Source: a virus. From it: 34,968 nt of DNA. Shown here one piece after another: positions 1 through 34,968 of this stretch. The stretch lies in the IMG/VR virus record IMGVR_UViG_3300031857_018455, positions 1 to 34,968 of that record. One strand, written 5' to 3'. The position numbers and the translations under genes are program-made. The stretch's first letter is position 1. The number at the start of each line of letters is the position of its first letter. The notes beneath the pieces are model-generated. The model was not told the origin of the DNA and made no database searches. It saw only the letters and a list, made by a program, of their open reading frames with translations.

Positions 1-14
1 TTGTAAGTCCTGCC

Positions 15-50
15 CCTCCCAAGCCTCTCAACGATGCTCAAATAGGGAGG
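15..50 (+). other. Weak inverted repeat at window edge
   Basis: CCTCCC (15-20) and GGGAGG (45-50) could pair around a loop of about 24 bases. Bases 1-56 hold no gene I can see. They may be the trailing part of a tRNA or leader that begins upstream of the window. Confidence 0.25.
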
Positions 51-56
51 TTCCTT

Positions 57-129
57 GCCGCAGCAGCATGACGGATCATGCACCATCCTTCTAAGATGTA
101 CGATATAGGTTCAAATCCTATCTGCGGTG
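57..129 (+). tRNA. tRNA-Arg (anticodon TCT)
   Basis: Cloverleaf read by eye. Acceptor GCCGCAG (57-63) pairs with CTGCGGT (122-128) with one G-U pair; discriminator is G129. The T-arm ATAGG/CCTAT encloses TTCAAAT, and the anticodon loop CTTCTAA gives TCT, which reads AGA. The outermost anticodon-stem pair is C-T, so that stem has four good pairs. No CCA is encoded. This is the first tRNA of the cluster. Confidence 0.9.
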
Positions 130-152
130 TATCCTGCAAGGTGCGGGAGCAA

Positions 153-193
153 ACTGTTAATTTATATAAATAATATTATATTAGATTAACAGT
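153..193 (+). promoter_or_regulatory. Hairpin enclosing a T4-type late promoter, abutting the start codon
   Basis: ACTGTTAAT (153-161) and ATTAACAGT (185-193) are a perfect 9-bp inverted repeat; the right arm ends at the base before the ATG of the HNH gene. The loop contains TATAAATA (165-172), identical to the T4 late promoter. A late transcript would start near 178 and lack the left arm, while read-through transcripts from upstream would contain both arms and could fold over the translation start. Sequence pattern is seen; the regulation is inferred from T4 homing-endonuclease genes. Confidence 0.65.
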
Positions 194-862
194 ATGAATT
201 ATCAAAAAATCTACAACTTAATTATAGAACATAGAAAAACTAAAATCGTAAAAGAAGGATATTGTGAAATACATCACATTATTCCAAAGTCTATGGGCGG
301 ATCTGATGATTATGATAATTTAGTTATTTTGACCGCAAGAGAACATTTTATTTGTCATCTTTTGCTAGTTAAAATTTATAAAGATACGCCAAATTACTAT
401 AAAATGGTTAAAGCATTTTTTATGATGCAAACTGAATCTAAAAATCAAAATAGATACATAACATCTAGAAAATATTCTAAGTTAAGGGAAGATTACTCAA
501 AGTTTCAAAGTAATAATGTTTCTGGTAGTAAAAATCCTAATTATGGAAAAGTTTGGTGTGTTGAAGAAACTGATACTAATTGTGTCAAAAGAAAACCATT
601 TTATAAACATTCAATTCCATCTGGGTGGATTCCTACAAAGGAAATGAAAAAAAGACAAAAAGATAAGTATAAAAAAAATCTTTATATAAGTAAAAAAAAT
701 GAGATGGAATCTAAATTAACAGAATGGTATAATTTATATTGTTCTGTTGGATTTGATAAATTTGTTGAAATAACAGGTTATCAATATTCTAAACCTAATT
801 TAGTAACTTCTTTTAGTAGATGGGTTCCTACATTTGTTCCCCAGAATGGAAAAAAAAGATAA
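194..862 (+). CDS. HNH homing endonuclease
   Basis: 222 residues. The HNH nuclease motif is visible near the N-terminus: E25-x-H27-H28-I-I-P31, then D41-N42-L and H51/H55 in AREHFICH. A segment around residues 110-121 (SGSKNPNYGK) resembles the NUMOD3 DNA-binding module of phage homing endonucleases. The C-terminal half is Lys-rich, as expected for DNA binding. The gene sits between tRNA-Arg and tRNA-Asn and stops one base before the Asn tRNA, so it is probably a free-standing mobile gene that invaded the tRNA cluster. It has no clear Shine-Dalgarno; a late promoter and a hairpin directly precede the ATG. It is more AT-rich than the porin that follows. The cleavage site cannot be told from sequence. 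Confidence 0.85.
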   Translation: MNYQKIYNLIIEHRKTKIVKEGYCEIHHIIPKSMGGSDDYDNLVILTAREHFICHLLLVKIYKDTPNYYKMVKAFFMMQTESKNQNRYITSRKYSKLREDYSKFQSNNVSGSKNPNYGKVWCVEETDTNCVKRKPFYKHSIPSGWIPTKEMKKRQKDKYKKNLYISKKNEMESKLTEWYNLYCSVGFDKFVEITGYQYSKPNLVTSFSRWVPTFVPQNGKKR

Positions 863-943
863 TGCGTCGTGACGAAATGGTAGCCGTACTTGACTGTTAA
901 TCAAGCACCGAAAGGTATGTTGGTTCGAGTCCAACCGACGCAG
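863..943 (+). tRNA. tRNA-Asn (anticodon GTT) with a long variable arm
   Basis: Acceptor TGCGTCG (863-869) pairs perfectly with CGACGCA (936-942); discriminator G943 suits Asn identity. Anticodon stem CTTGA/TCAAG with loop CTGTTAA gives GTT. T-arm GTTGG/CCAAC has loop TTCGAGT. The variable region 906-918 is 13 bases and can form ACC-GAAA-GGT, a class II feature normally confined to Leu, Ser and bacterial Tyr tRNAs. The total of 81 bases is long for Asn. Confidence 0.85.
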
Positions 944-1083
944 TTAGAAGGACTGGAAATGTCCGGTTCTTCTAAGTTTAATAAGGTATGTAAAGTAAAA
1001 GGAGAATGGGAACCGAAAGGAGATACCTCACCTGCCTTATTAAAACCAAGTGCCTGGTTCGCTGAGGGCACTCTCAGCGACCT
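944..1083 (+). ncRNA. Unidentified structured RNA segment between tRNA-Asn and tRNA-Thr
   Basis: Three strong helices lie in the 145-base spacer. Helix 1: TTAGAAGGACTGG (944-956) with 963-975, 13 pairs including two G-U, loop AAATGT. Helix 2: TTTAATAAGG (977-986) with CCTTATTAAA (1035-1044), 10 perfect pairs; AGGTAT (984-989) with ATACCT (1023-1028) is a competing pairing. Helix 3: TCGCTGAG (1059-1066) with CTCAGCGA (1073-1080), loop GGCACT. No convincing protein is encoded. It could be a stable small RNA comparable in position to T4 RNAs C and D, or processing signals of the tRNA precursor. I do not recognise the family. Confidence 0.5.
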
Positions 1084-1088
1084 TTACT

Positions 1089-1162
1089 GCCCCCATAGTT
1101 ATAGCAGTTAAAATAATCGCCTTGTAAGCGATAGTCGCGGGTGCAAATCCTCGCTGGGGGCT
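1089..1162 (+). tRNA. tRNA-Thr (anticodon TGT)
   Basis: Acceptor GCCCCCA (1089-1095) pairs perfectly with TGGGGGC (1155-1161); discriminator T1162. Anticodon stem ATCGC/GCGAT has loop CTTGTAA, giving TGT, which reads ACA. The T-arm is slightly irregular: GCGGG/CTCGC pairs only if the loop TGCAAATC has eight bases. The discriminator base is also the first base of the -35 box of the next promoter. Confidence 0.85.
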
Positions 1163-1190
1163 TGACATAATACTCATTATGTCTTATAAT
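1162..1190 (+). promoter_or_regulatory. Perfect sigma70 consensus promoter inside the tRNA cluster
   Basis: TTGACA (1162-1167), a 17-base spacer, and TATAAT (1185-1190). The spacer and part of the -35 carry a perfect dyad GACATAAT/ATTATGTC (1164-1171/1176-1183), which could be an operator or a small terminator. It should drive the tRNA-like element, tRNA-Gly and possibly the porin. Confidence 0.85.
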
Positions 1191-1213
1191 TCCTTGGTGT
1201 GAAGGAAGTACGC

Positions 1214-1284
1214 TGAGAGTGATGCCAAAAGTAAGGCACCCCGATAAGGGATACAGTAGAAGGATGCGAAACCTTCCACTCTCA
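1214..1284 (+). ncRNA. tRNA-like cloverleaf RNA (degenerate tRNA or novel small RNA)
   Basis: Closing helix TGAGAGTG (1214-1221)/CACTCTCA (1277-1284), 8 perfect pairs. Inside are TGCC-AAAAGTAA-GGCA (1223-1238), CCC-CGATAA-GGG (1239-1250) and GAAGG-ATGCGAAA-CCTTC (1259-1276); the last abuts the closing helix exactly as a T-arm does. The middle arm resembles the anticodon arm of tRNA-Ile(GAT) but its loop has six bases and lacks U33, so it should not decode normally. A perfect sigma70 promoter ends 24 bases upstream and tRNA-Gly begins 6 bases downstream. Confidence 0.55.
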
Positions 1285-1289
1285 ACATT

Positions 1290-1360
1290 GCGGATATGGT
1301 GTAGTGGCAACACAAGAGTTTTCCAAACTTTTATCCTCGGTTCAAATCCGTGTATCCGCT
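1290..1360 (+). tRNA. tRNA-Gly (anticodon TCC)
   Basis: Acceptor GCGGATA (1290-1296) pairs perfectly with TATCCGC (1353-1359); discriminator T1360. D-arm GTGT/ACAC, anticodon loop TTTCCAA giving TCC (reads GGA), T-arm CTCGG/CCGTG with one T-T mismatch and loop TTCAAAT. Confidence 0.88.
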
Positions 1361-1378
1361 TCCCCAAATTATAAGGGG

Positions 1379-1386
1379 GATAAATA
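1379..1386 (+). promoter_or_regulatory. Candidate late promoter for the porin
   Basis: GATAAATA is one mismatch from the T4 late motif TATAAATA and lies 31 bases before the porin ATG. A small hairpin CCCC/GGGG (1362-1378) sits just upstream. The element is short, so chance occurrence is possible. Confidence 0.4.
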
Positions 1387-1417
1387 AACTTCGTAGTTGT
1401 AATTCTTAACAAACTAT

Positions 1418-2902
1418 ATGAAATTTCTAAAACAACTGATGCTCGTGCCTGTTGCACTGGGTCTTGTTGCTCCTGCTGTGAATGCTGCAGAACTCAATAC
1501 TGAGGATGTCAACAAGTATGCCTCGGCACAACAAGTCACTAGTGTTACTCAATTCTCTGATGTCCAACCTACTGATTGGGCATATCAGGCACTTGGCAAC
1601 CTTGTAGAGCGTTATGGTTGCGTTGCTGGTTATCCTAATGGCACCTTTGTTGGTGGTCAGGCGATGACTCGCTTCGAAGCTGCTGCTCTTCTAAATGCTT
1701 GCCTGGATCGTGTAACTGAAGTCACTGATGAACTTCAAAAACTGCTGAACGAATTCAAGAGTGAACTTGCTGTACTCAAGGGTCGTGTAGATGGTCTGGA
1801 GAACCGTGTTGGAAACTTGGAAGCAACACAATTCTCTACCACTACTAAACTCAAGGGTGAAGTCAATTTCATGCTTGGTGGAGTTCCTGGTCTTGAAACT
1901 AACAAAGGTGCTGATGTGGGTAATACCGCATTCAACTATGATCTTCGTCTGAACTTTGATACTTCGTTCACTGGTAAAGATCTGCTCCGCACTCGTTTGC
2001 GTTCTGGCAACTTTGGTAGTGATCCTTTCGGTTCTAGTTCTTCTCTGTTCAAACTGGACAAGGCAGAATCTACTGCCGATCAAGTCATTATTGATCGTCT
2101 CTACTATCAGTTCCCAGTTACTAAGAGTGTAACTCTTACTGCTGGTCCTCTGGTTCGTAACACTGAGATGGCATGGGTTCCTTCTGCCTATAAGTCGGAA
2201 ATCCTTGACTTCTTTGCTGTTTCTGGTGCTCCTGGTGTCTATAACAAGGCAACTGGTGCTGGTTTCGGTGCTCAGTGGAAGCAACCCACCAAGAAAGGTC
2301 AAGGTGGATTCGTTGCTGGTATGAATTATGTTGCCCAAGATGGTGACAATAGTGAAACTGGTGTCTTCAACTCTGACGGTGCTCTTAACTTCCTTGCTCA
2401 GGTTGGTTATCGCGCTCCTCAGTGGGGTATTGCTGCTGGTTATCGTTATGGTACTGAGGGCACTCGTCCTCGCACCTACAACGGCATCCTGGGTGCTAAT
2501 GGTACTCTTGCCGCTGGTCAAGAATCCAATAACGTTGCTATCAATGCTTATTGGCAACCTTCTGAGAGTGGTTGGATTCCTTCCATCTCTGCTGGTTATG
2601 GTTACAACGGTGTAAGTGGCAAGGTTGGTAAAACTGATGCTACCGATTCCGATTCTTGGTTCGTTGGTCTTCAGTGGAACGATGCTTTCGTTGCCGGTAA
2701 TGCCGCTGGTATTGCTGTCGGTCAAGCACCTTCTGCCGAAACCCGTGGTGTAGATGATGCAACTCTGCTTGAGTTCTTCTATAAGTTCCAAGTCACTGAT
2801 AACATCAGCATCACTCCCGCTCTGTTCTACGTTGATAACAATCAGCGTTATCAGGACAGCAGCAAGTGGGGTGGCGTGGTTCAAACCAAGTTCACTTTCT
2901 GA
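1418..2902 (+). CDS. SLH-domain outer-membrane porin (cyanobacterial OprB/Som type)
   Basis: 494 residues, with a Sec signal peptide (residues 1-24, hydrophobic core then VNA-A). Residues 45-100 form an SLH domain (FSDVQPTDWAYQAL, then GYPNGTF and MTRFEAAALL), which in cyanobacterial porins binds the cell-wall glycan. A short coiled coil follows (about 100-135). The rest is Gly/aromatic-rich alternating beta-strand sequence ending KFTF; a terminal Phe is typical for insertion by the BAM machinery. The family forms trimeric channels for ions and small solutes in Synechococcus outer membranes. There is no Shine-Dalgarno, and a consensus-like terminator follows. Its GC- and C/G-ending-codon-rich composition contrasts with most of the window and suggests host origin. 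Family is clear; the transported solute is unknown. Confidence 0.9.
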   Translation: MKFLKQLMLVPVALGLVAPAVNAAELNTEDVNKYASAQQVTSVTQFSDVQPTDWAYQALGNLVERYGCVAGYPNGTFVGGQAMTRFEAAALLNACLDRVTEVTDELQKLLNEFKSELAVLKGRVDGLENRVGNLEATQFSTTTKLKGEVNFMLGGVPGLETNKGADVGNTAFNYDLRLNFDTSFTGKDLLRTRLRSGNFGSDPFGSSSSLFKLDKAESTADQVIIDRLYYQFPVTKSVTLTAGPLVRNTEMAWVPSAYKSEILDFFAVSGAPGVYNKATGAGFGAQWKQPTKKGQGGFVAGMNYVAQDGDNSETGVFNSDGALNFLAQVGYRAPQWGIAAGYRYGTEGTRPRTYNGILGANGTLAAGQESNNVAINAYWQPSESGWIPSISAGYGYNGVSGKVGKTDATDSDSWFVGLQWNDAFVAGNAAGIAVGQAPSAETRGVDDATLLEFFYKFQVTDNISITPALFYVDNNQRYQDSSKWGGVVQTKFTF

Positions 2903-2925
2903 TAAACAACTCATAATATGAGTGG

Positions 2926-2952
2926 AACCACCCCCAAAAGGGGTGGTTTTTT
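2926..2952 (+). terminator. Intrinsic terminator after the porin
   Basis: AACCACCCC (2926-2934)/GGGGTGGTT (2940-2948), loop CAAAA, with the T-run at 2947-2952. Isolates the porin from pstS. A second small dyad, ACTCAT/ATGAGT, lies just upstream (2909-2923). Confidence 0.9.
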
Positions 2953-2965
2953 ATGTTATGAAACT

Positions 2966-3010
2966 CTTAACCAAATCTTAGTTGATTTTATCTTTCCTTT
3001 ACTTTAGAAT
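2966..3010 (+). promoter_or_regulatory. Candidate Pho box and promoter of pstS
   Basis: The cyanobacterial Pho box is three 8-base repeats of PyTTAAPyPyW separated by 3 bases. CTTAACCA (2966-2973) matches fully; CTTAGTTG (2977-2984) matches at 6 of 8; TTATCTTT (2988-2995) at 5 of 8; spacing is exactly 3 each time. A -10-like TAGAAT (3005-3010) follows at the right distance for a PhoB-activated promoter. PhoB control of phage pstS by the host is established in some cyanophages; here it is inferred. Confidence 0.6.
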
Positions 3011-3033
3011 TACTCCGTAGTTATTCACTTTTT

Positions 3034-3999
3034 ATGAAACTCAAAAATCTTATTGCTGTCGGTCTGGTTGCTGCTCCTGTTGCCGCACTCGCAGGAACGA
3101 CTCTGAATGGTGCTGGTGCTACCTTCCCCGCACCTCTTTATCAACGCTGGTTTCAGGACTATGCTGCGGCAACTGGTAATCGTGTGAATTATCAGTCAGT
3201 TGGTTCTGGTGCTGGTGTCCGTCAGTATGTCGCAGGAACTGTCGATTTTGCTGCCTCCGATGAACCTATTTCGTCAAAAGAGGCGTCTAAAGTAAAGCGT
3301 GGTGTTGTTCAAATCCCTATGGTAGGTGGAACAATTGCAATTGCATATAACAAACCAGGATGCTCTTTAAAACTCACTCAAAAGCAAACTGTGGATGTGT
3401 TCTCTGGTCGCATCAAGGACTGGAAAGCACTTGGATGTGCTGCTGGTCCTATCAAGGTTGTTCATCGTTCTGATGGATCTGGTACTACTTTTGCATTCAC
3501 TAATTCTCTGGATGCCTTTGGTGGATGGAAACCTGGTGTAGGTAAGTCCGTCAGTTGGCCCGTTGGTGTTGGTGGTAAAGGCAACGAAGGTGTTGCAGGT
3601 AATATTCGTCAAACTTCAGGCGCAATTGGTTATGTGAACACTGGATTTGTCCGTGCCAACAAACTGCAAGCAGCAGCAGTTCAAAACAAGGCAGGACAGT
3701 TTGTTCTCCCTACTGCCAAATCTGGTGCTATTGCCCTGAACAGCATTACTCTTGATAGTAACCTTGCAGGAGAAAATCCCAATCCTTCTGCTGCTGGTGC
3801 TTATCCTATCTCCACTCTAACTTGGATCCTTGCCTATAAGAGTGGTAATGGTGCCAGGAAAGCGGGTGATATTCAACAGGCGTTGAATTATGCCCTGAGT
3901 GCAAAGGCACAAATGATTGCCGATGACTTGGGTTATGTTCCTCTTGCAGGAAGCATTCTCAACAAATCAAGAATTGCTGTAAAGCGTATCGGAAACTGA
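3034..3999 (+). CDS. pstS: Phosphate ABC transporter substrate-binding protein PstS
   Basis: 321 residues. Signal peptide residues 1-20 (MKLKNLIAVGL, ending ALA). The mature protein opens with the PstS signature LNGAGATFPAPLYQRWF, followed by YQSVGSGAGVRQY and FAASDEPIS; the phosphate-binding SDGSGTTFAFT lies near residue 150. It captures periplasmic phosphate for the host PstCAB transporter, easing phosphate limitation during infection; no other pst gene is present. The gene lies between the porin terminator and a second hairpin, so it is probably monocistronic. The leader shares a CGTAGTT motif with the porin leader (1391 and 3015 regions). No Shine-Dalgarno. Composition is host-like, as for the porin. 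Confidence 0.95.
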   Translation: MKLKNLIAVGLVAAPVAALAGTTLNGAGATFPAPLYQRWFQDYAAATGNRVNYQSVGSGAGVRQYVAGTVDFAASDEPISSKEASKVKRGVVQIPMVGGTIAIAYNKPGCSLKLTQKQTVDVFSGRIKDWKALGCAAGPIKVVHRSDGSGTTFAFTNSLDAFGGWKPGVGKSVSWPVGVGGKGNEGVAGNIRQTSGAIGYVNTGFVRANKLQAAAVQNKAGQFVLPTAKSGAIALNSITLDSNLAGENPNPSAAGAYPISTLTWILAYKSGNGARKAGDIQQALNYALSAKAQMIADDLGYVPLAGSILNKSRIAVKRIGN

Positions 4000-4009
4000 T
4001 ATAGATATG

Positions 4010-4032
4010 GGGGGTTGACAAAATCCCCCTTC
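4010..4032 (+). terminator. Hairpin after pstS, overlapping a promoter
   Basis: GGGGG (4010-4014)/CCCCC (4025-4029) with loop TTGACAAAAT, followed by TTCTATT. The T-run is poor, so termination may be partial. The loop is the -35 box of the next promoter. Confidence 0.55.
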
Positions 4033-4043
4033 TATTGTATTAT
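4015..4043 (+). promoter_or_regulatory. Sigma70-type promoter for 4054 onward
   Basis: TTGACA (4015-4020), 17-base spacer, TATTAT (4038-4043). Likely drives the 54-residue protein and the downstream tRNA-Val. Confidence 0.75.
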
Positions 4044-4053
4044 TAAAAATAAA

Positions 4054-4218
4054 ATGAAAATTAACCTCTGGTACTGTAATAGTATGATGCAGTGGCGTTG
4101 GACTTTAACCGACGATCACCGTCCTATAATTAAACAAGAATCCGGTCAAAGAGAAAATCTTCGTGATGCTATGAATGATATAGCAAATACCGTAGAGTAT
4201 ATGTTAAGTCAATCCTAA
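4054..4218 (+). CDS. Small conserved-type phage protein, unknown function
   Basis: 54 residues from the ATG at 4054. An upstream in-frame TTG at 4015 is rejected because it lies in the -35 box. The first half is aromatic (LWYCNSMMQWRWTL), the second half acidic/helical (ENLRDAMNDIANTVEYM). No signal peptide or metal motif. From general memory, similar short proteins with W-R-W-T-L and ESGQ segments occur in cyanomyoviruses, but I cannot verify this here. Located between a strong promoter and tRNA-Val. Function unknown. Confidence 0.7.
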   Translation: MKINLWYCNSMMQWRWTLTDDHRPIIKQESGQRENLRDAMNDIANTVEYMLSQS

Positions 4219-4224
4219 TTTTTA

Positions 4225-4297
4225 GGGCGAATAGCTCAGCGGTAGCAGCTTCTCTTTTACACGGAGACGGTCGGGGGTTCGAATCCCTCTTCGCCCA
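4225..4297 (+). tRNA. tRNA-Val (anticodon TAC)
   Basis: Acceptor GGGCGAA (4225-4231)/TTCGCCC (4290-4296), discriminator A4297. Anticodon stem TCTCT/GGAGA with one G-U; loop TTTACAC gives TAC. T-arm GGGGG/CCCTC, loop TTCGAAT. The dps-like late promoter begins two bases after its 3' end. Confidence 0.92.
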
Positions 4298-4298
4298 T

Positions 4299-4328
4299 TA
4301 TAAATACTCAAAAGCACACTTTTGAGTA
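4299..4328 (+). promoter_or_regulatory. Late promoter plus hairpin abutting the dps-like start codon
   Basis: TATAAATA (4299-4306) is a perfect T4-type late motif. It overlaps the left arm of a 10-bp perfect hairpin, TACTCAAAAG (4305-4314)/CTTTTGAGTA (4319-4328), loop CACA, whose right arm ends just before the ATG at 4329. A late start near 4312 would omit most of the left arm; read-through transcripts would include it. Same architecture as at 153-193. Confidence 0.65.
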
Positions 4329-4772
4329 ATGGAAAAACTATTCAAACTATTGAGTGATACTCAGGCATCACTTTTTGTTTTATTCCATAAAACTTGGGTA
4401 TATCACTGGAATGTGGTGGGCCCTAATTTTAAGGAGTATCACGATTTGTTTGGTGGGCAGTATGAGGAAATGTTTGAGGAAATCGACCGTATCACCGAGC
4501 ATATGCGATTCCTGGGTATGAAACCCGTAAGCACCCTCTCACGCATTACAGAGGTTTCTGGGGTGGAGCAGGCATCAAATAGCGCACAGTCGATTGATGC
4601 CAAGACTATGGTTGAGCAATTGATGGGAGACCATAAGAAAATTATTGAGATGCTTACTGAAGTATCCGATGAAGCAGAGAAGCAAAACTCAAAAGGAACT
4701 ATTAATCTTGTTGACGATTTAAACGAATCTCACGGAAAAGCAGTTTGGATGTTAAGATCATTTACTGAATAA
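4329..4772 (+). CDS. Dps-like ferritin (DNA protection during starvation)
   Basis: 147 residues, all-helical ferritin-like. The inter-subunit ferroxidase motif is present: H26-W-N-V-x-G-x-x-F, H38, D53 and E57 correspond to E. coli Dps H51, H63, D78 and E82 at a constant offset of 25. The position equivalent to Asp67 is Gly42, so one iron ligand appears missing. Dps proteins form 12-mers that oxidise iron with peroxide and protect DNA. There is no long basic N-terminal tail, so direct DNA binding is doubtful. It is expressed from a likely late promoter. In a phage it could protect replicating DNA or store iron for late infection. Family call is good; activity is uncertain. Confidence 0.85.
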   Translation: MEKLFKLLSDTQASLFVLFHKTWVYHWNVVGPNFKEYHDLFGGQYEEMFEEIDRITEHMRFLGMKPVSTLSRITEVSGVEQASNSAQSIDAKTMVEQLMGDHKKIIEMLTEVSDEAEKQNSKGTINLVDDLNESHGKAVWMLRSFTE

Positions 4773-4784
4773 TTAATTATAACA

Positions 4785-5042
4785 ATGGAAAATTTAAAAA
4801 TTAGATGTCGTTCTTGTGGAAAAGAATTGGAAGGACATCATGCAAAAACAGTAAGTTGTGGTTGTCCAAATATGGCAACAATACGTGGAGATAAAATCTC
4901 TGCAGTTGACTTATCTAATGTTGTTATGCTAAACTCATTAAAGCAAAATCAAAAAACAAACGTACTTTCTTCACAAGATATTGCTTGGCAAGAAGCACGT
5001 CGTCAGCGTAAAGTTAGACGTTTAGATTTTGAAGTCCGTTGA
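4785..5042 (+). CDS. Small zinc-ribbon-like protein, unknown function
   Basis: 85 residues. Cys9-x2-Cys12 (IRCRSCGK) and Cys26-Gly-Cys28 (SCGCP) could bind one zinc, with H18/H19 nearby. The C-terminus is basic (ARRQRKVRRL). Begins 12 bases after the dps-like stop, without a Shine-Dalgarno, and is probably co-transcribed with it and with tRNA-Ser, which starts 11 bases later. Function unknown; nucleic-acid binding is plausible from the basic tail only. Confidence 0.75.
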   Translation: MENLKIRCRSCGKELEGHHAKTVSCGCPNMATIRGDKISAVDLSNVVMLNSLKQNQKTNVLSSQDIAWQEARRQRKVRRLDFEVR

Positions 5043-5053
5043 GGACTTTTATT

Positions 5054-5136
5054 GGAAGGAGTCCGGTTGGTCGAGGACACCGCCTTGAAAGCGGCTGGGT
5101 TTAAAAGCTTCGCAGGTTCGATTCCTGTTCCTTCCG
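5054..5136 (+). tRNA. tRNA-Ser (anticodon TGA)
   Basis: Acceptor GGAAGGA (5054-5060)/TCCTTCC (5129-5135), discriminator G5136. Anticodon loop CTTGAAA gives TGA, reading UCA. It has the expected class II variable arm. T-arm GCAGG/CCTGT, loop TTCGATT. Confidence 0.92.
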
Positions 5137-5159
5137 TTACAAAGAATACAAAATAATAC

Positions 5160-5181
5160 ATGTGTTTTGATATTAACACAT
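5160..5181 (+). terminator. Hairpin between tRNA-Ser and the next promoter
   Basis: ATGTGTT (5160-5166)/AACACAT (5175-5181), 7 perfect pairs, loop TTGATATT. No T-run follows, so it is a weak terminator or a processing hairpin. Confidence 0.35.
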
Positions 5182-5183
5182 AG

Positions 5184-5222
5184 TTGACAAAATTGAACTA
5201 CTAATTAGAATAAATTAGTAGT
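5184..5222 (+). promoter_or_regulatory. Promoter with a dyad centred on its -10
   Basis: TTGACA (5184-5189), 16-base spacer, TAGAAT (5206-5211). A 10-bp perfect inverted repeat, ACTACTAATT (5197-5206)/AATTAGTAGT (5213-5222), straddles the -10 and looks like an operator. Drives the three tiny genes that follow. Confidence 0.65.
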
Positions 5223-5243
5223 ATAAACGCACAAACGCCCCCA

Positions 5244-5393
5244 ATGGATGACCATACATACCAAAATTGGGTGAAAATAAAAGAAACATTTGAATCTTCT
5301 GGTAATACTGGTAATATGTTTTATCGACGAGCATGTGAAATAGTAAAGACCAAAAGAGATCCATTGTCAAAGTTTCTTGGAGATGAAAAATGA
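5244..5393 (+). CDS. 49-residue protein, unknown function
   Basis: Starts MDDHTYQNWVKIKET and ends KFLGDEK. Soluble, mixed charge (RRACEIVKTKRD). It begins about 30 bases downstream of a promoter and its stop overlaps the next ATG (ATGA at 5390), which supports it being real and translationally coupled. No family recognised. Confidence 0.6.
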   Translation: MDDHTYQNWVKIKETFESSGNTGNMFYRRACEIVKTKRDPLSKFLGDEK

Positions 5394-5548
5394 CACCAGA
5401 AGAAGTTCAGGAAATGATTGATGTCTCTATTGCAAAGGCGATGGATAAGCACAATAAAACAGCATCAGTCATTAGTGCTTCTATTGGTGCCGTATTGTTA
5501 TTCTTTTATGCTCACGGGATTTTATCTGTAGTTAATAATTTAAAATAG
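5390..5548 (+). CDS. 52-residue single-pass membrane protein
   Basis: Acidic N-terminus (MTPEEVQEMIDV), then a basic-flanked helix KAMDKHNK, and one hydrophobic segment at about residues 27-44 (SVISASIGAVLLFFYAHGIL). Overlaps the preceding gene by 4 bases (ATGA). The topology and tiny size could suit a membrane-complex modulator, but there is no family signature. Function unknown. Confidence 0.6.
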   Translation: MTPEEVQEMIDVSIAKAMDKHNKTASVISASIGAVLLFFYAHGILSVVNNLK

Positions 5549-5554
5549 AGGATA

Positions 5555-5638
5555 ATGACATATCAAGTTATTCAGGGAGTTTTTGCAATGATGATTGTGA
5601 TGTTCATCTTATATGTTGGGAGTGGTGAGCACCGTTAA
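5555..5638 (+). CDS. 27-residue membrane peptide
   Basis: One hydrophobic segment (VFAMMIVMFILYVG) with a charged tail (GEHR). It begins 6 bases after the previous stop and is preceded by an AGAGGATA segment that can act as a weak Shine-Dalgarno. Size and topology resemble the small one-helix subunits of photosynthetic complexes, but I see no match to a particular one. Third gene of the 5184 promoter unit. Confidence 0.5.
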   Translation: MTYQVIQGVFAMMIVMFILYVGSGEHR

Positions 5639-5683
5639 AACTTTGTTAAATAATTGTGTAGTATTTTTATAATTCATTTTTTC

Positions 5684-5712
5684 TTGACAGGAGCACCAGT
5701 TCTTGGTATAAT
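5684..5712 (+). promoter_or_regulatory. Perfect sigma70 promoter of tRNA-Pro
   Basis: TTGACA (5684-5689), 17-base spacer, TATAAT (5707-5712). The expected start lies about 6 bases before the mature tRNA 5' end. Confidence 0.85.
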
Positions 5713-5724
5713 ACTTACATACAA

Positions 5725-5798
5725 CCGGGATTAGCGCAGCTTGGTAGCGCACCTCACTTGGGCTGAGGGGGTCGCAGGTTCGAATCCTGCATCTCGGA
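5725..5798 (+). tRNA. tRNA-Pro (anticodon TGG)
   Basis: Acceptor CCGGGAT (5725-5731)/ATCTCGG (5791-5797) with one G-U, discriminator A5798. D-arm GCGC/GCGC, anticodon stem CCTCA/TGAGG with loop CTTGGGC giving TGG, T-arm GCAGG/CCTGC with loop TTCGAAT. Confidence 0.95.
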
Positions 5799-5822
5799 TT
5801 ACCAGTTTCGAAACTGGTACAC

Positions 5823-5851
5823 TTGACAGAAAACTTTCTAATCCTTATAAT
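5823..5851 (+). promoter_or_regulatory. Perfect sigma70 promoter for 5875-6338
   Basis: TTGACA (5823-5828), 17-base spacer, TATAAT (5846-5851). The following ATG at 5875 would have a leader of only about 17 bases. Confidence 0.85.
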
Positions 5852-5874
5852 ACTAAGGCAAACAAAACAAAACA

Positions 5875-6090
5875 ATGTCTCTGATTCAAAAGTTTAAGAA
5901 AGATGTTAGCACTCTTCGTCTTGCTGCTAACGGGGAATTCTACCTTGATGTAAAGAATCCGAAACTTTATAAAAAGGTTCGCCGCTTCTATGAAAATGAA
6001 GGGGTTGTATTTTCAGGTGACCCCCTTGATGATTACGAAATTCTTATGGAATACGTTGCTCAAGATCTAGAAACTGTTGAGGTGGTATGA
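5875..6090 (+). CDS. 71-residue phage protein, unknown function
   Basis: Basic N-terminal half (MSLIQKFKKDVSTLRL, KLYKKVRRF) and acidic C-terminal half (DPLDDYEILMEYVAQDLETVEVV). No signal peptide or metal site. Start chosen at the first ATG after a perfect early promoter; the stop overlaps the next ATG by 4 bases. It looks like one of the small early conserved proteins of cyanomyoviruses that may target host functions; that role is inference. Confidence 0.75.
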   Translation: MSLIQKFKKDVSTLRLAANGEFYLDVKNPKLYKKVRRFYENEGVVFSGDPLDDYEILMEYVAQDLETVEVV

Positions 6091-6338
6091 GTAAAGTTCT
6101 CTTTGAACGAGAAGGTTATCGTTTCGTTGAAAAGGGTATTATCGAACTGAACGGTATGCCCGATTATCGTTTACAGAAACAGAACTACTATACTAAACAT
6201 TGGAATGACATTTATTTGTTTGATAATTCTATGCAATGTTCTCTTGCAATGGAAGATATTGAATATGCGAAATGGTTAGATCCAGATCGAGTTCCTTGTT
6301 ATATTAAGGATGATGATGAAGACACGGATGGTCTATAA
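6087..6338 (+). CDS. 83-residue phage protein, unknown function
   Basis: Tyr/Trp-rich with an acidic tail (DDDEDTDG). No recognisable domain. Overlaps the preceding gene (ATGA at 6087), so it is translated with it from the 5823 promoter. The unit ends in the structured region 6339-6547. Confidence 0.75.
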   Translation: MSKVLFEREGYRFVEKGIIELNGMPDYRLQKQNYYTKHWNDIYLFDNSMQCSLAMEDIEYAKWLDPDRVPCYIKDDDEDTDGL

Positions 6339-6365
6339 CAGCACTGGTCGGTGATGAATCCCCCT

Positions 6366-6382
6366 ACGACACGGAGAGTCGT
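6366..6382 (+). ncRNA. Small hairpin in the 6339-6409 spacer
   Basis: ACGAC (6366-6370)/GTCGT (6378-6382), loop ACGGAGA, flanked by two copies of ACTGGT (from 6343 and 6390). I see no gene in 6339-6409; it may be the 5' portion of the structured leader that follows. Confidence 0.35.
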
Positions 6383-6409
6383 TAAAAGTACTGGTGGAGT
6401 CAATATGAC

Positions 6410-6522
6410 CCTATTAGGTTTCTTGCTTCCTTAAAGAGCAAGTGGTGCGGATGGGACTCTCTCCCGCCTGGTTTCCAATTTCCAGATAAAGAATTGGTGG
6501 CGTGCATGAAAGACCTAATAGG
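6410..6522 (+). ncRNA. Branched structured RNA ahead of the glycan locus (riboswitch-like or small RNA)
   Basis: A long-range perfect 10-bp helix, CCTATTAGGT (6410-6419)/ACCTAATAGG (6513-6522), encloses at least three hairpins: CTTGCT/AGCAAG (6422-6442), GCGG/CCGC (6447-6467) and CCAATT/AATTGG (6475-6497). Its 3' strand shares two G residues with the following terminator stem. No credible coding frame. The position before sugar-nucleotide genes recalls the wcaG RNA motif known from cyanobacteria and cyanophages, but I cannot confirm a match. Confidence 0.55.
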
Positions 6523-6547
6523 AGAGTTGCATAAACTCTCCTTTTTT
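6521..6547 (+). terminator. Intrinsic terminator before the glycan locus
   Basis: GGAGAGTT (6521-6528)/AACTCTCC (6534-6541), loop GCATA, then T6542-6547. A strong canonical terminator placed 29 bases before the first glycan gene. Confidence 0.92.
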
Positions 6548-6555
6548 GATATAAT
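6527..6555 (+). promoter_or_regulatory. Possible promoter overlapping the terminator
   Basis: TATAAT (6550-6555) is consensus; at 17 bases upstream the -35 is TTGCAT (6527-6532), a poor match lying in the terminator stem. It could restart transcription for the cytidylyltransferase-like gene at 6576. Confidence 0.45.
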
Positions 6556-6575
6556 GATACAAAAGTTTTTTTTTT

Positions 6576-7073
6576 ATGAAAATCGGGTTTAATTGTAGTT
6601 GTTTTGATCTTTTTCATGCTGGACATATTACAATGCTGAAAATGGAAAAAGAGATGTGCGACTATTTAAAAGTAGCACTTCAAGTGGATCCAACAGTTGA
6701 TAGACCTAGTTTAAAGAATAAACCAGTACAATCAATTTATGAAAGATATGTTCAAGTTCAGGGGTGCAAATATGTAGATGAGATTCTTTTGTATGATACT
6801 GAAGCAGATCTTCTTAATTTAATTAAGACTCAAACTTTTCACATTAGATTTTTGAGTGAAGAATATAAAAATATTGATTTTACTGGAAAGCAATATTGTA
6901 TGGATAATGATATAGAAATTCATTATCATTTAAGGAGACACCAGTATTCTACTACAGAACTTAGGAGTAGAGTTTATAATCTTGAGAAAGCCAAAAAGGA
7001 TGAAAGTGATATTATTGATGTTCCCCAATATTCTCCAGAACTTTTAGAAAAATATTCACTTAAAAACGATTAA
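6576..7073 (+). CDS. Cytidylyltransferase-like nucleotidyltransferase (TagD/RfaE-C type)
   Basis: 165 residues. The nucleotidyltransferase signature FDLFHAGHI (residues 11-19) has the HxGH nucleotide-binding motif. The C-terminal YSTTELRSRV (about residues 128-137) matches the ISTT-type motif of glycerol-3-phosphate cytidylyltransferases and ADP-heptose synthases. Such enzymes join CTP or ATP to a phosphorylated polyol or sugar. The substrate is unknown; a CDP-linked polyol or a sugar precursor for the glycan locus is plausible. The ATG follows a long T-run with no Shine-Dalgarno. First gene of the locus, downstream of a terminator and a TATAAT box. Confidence 0.8.
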   Translation: MKIGFNCSCFDLFHAGHITMLKMEKEMCDYLKVALQVDPTVDRPSLKNKPVQSIYERYVQVQGCKYVDEILLYDTEADLLNLIKTQTFHIRFLSEEYKNIDFTGKQYCMDNDIEIHYHLRRHQYSTTELRSRVYNLEKAKKDESDIIDVPQYSPELLEKYSLKND

Positions 7074-7075
7074 TC

Positions 7076-7159
7076 ATGTCTATCTTAGTTACGGGTGGCG
7101 CAGGATTTATTGATAGTGGTTTTGACAACACATTGAAGTATTATTTGACTAAAAGATAA
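7076..7159 (+). pseudogene. Remnant of an SDR sugar epimerase/dehydratase
   Basis: The reading frame from 7076 gives MSILVTGGAGFIDSGF, then a short unrelated tail ending at 7159 (27 residues). The opening is the Rossmann NAD-binding start of extended SDR enzymes (usually TGGAGFIGS; here one Gly is Asp). Everything after residue 16 of the enzyme is lost. This looks like a deletion scar of a lost sugar-nucleotide gene, though it might still be translated as a tiny peptide. It contains the -35 of the promoter for 7199. Confidence 0.7.
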
Positions 7160-7173
7160 TTTTTTGATAAAAT
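7145..7173 (+). promoter_or_regulatory. Sigma70-type promoter for the epimerase gene
   Basis: TTGACT (7145-7150), 17-base spacer, TAAAAT (7168-7173). One mismatch in each box. It would transcribe the overlapping glycan genes from 7199. Confidence 0.65.
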
Positions 7174-7198
7174 ATATAAGATAAATTAAAATCATTTT

Positions 7199-8251
7199 AT
7201 GGGCGATTACAACAAAACAGCACTTGTTCTCGGTGCTGGTGGATTTATTGGTAGTCATATGGTAAAACGACTGCGATCTGAAGGATATTGGGTTCGTGGT
7301 GTTGATTTAAAATATCCTGAATTTTCCATGAGTGAAGCACATGAATTTATTCTGGGGGACCTTCGTAATGTAGAGTTTGTTAGACGTGTGCTCGAATACA
7401 AAGGACCTTATAATAATTTTTATAATTCTGTTCCTTGGCGTTATATTGATACCTTTGATGAGATTTATCAGTTTGCTGCAGACATGGGTGGTGCTGGATT
7501 TGTTTTCACTGGAGAAAATGATGCAGACATCATGCACAACTCTGCAACGATCAACTTAAATGTTCTTGAGATGCAGCGCAAAATGAATGAAGATAAAGGA
7601 GTGAATGCTACTAAGATCTTCTATTCGGGATCTGCCTGTATGTATCCAGAACACAATCAACTTGATCCAGATAATCCAGATTGCCGCGAAGAATCCGCTT
7701 ATCCAGCAAATCCTGATAGTGAATATGGTTGGGAAAAACTTTTTGCAGAAAGATTGTATTTTTCTTATCATCGCAATTATGACATTCCAGTTAGGGTTGC
7801 TCGTTACCACAATATTTTTGGTCCAGAAGGAACCTGGGAAGGTGGAAGAGAAAAAGCACCAGCAGCAATTTGTCGTAAAGTTGCCTATCTACCCCATGAA
7901 GGCGGAGCCATAGAGGTTTGGGGGGATGGGAAACAAACTCGATCATTCCTTTATATTGATGAGTGTGTTGAAGCAACTAGAAGAATGATGGATGGTGATT
8001 TTATAGGACCAGTGAATATTGGTTCGGAAGAGATGGTTACCATTAATCAATTAGTTGACACTGTTGCTAAAGTTTCTGGAAAGAAAGTTGAGAAGCAGCA
8101 TGTTCTTGATGCTCCTCTTGGAGTTCGTGGACGTAATTCAAATAATGATTTGATTCGTAAAGAACTTGGATGGGATTACACTCAAACTCTTGAGGAAGGT
8201 ATTCTTAAAACTTATACCTGGATTGAATCTAAAGTAAAATCAGTTAATTAA
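7199..8251 (+). CDS. GDP-mannose 3,5-epimerase
   Basis: 350 residues, an extended SDR. NAD motif GAGGFIG (12-18). The active-site segment SGSACMYP carries Cys147; Y176-G-W-E-K180 is the YxxxK pair; GGREKAPAA carries Lys219. These match the plant enzyme's Cys145, Tyr174, Lys178 and Lys217 with a constant offset of 2, and YHNIFGPEGTWEGGREKAPAA and GDGKQTRSFLYIDE are family signatures. The reaction converts GDP-D-mannose to GDP-L-galactose (and GDP-L-gulose) in the cytosol. GDP-mannose must come from the host, since no GDP-mannose-making gene is visible. It is the best-defined sugar-nucleotide enzyme of the locus and probably supplies the donor for a nearby transferase such as the GT11-like protein. 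Confidence 0.9.
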   Translation: MGDYNKTALVLGAGGFIGSHMVKRLRSEGYWVRGVDLKYPEFSMSEAHEFILGDLRNVEFVRRVLEYKGPYNNFYNSVPWRYIDTFDEIYQFAADMGGAGFVFTGENDADIMHNSATINLNVLEMQRKMNEDKGVNATKIFYSGSACMYPEHNQLDPDNPDCREESAYPANPDSEYGWEKLFAERLYFSYHRNYDIPVRVARYHNIFGPEGTWEGGREKAPAAICRKVAYLPHEGGAIEVWGDGKQTRSFLYIDECVEATRRMMDGDFIGPVNIGSEEMVTINQLVDTVAKVSGKKVEKQHVLDAPLGVRGRNSNNDLIRKELGWDYTQTLEEGILKTYTWIESKVKSVN

Positions 8252-8262
8252 TTATTTCAATT

Positions 8263-9114
8263 ATGAAAATTACAGTACTAGGATCTGGTGGACAGATCGG
8301 GTCTTATTTAACAGGGTATCTTCGTGGAAAAGGTCACAAAGTTCATGAATTTGATATTATTAATGGTGAACACCAAGATTTAACTACAATTCCCAATCCA
8401 GAGTTGTATCGTGTTATCATGGATTGTGATTTTGTGTTTTTTCTGGCATTTGATGTTGGTGGATCTCGCTACCTTAAAAAGTATCAGCATACATTTGATT
8501 TTATTAATAATAATGCTAGATTGATGGTTAATGTCTTTGGTCTCCTTCAAAAATACAATAAAAGATTTGTGTTTGCATCATCACAGATGAGTAACATGAG
8601 TTATTCTCCTTATGGTGTAATGAAAAAAGTTGGAGAACTTTATACACAAACTCTAAAAGGACTTACAGTTCATTTTTGGAATGTTTATGGTATTGAGCAT
8701 AATGCAGAAAAATCACACGTAATTACTGATTTTATTCGTAGAGGATTTGAGGAAGGTGAGTTTGAAATGCTAACTGATGGTACAGAGGAGCGTCAGTTTC
8801 TTTATGCTGAAGATTGTTGTGAAGCACTGGAAACTGTAATGGAGTCTTATACCGACTTTAAATCAGAAGATCCTATTCATATTACATCTTTTAGAAGTAA
8901 TACCATTAAAGAAGTTGCTGAAATTATTCAAGGTCAGTTTAACTTAATTGGAAAACATGATGTTAAAATTAAATCAGGTTTGGCAAAGGATAGTGTTCAA
9001 ATGGACAAAAGAAATCAACCAGATAATTATATAACTGGTTGGTGGATGCCTAAAACCAATCTTCAAGATGGTATATCTAAAGTATTTGAGGCAATGAAAA
9101 ATGATTGGATTTGA
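8263..9114 (+). CDS. NAD-dependent sugar epimerase/dehydratase (SDR)
   Basis: 283 residues. Rossmann motif GSGGQIG (7-13) and catalytic Y117-x3-K121 in SPYGVMKK. The C-terminal half has ERQFLYAEDCCEAL, the usual substrate-domain signature. Acts on a nucleotide sugar, identity unknown. Starts 11 bases after the previous stop and overlaps the next gene by 14 bases. The unusual GGQIG loop and short N-terminal core make it a divergent member. Confidence 0.8.
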   Translation: MKITVLGSGGQIGSYLTGYLRGKGHKVHEFDIINGEHQDLTTIPNPELYRVIMDCDFVFFLAFDVGGSRYLKKYQHTFDFINNNARLMVNVFGLLQKYNKRFVFASSQMSNMSYSPYGVMKKVGELYTQTLKGLTVHFWNVYGIEHNAEKSHVITDFIRRGFEEGEFEMLTDGTEERQFLYAEDCCEALETVMESYTDFKSEDPIHITSFRSNTIKEVAEIIQGQFNLIGKHDVKIKSGLAKDSVQMDKRNQPDNYITGWWMPKTNLQDGISKVFEAMKNDWI

Positions 9115-9955
9115 TTCAATTGGAACAATGGGACGCTTGGGAAATCAAATGTTCCAACATGCTGCCATAAAGGGTATTGCTCGCAATAGGGGATTTGAAT
9201 ACTGCATTCCCCCACATAATCCTCAAATTCAAATTGATAATTATGGTTTGTTGGAAGCATTTGAAATGAAAAATGTTGATCATATTAAATTTTCATATAA
9301 TGTAATCCCCATTCAGGAGATGCAGTTTCACTTCGATGAAAAAATATTTAATGAATGTCCGGATAATTCTAATATTGCTGGATTTTTTCAAACTGAAAAA
9401 TATTTCAAACATGTTGAAGATGAAATTAGAGGAGATTATACTTTTAAGAGTGATTGGTTAAATCCATGTAAAGATTTTATGAATCAATTTGACAATCAGG
9501 AGGTTGTTTTTCTTCATGTTCGTAGGGGTGATCCAAATTTAGTAGATAAGAGGGGATTTAAGTGGGCATATGTAAACCTTCAAGATCAGCACCCAGTTCA
9601 ACCGGTTGAATATTATGAAAAAGCTCTTGAACATTTTCCCAATGACATGCCTGTTTTAGTATTTTCTGATTCTATTGAATGGTGTAAAGAACAGGAATTA
9701 TTTAAAACAGATAGATTTATGTTTTCTGAACCAGAGGATAAGCATGATGATGGCGCATTAGTTCCCTATCTTGATTTATGCTTAATGTCTTTATGTTCCC
9801 ACGCTATAATCGCAAATAGTTCGATGAGTTGGTGGGGCGCTTGGTTACAAAAAAATCCAAATAAAAAAATAATTGCACCAAAAATGTGGTTTGGATCTAC
9901 TTACTCTTATCACAATACTCAAGATTTATATTGTGATGAATGGATTGTTATTTGA
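9101..9955 (+). CDS. GT11-family glycosyltransferase (alpha-1,2-fucosyltransferase type)
   Basis: 284 residues. Has GRLGNQMFQHA (11-21), H139-V-R-R-G-D144 (GDP-sugar binding motif of GT11 and related fucosyltransferases) and NSSMSWWGAWL near residue 240. Family members transfer L-fucose from GDP-fucose in alpha-1,2 linkage to galactose. No GDP-fucose synthase is seen here, whereas GDP-mannose 3,5-epimerase is two genes upstream, so GDP-L-galactose is a possible alternative donor (inference). Cytosolic, no signal peptide. Overlaps the preceding gene. Confidence 0.88.
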   Translation: MIGFDSIGTMGRLGNQMFQHAAIKGIARNRGFEYCIPPHNPQIQIDNYGLLEAFEMKNVDHIKFSYNVIPIQEMQFHFDEKIFNECPDNSNIAGFFQTEKYFKHVEDEIRGDYTFKSDWLNPCKDFMNQFDNQEVVFLHVRRGDPNLVDKRGFKWAYVNLQDQHPVQPVEYYEKALEHFPNDMPVLVFSDSIEWCKEQELFKTDRFMFSEPEDKHDDGALVPYLDLCLMSLCSHAIIANSSMSWWGAWLQKNPNKKIIAPKMWFGSTYSYHNTQDLYCDEWIVI

Positions 9956-9973
9956 TCTAATTAAAATAGTAAT

Positions 9974-10789
9974 ATGATTAGTGTATATGGTGGTTCTGGA
10001 TTTATAGGTGGTAGATTTTGTGAACTATATTCAAATATTGTTTTAAAGCAAGATAGGGAAGAAAGAAAACCAAAAACTCAAGAAATTTTATATTTTATTT
10101 CTACCGTTGACAACTATAACGTTCATACGAATATTACTTTAGATGTTGAAACCAATCTCAAGGTTCTATGCGAAGTTTTGGATTTTTGTAGAGATACTAA
10201 TAATGTCTTCAATTTTATTAGCTCTTGGTTTGTGTACGGGGAAACTGAATTACCAGCAAAAGAAGAATACTACTGTCAACCTACAGGATTCTATTCCATT
10301 ACCAAAAAAGCAGCAGAAGATCTTTTGATTTCTTTTTGTAGGACTTATGGTGTTAAGTATCGTATTCTTCGATTGTGTAATGTAATGGGAAATGGTGATG
10401 GTAAAATCAGTGCTAAAAAGAATGCGCTAAGTTATATGATAGACCTTCTTAAAAAGAACGAGGATGTATATCTTTATGATGATGGGACTCCAATAAGAGA
10501 TATTATGCACGTTGATGATGTTTGCAGAGCAATTGATTTGGTCTGTAGAGGGGGTAAGTTAAACGAAATATATAACATTGGAAGTGGACAACCAACACCA
10601 ATCTCTGGTATAATAGAGATGGCAAAGGAGTATTTGGGATCAACCTCAAATATCAAAAGTAAAGAAGCACCTGAGTTTCATAAAATTGTTCAGTCAAAAA
10701 ATTTTTGGATGGATACCAACAAGTTGAATAGACTTGGATTTACTCAGGAAATTAGTAATGACCAAATTATTCGAGAACTATGTCAGTAG
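9974..10789 (+). CDS. Extended SDR, possible CDP-dideoxysugar 4-reductase or epimerase
   Basis: 271 residues. NAD(P) motif GGSGFIGG (6-13); Y107-S-I-T-K111 is the catalytic pair; GTPIRDIMHVDDV and YNIGSG are SDR substrate-domain signatures. It overlaps by 10 bases the RfbH-type dehydrase. In 3,6-dideoxyhexose pathways the dehydrase product is reduced at C4 by an SDR (paratose or abequose synthase), so this is the natural candidate. That role rests on context; sequence alone supports only NAD(P)-dependent sugar SDR. Confidence 0.75.
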   Translation: MISVYGGSGFIGGRFCELYSNIVLKQDREERKPKTQEILYFISTVDNYNVHTNITLDVETNLKVLCEVLDFCRDTNNVFNFISSWFVYGETELPAKEEYYCQPTGFYSITKKAAEDLLISFCRTYGVKYRILRLCNVMGNGDGKISAKKNALSYMIDLLKKNEDVYLYDDGTPIRDIMHVDDVCRAIDLVCRGGKLNEIYNIGSGQPTPISGIIEMAKEYLGSTSNIKSKEAPEFHKIVQSKNFWMDTNKLNRLGFTQEISNDQIIRELCQ

Positions 10790-12099
10790 AACAAGAAGTT
10801 TCATCTTTTATTTCTAAACTTCAGGAAAATGGTGAAAAACTTTTTCCTTATTTACATAATAAAAATTATGAAAAAGGTAAAAGTAATATTTACTATTCGG
10901 GACCTTATTGGGATGAGGGGGAAGTTACTGCAGCAATTACTACTTTACTGACTGGTAAGTGGCTTCCTTGCGGTGAAGAAGTTGATAAGTTTGAACGTAA
11001 ATTTTCAAAAAAGTTTGGATTTGAGAACTCTGTAATGGTGAATTCGGGTAGTTCTGCAAATCTTGTAATGATTGCTGCTCTTAAAAAATATTTTGATTGG
11101 CAAGATGGTGATGAAATTATTGTCTGCGTCTGTGGATTTCCTACAACAATCAATCCAATTATTCAAAATAATTTGAAACCAGTATTTGTTGATATTAGTT
11201 ATGATGATTTGAATTGGGATTTAGATCAAGTTAAGTCTAAGATTACAACAAAAACGAAGGCTGTATTTTCTTCTCCAGTTCTTGGCAATCCTTATGATTA
11301 TGATAAACTATTAAATATTTGCGAAACTTATAATATTAAACTTATTGCTGACAATTGCGATAGTCTTGGTAGTAAGTGGAAAGGTGAATATTTGACAAAA
11401 CACGCTGTTGCTGCTTCTTGTTCTTTTTATCCTGCACACCATATCTCTACAATTGAAGGTGGTATGGTTTCTTCTAATATTAAAGAAGTAATAGATATTG
11501 CTCGTAGTTTTGCTTGGTGGGGTCGTGATTGTTATTGTGTTGGATCTCAAAATCTTCTTGAGTGTGGTGTTTGTGGTAAGAGGTTTGATAAGTGGTTGGA
11601 AGGATATGATAAAATTGTTGATCACAAATATGTTTTTGGGCAGATTGGTTATAATTTGAAACCGGCAGAATTGCAAGGATCTATTGGTCTTGTGCAACTT
11701 GAGAAGTATGATGAAATTCATCAAAAACGTTGTCACAACAAAGAAAGACTCCAATCTATTTTTGAACGTCTTCCTTTCTGTCGTGTGATTAATGAAAGAC
11801 CTGATGCAGAAACTAGTTGGTTTGGTGTTCCTATTGTATTTGAATATGATAAGGCAGGTCTTGTTAAGTGGTTAGAAAACCATAAGATTCAAACTCGAAA
11901 CTATTTCGCTGGTAATATTTTAATGCATCCTGCTTATAAGCACTTGGAATCTGCTAATAATTATCCTAACGCTTCTAAAGTTCTTGATAATGTTTTCTTT
12001 GTCGGATGTTCGCCAGTTATTACTGATGAGATGATTGATTATATTGAAGAAGTTGTAGAAGAATATCGCGCAACTAAAATTCACTATCATCCTGTATAA
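10780..12099 (+). CDS. rfbH: CDP-4-keto-6-deoxyglucose 3-dehydrase (RfbH/E1 type)
   Basis: 439 residues, DegT/aspartate-aminotransferase fold. Instead of the PLP-binding lysine it has His220 in SFYPAHH, the hallmark of E1 dehydrases. The iron-sulfur ligands are visible: Cys193-x57-Cys251-x-Cys253, with Cys262 (one residue further than in the Yersinia enzyme) or Cys265 as the fourth. The enzyme, with PMP and a [2Fe-2S] cluster, removes the C3 hydroxyl of CDP-4-keto-6-deoxyglucose to start 3,6-dideoxyhexoses such as paratose, abequose, tyvelose or ascarylose. The earlier CDP-glucose enzymes and the E3 reductase are not in the window. Host or phage ferredoxin might serve as electron donor. Confidence 0.92.
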   Translation: MSVEQEVSSFISKLQENGEKLFPYLHNKNYEKGKSNIYYSGPYWDEGEVTAAITTLLTGKWLPCGEEVDKFERKFSKKFGFENSVMVNSGSSANLVMIAALKKYFDWQDGDEIIVCVCGFPTTINPIIQNNLKPVFVDISYDDLNWDLDQVKSKITTKTKAVFSSPVLGNPYDYDKLLNICETYNIKLIADNCDSLGSKWKGEYLTKHAVAASCSFYPAHHISTIEGGMVSSNIKEVIDIARSFAWWGRDCYCVGSQNLLECGVCGKRFDKWLEGYDKIVDHKYVFGQIGYNLKPAELQGSIGLVQLEKYDEIHQKRCHNKERLQSIFERLPFCRVINERPDAETSWFGVPIVFEYDKAGLVKWLENHKIQTRNYFAGNILMHPAYKHLESANNYPNASKVLDNVFFVGCSPVITDEMIDYIEEVVEEYRATKIHYHPV

Positions 12100-12104
12100 A
12101 TTTT

Positions 12105-12821
12105 ATGAAAATTGCAATTTCTTTTGTTGGAACTGGTAGTTATTTAAATTATCTACCAGAGTGGTATACTTCTTTAAAAGATAATTTTATCCCTAATGTA
12201 GAAAAAGTATTTTTAGTTTTTACTGATGGTGATGGAGATTGGCCAAACGATGTGATAAAAATTCATTCTGAGCATTATGGTTGGCCAGAAACATTTAATC
12301 ATACATTTAAAAATTTATTGAAGTCAAAAGAACATATACAAGATTGTGATTGGTTTTTATCCGTTGATGCTGATATGAAACCAGCGACAACAATTACTTA
12401 TCAGGAATTTTTTGATGATACTAAAGATTACTTTGGTGTTCATCACCCGTGTCATTTTTTGGGAATGAATCCTCACAATAAGTTTCCTGGATCTTTTGAT
12501 ACTAATTCAAAATCAAAAGCATGTGTTACTGAAGAAATGGATCTATCGGTTTATTATCAGGGATGTTTGTGGGGTGGTAAAATTCCAAAAATTTTTGATA
12601 TGATGGAAGAACTTAATAAGTGGACAGAGGAAGATCTGTCACAAGAAGTTACACCTGTTTGGTATGAAGAATCTTATTTTAATAAATTTTTTATCTTAAA
12701 TAAAGAAAACGTTCATACTCTTGGTCCAGAATTTGCTTATCCAGAAGTTTTTAGCGATTACTGTAGTTTTGAACCAAAAATGATTCATTTAGCAAAGGAT
12801 AATTCTCGCTTACACTCATGA
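12105..12821 (+). CDS. GT6-family glycosyltransferase (ABO/alpha-1,3-Gal/GalNAc transferase type)
   Basis: 238 residues. GT-A fold with D88-A-D90 metal motif in FLSVDADMK; HHPCHF (113-118), YYQGCLWGGKI (150-160) and WYEESYFNKF (186-195) match the order of GT6 landmarks (LHPGF, YYLGGFFGG, WHDESHLNKY in the blood-group enzymes). The family transfers Gal or GalNAc in alpha-1,3 linkage, retaining. It lacks the membrane anchor of the vertebrate proteins, as bacterial and phage members do. GT6 genes are rare in microbes; one was reported from the cyanophage P-SSM2. The donor sugar cannot be decided from these residues. Ends 4 bases into the next gene. Confidence 0.82.
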   Translation: MKIAISFVGTGSYLNYLPEWYTSLKDNFIPNVEKVFLVFTDGDGDWPNDVIKIHSEHYGWPETFNHTFKNLLKSKEHIQDCDWFLSVDADMKPATTITYQEFFDDTKDYFGVHHPCHFLGMNPHNKFPGSFDTNSKSKACVTEEMDLSVYYQGCLWGGKIPKIFDMMEELNKWTEEDLSQEVTPVWYEESYFNKFFILNKENVHTLGPEFAYPEVFSDYCSFEPKMIHLAKDNSRLHS

Positions 12822-13531
12822 ACATATTAATACCAATGGCTGGAGAGGGAACTCGTTTTCCTAGGGACACATATAAAATTCCAAAACCATTAATTCAAAT
12901 TGATGGAATTCCAATGATTCAAAGAGCAGTCAATTCTTTGGGATTGACAGGAACTTATCATTTCATTATCCGTAAAGACAGTTATTATGATCAGGTCTGC
13001 ACCCTATTGCATGGTATTCTCCCATCATCTAAAATTATTAGTGTAGAAGAAACAACACGAGGACCAGCTTCTAGTTGTTTGTTATTTAAAGATTTTATTA
13101 ATAATGAAGATGAACTTGTAATTGCTAATTGCGATCAAATTATGTGGTGGGATCCGCAATTGTTTTTAACATCTGCAAGATACTATAAATACGATGGTTT
13201 GGTTGTTACATATACAACTAACACTCCAAAAAATAGTTACGCTAAAATTGATAAACAAGGATTTGTTCAACAAATTAAAGAAAAAGAAGTTATTAGTGAT
13301 GTGTCTTTGAATGGAATTCATTATTGGAGAAAGGGTAGATATTTTGTTCAAAGTGCAGAAACTATGATAGAGTGTAGAGATACTGCACCAAACGGTGAAT
13401 ACTATGTTGGACCTTCTTATAATTACATGATTAATCAAGGATTAAAAGTTGGAATTCATCACATACCAAATTTCCAGCATAACCCCGTTGGTATTCCAGA
13501 AGATTTAAATTCTTTTTTAAGAAAAGCATGA
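12818..13531 (+). CDS. Sugar-phosphate nucleotidyltransferase
   Basis: 237 residues. N-terminal GEGTRFP (9-15) and KIPKPLIQI (20-28) are the nucleotide-binding and catalytic Lys motifs of the NTP_transferase family, and NCDQI is the metal motif region. It activates a sugar phosphate as an NDP-sugar. It lacks obvious RfbF or GalU-specific signatures, so base and sugar are unknown. It overlaps its neighbours by 4 bases on both sides (ATGA), coupling it to the GT6 gene and to the cupin. It may activate the product of the cupin/RuBisCO-like pair. Confidence 0.82.
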   Translation: MNILIPMAGEGTRFPRDTYKIPKPLIQIDGIPMIQRAVNSLGLTGTYHFIIRKDSYYDQVCTLLHGILPSSKIISVEETTRGPASSCLLFKDFINNEDELVIANCDQIMWWDPQLFLTSARYYKYDGLVVTYTTNTPKNSYAKIDKQGFVQQIKEKEVISDVSLNGIHYWRKGRYFVQSAETMIECRDTAPNGEYYVGPSYNYMINQGLKVGIHHIPNFQHNPVGIPEDLNSFLRKA

Positions 13532-13854
13532 ATATAACTAAGATTACTGATTATGTGCGTGGTTGGTTCATTGGAGATTTTGAACCAACCGTTTTGCGTA
13601 CAAAAGATTTTGAAGTGGGAGTTCTTACGCATCACAAAGGTGAACAGTGGACTTCACATTATCATAAAGATAGTGTAGAATATAACGTATTAGTAAGTGG
13701 AAAAATGATTGTTCAGGGAAAGGAATTGAACAGTGGAGACGTATTTGTTTTTGATAAAGGTGAGATTGCCGATCCAACTTTTTTAGAGGATTGTAAAGTT
13801 GTATGCGTAAAAGTTCCTTCATTGCCACACGATAAATTTGAGGTCAATCAATGA
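13528..13854 (+). CDS. Small cupin-fold protein
   Basis: 108 residues. Cupin motif 1 fits exactly: G38-x5-H44-x-H46-x4-E51-x6-G58, giving three metal ligands. Motif 2 is degenerate, with no clear His (GDVFVFDKGEIADP). Single-domain cupins act as isomerases, epimerases, lyases or sulfur-transfer enzymes. Sits between the nucleotidyltransferase and the RuBisCO-like gene, overlapping each by 4 bases, so it most likely acts in the same short pathway. Cupins partner a RuBisCO-like protein in the Rhodospirillum methylthioadenosine shunt, a loose precedent. Confidence 0.85.
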   Translation: MNITKITDYVRGWFIGDFEPTVLRTKDFEVGVLTHHKGEQWTSHYHKDSVEYNVLVSGKMIVQGKELNSGDVFVFDKGEIADPTFLEDCKVVCVKVPSLPHDKFEVNQ

Positions 13855-15089
13855 AATTTTTTAGAGAATTAACTGAATACGAAAAGGATCGTTGCGTTGT
13901 AGCGACATATTATATTGAATCATATAGTGAAATTGGAACTCTTAGAGATGCTGCATGGAATCTTGCTATTGGGCAGAGTGTTGGTAATCCAAAGGTTCGC
14001 AATCGCTGGGAGAGTGATGAACTTTTTGAACTAGCATCTTGTGTCATCTATGCTGATGAGAACGAACTCTCACAACTGAATGAAGGTGTTGTGAAGATTG
14101 GTTTCCCCAAAGTTAATACTGACTGGGAAGGTGATGGTATTTCACATCTTCTTTGCCAACTGATGGGTGGGCAACTGGATATTGATGTATTCAAAGTCTG
14201 CCGTCTTCAGAAATTGGAATTCCCCGCAGATGTAGAAGCACAATTCCTTGGACCCAAGAATGGTATTGATGGCATTCGTAAGTTCGTCAATCGTTATGAT
14301 AAGCCACTTTCTGGTGCAATTGTAAAACCCAAGACAGGTATTTCTCCTCAAACTCTTGCTGAGATGGTGAAGGAACTTCTTGATGGTGGTGTGGACTTTA
14401 TCAAGGAAGATGAGATTCTTGCAAATCCTTCTTTCTGTCGTCTTGAAGATCGTGTAGAACTGATTTCTAATATCGTAAACAACTGCGGAAGGAACGTAAT
14501 CTACACCTTCTGCATTAATGGAGACCATCATACCATTCTTGATCGTGCTAAGTTTGTTGCAGATAATGGTGGTAATGGTATTCACATCAACTTCTGGTCT
14601 GGTCTTGGGGTTTATAATTCCGTAAGAAAGATGGACCTTCCTTTGTTTATTCACTATCAAAAGAGTGGTGATAAGATTCTTACAGACAAGAGACACGCAT
14701 TCGGTATTGACTGGGATGTTCTTTGTGATCTTGCTGGACTCTGTGGTGTTGATACAATTCACGCAGGAATGTGGGGTGGGTATTTGAGTGATGATGAAAC
14801 CGAACTTCGCAAAACTATGGAAACCCTTCATAGACGGAATGTTCTTCCAGCTCTTAGTTGTGGAATGCATCCAGGCATCGTCAACACGACTGCAGAGAAG
14901 TTTGGTACAGATTTCCTTGCCAACTGTGGAGGTGCCATTCACGGGCATCCTGAGGGCACTCTGGCAGGTGCTCTTGCTATGCGTCAGGCAATTGATAAGA
15001 CACCAGGACTAGAGTTTCGTGCTGCCATAGACAAGTGGGGTTATGAAACTGGTGGGGGTTCTCTTCCTGAATGGGTATTAGATTTCTAA
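13851..15089 (+). CDS. RuBisCO-like protein (form IV-like, not carboxylase)
   Basis: 412 residues, the length of form III/IV proteins. By eye against spinach RbcL: K159-P-K161 equals K175/K177; G180-x-D-F-x-K185-x-D187-E188 equals the carbamylated K201 with D203/E204; H268 near H294; H304 (TIHAG) equals H327; S336-C-G338 equals S379-G-G381; CGG(359-361) for the phosphate loop. R295 becomes Tyr269 and loop-6 K334 is missing (MWGGYL), so CO2 fixation is unlikely. Known RLPs enolise or isomerise phosphorylated ketoses in methionine salvage or decarboxylate branched sugar acids. Context points to a glycan sugar. The gene is richer in G+C than its right neighbour. Start overlaps the cupin stop (ATGA). 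Confidence 0.88.
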   Translation: MKFFRELTEYEKDRCVVATYYIESYSEIGTLRDAAWNLAIGQSVGNPKVRNRWESDELFELASCVIYADENELSQLNEGVVKIGFPKVNTDWEGDGISHLLCQLMGGQLDIDVFKVCRLQKLEFPADVEAQFLGPKNGIDGIRKFVNRYDKPLSGAIVKPKTGISPQTLAEMVKELLDGGVDFIKEDEILANPSFCRLEDRVELISNIVNNCGRNVIYTFCINGDHHTILDRAKFVADNGGNGIHINFWSGLGVYNSVRKMDLPLFIHYQKSGDKILTDKRHAFGIDWDVLCDLAGLCGVDTIHAGMWGGYLSDDETELRKTMETLHRRNVLPALSCGMHPGIVNTTAEKFGTDFLANCGGAIHGHPEGTLAGALAMRQAIDKTPGLEFRAAIDKWGYETGGGSLPEWVLDF

Positions 15090-15116
15090 ATTCAAATTAA
15101 TGTTTAATGGAGTAAA

Positions 15117-15788
15117 ATGTATAATAGATTGTTAACATCAAATGATGTATCAGAATGCTATAAAATAATTGAAAAAGAAAAATGGCCTCAAAAGGGATTT
15201 AATCACATTGATTTGTGGACGAAAGATGCTGCCATTATAAAATGGGTCACTGTTCTGGAAGAATTTAGATCAATTGGAAAAACCAATTTGAATGTGGTCG
15301 ATTTGGGATCATCCACTGGGGTAGTCCCACATATTATTGCTAGTTGGGGTAACACTGTTACTGGAATAGACTTGAATGGAATTGATCATTGGTGTCCAAA
15401 AGGACTAGTAAAAATGGTCTTAGGTGATGCTTTATATGAACTTAGAGAAATGAAAGATCAAAGTGTTGATGTTATTACTGATCTTTGTGCAGTACATGAA
15501 TTCAACACTAATAGCGATAGTGAGTTTGAAAATATTGGTTGGAAACAAGTTTCTGAGCAATCGTATAGAGTTTTAAAACCTGGGGGAATGCTTCTCATAT
15601 CAACTGATGTTACTCTTCTTCCTTCAGTCCGTAATCCTGGTGGGTTTATTTCTGCTGAAAATTTAATTAAAATTGTAGAAAAATCTGGATTAAAGTTGAC
15701 AACTCCATATGATAAGGAATATGAAAAAAATCCATTTTACCAGAATGGTGTTGATTTATACATAGCAACTCTTTCATTTAAAAAATAA
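15117..15788 (+). CDS. Class I SAM-dependent methyltransferase
   Basis: 223 residues. Motif I VVDLGSSTGVVP (about 59-70) binds SAM; TGIDLNGID is the acidic strand-2 end; SYRVLKPGGMLLIS is the post-motif typical of Methyltransf_11/25. Acceptor unknown, probably a sugar or glycan hydroxyl given the locus. Begins 28 bases after the RuBisCO-like stop without overlap, so the cupin/RLP unit ends before it. Confidence 0.85.
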   Translation: MYNRLLTSNDVSECYKIIEKEKWPQKGFNHIDLWTKDAAIIKWVTVLEEFRSIGKTNLNVVDLGSSTGVVPHIIASWGNTVTGIDLNGIDHWCPKGLVKMVLGDALYELREMKDQSVDVITDLCAVHEFNTNSDSEFENIGWKQVSEQSYRVLKPGGMLLISTDVTLLPSVRNPGGFISAENLIKIVEKSGLKLTTPYDKEYEKNPFYQNGVDLYIATLSFKK

Positions 15789-15797
15789 TAAAATGAT

Positions 15798-16283
15798 ATG
15801 AAAATTATTGCTCATAGAGGTAATTTAACTGGATCAAATTCACTTCGGGAAAACAGTATTGATTATATTGAAGAAGCAATTGCTGAAGGATTTGATGTTG
15901 AAATTGATTTAAGACATAAAGATCATAACTTTTATCTGGGGCATGATGAACCACAGTATCATGTTCCTATGAGTTGGTTAGTTAAATATAAAGATAAACT
16001 TTGGATTCATTGTAAGGATTTAGAAAGTTTAGATAAAATTTCTAGTTCTCCAATTGATTTTCATTACTTTTGGCATGAGATAGATAGATATACACTAACC
16101 AGTAAAGGTATTGGTTGGGTCTTAGTTGGTCAGTTTCCATTCAAAAAATCTATTGTAGTTCTTCCAGAATCTATTGATTATTATTGTAAGTATGAAGGAA
16201 AGTATGATAGAATATTAGATACAATGGGAATTTGTACTGATACACCATTATTTTATAAAAAAGAATTAGGAGTAACTCAATGA
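15798..16283 (+). CDS. Glycerophosphodiesterase-like (PI-PLC/GDPD fold) protein, short
   Basis: 161 residues. H6-R7-G8, E18-N19, E35-x-D37 and H49-D50 reproduce the GDPD catalytic order (HRG, EN, ExD, HD). It is far shorter than a normal GDPD of about 250 residues, lacking the C-terminal part of the barrel, and has no signal peptide. It may hydrolyse or transfer a glycerophosphodiester in the cytosol, for example recycling glycerol phosphate or tailoring a phosphodiester-linked glycan. Overlaps the next gene by 4 bases. Confidence 0.75.
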   Translation: MKIIAHRGNLTGSNSLRENSIDYIEEAIAEGFDVEIDLRHKDHNFYLGHDEPQYHVPMSWLVKYKDKLWIHCKDLESLDKISSSPIDFHYFWHEIDRYTLTSKGIGWVLVGQFPFKKSIVVLPESIDYYCKYEGKYDRILDTMGICTDTPLFYKKELGVTQ

Positions 16284-16933
16284 AATGGCAAGATGATTTA
16301 ATTAAAGACGTTAGAAGTAATACTGCAGCTGATGATTTGTGTTGTGGTATTGATCATTATCTTGATCTTTGGCCAGAAGCAGGCGAGGAAGAAACCGTAT
16401 TAAATACATATTCTGGAGAAGAGATTACTGATTGTAATCGTAGTGCTCTTCTAGAGCAGTTTATGAAAGTTAGAGATAATTGTAAAGCTATTCTTGAAAT
16501 TGGTATTGGTAGAAATAATACAAGGTCTTTTGCAACTGTGTTTGCAGAAAATAAAAAAGAAGAAACTGTTTATATTGGATTAGATATAGAAGATCGTAGT
16601 TGGTTGGTAGAAATTGGAGAAAATATTAATACAATTCAGGGTGATAGTTCAGATTATGAACAAATGATAGATATTATTAAAAATAAATTTGATGTTGAAG
16701 AATTTGATTTTATTTTCATTGATGGACTTCATAGTATTAATCAAGTTTTGAAAGATTGGGAATATACCAACTTATTATCTGATAAAGGTATTGTTGGTCT
16801 TCATGATACTAGTCATCATATTGGACCTTTTCTTTTTGTTCGCAATTTAGACAAAAAAAAGTGGAATGTTATTGAGAATGCTTGTCCGCAAGACTATGGT
16901 ATTGGATTTGCTTCTAAGAGAGTGAAAAAATGA
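16280..16933 (+). CDS. SAM-dependent methyltransferase-fold protein (CmcI/Methyltransf_24 like)
   Basis: 217 residues. ILEIGIGRNNT (about 72-82) is a motif I-like SAM site and VYIGLDIED its acidic strand; FIFIDGLHSINQVLKDW is the DG-H-x5-DW signature shared with MTase_24 and cephalosporin-hydroxylase-like proteins; LHDTSHHIGP has clustered His that may bind metal. Probably methylates a sugar hydroxyl. Overlaps both neighbours by 4 bases. Confidence 0.75.
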   Translation: MKWQDDLIKDVRSNTAADDLCCGIDHYLDLWPEAGEEETVLNTYSGEEITDCNRSALLEQFMKVRDNCKAILEIGIGRNNTRSFATVFAENKKEETVYIGLDIEDRSWLVEIGENINTIQGDSSDYEQMIDIIKNKFDVEEFDFIFIDGLHSINQVLKDWEYTNLLSDKGIVGLHDTSHHIGPFLFVRNLDKKKWNVIENACPQDYGIGFASKRVKK

Positions 16934-17691
16934 AAATAGCTTTATGTTTTTGTGGTCAACCTAGATTTGTTGAAGAAGTTGCCGCCTTAATTAAAGAAAA
17001 TGTCATTCAAAATTATGATGTAGATGTTTTTGCCCATCTTTGGTTTGATAAAGAATTGCAAACAAAACCTTATAAGTACGGTGGTGCTGGTGGTTGGAAA
17101 CATCAAAGGATATCAGAAAATTCTATAGAAAAATTTAAAGAGATTTATTCTCCTGTAAAATTTAAAACAGAATCAAGTAAAAATTTTTTCGATTCAAATT
17201 ATTCTAGCAATTATCTTGCTACTTTAAAGAGATATAAGCAGGGGGCTATCGATAATCCAGAAGAACCTGATTATCCAAAAAGAGATGTAAATAATATTAT
17301 TTCATACTATTATAGTTTAAATGAAGTTTGTTTATTGAAAAAATTGTATGAATTTGAAAAAGATTTTAGATATGATTATGTAATATGGTTAAGAACAGAT
17401 TCTGAAGTTAGAAGTAAAGTTCAGTATGAAACTTTTAACAAAGATGTTTTATACTACACGGGCATTAACAATCAACCAGATGGTATGATTTGTGACTGGT
17501 TTAATTTTGGTGGATCTAAAGTAATGGATGCTTTTATGGGAACCTTTCCTGTTATAGATCTTTGTATTGATAATTGCATGAAGCAAACTAATGGTGCATG
17601 GTGTTCTGAATTAATTCATACTCAAATGCTAAAAGCATTTAATATTCAAAGTCAACCTCTTCCAATATACATTACTTTACCTAGATTTTAA
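16930..17691 (+). CDS. Putative glycosyltransferase of the GQPR type
   Basis: 253 residues. Starts KIALCFCGQPRFVE, the opening of a family seen in phage and giant-virus glycan loci. VIWLRTDSEV is a likely DxD-type site, and WFNFGGSKVMDAF resembles the acceptor-side loop of GT-A enzymes. No signal or membrane segment. Donor and acceptor unknown. Ends 1 base before the next ATG. Confidence 0.65.
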   Translation: MKIALCFCGQPRFVEEVAALIKENVIQNYDVDVFAHLWFDKELQTKPYKYGGAGGWKHQRISENSIEKFKEIYSPVKFKTESSKNFFDSNYSSNYLATLKRYKQGAIDNPEEPDYPKRDVNNIISYYYSLNEVCLLKKLYEFEKDFRYDYVIWLRTDSEVRSKVQYETFNKDVLYYTGINNQPDGMICDWFNFGGSKVMDAFMGTFPVIDLCIDNCMKQTNGAWCSELIHTQMLKAFNIQSQPLPIYITLPRF

Positions 17692-17692
17692 A

Positions 17693-18625
17693 ATGTATAA
17701 GAATAAAAAAATTATAGCTTGTTCTCCCGTTGGTAGAAAAGAATCTATGGGATGTCTTTTTAAACAAATATTAAAAAACAGACATGTTATAGATGAATAT
17801 CATCTTTGGGTTAATACTTCAGTTGAAGAAGACCTTAACTTTATAAACGAGTACGCTAATCAAAATCCTGATTTTGTTAAGTTGAAATATGGTTGTGATC
17901 CATTAGATCCGGAACAAATGGGCAAATCTCATAATGTTAAGAGATTTTATAATTATTGCGTGGAACCAAATACTTTCTATTTCAAAATAGATGATGATAT
18001 TATTTTTATAGAGGATGGTACTTTTGAAAAAATGATACAGTATAAGGTTGATAATCCAACAACTTTCTTAGTGTATCCTATCATTATGAATAATTCTTGG
18101 TGTACTCATTTCCTTAGAAAAAATAAAGCGATTGATGTTCCAGAATGTCCAGTTCATGATCATACATGGTATACCGATTTTGAAAGATCAAAAGAGGAGA
18201 TGAAGAATACAGATCAGACTCTAAGTGATAATTTAGATGAACCAAAACTAAGAAACTTTATTCCAGAAGATAGAGTTATTAGTCATTTGTATTGCTTTGA
18301 TCCACATCTTGCATATGAGATTTTGAACAATACTTACGAATGTATTCTTGAAGATAGATTAACAGATTTAGATATACCAAATATTGTTTTAAATTTCGAA
18401 CCTGTTTCCATCCAATTTATAATGTGGAGTGGTGAAGATTTTGCAAAATTTGATGGGAATGTAAAATCTTTGGATGATGAACCTTGGTTAGCAACCTTTT
18501 ATCCAATTAAAAATGATTTAAGAAATTCTATCGTTGGTAGCACTAGAGTAGTTCATTATGCACATTGGCCTCATAGAGAGTATTTAAATACAACCGATAT
18601 TTTGGAAAAGTATGAAAGATTATGA
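17693..18625 (+). CDS. Putative GT-A glycosyltransferase
   Basis: 310 residues. FYFKIDDDIIFIE (about 95-107) is a DDD metal/nucleotide site; the N-terminal IIACSPVGRKESMG and later WCTHFLRKN, MWSGEDFAKF and HYAHWPHREY are consistent with a cytosolic capsule-type transferase. Family number cannot be assigned from reading. Overlaps the mutase gene by 14 bases. Confidence 0.7.
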   Translation: MYKNKKIIACSPVGRKESMGCLFKQILKNRHVIDEYHLWVNTSVEEDLNFINEYANQNPDFVKLKYGCDPLDPEQMGKSHNVKRFYNYCVEPNTFYFKIDDDIIFIEDGTFEKMIQYKVDNPTTFLVYPIIMNNSWCTHFLRKNKAIDVPECPVHDHTWYTDFERSKEEMKNTDQTLSDNLDEPKLRNFIPEDRVISHLYCFDPHLAYEILNNTYECILEDRLTDLDIPNIVLNFEPVSIQFIMWSGEDFAKFDGNVKSLDDEPWLATFYPIKNDLRNSIVGSTRVVHYAHWPHREYLNTTDILEKYERL

Positions 18626-19709
18626 TTACTTAATAGTTGGTTGTGGTCTCTTCGGCACTACTTTTGCAAGACTTGCCACTGATTCTGGTAAGTCTTGTCT
18701 TATTATTGACAAGAGAAAACACATAGCTGGTAATTGTTATACTGAAAAAATAGAAGGTATAAATGTTCATAAGTATGGGGCACATATTTTTCACACTTCA
18801 AATGAAACTGTTTGGAAATTTGTAAATAGATTCGCAGATTTTAATAATTATATTAACTCACCAAAGGCATATTCAAAAGGAAAATTGTATTCATTACCTT
18901 TTAATATGAATACTTTCTATGAATTGTGGGGGACAATAACTCCACATGAAGCAAAGAGAGTAATAGAATCTCAAAGATATACAGGTAAAGTGACTAACCT
19001 TGAAGAACAAGCACTTTCCTTAGTTGGTAAAGATCTTTATGAGACTTTAATAAAAGGATATACAGAAAAGCAGTGGGGAAGATCTGCAACAGAACTTCCT
19101 GCATTCATTATTAAAAGACTTCCTCTTCGATTTACTTTTGATAATAATTATTTTAATGATAAGTATCAAGGTATTCCAATTGGTGGTTATACGCTAATGT
19201 TTGAAAAAATGTTAGATGGGATAGATTTTAGATTAAATGTGGATTATTTTGAAAATAAAGAATACTTTAATTCTATTGCTAAAGAAATTGTATTTACTGG
19301 GTGTATAGATGAATTTTTTGATTATGAATTTGGTAGATTAGATTATAGGTCATTGAAATTTGAAGAAAAAATAGTAGATAGTGAAAATTTTCAGGGCAAT
19401 GCCGTTATAAATTATAATGACAGAAGTATTTCTTTAACACGTTCGATTGAGCATAAACATTTTGAAAAAATAAAGTCGGATGTAACCATTGTTACTCAAG
19501 AATATCCTCAAGAGTATGAAAAAGGTACTACGCCATATTATCCTATAAATGATCAACATAATAATAGGATATATGACGAATATTCAAAAAAAGCAAAGTC
19601 TTTGACAAATGTTGTTTTTGGTGGTAGACTTTCTGAATACAAGTATATGGACATGCATGTTGTCATTGAGTCCGCAATTAATAAATTTAAATCGAGTATA
19701 AGTGTATGA
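18612..19709 (+). CDS. glf: UDP-galactopyranose mutase
   Basis: 365 residues, near the usual 370-390. FAD motif VGCGLFGTTFA (G10-x-G12-x2-G15), DKRKHIAGNCY, HKYGAHIFHT, and the UGM-specific KGYTEKQWGRSATELP and GGYTLMFEKM; C-terminal VVFGGRLSEYKYMDM closes the FAD site. It interconverts UDP-galactopyranose and UDP-galactofuranose using reduced FAD as a nucleophile. This predicts galactofuranose in the glycan made by the locus and a Galf-transferase among the neighbouring unassigned glycosyltransferases. Overlaps both neighbours. Confidence 0.95.
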   Translation: MKDYDYLIVGCGLFGTTFARLATDSGKSCLIIDKRKHIAGNCYTEKIEGINVHKYGAHIFHTSNETVWKFVNRFADFNNYINSPKAYSKGKLYSLPFNMNTFYELWGTITPHEAKRVIESQRYTGKVTNLEEQALSLVGKDLYETLIKGYTEKQWGRSATELPAFIIKRLPLRFTFDNNYFNDKYQGIPIGGYTLMFEKMLDGIDFRLNVDYFENKEYFNSIAKEIVFTGCIDEFFDYEFGRLDYRSLKFEEKIVDSENFQGNAVINYNDRSISLTRSIEHKHFEKIKSDVTIVTQEYPQEYEKGTTPYYPINDQHNNRIYDEYSKKAKSLTNVVFGGRLSEYKYMDMHVVIESAINKFKSSISV

Positions 19710-20440
19710 TTTTAGCAGCATATCATCAGGGTTTTAAAAACAGAGAAGCAACAGAAGAGGCAGTTAAAAACTTTAGAAAGTATAGCGACGGTCCTTACTT
19801 TTTAGTCTCTGATGGTGGCGAAGACTTTTCAGATATTGCAAACAAATATAATTGCTACTATTACCATTCGAAGTGGAATCTTGGTCTAAGAGACGAAAAT
19901 CATCCATCTGGAATTTATGGAATGGAAAAGGAAGAAGTCTTAGAATGGTTATATAGATTTTATTTGGCGTGTACTGTTGCAGAGTCTGATCATATTATAA
20001 TGATGGAAGATGATGTTTTGATTAAAGGAAACATCAATATTCATGATGATGTTGAATTTTCTGGATTATATGTTCCAGGTAATGTTATTGATCAAAAATT
20101 AATTGATTATCTTACTGAAAAATATGATGCTAAGTTTTATAATAATTGGTATGGAATACCGGGTGGTGCAATTTTTAAAACGAAGACTTTTGTTGAAAAC
20201 TACGATAGAATAACAAAAATATTTGATGAAGAATTTGATCATATTAAGAAAAATTTATATCCCAATATTGGATGGGTAGATATTTGGATGACTGTTTACT
20301 TTTATCTTTGCAAAAAAGAATATACTGTAAACCCTTATTTTACTGAAACTGTTACTAATCCTAATTGGATGGATTCCAAATATGTTATTGTACATCATTA
20401 CAAAGAACATTATAAACATTTTGGATATTTTTATGAATAA
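19706..20440 (+). CDS. Putative GT-A glycosyltransferase
   Basis: 244 residues. IIMMEDDVLIKG (about 97-108) is a DxD-like EDD site, followed by GIPGGAIFKTKTF, a loop common in GT-A enzymes. N-terminal ILAAYHQGFKNRE is typical for phage members. It directly follows the galactopyranose mutase (4-base overlap), so it could use UDP-galactofuranose; that is a positional inference only. Confidence 0.65.
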   Translation: MILAAYHQGFKNREATEEAVKNFRKYSDGPYFLVSDGGEDFSDIANKYNCYYYHSKWNLGLRDENHPSGIYGMEKEEVLEWLYRFYLACTVAESDHIIMMEDDVLIKGNINIHDDVEFSGLYVPGNVIDQKLIDYLTEKYDAKFYNNWYGIPGGAIFKTKTFVENYDRITKIFDEEFDHIKKNLYPNIGWVDIWMTVYFYLCKKEYTVNPYFTETVTNPNWMDSKYVIVHHYKEHYKHFGYFYE

Positions 20441-21272
20441 ATTAAAGGCACTTTTTATTGGAAATTGTCAGACGGGTGGAGTAATACATTATCTCTTAAA
20501 GAGTGAACAATTTTCACAAACGTATGAAACAAAAATATATGCAAATTGGGAATTGATTGCAAACAATACTTCAATTCCAATGCCTGACATACAATCTGCA
20601 GATTTATTTGTATATCAACCACTTAGACCTGTTCATGGATGCTATTCTACAGATCCTAATGTCGATGGATCTATAGGTTACTATGTTAAAGATTCATGCA
20701 TAAAAATTTCATTTCCTTATGTGTATTCTTCTGCAATGTGGCCAATAGTCCAGGTAAAAGAACGTGAAAATAGATGGTGGGGTGGGGAAGTTATTGATGA
20801 GTTAGTTTCTCAAGGAATGAATTATAGCGAAATTATTTCTTTGTTTGACGAAAATAAAATAGATTGGAAATATAAAACAAGATTTGAAAATAGTATTAAT
20901 ATTTTAAAACAAAAGGAAACTATAACTGATATTAAAGTTTCTGAATTTATTGAAAAAAATCTTAAAGATAATCTCTTGTTTTTAATACCTCACCACCCAA
21001 CAAGTATAATATTTTTCAATATGGCAAATCAAGTTTTAGAAAAATTGAATATGGAAAAGATATCAGACAATGTGATTGAAAGTATTAATGACAGAAAATT
21101 AGAGGATACAACGTATCGTTTACCTACCTGTATGTTTCCTCTGCATAAATCTGCTATTATAGATTATAATTTAAATTACGGAGAAGAATATTTAGAAAAC
21201 TCAGATAATTTTTATATTGAAAGAATTAAAAATTATTTGGAAATGAATCATTCATGTTATAATGTAATGTAG
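20433..21272 (+). CDS. WcbI-like polysaccharide-biosynthesis protein
   Basis: 279 residues from the ATG at 20433. A longer frame from 20382 is rejected because it overlaps the upstream gene by 59 bases, while the 20433 start gives the canonical opening. LFIGNCQTGG (8-17) is the GNCQ signature of WcbI, a capsule protein reported to bind coenzyme A; DLFVYQPLRP, FPYVYSS and the late HHPTSIIFF also fit the family. Probable acyl- or acetyl-transfer to a glycan. Overlaps the previous gene by 8 bases. Confidence 0.75.
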   Translation: MNKLKALFIGNCQTGGVIHYLLKSEQFSQTYETKIYANWELIANNTSIPMPDIQSADLFVYQPLRPVHGCYSTDPNVDGSIGYYVKDSCIKISFPYVYSSAMWPIVQVKERENRWWGGEVIDELVSQGMNYSEIISLFDENKIDWKYKTRFENSINILKQKETITDIKVSEFIEKNLKDNLLFLIPHHPTSIIFFNMANQVLEKLNMEKISDNVIESINDRKLEDTTYRLPTCMFPLHKSAIIDYNLNYGEEYLENSDNFYIERIKNYLEMNHSCYNVM

Positions 21273-21300
21273 TAAAAGGTAAAATTAATTAGATTTTTTT

Positions 21301-22302
21301 ATGACTAAGCAAAAAGTTATCATTTGGGGTCATCCCTTACACTCACATACTCACTCATATATTCATGGTGGGTTTAAAAAAGGATTTGAACATATGGGAT
21401 GTGATGTTCATTGGTTTGATAATAAAGAGTATCCTGATCCTACTGATTTTGATTATGGGAACAGTCTAGTTATTACTGAAGGATTTGATGATGCAAATTT
21501 ACCTATTGTAGATTCTTCAACATATTTTGTTCATTGCTGTAAGGATCCTTATAAGTATCTTGATAAGGGAGTTAGACTTGTTGATATTAGATATAATGTA
21601 AAAGAGTTGAATGATGTCAATTATTCATATGTTTTTTCTGAAGAAAATCCAACTAAGATTGGTGCATGTGAATATTACCAAAAGGCAGCATCTACTGATG
21701 GATTAAATTCACAATGGGTGAAGGACCGTCGAGAATATGAAGCAATTTATTTAAGTTGGGCAACGGATTTACTTCCGCATGAATTTAATTATGATGATAT
21801 GAAACTTCCCAGAGAAAAAAAATCTTATTATATTGGAAGTATTTCCCCATCAAACGTAGAGCAAATCACGCCTTTTGCTAGAGCTTGTGCTGATGCTGGT
21901 ATTGAATTTATCCATAGTGATCCTTGGAGTACTCCACTTTCTTGGGAAAAAAATAAAGAATTAGTTCAAAAATCATATGTTGCACCTGATATTCGTGGTG
22001 TTGGGTTAGGTAATGATAATCCAGATACTGGTTGCAATCATTTAAAAACTGGATATATTCCCTGTCGTGTCTTTAAGAATATTAGTTATGGTCAAGTGGG
22101 AATGACCAATTCTGAAATTGTAAGAGATTTATTTGATGGTGACATTGTTTATAATAATGATACTTATGATCTCTTTTATGACACTGAAGCAAATATTACC
22201 AATTATGATCTTATAGAACATCAAATGAATGTAGTTCGTGATCATCATACGTATCTGAATCGTTGTGGTTCAATTCTTAAAGTATACAATAATGAAGTAT
22301 GA
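21301..22302 (+). CDS. Putative GT-B-like glycosyltransferase
   Basis: 333 residues. N-terminal VIIWGHPLHSHTHSYIHGGFKKGFEHMGCDVHWFDN has the GT-B start with acceptor-side Gly-rich loop; later YYIGSISPSN and TGYIPCRVFKNISYGQVGMTNS resemble the nucleotide-binding end of CgeB-like transferases. No membrane segment. Donor unknown. Preceded by a 28-base gap with a T-run but no promoter I trust. Confidence 0.6.
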   Translation: MTKQKVIIWGHPLHSHTHSYIHGGFKKGFEHMGCDVHWFDNKEYPDPTDFDYGNSLVITEGFDDANLPIVDSSTYFVHCCKDPYKYLDKGVRLVDIRYNVKELNDVNYSYVFSEENPTKIGACEYYQKAASTDGLNSQWVKDRREYEAIYLSWATDLLPHEFNYDDMKLPREKKSYYIGSISPSNVEQITPFARACADAGIEFIHSDPWSTPLSWEKNKELVQKSYVAPDIRGVGLGNDNPDTGCNHLKTGYIPCRVFKNISYGQVGMTNSEIVRDLFDGDIVYNNDTYDLFYDTEANITNYDLIEHQMNVVRDHHTYLNRCGSILKVYNNEV

Positions 22303-23150
22303 AAGACATAACTTTTTATACTGTAATGGGTGGATCCGATCATTTTTATGATGCGACTAAATTAGCAGTAGAATCTATTCACAAAATATTACCTTCATCT
22401 AAAATTAAAGTTTTTGATTTTGGTGGAAAATTTGAAAATAAATGCTCCGAAACTATTGATTGTCGTGGTCAACAAAATACATCAAAAAAAGATATTGGGT
22501 ATCTTTATTGGAGAGAAAAATATGTTAGGGCACTAGAAATAGATACTGAGTATGCAGTTTATTTTGATTGTGACACAGTTTTAATTAATGACTTCTTTGA
22601 AGATATTTTTGATATAATTGGTGACAAGGCTGGATCTGCTCAACATTGGTGGGTCCCTACATTTAATGATTACTGTAGTATGGCAACTCCTATAGAACAT
22701 AGAGAAGTTTTTATTGAAACTTTAAGTAACTTAGGAGCAAGTTTAAATAATTCTTACTATGCCGGGGGTGTTTTTCTTTTTAAGAATACAACTAACAATA
22801 GGAAATTGCTTGAAAAAGTTGTCAAATCTTATGATGATTTTAATGATATCTATGATGGAGAAATAACAGCATTAACTGATGAATTTTTCTTTAGTTCTGT
22901 CTTTAAAGATAATATTGTAAATTTAGGTGGATCTCTTAATGTTTGTCCAAAAGGAAATAAAGTCAGTATGGATTTGGAGATTGATGATGGTATTTTAGTT
23001 GGTAAAAATGTTTTTGATGAGGATTATAATCCTGTAATTTTTGTTCATTGCAATTTTCACAAACATCACATGGTCCATGGTAATGATCCTTTAGACGTTG
23101 ATTATTCCAAGGAAGTTCTAAAAATTATTTCTGAGGCATATCAACTATGA
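22299..23150 (+). CDS. Putative GT8-like glycosyltransferase
   Basis: 283 residues. AVYFDCDTVLIND carries the DxD metal site, YYAGGVFLFKN is the GT8-type AGG loop, and FVHCNFHKHHMVHG near the C-terminus supplies the late His typical of GT8. Probably a retaining transferase using a UDP-sugar. Overlaps both neighbours by 4 bases. Confidence 0.68.
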   Translation: MKDITFYTVMGGSDHFYDATKLAVESIHKILPSSKIKVFDFGGKFENKCSETIDCRGQQNTSKKDIGYLYWREKYVRALEIDTEYAVYFDCDTVLINDFFEDIFDIIGDKAGSAQHWWVPTFNDYCSMATPIEHREVFIETLSNLGASLNNSYYAGGVFLFKNTTNNRKLLEKVVKSYDDFNDIYDGEITALTDEFFFSSVFKDNIVNLGGSLNVCPKGNKVSMDLEIDDGILVGKNVFDEDYNPVIFVHCNFHKHHMVHGNDPLDVDYSKEVLKIISEAYQL

Positions 23151-23983
23151 TTTATGTAACAGGATCTAATGGTCTAATTGGGAGATCTCTTAAAAAAAAT
23201 CTTATAAAATTTACTTCGATTTCTTACAGAGATAATTTAGATGAAATTGAATTTGATGTTCATGAAGATGCAACACTAATTCATTTAGCATCTTCTTCAA
23301 ATACTAGGTATACTATTGATTCTTCTGTGGAACTTTATATGAGAGATGTTAATCTCTCATTGGAACTATTCAAGAAATTTTTAAATAAAAATCCTAACGG
23401 AAGAATAATCTTACTATCTTCTTGTGGAGATCTTCATTGGTCTTATTATGAAAAAATTCAAAATGAACAAAGTGTTCCATTTCCTAAAACAATTCATGGA
23501 GCGCATAAATTACTTTTAGAAAATTATGGAAATATTTTAACCCAAAATACCAAAGCAAAATTTATTGTTTTGAGAGTGACAAATGTTTATGGTGGTGATG
23601 TCTCTTTAGATAGAGTAAATGGATTTATTGATAAGTATGTAAGTTGCTTTAAGAATAATTCCATAATGCAAGTATATTCTAATCAAAATAGTAGTTATGA
23701 TTGGATTCATCTTGATGATGTGGTGTCTTCAGTACTTTCGTCTATTAGTTACAATTCAAGTGGTACATTTTTGATTGGTGATGGAAATAGTTATTCATTA
23801 AAACATTTACTCAATCTGTTAAAAAATAATATTGGAGATGTAAAACTTGATTTAAAAGAGTGTCTAAATCCTGCTGTTCATGTTGTAATTGATCCTAGAA
23901 GAGCAGAAGATCTATTAGGTTGGACACCAAAAATCTCATTAACTGAAGGTATTCAAATTATTAAAAAAACTTTAGATAATTAA
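23147..23983 (+). CDS. SDR epimerase/dehydratase with altered catalytic Tyr
   Basis: 278 residues. NAD motif GSNGLIGRS (6-14) and C-terminal DWIHLDDVV and RRAEDLLGWTPKISLTEGI are standard for extended SDRs. At the YxxxK position the sequence reads TIHGAHK, so His117 replaces Tyr while Lys121 is kept. Activity may be altered or lost. Substrate unknown. Last gene of this overlapping run, followed by a 53-base gap. Confidence 0.75.
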   Translation: MIYVTGSNGLIGRSLKKNLIKFTSISYRDNLDEIEFDVHEDATLIHLASSSNTRYTIDSSVELYMRDVNLSLELFKKFLNKNPNGRIILLSSCGDLHWSYYEKIQNEQSVPFPKTIHGAHKLLLENYGNILTQNTKAKFIVLRVTNVYGGDVSLDRVNGFIDKYVSCFKNNSIMQVYSNQNSSYDWIHLDDVVSSVLSSISYNSSGTFLIGDGNSYSLKHLLNLLKNNIGDVKLDLKECLNPAVHVVIDPRRAEDLLGWTPKISLTEGIQIIKKTLDN

Positions 23984-24006
23984 GTTTTTGTGAATGTCTC
24001 ATCAAC

Positions 24007-24027
24007 ATTAAATATTAAATATTAAAT
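24007..24027 (+). repeat. Three tandem ATTAAAT repeats
   Basis: Three exact 7-base copies in the AT-rich 53-base gap before the FkbM gene. Possibly a simple slippage product or an UP-like promoter element; no clear -35/-10 pair is seen. Confidence 0.6.
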
Positions 24028-24036
24028 TTTAAAATT

Positions 24037-24729
24037 ATGAATTTTAACGCTATTAGAGAACTTGTAAATCCAAAAACAGTTATAGATGTGGGGGCAAATA
24101 CCGGATGGTTTGCTCAAAGTTTAAGGCAAGTTTGCCCAAAGGTTGATATTACTATGATTGAAGCAAATCCTAACTGTGAAGATAAACTGTCCAAGATTGG
24201 ATATCCATATGCTATTGTTGCACTTTCTAATGATACGAAAGAAAATATAAAATTTTATATAAACAAAAATGATGATATTTGCTGTGGAGCATCACTGTAT
24301 AAAGAAGATACTAAGTTTTATGATGATTGTGTCGTGATTGAAGTTGAAACCCACACTCTTGATGAAGGTGAATTATATCCAGAAGGGGTTGATCTTTTGA
24401 AAATTGATACTCAAGGATCTGAAAAAGATATTCTTGAGGGATGTTTCGAAACTTTAAAAAGAACCAAACATATTTTGTTGGAGTGTTCTTTTTCTAATTA
24501 TAATTGTGGGGCACCTCAAATTGAAGATGTTGTCGATTTTGTTAAAAAAACTGGATTTTATCCTATGGCAATTTTGGAGGAACATTGGTCTAGACCTGGA
24601 ATTGACTTGCCAGTAAGTGTAGTTCATCAGATTGATGTTTTATTTTCAAGTGTTAAGCACGATAGTTGTGAACTATGTGAAAAACAAATTAAAGAGTATC
24701 GGCAAAAATATAACGAAAAAATGAAATGA
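24037..24729 (+). CDS. FkbM-family methyltransferase
   Basis: 230 residues. TVIDVGANTGWFAQ (14-27) is the FkbM SAM motif; MIEANPNCEDKL and LLKIDTQGSEKDILEG are the other two FkbM signatures, in order. O-methylates a sugar or glycan hydroxyl. Capsule and O-antigen loci often end chains with such methylation. Overlaps the next gene by 4 bases. Confidence 0.9.
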   Translation: MNFNAIRELVNPKTVIDVGANTGWFAQSLRQVCPKVDITMIEANPNCEDKLSKIGYPYAIVALSNDTKENIKFYINKNDDICCGASLYKEDTKFYDDCVVIEVETHTLDEGELYPEGVDLLKIDTQGSEKDILEGCFETLKRTKHILLECSFSNYNCGAPQIEDVVDFVKKTGFYPMAILEEHWSRPGIDLPVSVVHQIDVLFSSVKHDSCELCEKQIKEYRQKYNEKMK

Positions 24730-25697
24730 AAATAGCATTAATTGGTCCAGGCATTATGAATATTCCCCCCGATGGTTGGGGTGCAGTTGAAAGTCTTATT
24801 TGGGACTATGCTTTGGAACTTGATGAATTGGGACATGAAGGTGTAATTATCAATACTCCAGATTGGGATGAAATATTATCTTATCTGAAAGAAGATACGT
24901 ATGATTTTGCACATCTTCATTATGATGTTTTTCATCCCATTATGGATAGGATTTCAAAAGAAACTAATATTCCAAAATTGGCGATGAGTAGTCATTATCC
25001 ATATATTGATCAACCACACATGCATCAACGTGATGGATATGATCGTACTTTTAATTGGATTGTTAATAATAAAAAACATTATATTTTTTGTGTTTCTAAA
25101 AAAGATTATGAAACATTTAAAAATGCTGGTGCTGATGAGAGTAAATTAATTTTATGTGAGAATGGTGCAAATCATAAAAGTTTTACATACAATAAAAAGG
25201 CACTAAAACCAAACAAATCTTTATACTTGGGGCAAATTCATCCTCGCAAAAAACAGTCGATTTATCAATGTATTGATTCGATTGATTTTGTTGGACCAAT
25301 TGGTGATAGAAATAATTTTGACATTACTAAAAATTACCTAGGAGAGTGGTCTAAAAAAGAAGTGTATGAGCAAATGACTGAGTATGCAAATCTTGTTTTG
25401 CTTTCTTCTGGTGAAAATGGAACTCCATTAGTTGTAAAAGAAGCAATGATTAGTGGTCTGGGTGTGGTTGTTTCCAAATATGCAGCGCATGATTTGCCAA
25501 ATGATCTTCCATATGTTACTATTATTCCTGATGATAAATTGAATGATGTTTTTTACATTGAAGAAAAAATTAAAGAAAATCGTGAATTGTCAATTGGGAT
25601 GAGAGATGATATTAGAGAATTCGCCATCAATAATTTTTCATGGGAAAGATTAATTAATCTTTATGTTCAAAATATAGAGAAGTTAAATGAAAATTAG
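24726..25697 (+). CDS. GT4-type GT-B glycosyltransferase
   Basis: 323 residues. N-terminal IGPGIMNIPPDGWGAVESLIWD is the acceptor-side loop; SLYLGQIHPRKKQ and SGENGTPLVVKEAMISGLGVVVS carry the GT4 nucleotide site (E-x7-E-like). Retaining transferase. Its N-terminal third is closely related, even at DNA level, to the next gene: 32 identical bases (24774-24805 and 25732-25763). Overlaps it by 11 bases. Confidence 0.82.
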   Translation: MKIALIGPGIMNIPPDGWGAVESLIWDYALELDELGHEGVIINTPDWDEILSYLKEDTYDFAHLHYDVFHPIMDRISKETNIPKLAMSSHYPYIDQPHMHQRDGYDRTFNWIVNNKKHYIFCVSKKDYETFKNAGADESKLILCENGANHKSFTYNKKALKPNKSLYLGQIHPRKKQSIYQCIDSIDFVGPIGDRNNFDITKNYLGEWSKKEVYEQMTEYANLVLLSSGENGTPLVVKEAMISGLGVVVSKYAAHDLPNDLPYVTIIPDDKLNDVFYIEEKIKENRELSIGMRDDIREFAINNFSWERLINLYVQNIEKLNEN

Positions 25698-27444
25698 TAT
25701 TATCGGACCTGCACTTCCAATCCCTCCTAAGGGTTGGGGTGCAGTTGAAAGTCTTATTTGGGATATGAAATTGACTCTTGAAAAAATGGGTCATGAAATT
25801 CAAATTGTAAATGTTGATGATCCTAATCAGATCATTAGTATGATTACTCAGTTTAATCCCGACTTTGTTCATATTAATTATGATGATTGGGTTGTTATCT
25901 ATCCTTATATTCAATATCCTTGTGCCGTAACAACTCACTTTGCCTATATTGAAAGACCTGAGATGATGGGACCGTATAGGCAAAGAGTATTTGATCAGTT
26001 CACTTCAATTAAACCAAATGTATTTGGTTTATCTGATGGAATTAATGAAACATATCATACGATATCAGATATTCCAAAAGATAAACTTTACTTAAATCCC
26101 AACGGGGTTATGTTGGATAATTTTAGGGTTACTGATTCGCCTAAGTTTTCTGATAGATCTTTATTCTTAGCAAAGGTTGATTATAGAAAGAGGCAGTGTG
26201 ATTTTCAATCTATTGAGAGTCTTTGGTATGCTGGTAATATTGTAGATCATAGATTTGATCAATCTAAAAATTATCTTGGAGAGTGGCATAAAGATTATCT
26301 CTATGAAAATTTAACAGACTATGGCAATCTTGTTCTTTTGTCTGACGGAGAAGCACATTCTTTGGTTGTTATGGAAGCATTTGCTGCTGGTCTTGGAGTT
26401 GTGATTAGTGAATGGGCAACGGCAAATCTTGATTTGAGTAAAGATTTTATTACTGTTATTCCGGAAAATAAAATAAATGATATAGAATATGTTGAAAAAT
26501 GTATTGTTGAAAATAGAGAGTATTCTATTCATCATAGAGATGAAATATTGGACTATGCAAAACAATTTGAATGGTGTAAAATATTAGAAACTTACTATAT
26601 TCCAAATATTGATAAGGTAATCAATAGTAAAAAATCAATACCGTTAATTATGGATAAAAATAAAGCAGTATACAAATTAAAAAGTCTTCCTCCCATTTAT
26701 TATATTAATCTGGATGATAAACCAGAGAGAGCTCAATTTATGGAGGATCAATTTAAGTATTGGGAAATTGAAAATTATGAACGAATCTCTGCACATGATG
26801 GTAGGGGTAATAATGATTTGGGAGATATTCTTAAAGGTAGATATCCAGATGGCATGTGTTCTGGTGAAGTTGGTTGTGTAACATCTCATCTTAAGGCAAT
26901 AAAGCACTGGATGGAAACATCAGATTCTCCTTGCGCTTTGATAATGGAAGATGACTGTGATATGAGTACGGTCACTCATTGGGGATTTAGTTGGAAGGAT
27001 TTCTATACTAAAGTTCCTTATGATTATGATGTAATTCAATTAGCCATTATTAATCCGGCAGAGGTTCATTTGCAACTTCATAAGAGGTTTGTAAATGATT
27101 TTTCTACTGCTTGCTATATGATTACAAGACATCATGCACAAAAACTTATTAATCTTCATTGTCGCGGTGATAAGTATAAAATTGATCAGGGAGTTAAACC
27201 AAGAGCAGTTGCAGATGACTTAATTTATAATTCTGGAAATACTTTTTCTATTCCACTTTTTCTATATAAAATTGATTTAGGATCAGATATTCATGATGTT
27301 CATATTGATGTATTTCATAGAAGTAGCTACGATGGTTTGTGGCAATTCTGGAGAAATAAATCTATAGACATCACAGATTGGAATCAACTTTTTGACTATG
27401 ATCCTTATTTTGCAAGACTTCCTCCTGGTTGGGAAGGCAAATAG
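25687..27444 (+). CDS. Two-domain GT4-GT25 glycosyltransferase fusion
   Basis: 585 residues. Residues 1-310 are a GT4 paralogue of the previous protein (IGPALPIPPKGWGAVESLIWD, SLFLAKVDYRKRQ, DGEAHSLVVMEAFAAGLGVV). Residues about 335-560 are a GT25 domain: PPIYYINLDDKPERAQ, SGEVGCVTSHLKA, ALIMEDDCDM (EDD metal site near 421) and late STACYMITRHHAQKL. A linker with Lys/Asn (311-333) joins them. GT25 includes bacterial LPS galactosyltransferases and collagen galactosyltransferases. The fusion predicts two sequential transfers by one protein. Last glycan gene, followed by a terminator. Confidence 0.85.
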   Translation: MKISIIGPALPIPPKGWGAVESLIWDMKLTLEKMGHEIQIVNVDDPNQIISMITQFNPDFVHINYDDWVVIYPYIQYPCAVTTHFAYIERPEMMGPYRQRVFDQFTSIKPNVFGLSDGINETYHTISDIPKDKLYLNPNGVMLDNFRVTDSPKFSDRSLFLAKVDYRKRQCDFQSIESLWYAGNIVDHRFDQSKNYLGEWHKDYLYENLTDYGNLVLLSDGEAHSLVVMEAFAAGLGVVISEWATANLDLSKDFITVIPENKINDIEYVEKCIVENREYSIHHRDEILDYAKQFEWCKILETYYIPNIDKVINSKKSIPLIMDKNKAVYKLKSLPPIYYINLDDKPERAQFMEDQFKYWEIENYERISAHDGRGNNDLGDILKGRYPDGMCSGEVGCVTSHLKAIKHWMETSDSPCALIMEDDCDMSTVTHWGFSWKDFYTKVPYDYDVIQLAIINPAEVHLQLHKRFVNDFSTACYMITRHHAQKLINLHCRGDKYKIDQGVKPRAVADDLIYNSGNTFSIPLFLYKIDLGSDIHDVHIDVFHRSSYDGLWQFWRNKSIDITDWNQLFDYDPYFARLPPGWEGK

Positions 27445-27480
27445 TAAGCATTTATACTTACATTGTTAGCGTATATGAAC

Positions 27481-27507
27481 AAAGGGGCTTGACGCCCCTT
27501 TATTTTT
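27481..27507 (+). terminator. Intrinsic terminator closing the glycan locus
   Basis: AAAGGGGC (27481-27488)/GCCCCTTT (27494-27501), loop TTGAC, then ATTTTT. Its loop is the -35 of the next promoter. Confidence 0.92.
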
Positions 27508-27517
27508 GCTATATAAT
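27489..27517 (+). promoter_or_regulatory. Sigma70 promoter of the hli/petF cassette, nested in a terminator
   Basis: TTGACG (27489-27494), 17-base spacer, TATAAT (27512-27517). One mismatch in -35. The -35 occupies the terminator loop plus one stem base. Expected start near 27524, about 20 bases before the hli ATG. Confidence 0.85.
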
Positions 27518-27544
27518 TATGTAACAGTTCTTTACAAAACTTCT

Positions 27545-27754
27545 ATGACTGTAACAACTAATGAGCATGGGCAAATGAACATGTTTGCCAAAGAACCCAC
27601 AATGTATGTGTCTCAGGCAGATGCTGAGCGTTATGCACTTGAAACACATGCAGAGAGAGCGGAGAAAGCAAATGGACGTTGGGCAATGGTCGGTTTTGTT
27701 GCTGGGATCATTTCTTATACTATCACTGGCAACTTCTTCTTCGGTATCTTCTGA
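27545..27754 (+). CDS. hli: High-light-inducible protein
   Basis: 69 residues from the ATG at 27545; an in-frame TTG at 27506 is rejected because it lies in the promoter. ERAEKANGRWAMVGFVAG (37-54) is the chlorophyll-binding ExxNGRxAMxGF helix, followed by a hydrophobic stretch to FFFGIF. HLIPs dissipate excess light and protect photosystem II and chlorophyll enzymes in the thylakoid. Common in cyanophages. Its N-terminal extension is longer than in the short hli at 28408. Stop overlaps the next ATG (TGATG). Confidence 0.95.
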   Translation: MTVTTNEHGQMNMFAKEPTMYVSQADAERYALETHAERAEKANGRWAMVGFVAGIISYTITGNFFFGIF

Positions 27755-27840
27755 TGACTGAAGCACTTTGGACGATTACCTCAGTTGCATTCTTTGTGCT
27801 TCTGTGCTATTCTGTAGAACAACTTGCTGAAACTTACTGA
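27754..27840 (+). CDS. 28-residue membrane peptide coupled to hli
   Basis: One hydrophobic helix ([15 protein letters not shown]) with acidic ends ([12 protein letters not shown]). It starts within the hli stop codon, so it should be translated by reinitiation. Its company with hli and ferredoxin suggests a thylakoid role, but no family is recognised. Confidence 0.55.
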
Positions 27841-27845
27841 AATTT

Positions 27846-28139
27846 ATGGCAACTTATCAAGTCACCCTTCAATCCCCTGACGGAACTTCAACAACGATTG
27901 AATGTCCTGATGACCAATACATTCTTGAGGCAGCAGATGAGGCAGGTATCGACCTGCCCTACTCCTGCCGTGCTGGTGCATGTTCTACCTGTGCTGGTAA
28001 ACTTGTCAGCGGTACTGTAGATAATAGTGAACAATCGTTCCTTGATGATGAGCAAATGGAAAATGGTTGGGTACTTACTTGCGTAGCATACCCCACCAGC
28101 GATTGTGTTATCCTTACTCAACAGGAAGAAAATCTGTGA
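27846..28139 (+). CDS. petF: Plant-type [2Fe-2S] ferredoxin
   Basis: 97 residues. Cluster ligands Cys41-x4-Cys46-x2-Cys49 and Cys79, in [15 protein letters not shown] and WVLTCVAY. Photosynthetic ferredoxin accepts electrons from photosystem I and feeds reductases; phages carry it to supply reductant, for example to phycobilin reductases or ribonucleotide synthesis. It could also serve iron-sulfur enzymes such as the RfbH-type dehydrase (inference). Second unit gene after hli, 5 bases from the small peptide stop. Confidence 0.97.
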
Positions 28140-28411
28140 GTGCCGACATGCTTGGGCAGTTGAGTATTGCCCTCCAAAATCTGGGATGGGATGCCACCGA
28201 TGAACTTAAAGTTGATATTGGTGGAGTAGCAGCAACAGGAACTGCAACTCATCCAGATGCCAATCCAAAGTGGGCAAAACCATTTGGGACGGTAACCTAT
28301 CAAAATGACGCTTTCATAGTCATTAAAAATCTTACTAGAAATCCTATGGTTTTTTCTCAACCAAATCCTGAACTTAAACCCCATAATTCTTATCAAGGAG
28401 AAAACAAATGA
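28136..28411 (+). CDS. 91-residue phage protein, unknown function
   Basis: Start chosen at GTG 28136, which overlaps the ferredoxin stop (GTGA) and has AGGAAG about 8 bases upstream; ATG 28148 is an alternative. A longer frame from 28067 inside ferredoxin is unlikely. Sequence has [19 protein letters not shown], then a Pro/Asn-rich tail. No membrane segment or recognised motif. Its steady place between ferredoxin and hli suggests an electron-transfer or photosynthesis-linked role. Confidence 0.7.
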
Positions 28412-28527
28412 GCAAAATTTTTACTGAAACTGCCGAGCGTTGGAACGGTCGTCTTGCGATGATTGGTTTCGTAACTGCAGTTGGAACCTATCTTACTACT
28501 GGGCAAATTATTCCTGGCGTATTTTGA
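28408..28527 (+). CDS. hli: Short high-light-inducible protein
   Basis: 39 residues, a minimal HLIP: ERWNGRLAMIGFVTAVGTYL carries the NGRxAMxGF chlorophyll-binding motif, followed by TTGQIIPGVF, the usual short ending in cyanophage HLIPs. Preceded by AAGGAG 7 bases from the ATG, one of the few clear Shine-Dalgarno sites here. Second hli copy in the cassette. Overlaps the 28136 gene by 4 bases. Confidence 0.93.
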   Translation: MSKIFTETAERWNGRLAMIGFVTAVGTYLTTGQIIPGVF

Positions 28528-28538
28528 TGGAGGGTAAA

Positions 28539-29066
28539 ATGAGAACTGAAGGTTATCAAATTCCTCAAGTAGAATTTATTTTCCGTGAGAGTGGTGAATT
28601 CGTAACTCGCACTTCTGCTGAACTTTTCAACAACAAGCGTGTAGTTATTTTCTCACTTCCTGGAGCATTTACTCCTACTTGTAGTGCATATCAACTTCCT
28701 GGATTTGAAGAAATCTACAATGATTTCAAATTACTTGGTATTGACGAAATCTATTGTATTTCTGTTAACGACGCTTTTACGATGAATGCCTGGGCACAAG
28801 ACCAGAACATTCAAAACGTACAACTAATTCCCGATGGTAATGCTTACTTCACTCGCTCTATGGGTCAACTCGTTGCCAAGACCAATCTTGGGTTTGGTGA
28901 GCGTTCTTGGCGATATGCTGCTGTGGTAGACAATGGCATTATTGAGAAACTCTTTGAAGAACCTGGTAAGCAGGATAATGCACCAGAAGATCCTTATAAT
29001 GAAACTACTCCAGGAAAAGTTCTTGAATACGTAAAATTTGCTGTCAAAGAACCAACACCAGTTTGA
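28539..29066 (+). CDS. Peroxiredoxin (Prx5/AhpE-type thioredoxin fold)
   Basis: 175 residues from ATG 28539, chosen for the GGAGGG 4 bases upstream; ATG 28527, overlapping the hli stop, is the alternative. VVIFSLPGAFTPTCSAYQLPGFEE has the peroxidatic Cys48 in P-x3-T-x2-C context, the Prx5 signature. SVNDAFTMNAWAQDQ and RSWRYAAVVDNG are further Prx5 hallmarks. Reduces peroxides with thiol reductant. No second conserved Cys near the end, so a 1-Cys or glutaredoxin/thioredoxin-dependent mechanism is likely. Fits peroxide defence in a light-driven infected cell. Confidence 0.92.
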   Translation: MRTEGYQIPQVEFIFRESGEFVTRTSAELFNNKRVVIFSLPGAFTPTCSAYQLPGFEEIYNDFKLLGIDEIYCISVNDAFTMNAWAQDQNIQNVQLIPDGNAYFTRSMGQLVAKTNLGFGERSWRYAAVVDNGIIEKLFEEPGKQDNAPEDPYNETTPGKVLEYVKFAVKEPTPV

Positions 29067-29086
29067 TATAATACACAATAATACTT

Positions 29087-29122
29087 AAACTCTGTTTCTA
29101 AATAAAGAAGCAGAGTTTTTTA
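29087..29122 (+). terminator. Intrinsic terminator after the peroxiredoxin
   Basis: AAACTCTG-TTTCT (29087-29099)/AGAAG-CAGAGTTT (29106-29118), 13 pairs with one G-U, loop AAATAA, followed by a T-run. Separates the early redox cassette from the virion genes. Confidence 0.92.
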
Positions 29123-29127
29123 TTTAA

Positions 29128-29289
29128 ATGCCACGAGGACAATTGACTAAAGAAATAATCAAATATGAAATATTAAAAATAAAAAAAGATTTATGTAATG
29201 AACCAATTAATTGGAGTACGGATCCAAAATCTATTGCTCATAAGTATTTGAATATTATATTGGACAAAATAGAAGAATATAGAGTATAA
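29128..29289 (+). CDS. 53-residue phage protein, unknown function
   Basis: Begins MPRGQLTKEIIKYEILKIKK and ends LDKIEEYRV; mostly helical and basic. The ATG comes 6 bases after the terminator T-run. Ends within the AT-rich late-promoter candidate of the next gene. From general memory, similar short proteins beginning PRGQLTK occur before structural genes in cyanomyoviruses; not verified here. Confidence 0.75.
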   Translation: MPRGQLTKEIIKYEILKIKKDLCNEPINWSTDPKSIAHKYLNIILDKIEEYRV

Positions 29290-29295
29290 TAAATA
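29288..29295 (+). promoter_or_regulatory. Candidate late promoter of the S74 fibre
   Basis: AATAAATA, one mismatch from TATAAATA, 27 bases before the GTG start and overlapping the previous stop codon. Confidence 0.5.
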
Positions 29296-29321
29296 TCTTA
29301 TATTGTAGGTTGTTGTAAATA

Positions 29322-31115
29322 GTGGCACTTAAAAAACCTTCAGAATACTTTAAGAAGGATGTTCTTTCGGTAGATAATTCAATTCAGGAACTTACAAAAG
29401 CACCAGAATTGAATACATTTTCTGATGCTTTTCAATCATTTAAAAGTAACTTAAGTAAGATTGAAGTTCTTTCAGATTTTTCTGAAACTCTTGATAATTA
29501 TAGAGTTAACATTGAGAGAGTTAATCACCTTTCAGAAAATATTGAAGATATAAAAACAGAAATTCAAAATCTTCTTAAGAAAGAAGATTTGGATCGTGCT
29601 ATGATTTCTCAACTTCTTGTGGTTGAGCAGAGTATTCAGGAAGTTCAAAAGAAAGTCAAGGGTATTAATGAAAAAAATCTTACAGAGATTCGTTTAGATG
29701 TTGCTGGACTTGCTGAGAATGTAAATGAGTTTCTTGATATTGAAGTTCCTAAGTACAAGAAATTAATTCTAGATAGCGAATTTCGCACTAATGCCCGTTA
29801 TGGAGAACTTGAAGAAAATGTAAATCAAACTCTTGAAGGTATTGGTGAGTTTGTTGATAATAAGTATCAGGAACTTACAGAAACTCTTGAAGGTATTAAT
29901 GAAAAGAGCCTTTCTGTAATACTTGAAGAATTTACAACTTTGGAAGATAATTTTCAAAAACTTGTAAATAAGGATAAGGATAACCTTAAAGAGTTTAAGA
30001 AATTAAGCGAGAGTGTAAAAGCAGATGAAAAGTTTCAGGAAGAACTGACCGAAAAAGTTACTGGTCTTCATCTTGAGATTGTCCGTAACGAAACTCATAT
30101 TAAGGTTCAAAATAAGACTCTTAAGGCAATTCAAGAAGAGGTTAGGGATACATTAAGTAAAATTGATTTTGAAGAATTTGAAGAAAAAAATTATAAACTT
30201 GGTGAGAAGATTAAGTATATTGAAGAAGTATTTGAGAAGTTTAATGAGAAAGAAATTCTTACAGAAACTCTTCCTGTTGAACCATCTTCCACTAAGAATA
30301 AAGATCCTTTAACTCCTTTAGATCAAAACTTTGTAACTTTAGATCAACTTCAGGATCATTATCGTTTATTCATTAATCGTATTCAGCAACAACTTGCCAC
30401 AATCGGTGGTGGTGGTGAAACAAGATTAAAGTATCTTGATGATATAGTTGGCATTGCTACAAATGCTTCTGTTTATGATGGTAAGGTTTTAAGTTATAAT
30501 CACTCTATAGGTAAGTTTGAATTTATTACTGGAGGTGGTGGTGGAAACGTTGCAATATCAATTACAAGCACTCCCCCACCAGATCCTCAACCTGGCAATC
30601 TTTGGTATGACAATGTTATTGGTAGAACATTTCTTTATTATCAAGATGAGGATGGATCTCAATGGGTTGATGCTTCTCCATCAGGTGTAATTAGTGGAGG
30701 TGATAGTACTTGGATTAGAACTGGCGTAGGCATTCATACTTTAAGTAATGTTGGTATAGGAACCACAGACCCAACATCTGCACTCACAGTAAGTGGTGAT
30801 GTGTTGGTTGTAGGTATTGTAACAGCAACTGATTTTAACTCTGCTTCTGACGTTAAACTTAAGAAAAATATCACTGTTATCGATAATCCTCTAGACAAAA
30901 TTATAAGATTGGAAGGTGTTAATTTCCAATGGAAAGAAACGGGTAAAAAATCTTTGGGTGTTATTGCTCAAGAAGTTGAAAAAGTATTGCCTGAATTGGT
31001 ATCTGGCGAAGAAAGTAAAACCGTAAATTATAATGGTATTATAGGTCTTTTGATTGAGTGTGTTAAGAAGCAACAAGAAGAAATTGATGAATTGAAGAGG
31101 TTGGTTGATAAATAG
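29322..31115 (+). CDS. Virion fibre/appendage protein with C-terminal peptidase S74 chaperone domain
   Basis: 597 residues, GTG start (no in-frame ATG before residue 114). Residues about 10-330 are Leu/Glu/Lys-rich heptads, a long coiled coil. Residues 380-500 are Gly/Ser-rich with GIGTTDPTSALTV, a beta-structured fibre repeat shared with the next gene. Residues about 505-597 form the S74 intramolecular chaperone: SASDVKLKKNITVIDNPLDKI, VNFQWKETGKKSLGVIAQEVEKVLPELV, and a helical end. S74 domains guide trimerisation and then self-cleave between the Ser and Asp of an S-D dipeptide, here in SASDVKL. A tail or whisker fibre is likely. Late gene. Confidence 0.85.
   Translation: MALKKPSEYFKKDVLSVDNSIQELTKAPELNTFSDAFQSFKSNLSKIEVLSDFSETLDNYRVNIERVNHLSENIEDIKTEIQNLLKKEDLDRAMISQLLVVEQSIQEVQKKVKGINEKNLTEIRLDVAGLAENVNEFLDIEVPKYKKLILDSEFRTNARYGELEENVNQTLEGIGEFVDNKYQELTETLEGINEKSLSVILEEFTTLEDNFQKLVNKDKDNLKEFKKLSESVKADEKFQEELTEKVTGLHLEIVRNETHIKVQNKTLKAIQEEVRDTLSKIDFEEFEEKNYKLGEKIKYIEEVFEKFNEKEILTETLPVEPSSTKNKDPLTPLDQNFVTLDQLQDHYRLFINRIQQQLATIGGGGETRLKYLDDIVGIATNASVYDGKVLSYNHSIGKFEFITGGGGGNVAISITSTPPPDPQPGNLWYDNVIGRTFLYYQDEDGSQWVDASPSGVISGGDSTWIRTGVGIHTLSNVGIGTTDPTSALTVSGDVLVVGIVTATDFNSASDVKLKKNITVIDNPLDKIIRLEGVNFQWKETGKKSLGVIAQEVEKVLPELVSGEESKTVNYNGIIGLLIECVKKQQEEIDELKRLVDK
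31107..31114 (+). promoter_or_regulatory. Candidate late promoter overlapping the S74-fibre stop
   Basis: GATAAATA, one mismatch from TATAAATA, lies in the last codons of the S74 fibre gene. The leader that follows has a 10-base palindrome GCGTTAACGC (31129-31138). Confidence 0.5.
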
Positions 31116-31149
31116 TAAAAACTACCTAGCGTTAACGCGAAGACGGTAA

Positions 31150-31449
31150 ATGTCAATAAAAATTCAAGGTTCTACTATTATTGATGATAGTAGAAATATT
31201 GTTAATGCTGGAATCACAACAACAGCAATTTTAAATGTTGGTGTTGGTGGAACAATTATAACCACGACTGACACTGGATTTGTTGGTATAGGAACTACAA
31301 ATCCATTAGCAAAACTTGATGTTCGTGATGGAGATGTAATAGTTGGTGTAAATACTTCTAATGGTGTGATTTTAACATCACCAAATGGAACAAAATATCG
31401 TTTGATAGTAGATAATGTTGGCGTATTATCAACAGTTCTTGTACCATAA
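31150..31449 (+). CDS. Small beta-rich fibre protein
   Basis: 99 residues. Contains VGIGTTNPLAKLDVRDGDV, the same GIGTT(N/D)P repeat as in the S74 fibre, and hydrophobic beta-strand patterns (GTIITTTDTGFVGIG, VIVGVNTSNGVIL). No S74 or collagen part. Probably a fibre tip, connector or short appendage subunit. It has its own candidate late promoter. Confidence 0.7.
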   Translation: MSIKIQGSTIIDDSRNIVNAGITTTAILNVGVGGTIITTTDTGFVGIGTTNPLAKLDVRDGDVIVGVNTSNGVILTSPNGTKYRLIVDNVGVLSTVLVP

Positions 31450-31454
31450 ACTAA

Positions 31455-31462
31455 AATAAATA
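31455..31462 (+). promoter_or_regulatory. Candidate late promoter of the collagen-like fibre
   Basis: AATAAATA, one mismatch from TATAAATA, 22 bases before the ATG at 31484. Confidence 0.5.
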
Positions 31463-31483
31463 AGTAGATAAGAACTTGAAAGC

Positions 31484-34825
<3,342 letters not shown>

Positions 34826-34826
34826 A

Positions 34827-34968
34827 ATGAGTGTAATATCGGCACTTGCCGGATTTTTTAATTCAGTAGGACAACAGCAATTTACAACTGCAGCAGGAAC
34901 TTTTAGTTTCATAGTTCCTCAAGGAGTTTATGAGATTTCTGCAGTTTGTATTGGAGCCGGCGGAGGCG
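34827..34968 (+). CDS. Start of a further tail/adhesin protein (truncated by the window)
   Basis: 47 codons are visible, MSVISALAGFFNSVGQQQF to CIGAGGG, and the frame runs off the end. The run into Gly repeats recalls the glycine-rich tail adhesins of phages. ATG starts 1 base after the collagen-fibre stop, so it is co-transcribed with it. Confidence 0.7.
   Translation, partial: MSVISALAGFFNSVGQQQFTTAAGTFSFIVPQGVYEISAVCIGAGGG

Follow-up and report, generated by a model that had tools for sequence, protein, structure and literature searches.

RuBisCO-like proteins (RLPs) are rare examples of the reuse of the RuBisCO fold, and those characterised so far act in sulfur salvage or in sugar-acid catabolism (PMC6302742). 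MtnW, a 2,3-diketo-5-methylthiopentyl-1-P enolase (PDB 2oek, 3fk4, 4nas), enolises its substrate without carboxylation, and the R. rubrum RLP catalyses the 1,3-isomerisation of a ketose phosphate (MTRu-1-P), moving its carbonyl, after which a cupin enzyme acts (PMC6302742). OiaX, a 3-oxo-isoapionate-4-P decarboxylase, and the sugar-acid RLPs (3nwr, Agrobacterium, Rhizobium, Azospirillum) use sugar-derived phosphates. The GOS paper additionally reports unplaced RuBisCO groups of 65 sequences.

The viral RLP described here can be compared with each of these systems. It shares with form III RuBisCO (2cwx, 3a12, 8dht) the fold, the carbamate lysine, the metal ligands, K175/K177 and the Ser/Gly residues of the barrel phosphate site, but is set apart by K334Y, H294Q, E60Q, T65N, W66P and N123Q/H, by its separate clade and by its sugar-activation context. 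Its resemblance to OiaX and the sugar-acid RLPs comprises the RLP fold, a DFIK-DE motif that is then followed by NP in 3nwr and, if its substrate is inferred correctly, the use of a sugar-derived phosphate; those enzymes are, however, catabolic, and in the plasmid loci sampled they are accompanied by a four-carbon acid sugar kinase. Like MtnW it lacks carboxylation and, by inference, enolises its substrate, whereas the K175/K177 region reads FKGMIG in MtnW and VKPKTG in the phage protein, the clades are separate and no methionine-salvage genes were recognised nearby. The pairing of an RLP with a cupin enzyme recalls the R. rubrum pathway (PMC6302742), in which, unlike here, no nucleotidyltransferase or glycerophosphodiester phosphodiesterase (GDPD) is known. 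Finally, the Synechococcus phages Bellamy and SynMITS9220M01 carry the same nucleotidyltransferase (NTase) and cupin families and a GDPD-like gene in glycan loci, but lack an RLP; their NTase is fused to RpiB and accompanied by a PfkB-like kinase and a HAD phosphatase.

An RLP gene in a viral glycan locus

The window, by which we mean the whole stretch of DNA analysed, is a viral record of 34,968 bases. The porin encoded there shares 73% identity with its counterpart in Synechococcus phage S-SRM01, the S74 tail protein has its nearest relatives in Synechococcus phages S-SKS1 and B23, and the cytidylyltransferase shares 74% identity with those of S-H68, RN05-S and S-B43. A T4-like cyanophage is the natural and likely source. 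The porin gene (1418-2902) is a phage-encoded OprB-type with an SLH domain. A glycan biosynthesis locus extends over 6576-27444 on the plus strand and includes the cytidylyltransferase, SDR epimerases, GT11, an RfbH-like aminotransferase, GT6, UDP-galactopyranose mutase, WcbI and GT25, among others. The RfbH-like PLP enzyme lies among the epimerases at 10780-12099 (366 bits against a cut-off of 423) and hints at a possible 3,6-dideoxy or amino sugar in the same locus.

Within this locus, positions 13851-15089 of the plus strand encode an intact RLP of 412 amino acids with an ATG start, which overlaps the stop of the preceding cupin gene by 4 nt. The protein belongs to the RuBisCO superfamily by its match to PF00016 (RuBisCO_large, E 3e-44), and a PDB search returned 99 distinct RuBisCO or RLP sequences at E<=1e-3, with form III RuBisCOs as the best matches (top 2cwx, E 8e-41). 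The fold was confirmed with an AlphaFold2 model built from a 28-sequence alignment (pLDDT 92.8, pTM 0.90), for which Foldseek gave the form III RuBisCO 3a12 as the top match over a full-length alignment (E 1e-33, TMq 0.85).

We then compared the active site with that of the spinach enzyme, whose numbering is used for the reference residues. The motif reads GVDFIKEDE, so that the carbamate lysine and the Mg ligands are kept (K185=K201, D187=D203, E188=E204), as are K175 and K177 (K159 and K161 in the RLP). These five positions are invariant in 111 homologues and, together with the equivalents of S379, G381 and G403, are retained in 28/28 aligned members (G404 in 27/28). Conversely, the loop-6 K334 position is occupied by Tyr311 (Tyr in 110 of the 111 aligned homologues, with one gap), H294 by Gln270 and R295 by Lys271, the last a conservative change that leaves a basic residue, and the differences E60Q, T65N, W66P, N123Q/H and T173I complete the list. 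The protein thus lacks the carboxylase residues by which forms I-III would be recognised, E60, N123, T173, H294 and R295 having become Q42, Q/H108, I157, Q270 and K271. The retention of K175, K177, K201, D203 and E204 alongside a tyrosine at 311 indicates that the site for enolisation has been kept while the lysine for CO2 addition is gone, and the changes at K334, H294 and R295 argue that the RLP is not a carboxylase; the altered K334, E60 and N123 and the tree described below rule that reading out.

These residue assignments bear out the earlier note, which had claimed a RuBisCO signature with the carbamylation lysine and other active-site residues and a replaced loop-6 Lys334. Its claim that Arg295 is replaced held as well, with the qualification that the substitute is basic, and all three parts of its description, a form IV-like RLP, encoded by a phage, in a glycan and sugar-nucleotide locus, were upheld.

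Against relatives at 88-97% amino acid identity, dN/dS was 0.03-0.06, showing purifying selection and indicating that the gene is maintained. The same values exclude a chance ORF or a pseudogene, and a minus-strand ORF within the gene (14142-14948) was taken as mechanical. As a separate observation, residues 108 and 304 undergo a paired swap, Q108/H304 to H108/Q304, in 10/111 homologues, with few mixed cases; this coordination may mean that both residues contribute to one catalytic or binding function.

Phylogeny and spread of the RLP family

A maximum-likelihood tree was computed from 67 proteins, including 42 viral and cellular members of the RLP family (21 of them cellular relatives). All 42 form one clade (support 100/99), within which viral and cellular members are interleaved, and which is separate from forms I, II and III, MtnW, IV-Photo (2qyg, 1tel) and the OiaX/sugar-acid RLPs, each reference group itself being recovered. 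Equivalog models were consistently below cut-off: 203 bits against 497 for type III RuBisCO (TIGR03326), 168 against 409 and 129 against 514 for the MtnW models, and 155 against 700 for OiaX. Scores and tree together exclude membership of MtnW and of OiaX. (The GkMtnW comparison sequence was identical to PDB 2oek.) We consider it likely that the clade represents a novel type of RLP, whose role is probably new as well; the tree does not, however, contain the published IV-GOS, IV-EnvOnly, IV-AMC or R. rubrum RLPs, and the clade may already be named.

These results bear on the possibility that the RLP is an MtnW or MTRu-1-P isomerase, serving as an auxiliary metabolic gene of methionine salvage or isoprenoid metabolism. 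In favor of this view, the R. rubrum RLP likewise works with a cupin (PMC6302742). Against it, the protein scores below the MtnW cut-offs and lies outside the MtnW clade, no mtn genes were recognised in the module, and the link to an NTase would be left unexplained, making this alternative very improbable.

Contigs of T4-like and jumbo phages carry the family widely, and a few cellular lineages have it too. In IMG/VR, at least 230 stretches match the RLP patterns, all encoding relatives, of which the top 80 were retained; additional loci came from scans that used Legionella and SAR11 queries, and the viral proteins analysed comprise 106 distinct sequences. Tests on 17 large records with an RLP detected a major capsid gene of T4 type in 6 and a terminase scoring above cut-off in 7; the positive records include ones of 177, 197 and 518 kb, which identifies RLP-bearing records as real phages. 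By comparison with cellular genomes, the clade has more matches in viral contigs. A scan of the genomes of 84,980 species with two peptide patterns found 23 RLP loci, none cyanobacterial, in SAR11, Legionella, Azospirillum oleiclasticum, Verrucomicrobia, Elusimicrobia, Patescibacteria, DPANN archaea and a few more; the gene is present in 4/22 genomes of the genus Legionella and in 2/247 of one SAR11 family. Recent uptake from a cyanobacterial host is therefore unsupported (0/23 loci), within the limits of the two patterns. One apparently cellular copy, on the Crocinitomicaceae MAG contig DORI01000002.1 (L087), is identical to a viral RLP (L044) over the tree alignment, and this contig is likely a contaminating phage fragment.

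A tblastn search of 50,697 annotated phage records found no RLP; the family is absent from INPHARED and PHROGs, the RLP of the window has no PHROG assignment, a Foldseek search of BFVD gave no viral protein of RuBisCO fold (generic barrel matches only, TMq up to 0.39), and no viral RLP was found in the literature searched. The statement in the earlier note that no phage RLP has been characterised thus held, no annotated phage family containing one, although the breadth of the family across phage contigs and some cellular lineages had been underestimated. It had named three outcomes that would refute it, namely placement among forms I-III, a lysine in loop 6, and membership of a known phage family; all were checked and none was met, the tree placing the protein elsewhere, loop 6 having Tyr and no annotated phage family being involved.

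A further possibility is that the RLP interferes with the carbon metabolism of the host during infection, for instance by turning RuBP into a different bisphosphate and so inhibiting the Calvin cycle. Cyanophages redirect the Calvin cycle, and the window comes from a probable cyanophage. However, relatives occur in SAR11, Legionella, DPANN archaea, Elusimicrobia and the 518-kb phage record, the neighbours are sugar-activation and glycan genes, and the equivalents of E60, T65, W66, N123 and K334 are all changed, so that we regard this explanation, too, as very improbable.

Conserved partners and alternative modules

Next to the RLP gene, on the same strand, lie a sugar-phosphate NTase (12818-13531; PF00483, E 2e-9; closest PDB entry 4evw, E 2e-34; PHROG_3980) and a small cupin (13528-13854; PF07883, E 3e-4, under the gathering cut-off; PHROG_24762) that overlaps both of its neighbours by 4 nt, stop to start. 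H44 and E51 are invariant in the cupin alignment and H46 is nearly so. Downstream, also on the plus strand, a 161-residue GDPD-like protein (15798-16283) carries an HRG..EN..ExD..GHD motif and a profile match to GDPD 7e0v (E 1e-4); its model is confident (pLDDT 93), with weak fold matches to GDPD 3no3/7e2a (TMq 0.56). Members of this mini-GDPD family (140-180 aa) have H6, R7, E18, N19, E35, D37, H49, H71, K73, H93 and D96 invariant, and accompany phage NTases with several different feeder enzymes. In view of the weak matches to full-size GDPD barrels, they may constitute their own family of shortened phosphodiesterases.

Three further plus-strand genes lie close by. A SAM methyltransferase (15117-15788; PF08241, E 6e-7) between the RLP and GDPD-like genes is accessory, with homologues in only 8 loci, and a Methyltransf_24-type methyltransferase (16280-16933; PF13578, E 2e-7) is a frequent accessory (34 loci at >=50% coverage). 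A DUF7796/WavE-like putative glycan transferase family (c4; 16930-17691), called from a weak DUF7796 match and without a match in a PDB search, is frequent near the module, and a related family also adjoins cellular RLP-NTase pairs.

Clustering of the genes around 81 RLPs showed that this set is conserved, with the NTase in 77 loci, the cupin in 67/81 and the small GDPD-like gene in 62/81, usually in the order NTase-cupin-RLP-GDPD. The 106 distinct viral loci include 97 with adequate flanks, and in 95 of these the NTase is <=4 genes from the RLP. It also adjoins the cellular RLP in SAR11, Verrucomicrobia, Elusimicrobia, Nanoarchaeia and Legionella, and lies downstream of the RLP in Azospirillum. 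Fusions of the RLP to the NTase or to the cupin were looked for and none was found.

The gene order raises the question of whether the RLP works after the NTase, epimerising or rearranging an NDP-ketose or other NDP-activated sugar. The order NTase-cupin-RLP would be compatible with this, and many NDP-sugars are modified once activated. We nevertheless consider it unlikely: known RLPs use free phosphosugars (PMC6302742), the equivalents of the barrel phosphate-site residues S379, G381, G403 and G404 are kept, and the counterpart enzymes of the alternative module described below would precede activation.

Isolated Synechococcus phages have the same NTase and GDPD families, and some also the cupin, without an RLP. 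In Bellamy, gp206 (positions 4776-5933 of the stretch L084) is the NTase fused to a LacAB_rpiB domain (PF02502, E 4e-32). The fusion is annotated merely as "phosphatase", the adjoining PfkB-like kinase as "hypothetical protein" and the HAD as "phosphatase"; together these genes likely form a complete nucleotide-sugar module that has gone unrecognised in cyanophage isolates. Scanning viral sequences with the Bellamy cupin returned 72 loci, of which 69 could be classified, with RpiB in 58/69 and an RLP in 0/69. The usual order is HAD, PfkB-like kinase, NTase+RpiB, cupin, GDPD, where the HAD reads LDVDGVxTDG and the kinase matches PF00294 at 6e-5. Conversely, RpiB, the PfkB-like kinase and the RpiB-type HAD were found in 0/106 distinct viral RLP loci, within the flanks covered, and a search of 32 RLP-bearing viral records with the NTase-RpiB fusion matched the NTase part only, with no match to the RpiB domain.

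The RLP and the RpiB/PfkB/HAD feeder sets are thus never found together in one neighbourhood, and this replacement pattern is shown by the data; the two sets of loci were obtained with different queries and have related members, which means that their mutual exclusivity cannot be taken as an independent count. It also does not extend to whole genomes, as one record (L022; G487) carries a HAD-PfkB-NTase module (about 1768-2478) and an RLP module (40299 on) about 38 kb apart, which means that one virus can hold both. A GDPD-centred scan revealed a third arrangement, without an isomerase, in which HAD_2 is fused to the NTase (24 loci); RLPs were present in 9 loci, 1 of these with both. In an NTase tree the RLP-linked NTases are paraphyletic, with the RpiB-fused and HAD-fused NTases nested among them, suggesting that the feeders have probably been exchanged. 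It is likely, in our opinion, that a single sugar-activation chassis is served by interchangeable feeders, of which the RLP is one of several.

The neighbourhoods also bear on a rival in which the RLP is an OiaX-like decarboxylase of a 3-keto sugar-acid phosphate, the resulting ketose phosphate then being activated by the NTase. OiaX is among the RLP types of known reaction matched by profile (155 bits), 3nwr-type RLPs have the DFIK(D/E)DE...NP motif in common with the viral RLP, and sugar acids can occur in glycan loci. However, 155 bits is far below the cut-off of 700 and the clade is separate, the four-carbon acid sugar kinase that comes after the RLP in the sugar-acid loci sampled is not among the recurring neighbours of viral RLPs, no sugar-acid-forming enzyme recurs in the module, and the replacement set has an isomerase but no decarboxylase. 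This rival appears unlikely.

Proposed role in sugar activation

Our preferred interpretation, to which we assign a probability of roughly 0.6, is that the RLP is an enolising sugar-phosphate isomerase or epimerase that feeds nucleotide-sugar synthesis; the activity, the isomerase chemistry and the order of steps are inferred, and there is no biochemistry. As an Mg2+/carbamyl-lysine enzyme of RuBisCO fold without CO2 fixation, the RLP would enolise its substrate, a phosphorylated ketose or some related sugar phosphate, and reprotonate it elsewhere. The adjacent NTase would take the phosphosugar product to an NDP-activated sugar or sugar-phosphate donor, and the cupin, whose role is guessed from a weak Pfam match, might modify the sugar further, through sugar isomerase/epimerase or lyase activity. 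For the mini-GDPD we infer cleavage of a phosphodiester, either trimming a decorated glycan or recycling the donor, and the neighbouring transferases may attach the group to the envelope of the host cell or to a phage-directed glycan. Related viruses would instead feed the NTase-cupin-GDPD set by means of RpiB, fused to the NTase, together with the PfkB-like kinase and the HAD phosphatase.

Isomerisation is favored because the NTase is the conserved partner and because a non-homologous set of isomerase, kinase and phosphatase takes the place of the RLP. The parallel with the R. rubrum isomerase and its cupin further supports an isomerase or epimerase over a decarboxylase. By inference, the earlier proposal of an unusual sugar made by enolisation, isomerisation or decarboxylation is thereby narrowed towards isomerisation. 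Moreover, the RLP module contains no kinase or phosphatase, suggesting that the RLP probably makes a phosphosugar acceptable to the NTase in one step. The heptose pathway of GmhA-HldE-GmhB/HddC proceeds through an isomerase, a 1-kinase, a phosphatase and a nucleotidyltransferase. The RpiB version resembles this logic, although the isomerase differs, and the RLP version has neither kinase nor phosphatase. A one-for-one swap with RpiB is not shown: the RLP stands in for three genes (RpiB, kinase and phosphatase), and its product may differ. Isomerase chemistry also remains one of several options, given that other RLPs are decarboxylases or enolases.

The occurrence of ordinary sugar enzymes in the place of the RLP raises the possibility that the RuBisCO fold serves phages in the synthesis of an unusual surface sugar. 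A bolder reading, which we judge as apt to be wrong as right, is that a deep RuBisCO clade, most abundant in phages, acts anabolically as an interchangeable feeder of a dedicated NTase, yielding an undescribed nucleotide-activated sugar for glycans of phages, SAR11, Legionella and others. If true, the RuBisCO fold would gain a new biochemical role, the first to be described in viruses, and sugar activation would add a third setting to those known for RLPs. The new points here are the size of the family and its clade, its partnership with the NTase, and the substitution of RpiB, a kinase and a phosphatase for the RLP; the replacement pattern makes a vague sugar hypothesis testable. Environmental surveys may score such RLP genes as carbon fixation.

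The proposal bears on phage effects on host surface glycans and on the variable glycan loci of SAR11 and Legionella. In the cultivable bacteria Legionella maceachernii, L. nautarum and L. drozanskii (L105-L107), the unit consists of a divergent LicD-type gene beside the RLP-NTase pair, in the order LicD-type, RLP, NTase; the L. drozanskii copy was tested (E 3e-43), and the call in the other two species rests on N-terminal sequence or position. LicD proteins transfer phosphorylated groups from CDP-activated donors, and with such a neighbour the NTase may be a cytidylyltransferase in Legionella; we count this pairing in favor of the proposed feeder role. The SAR11 loci L095, L096 and L098-L101 have two different NTases, one on each side of the RLP, together with a GDPD-like gene.
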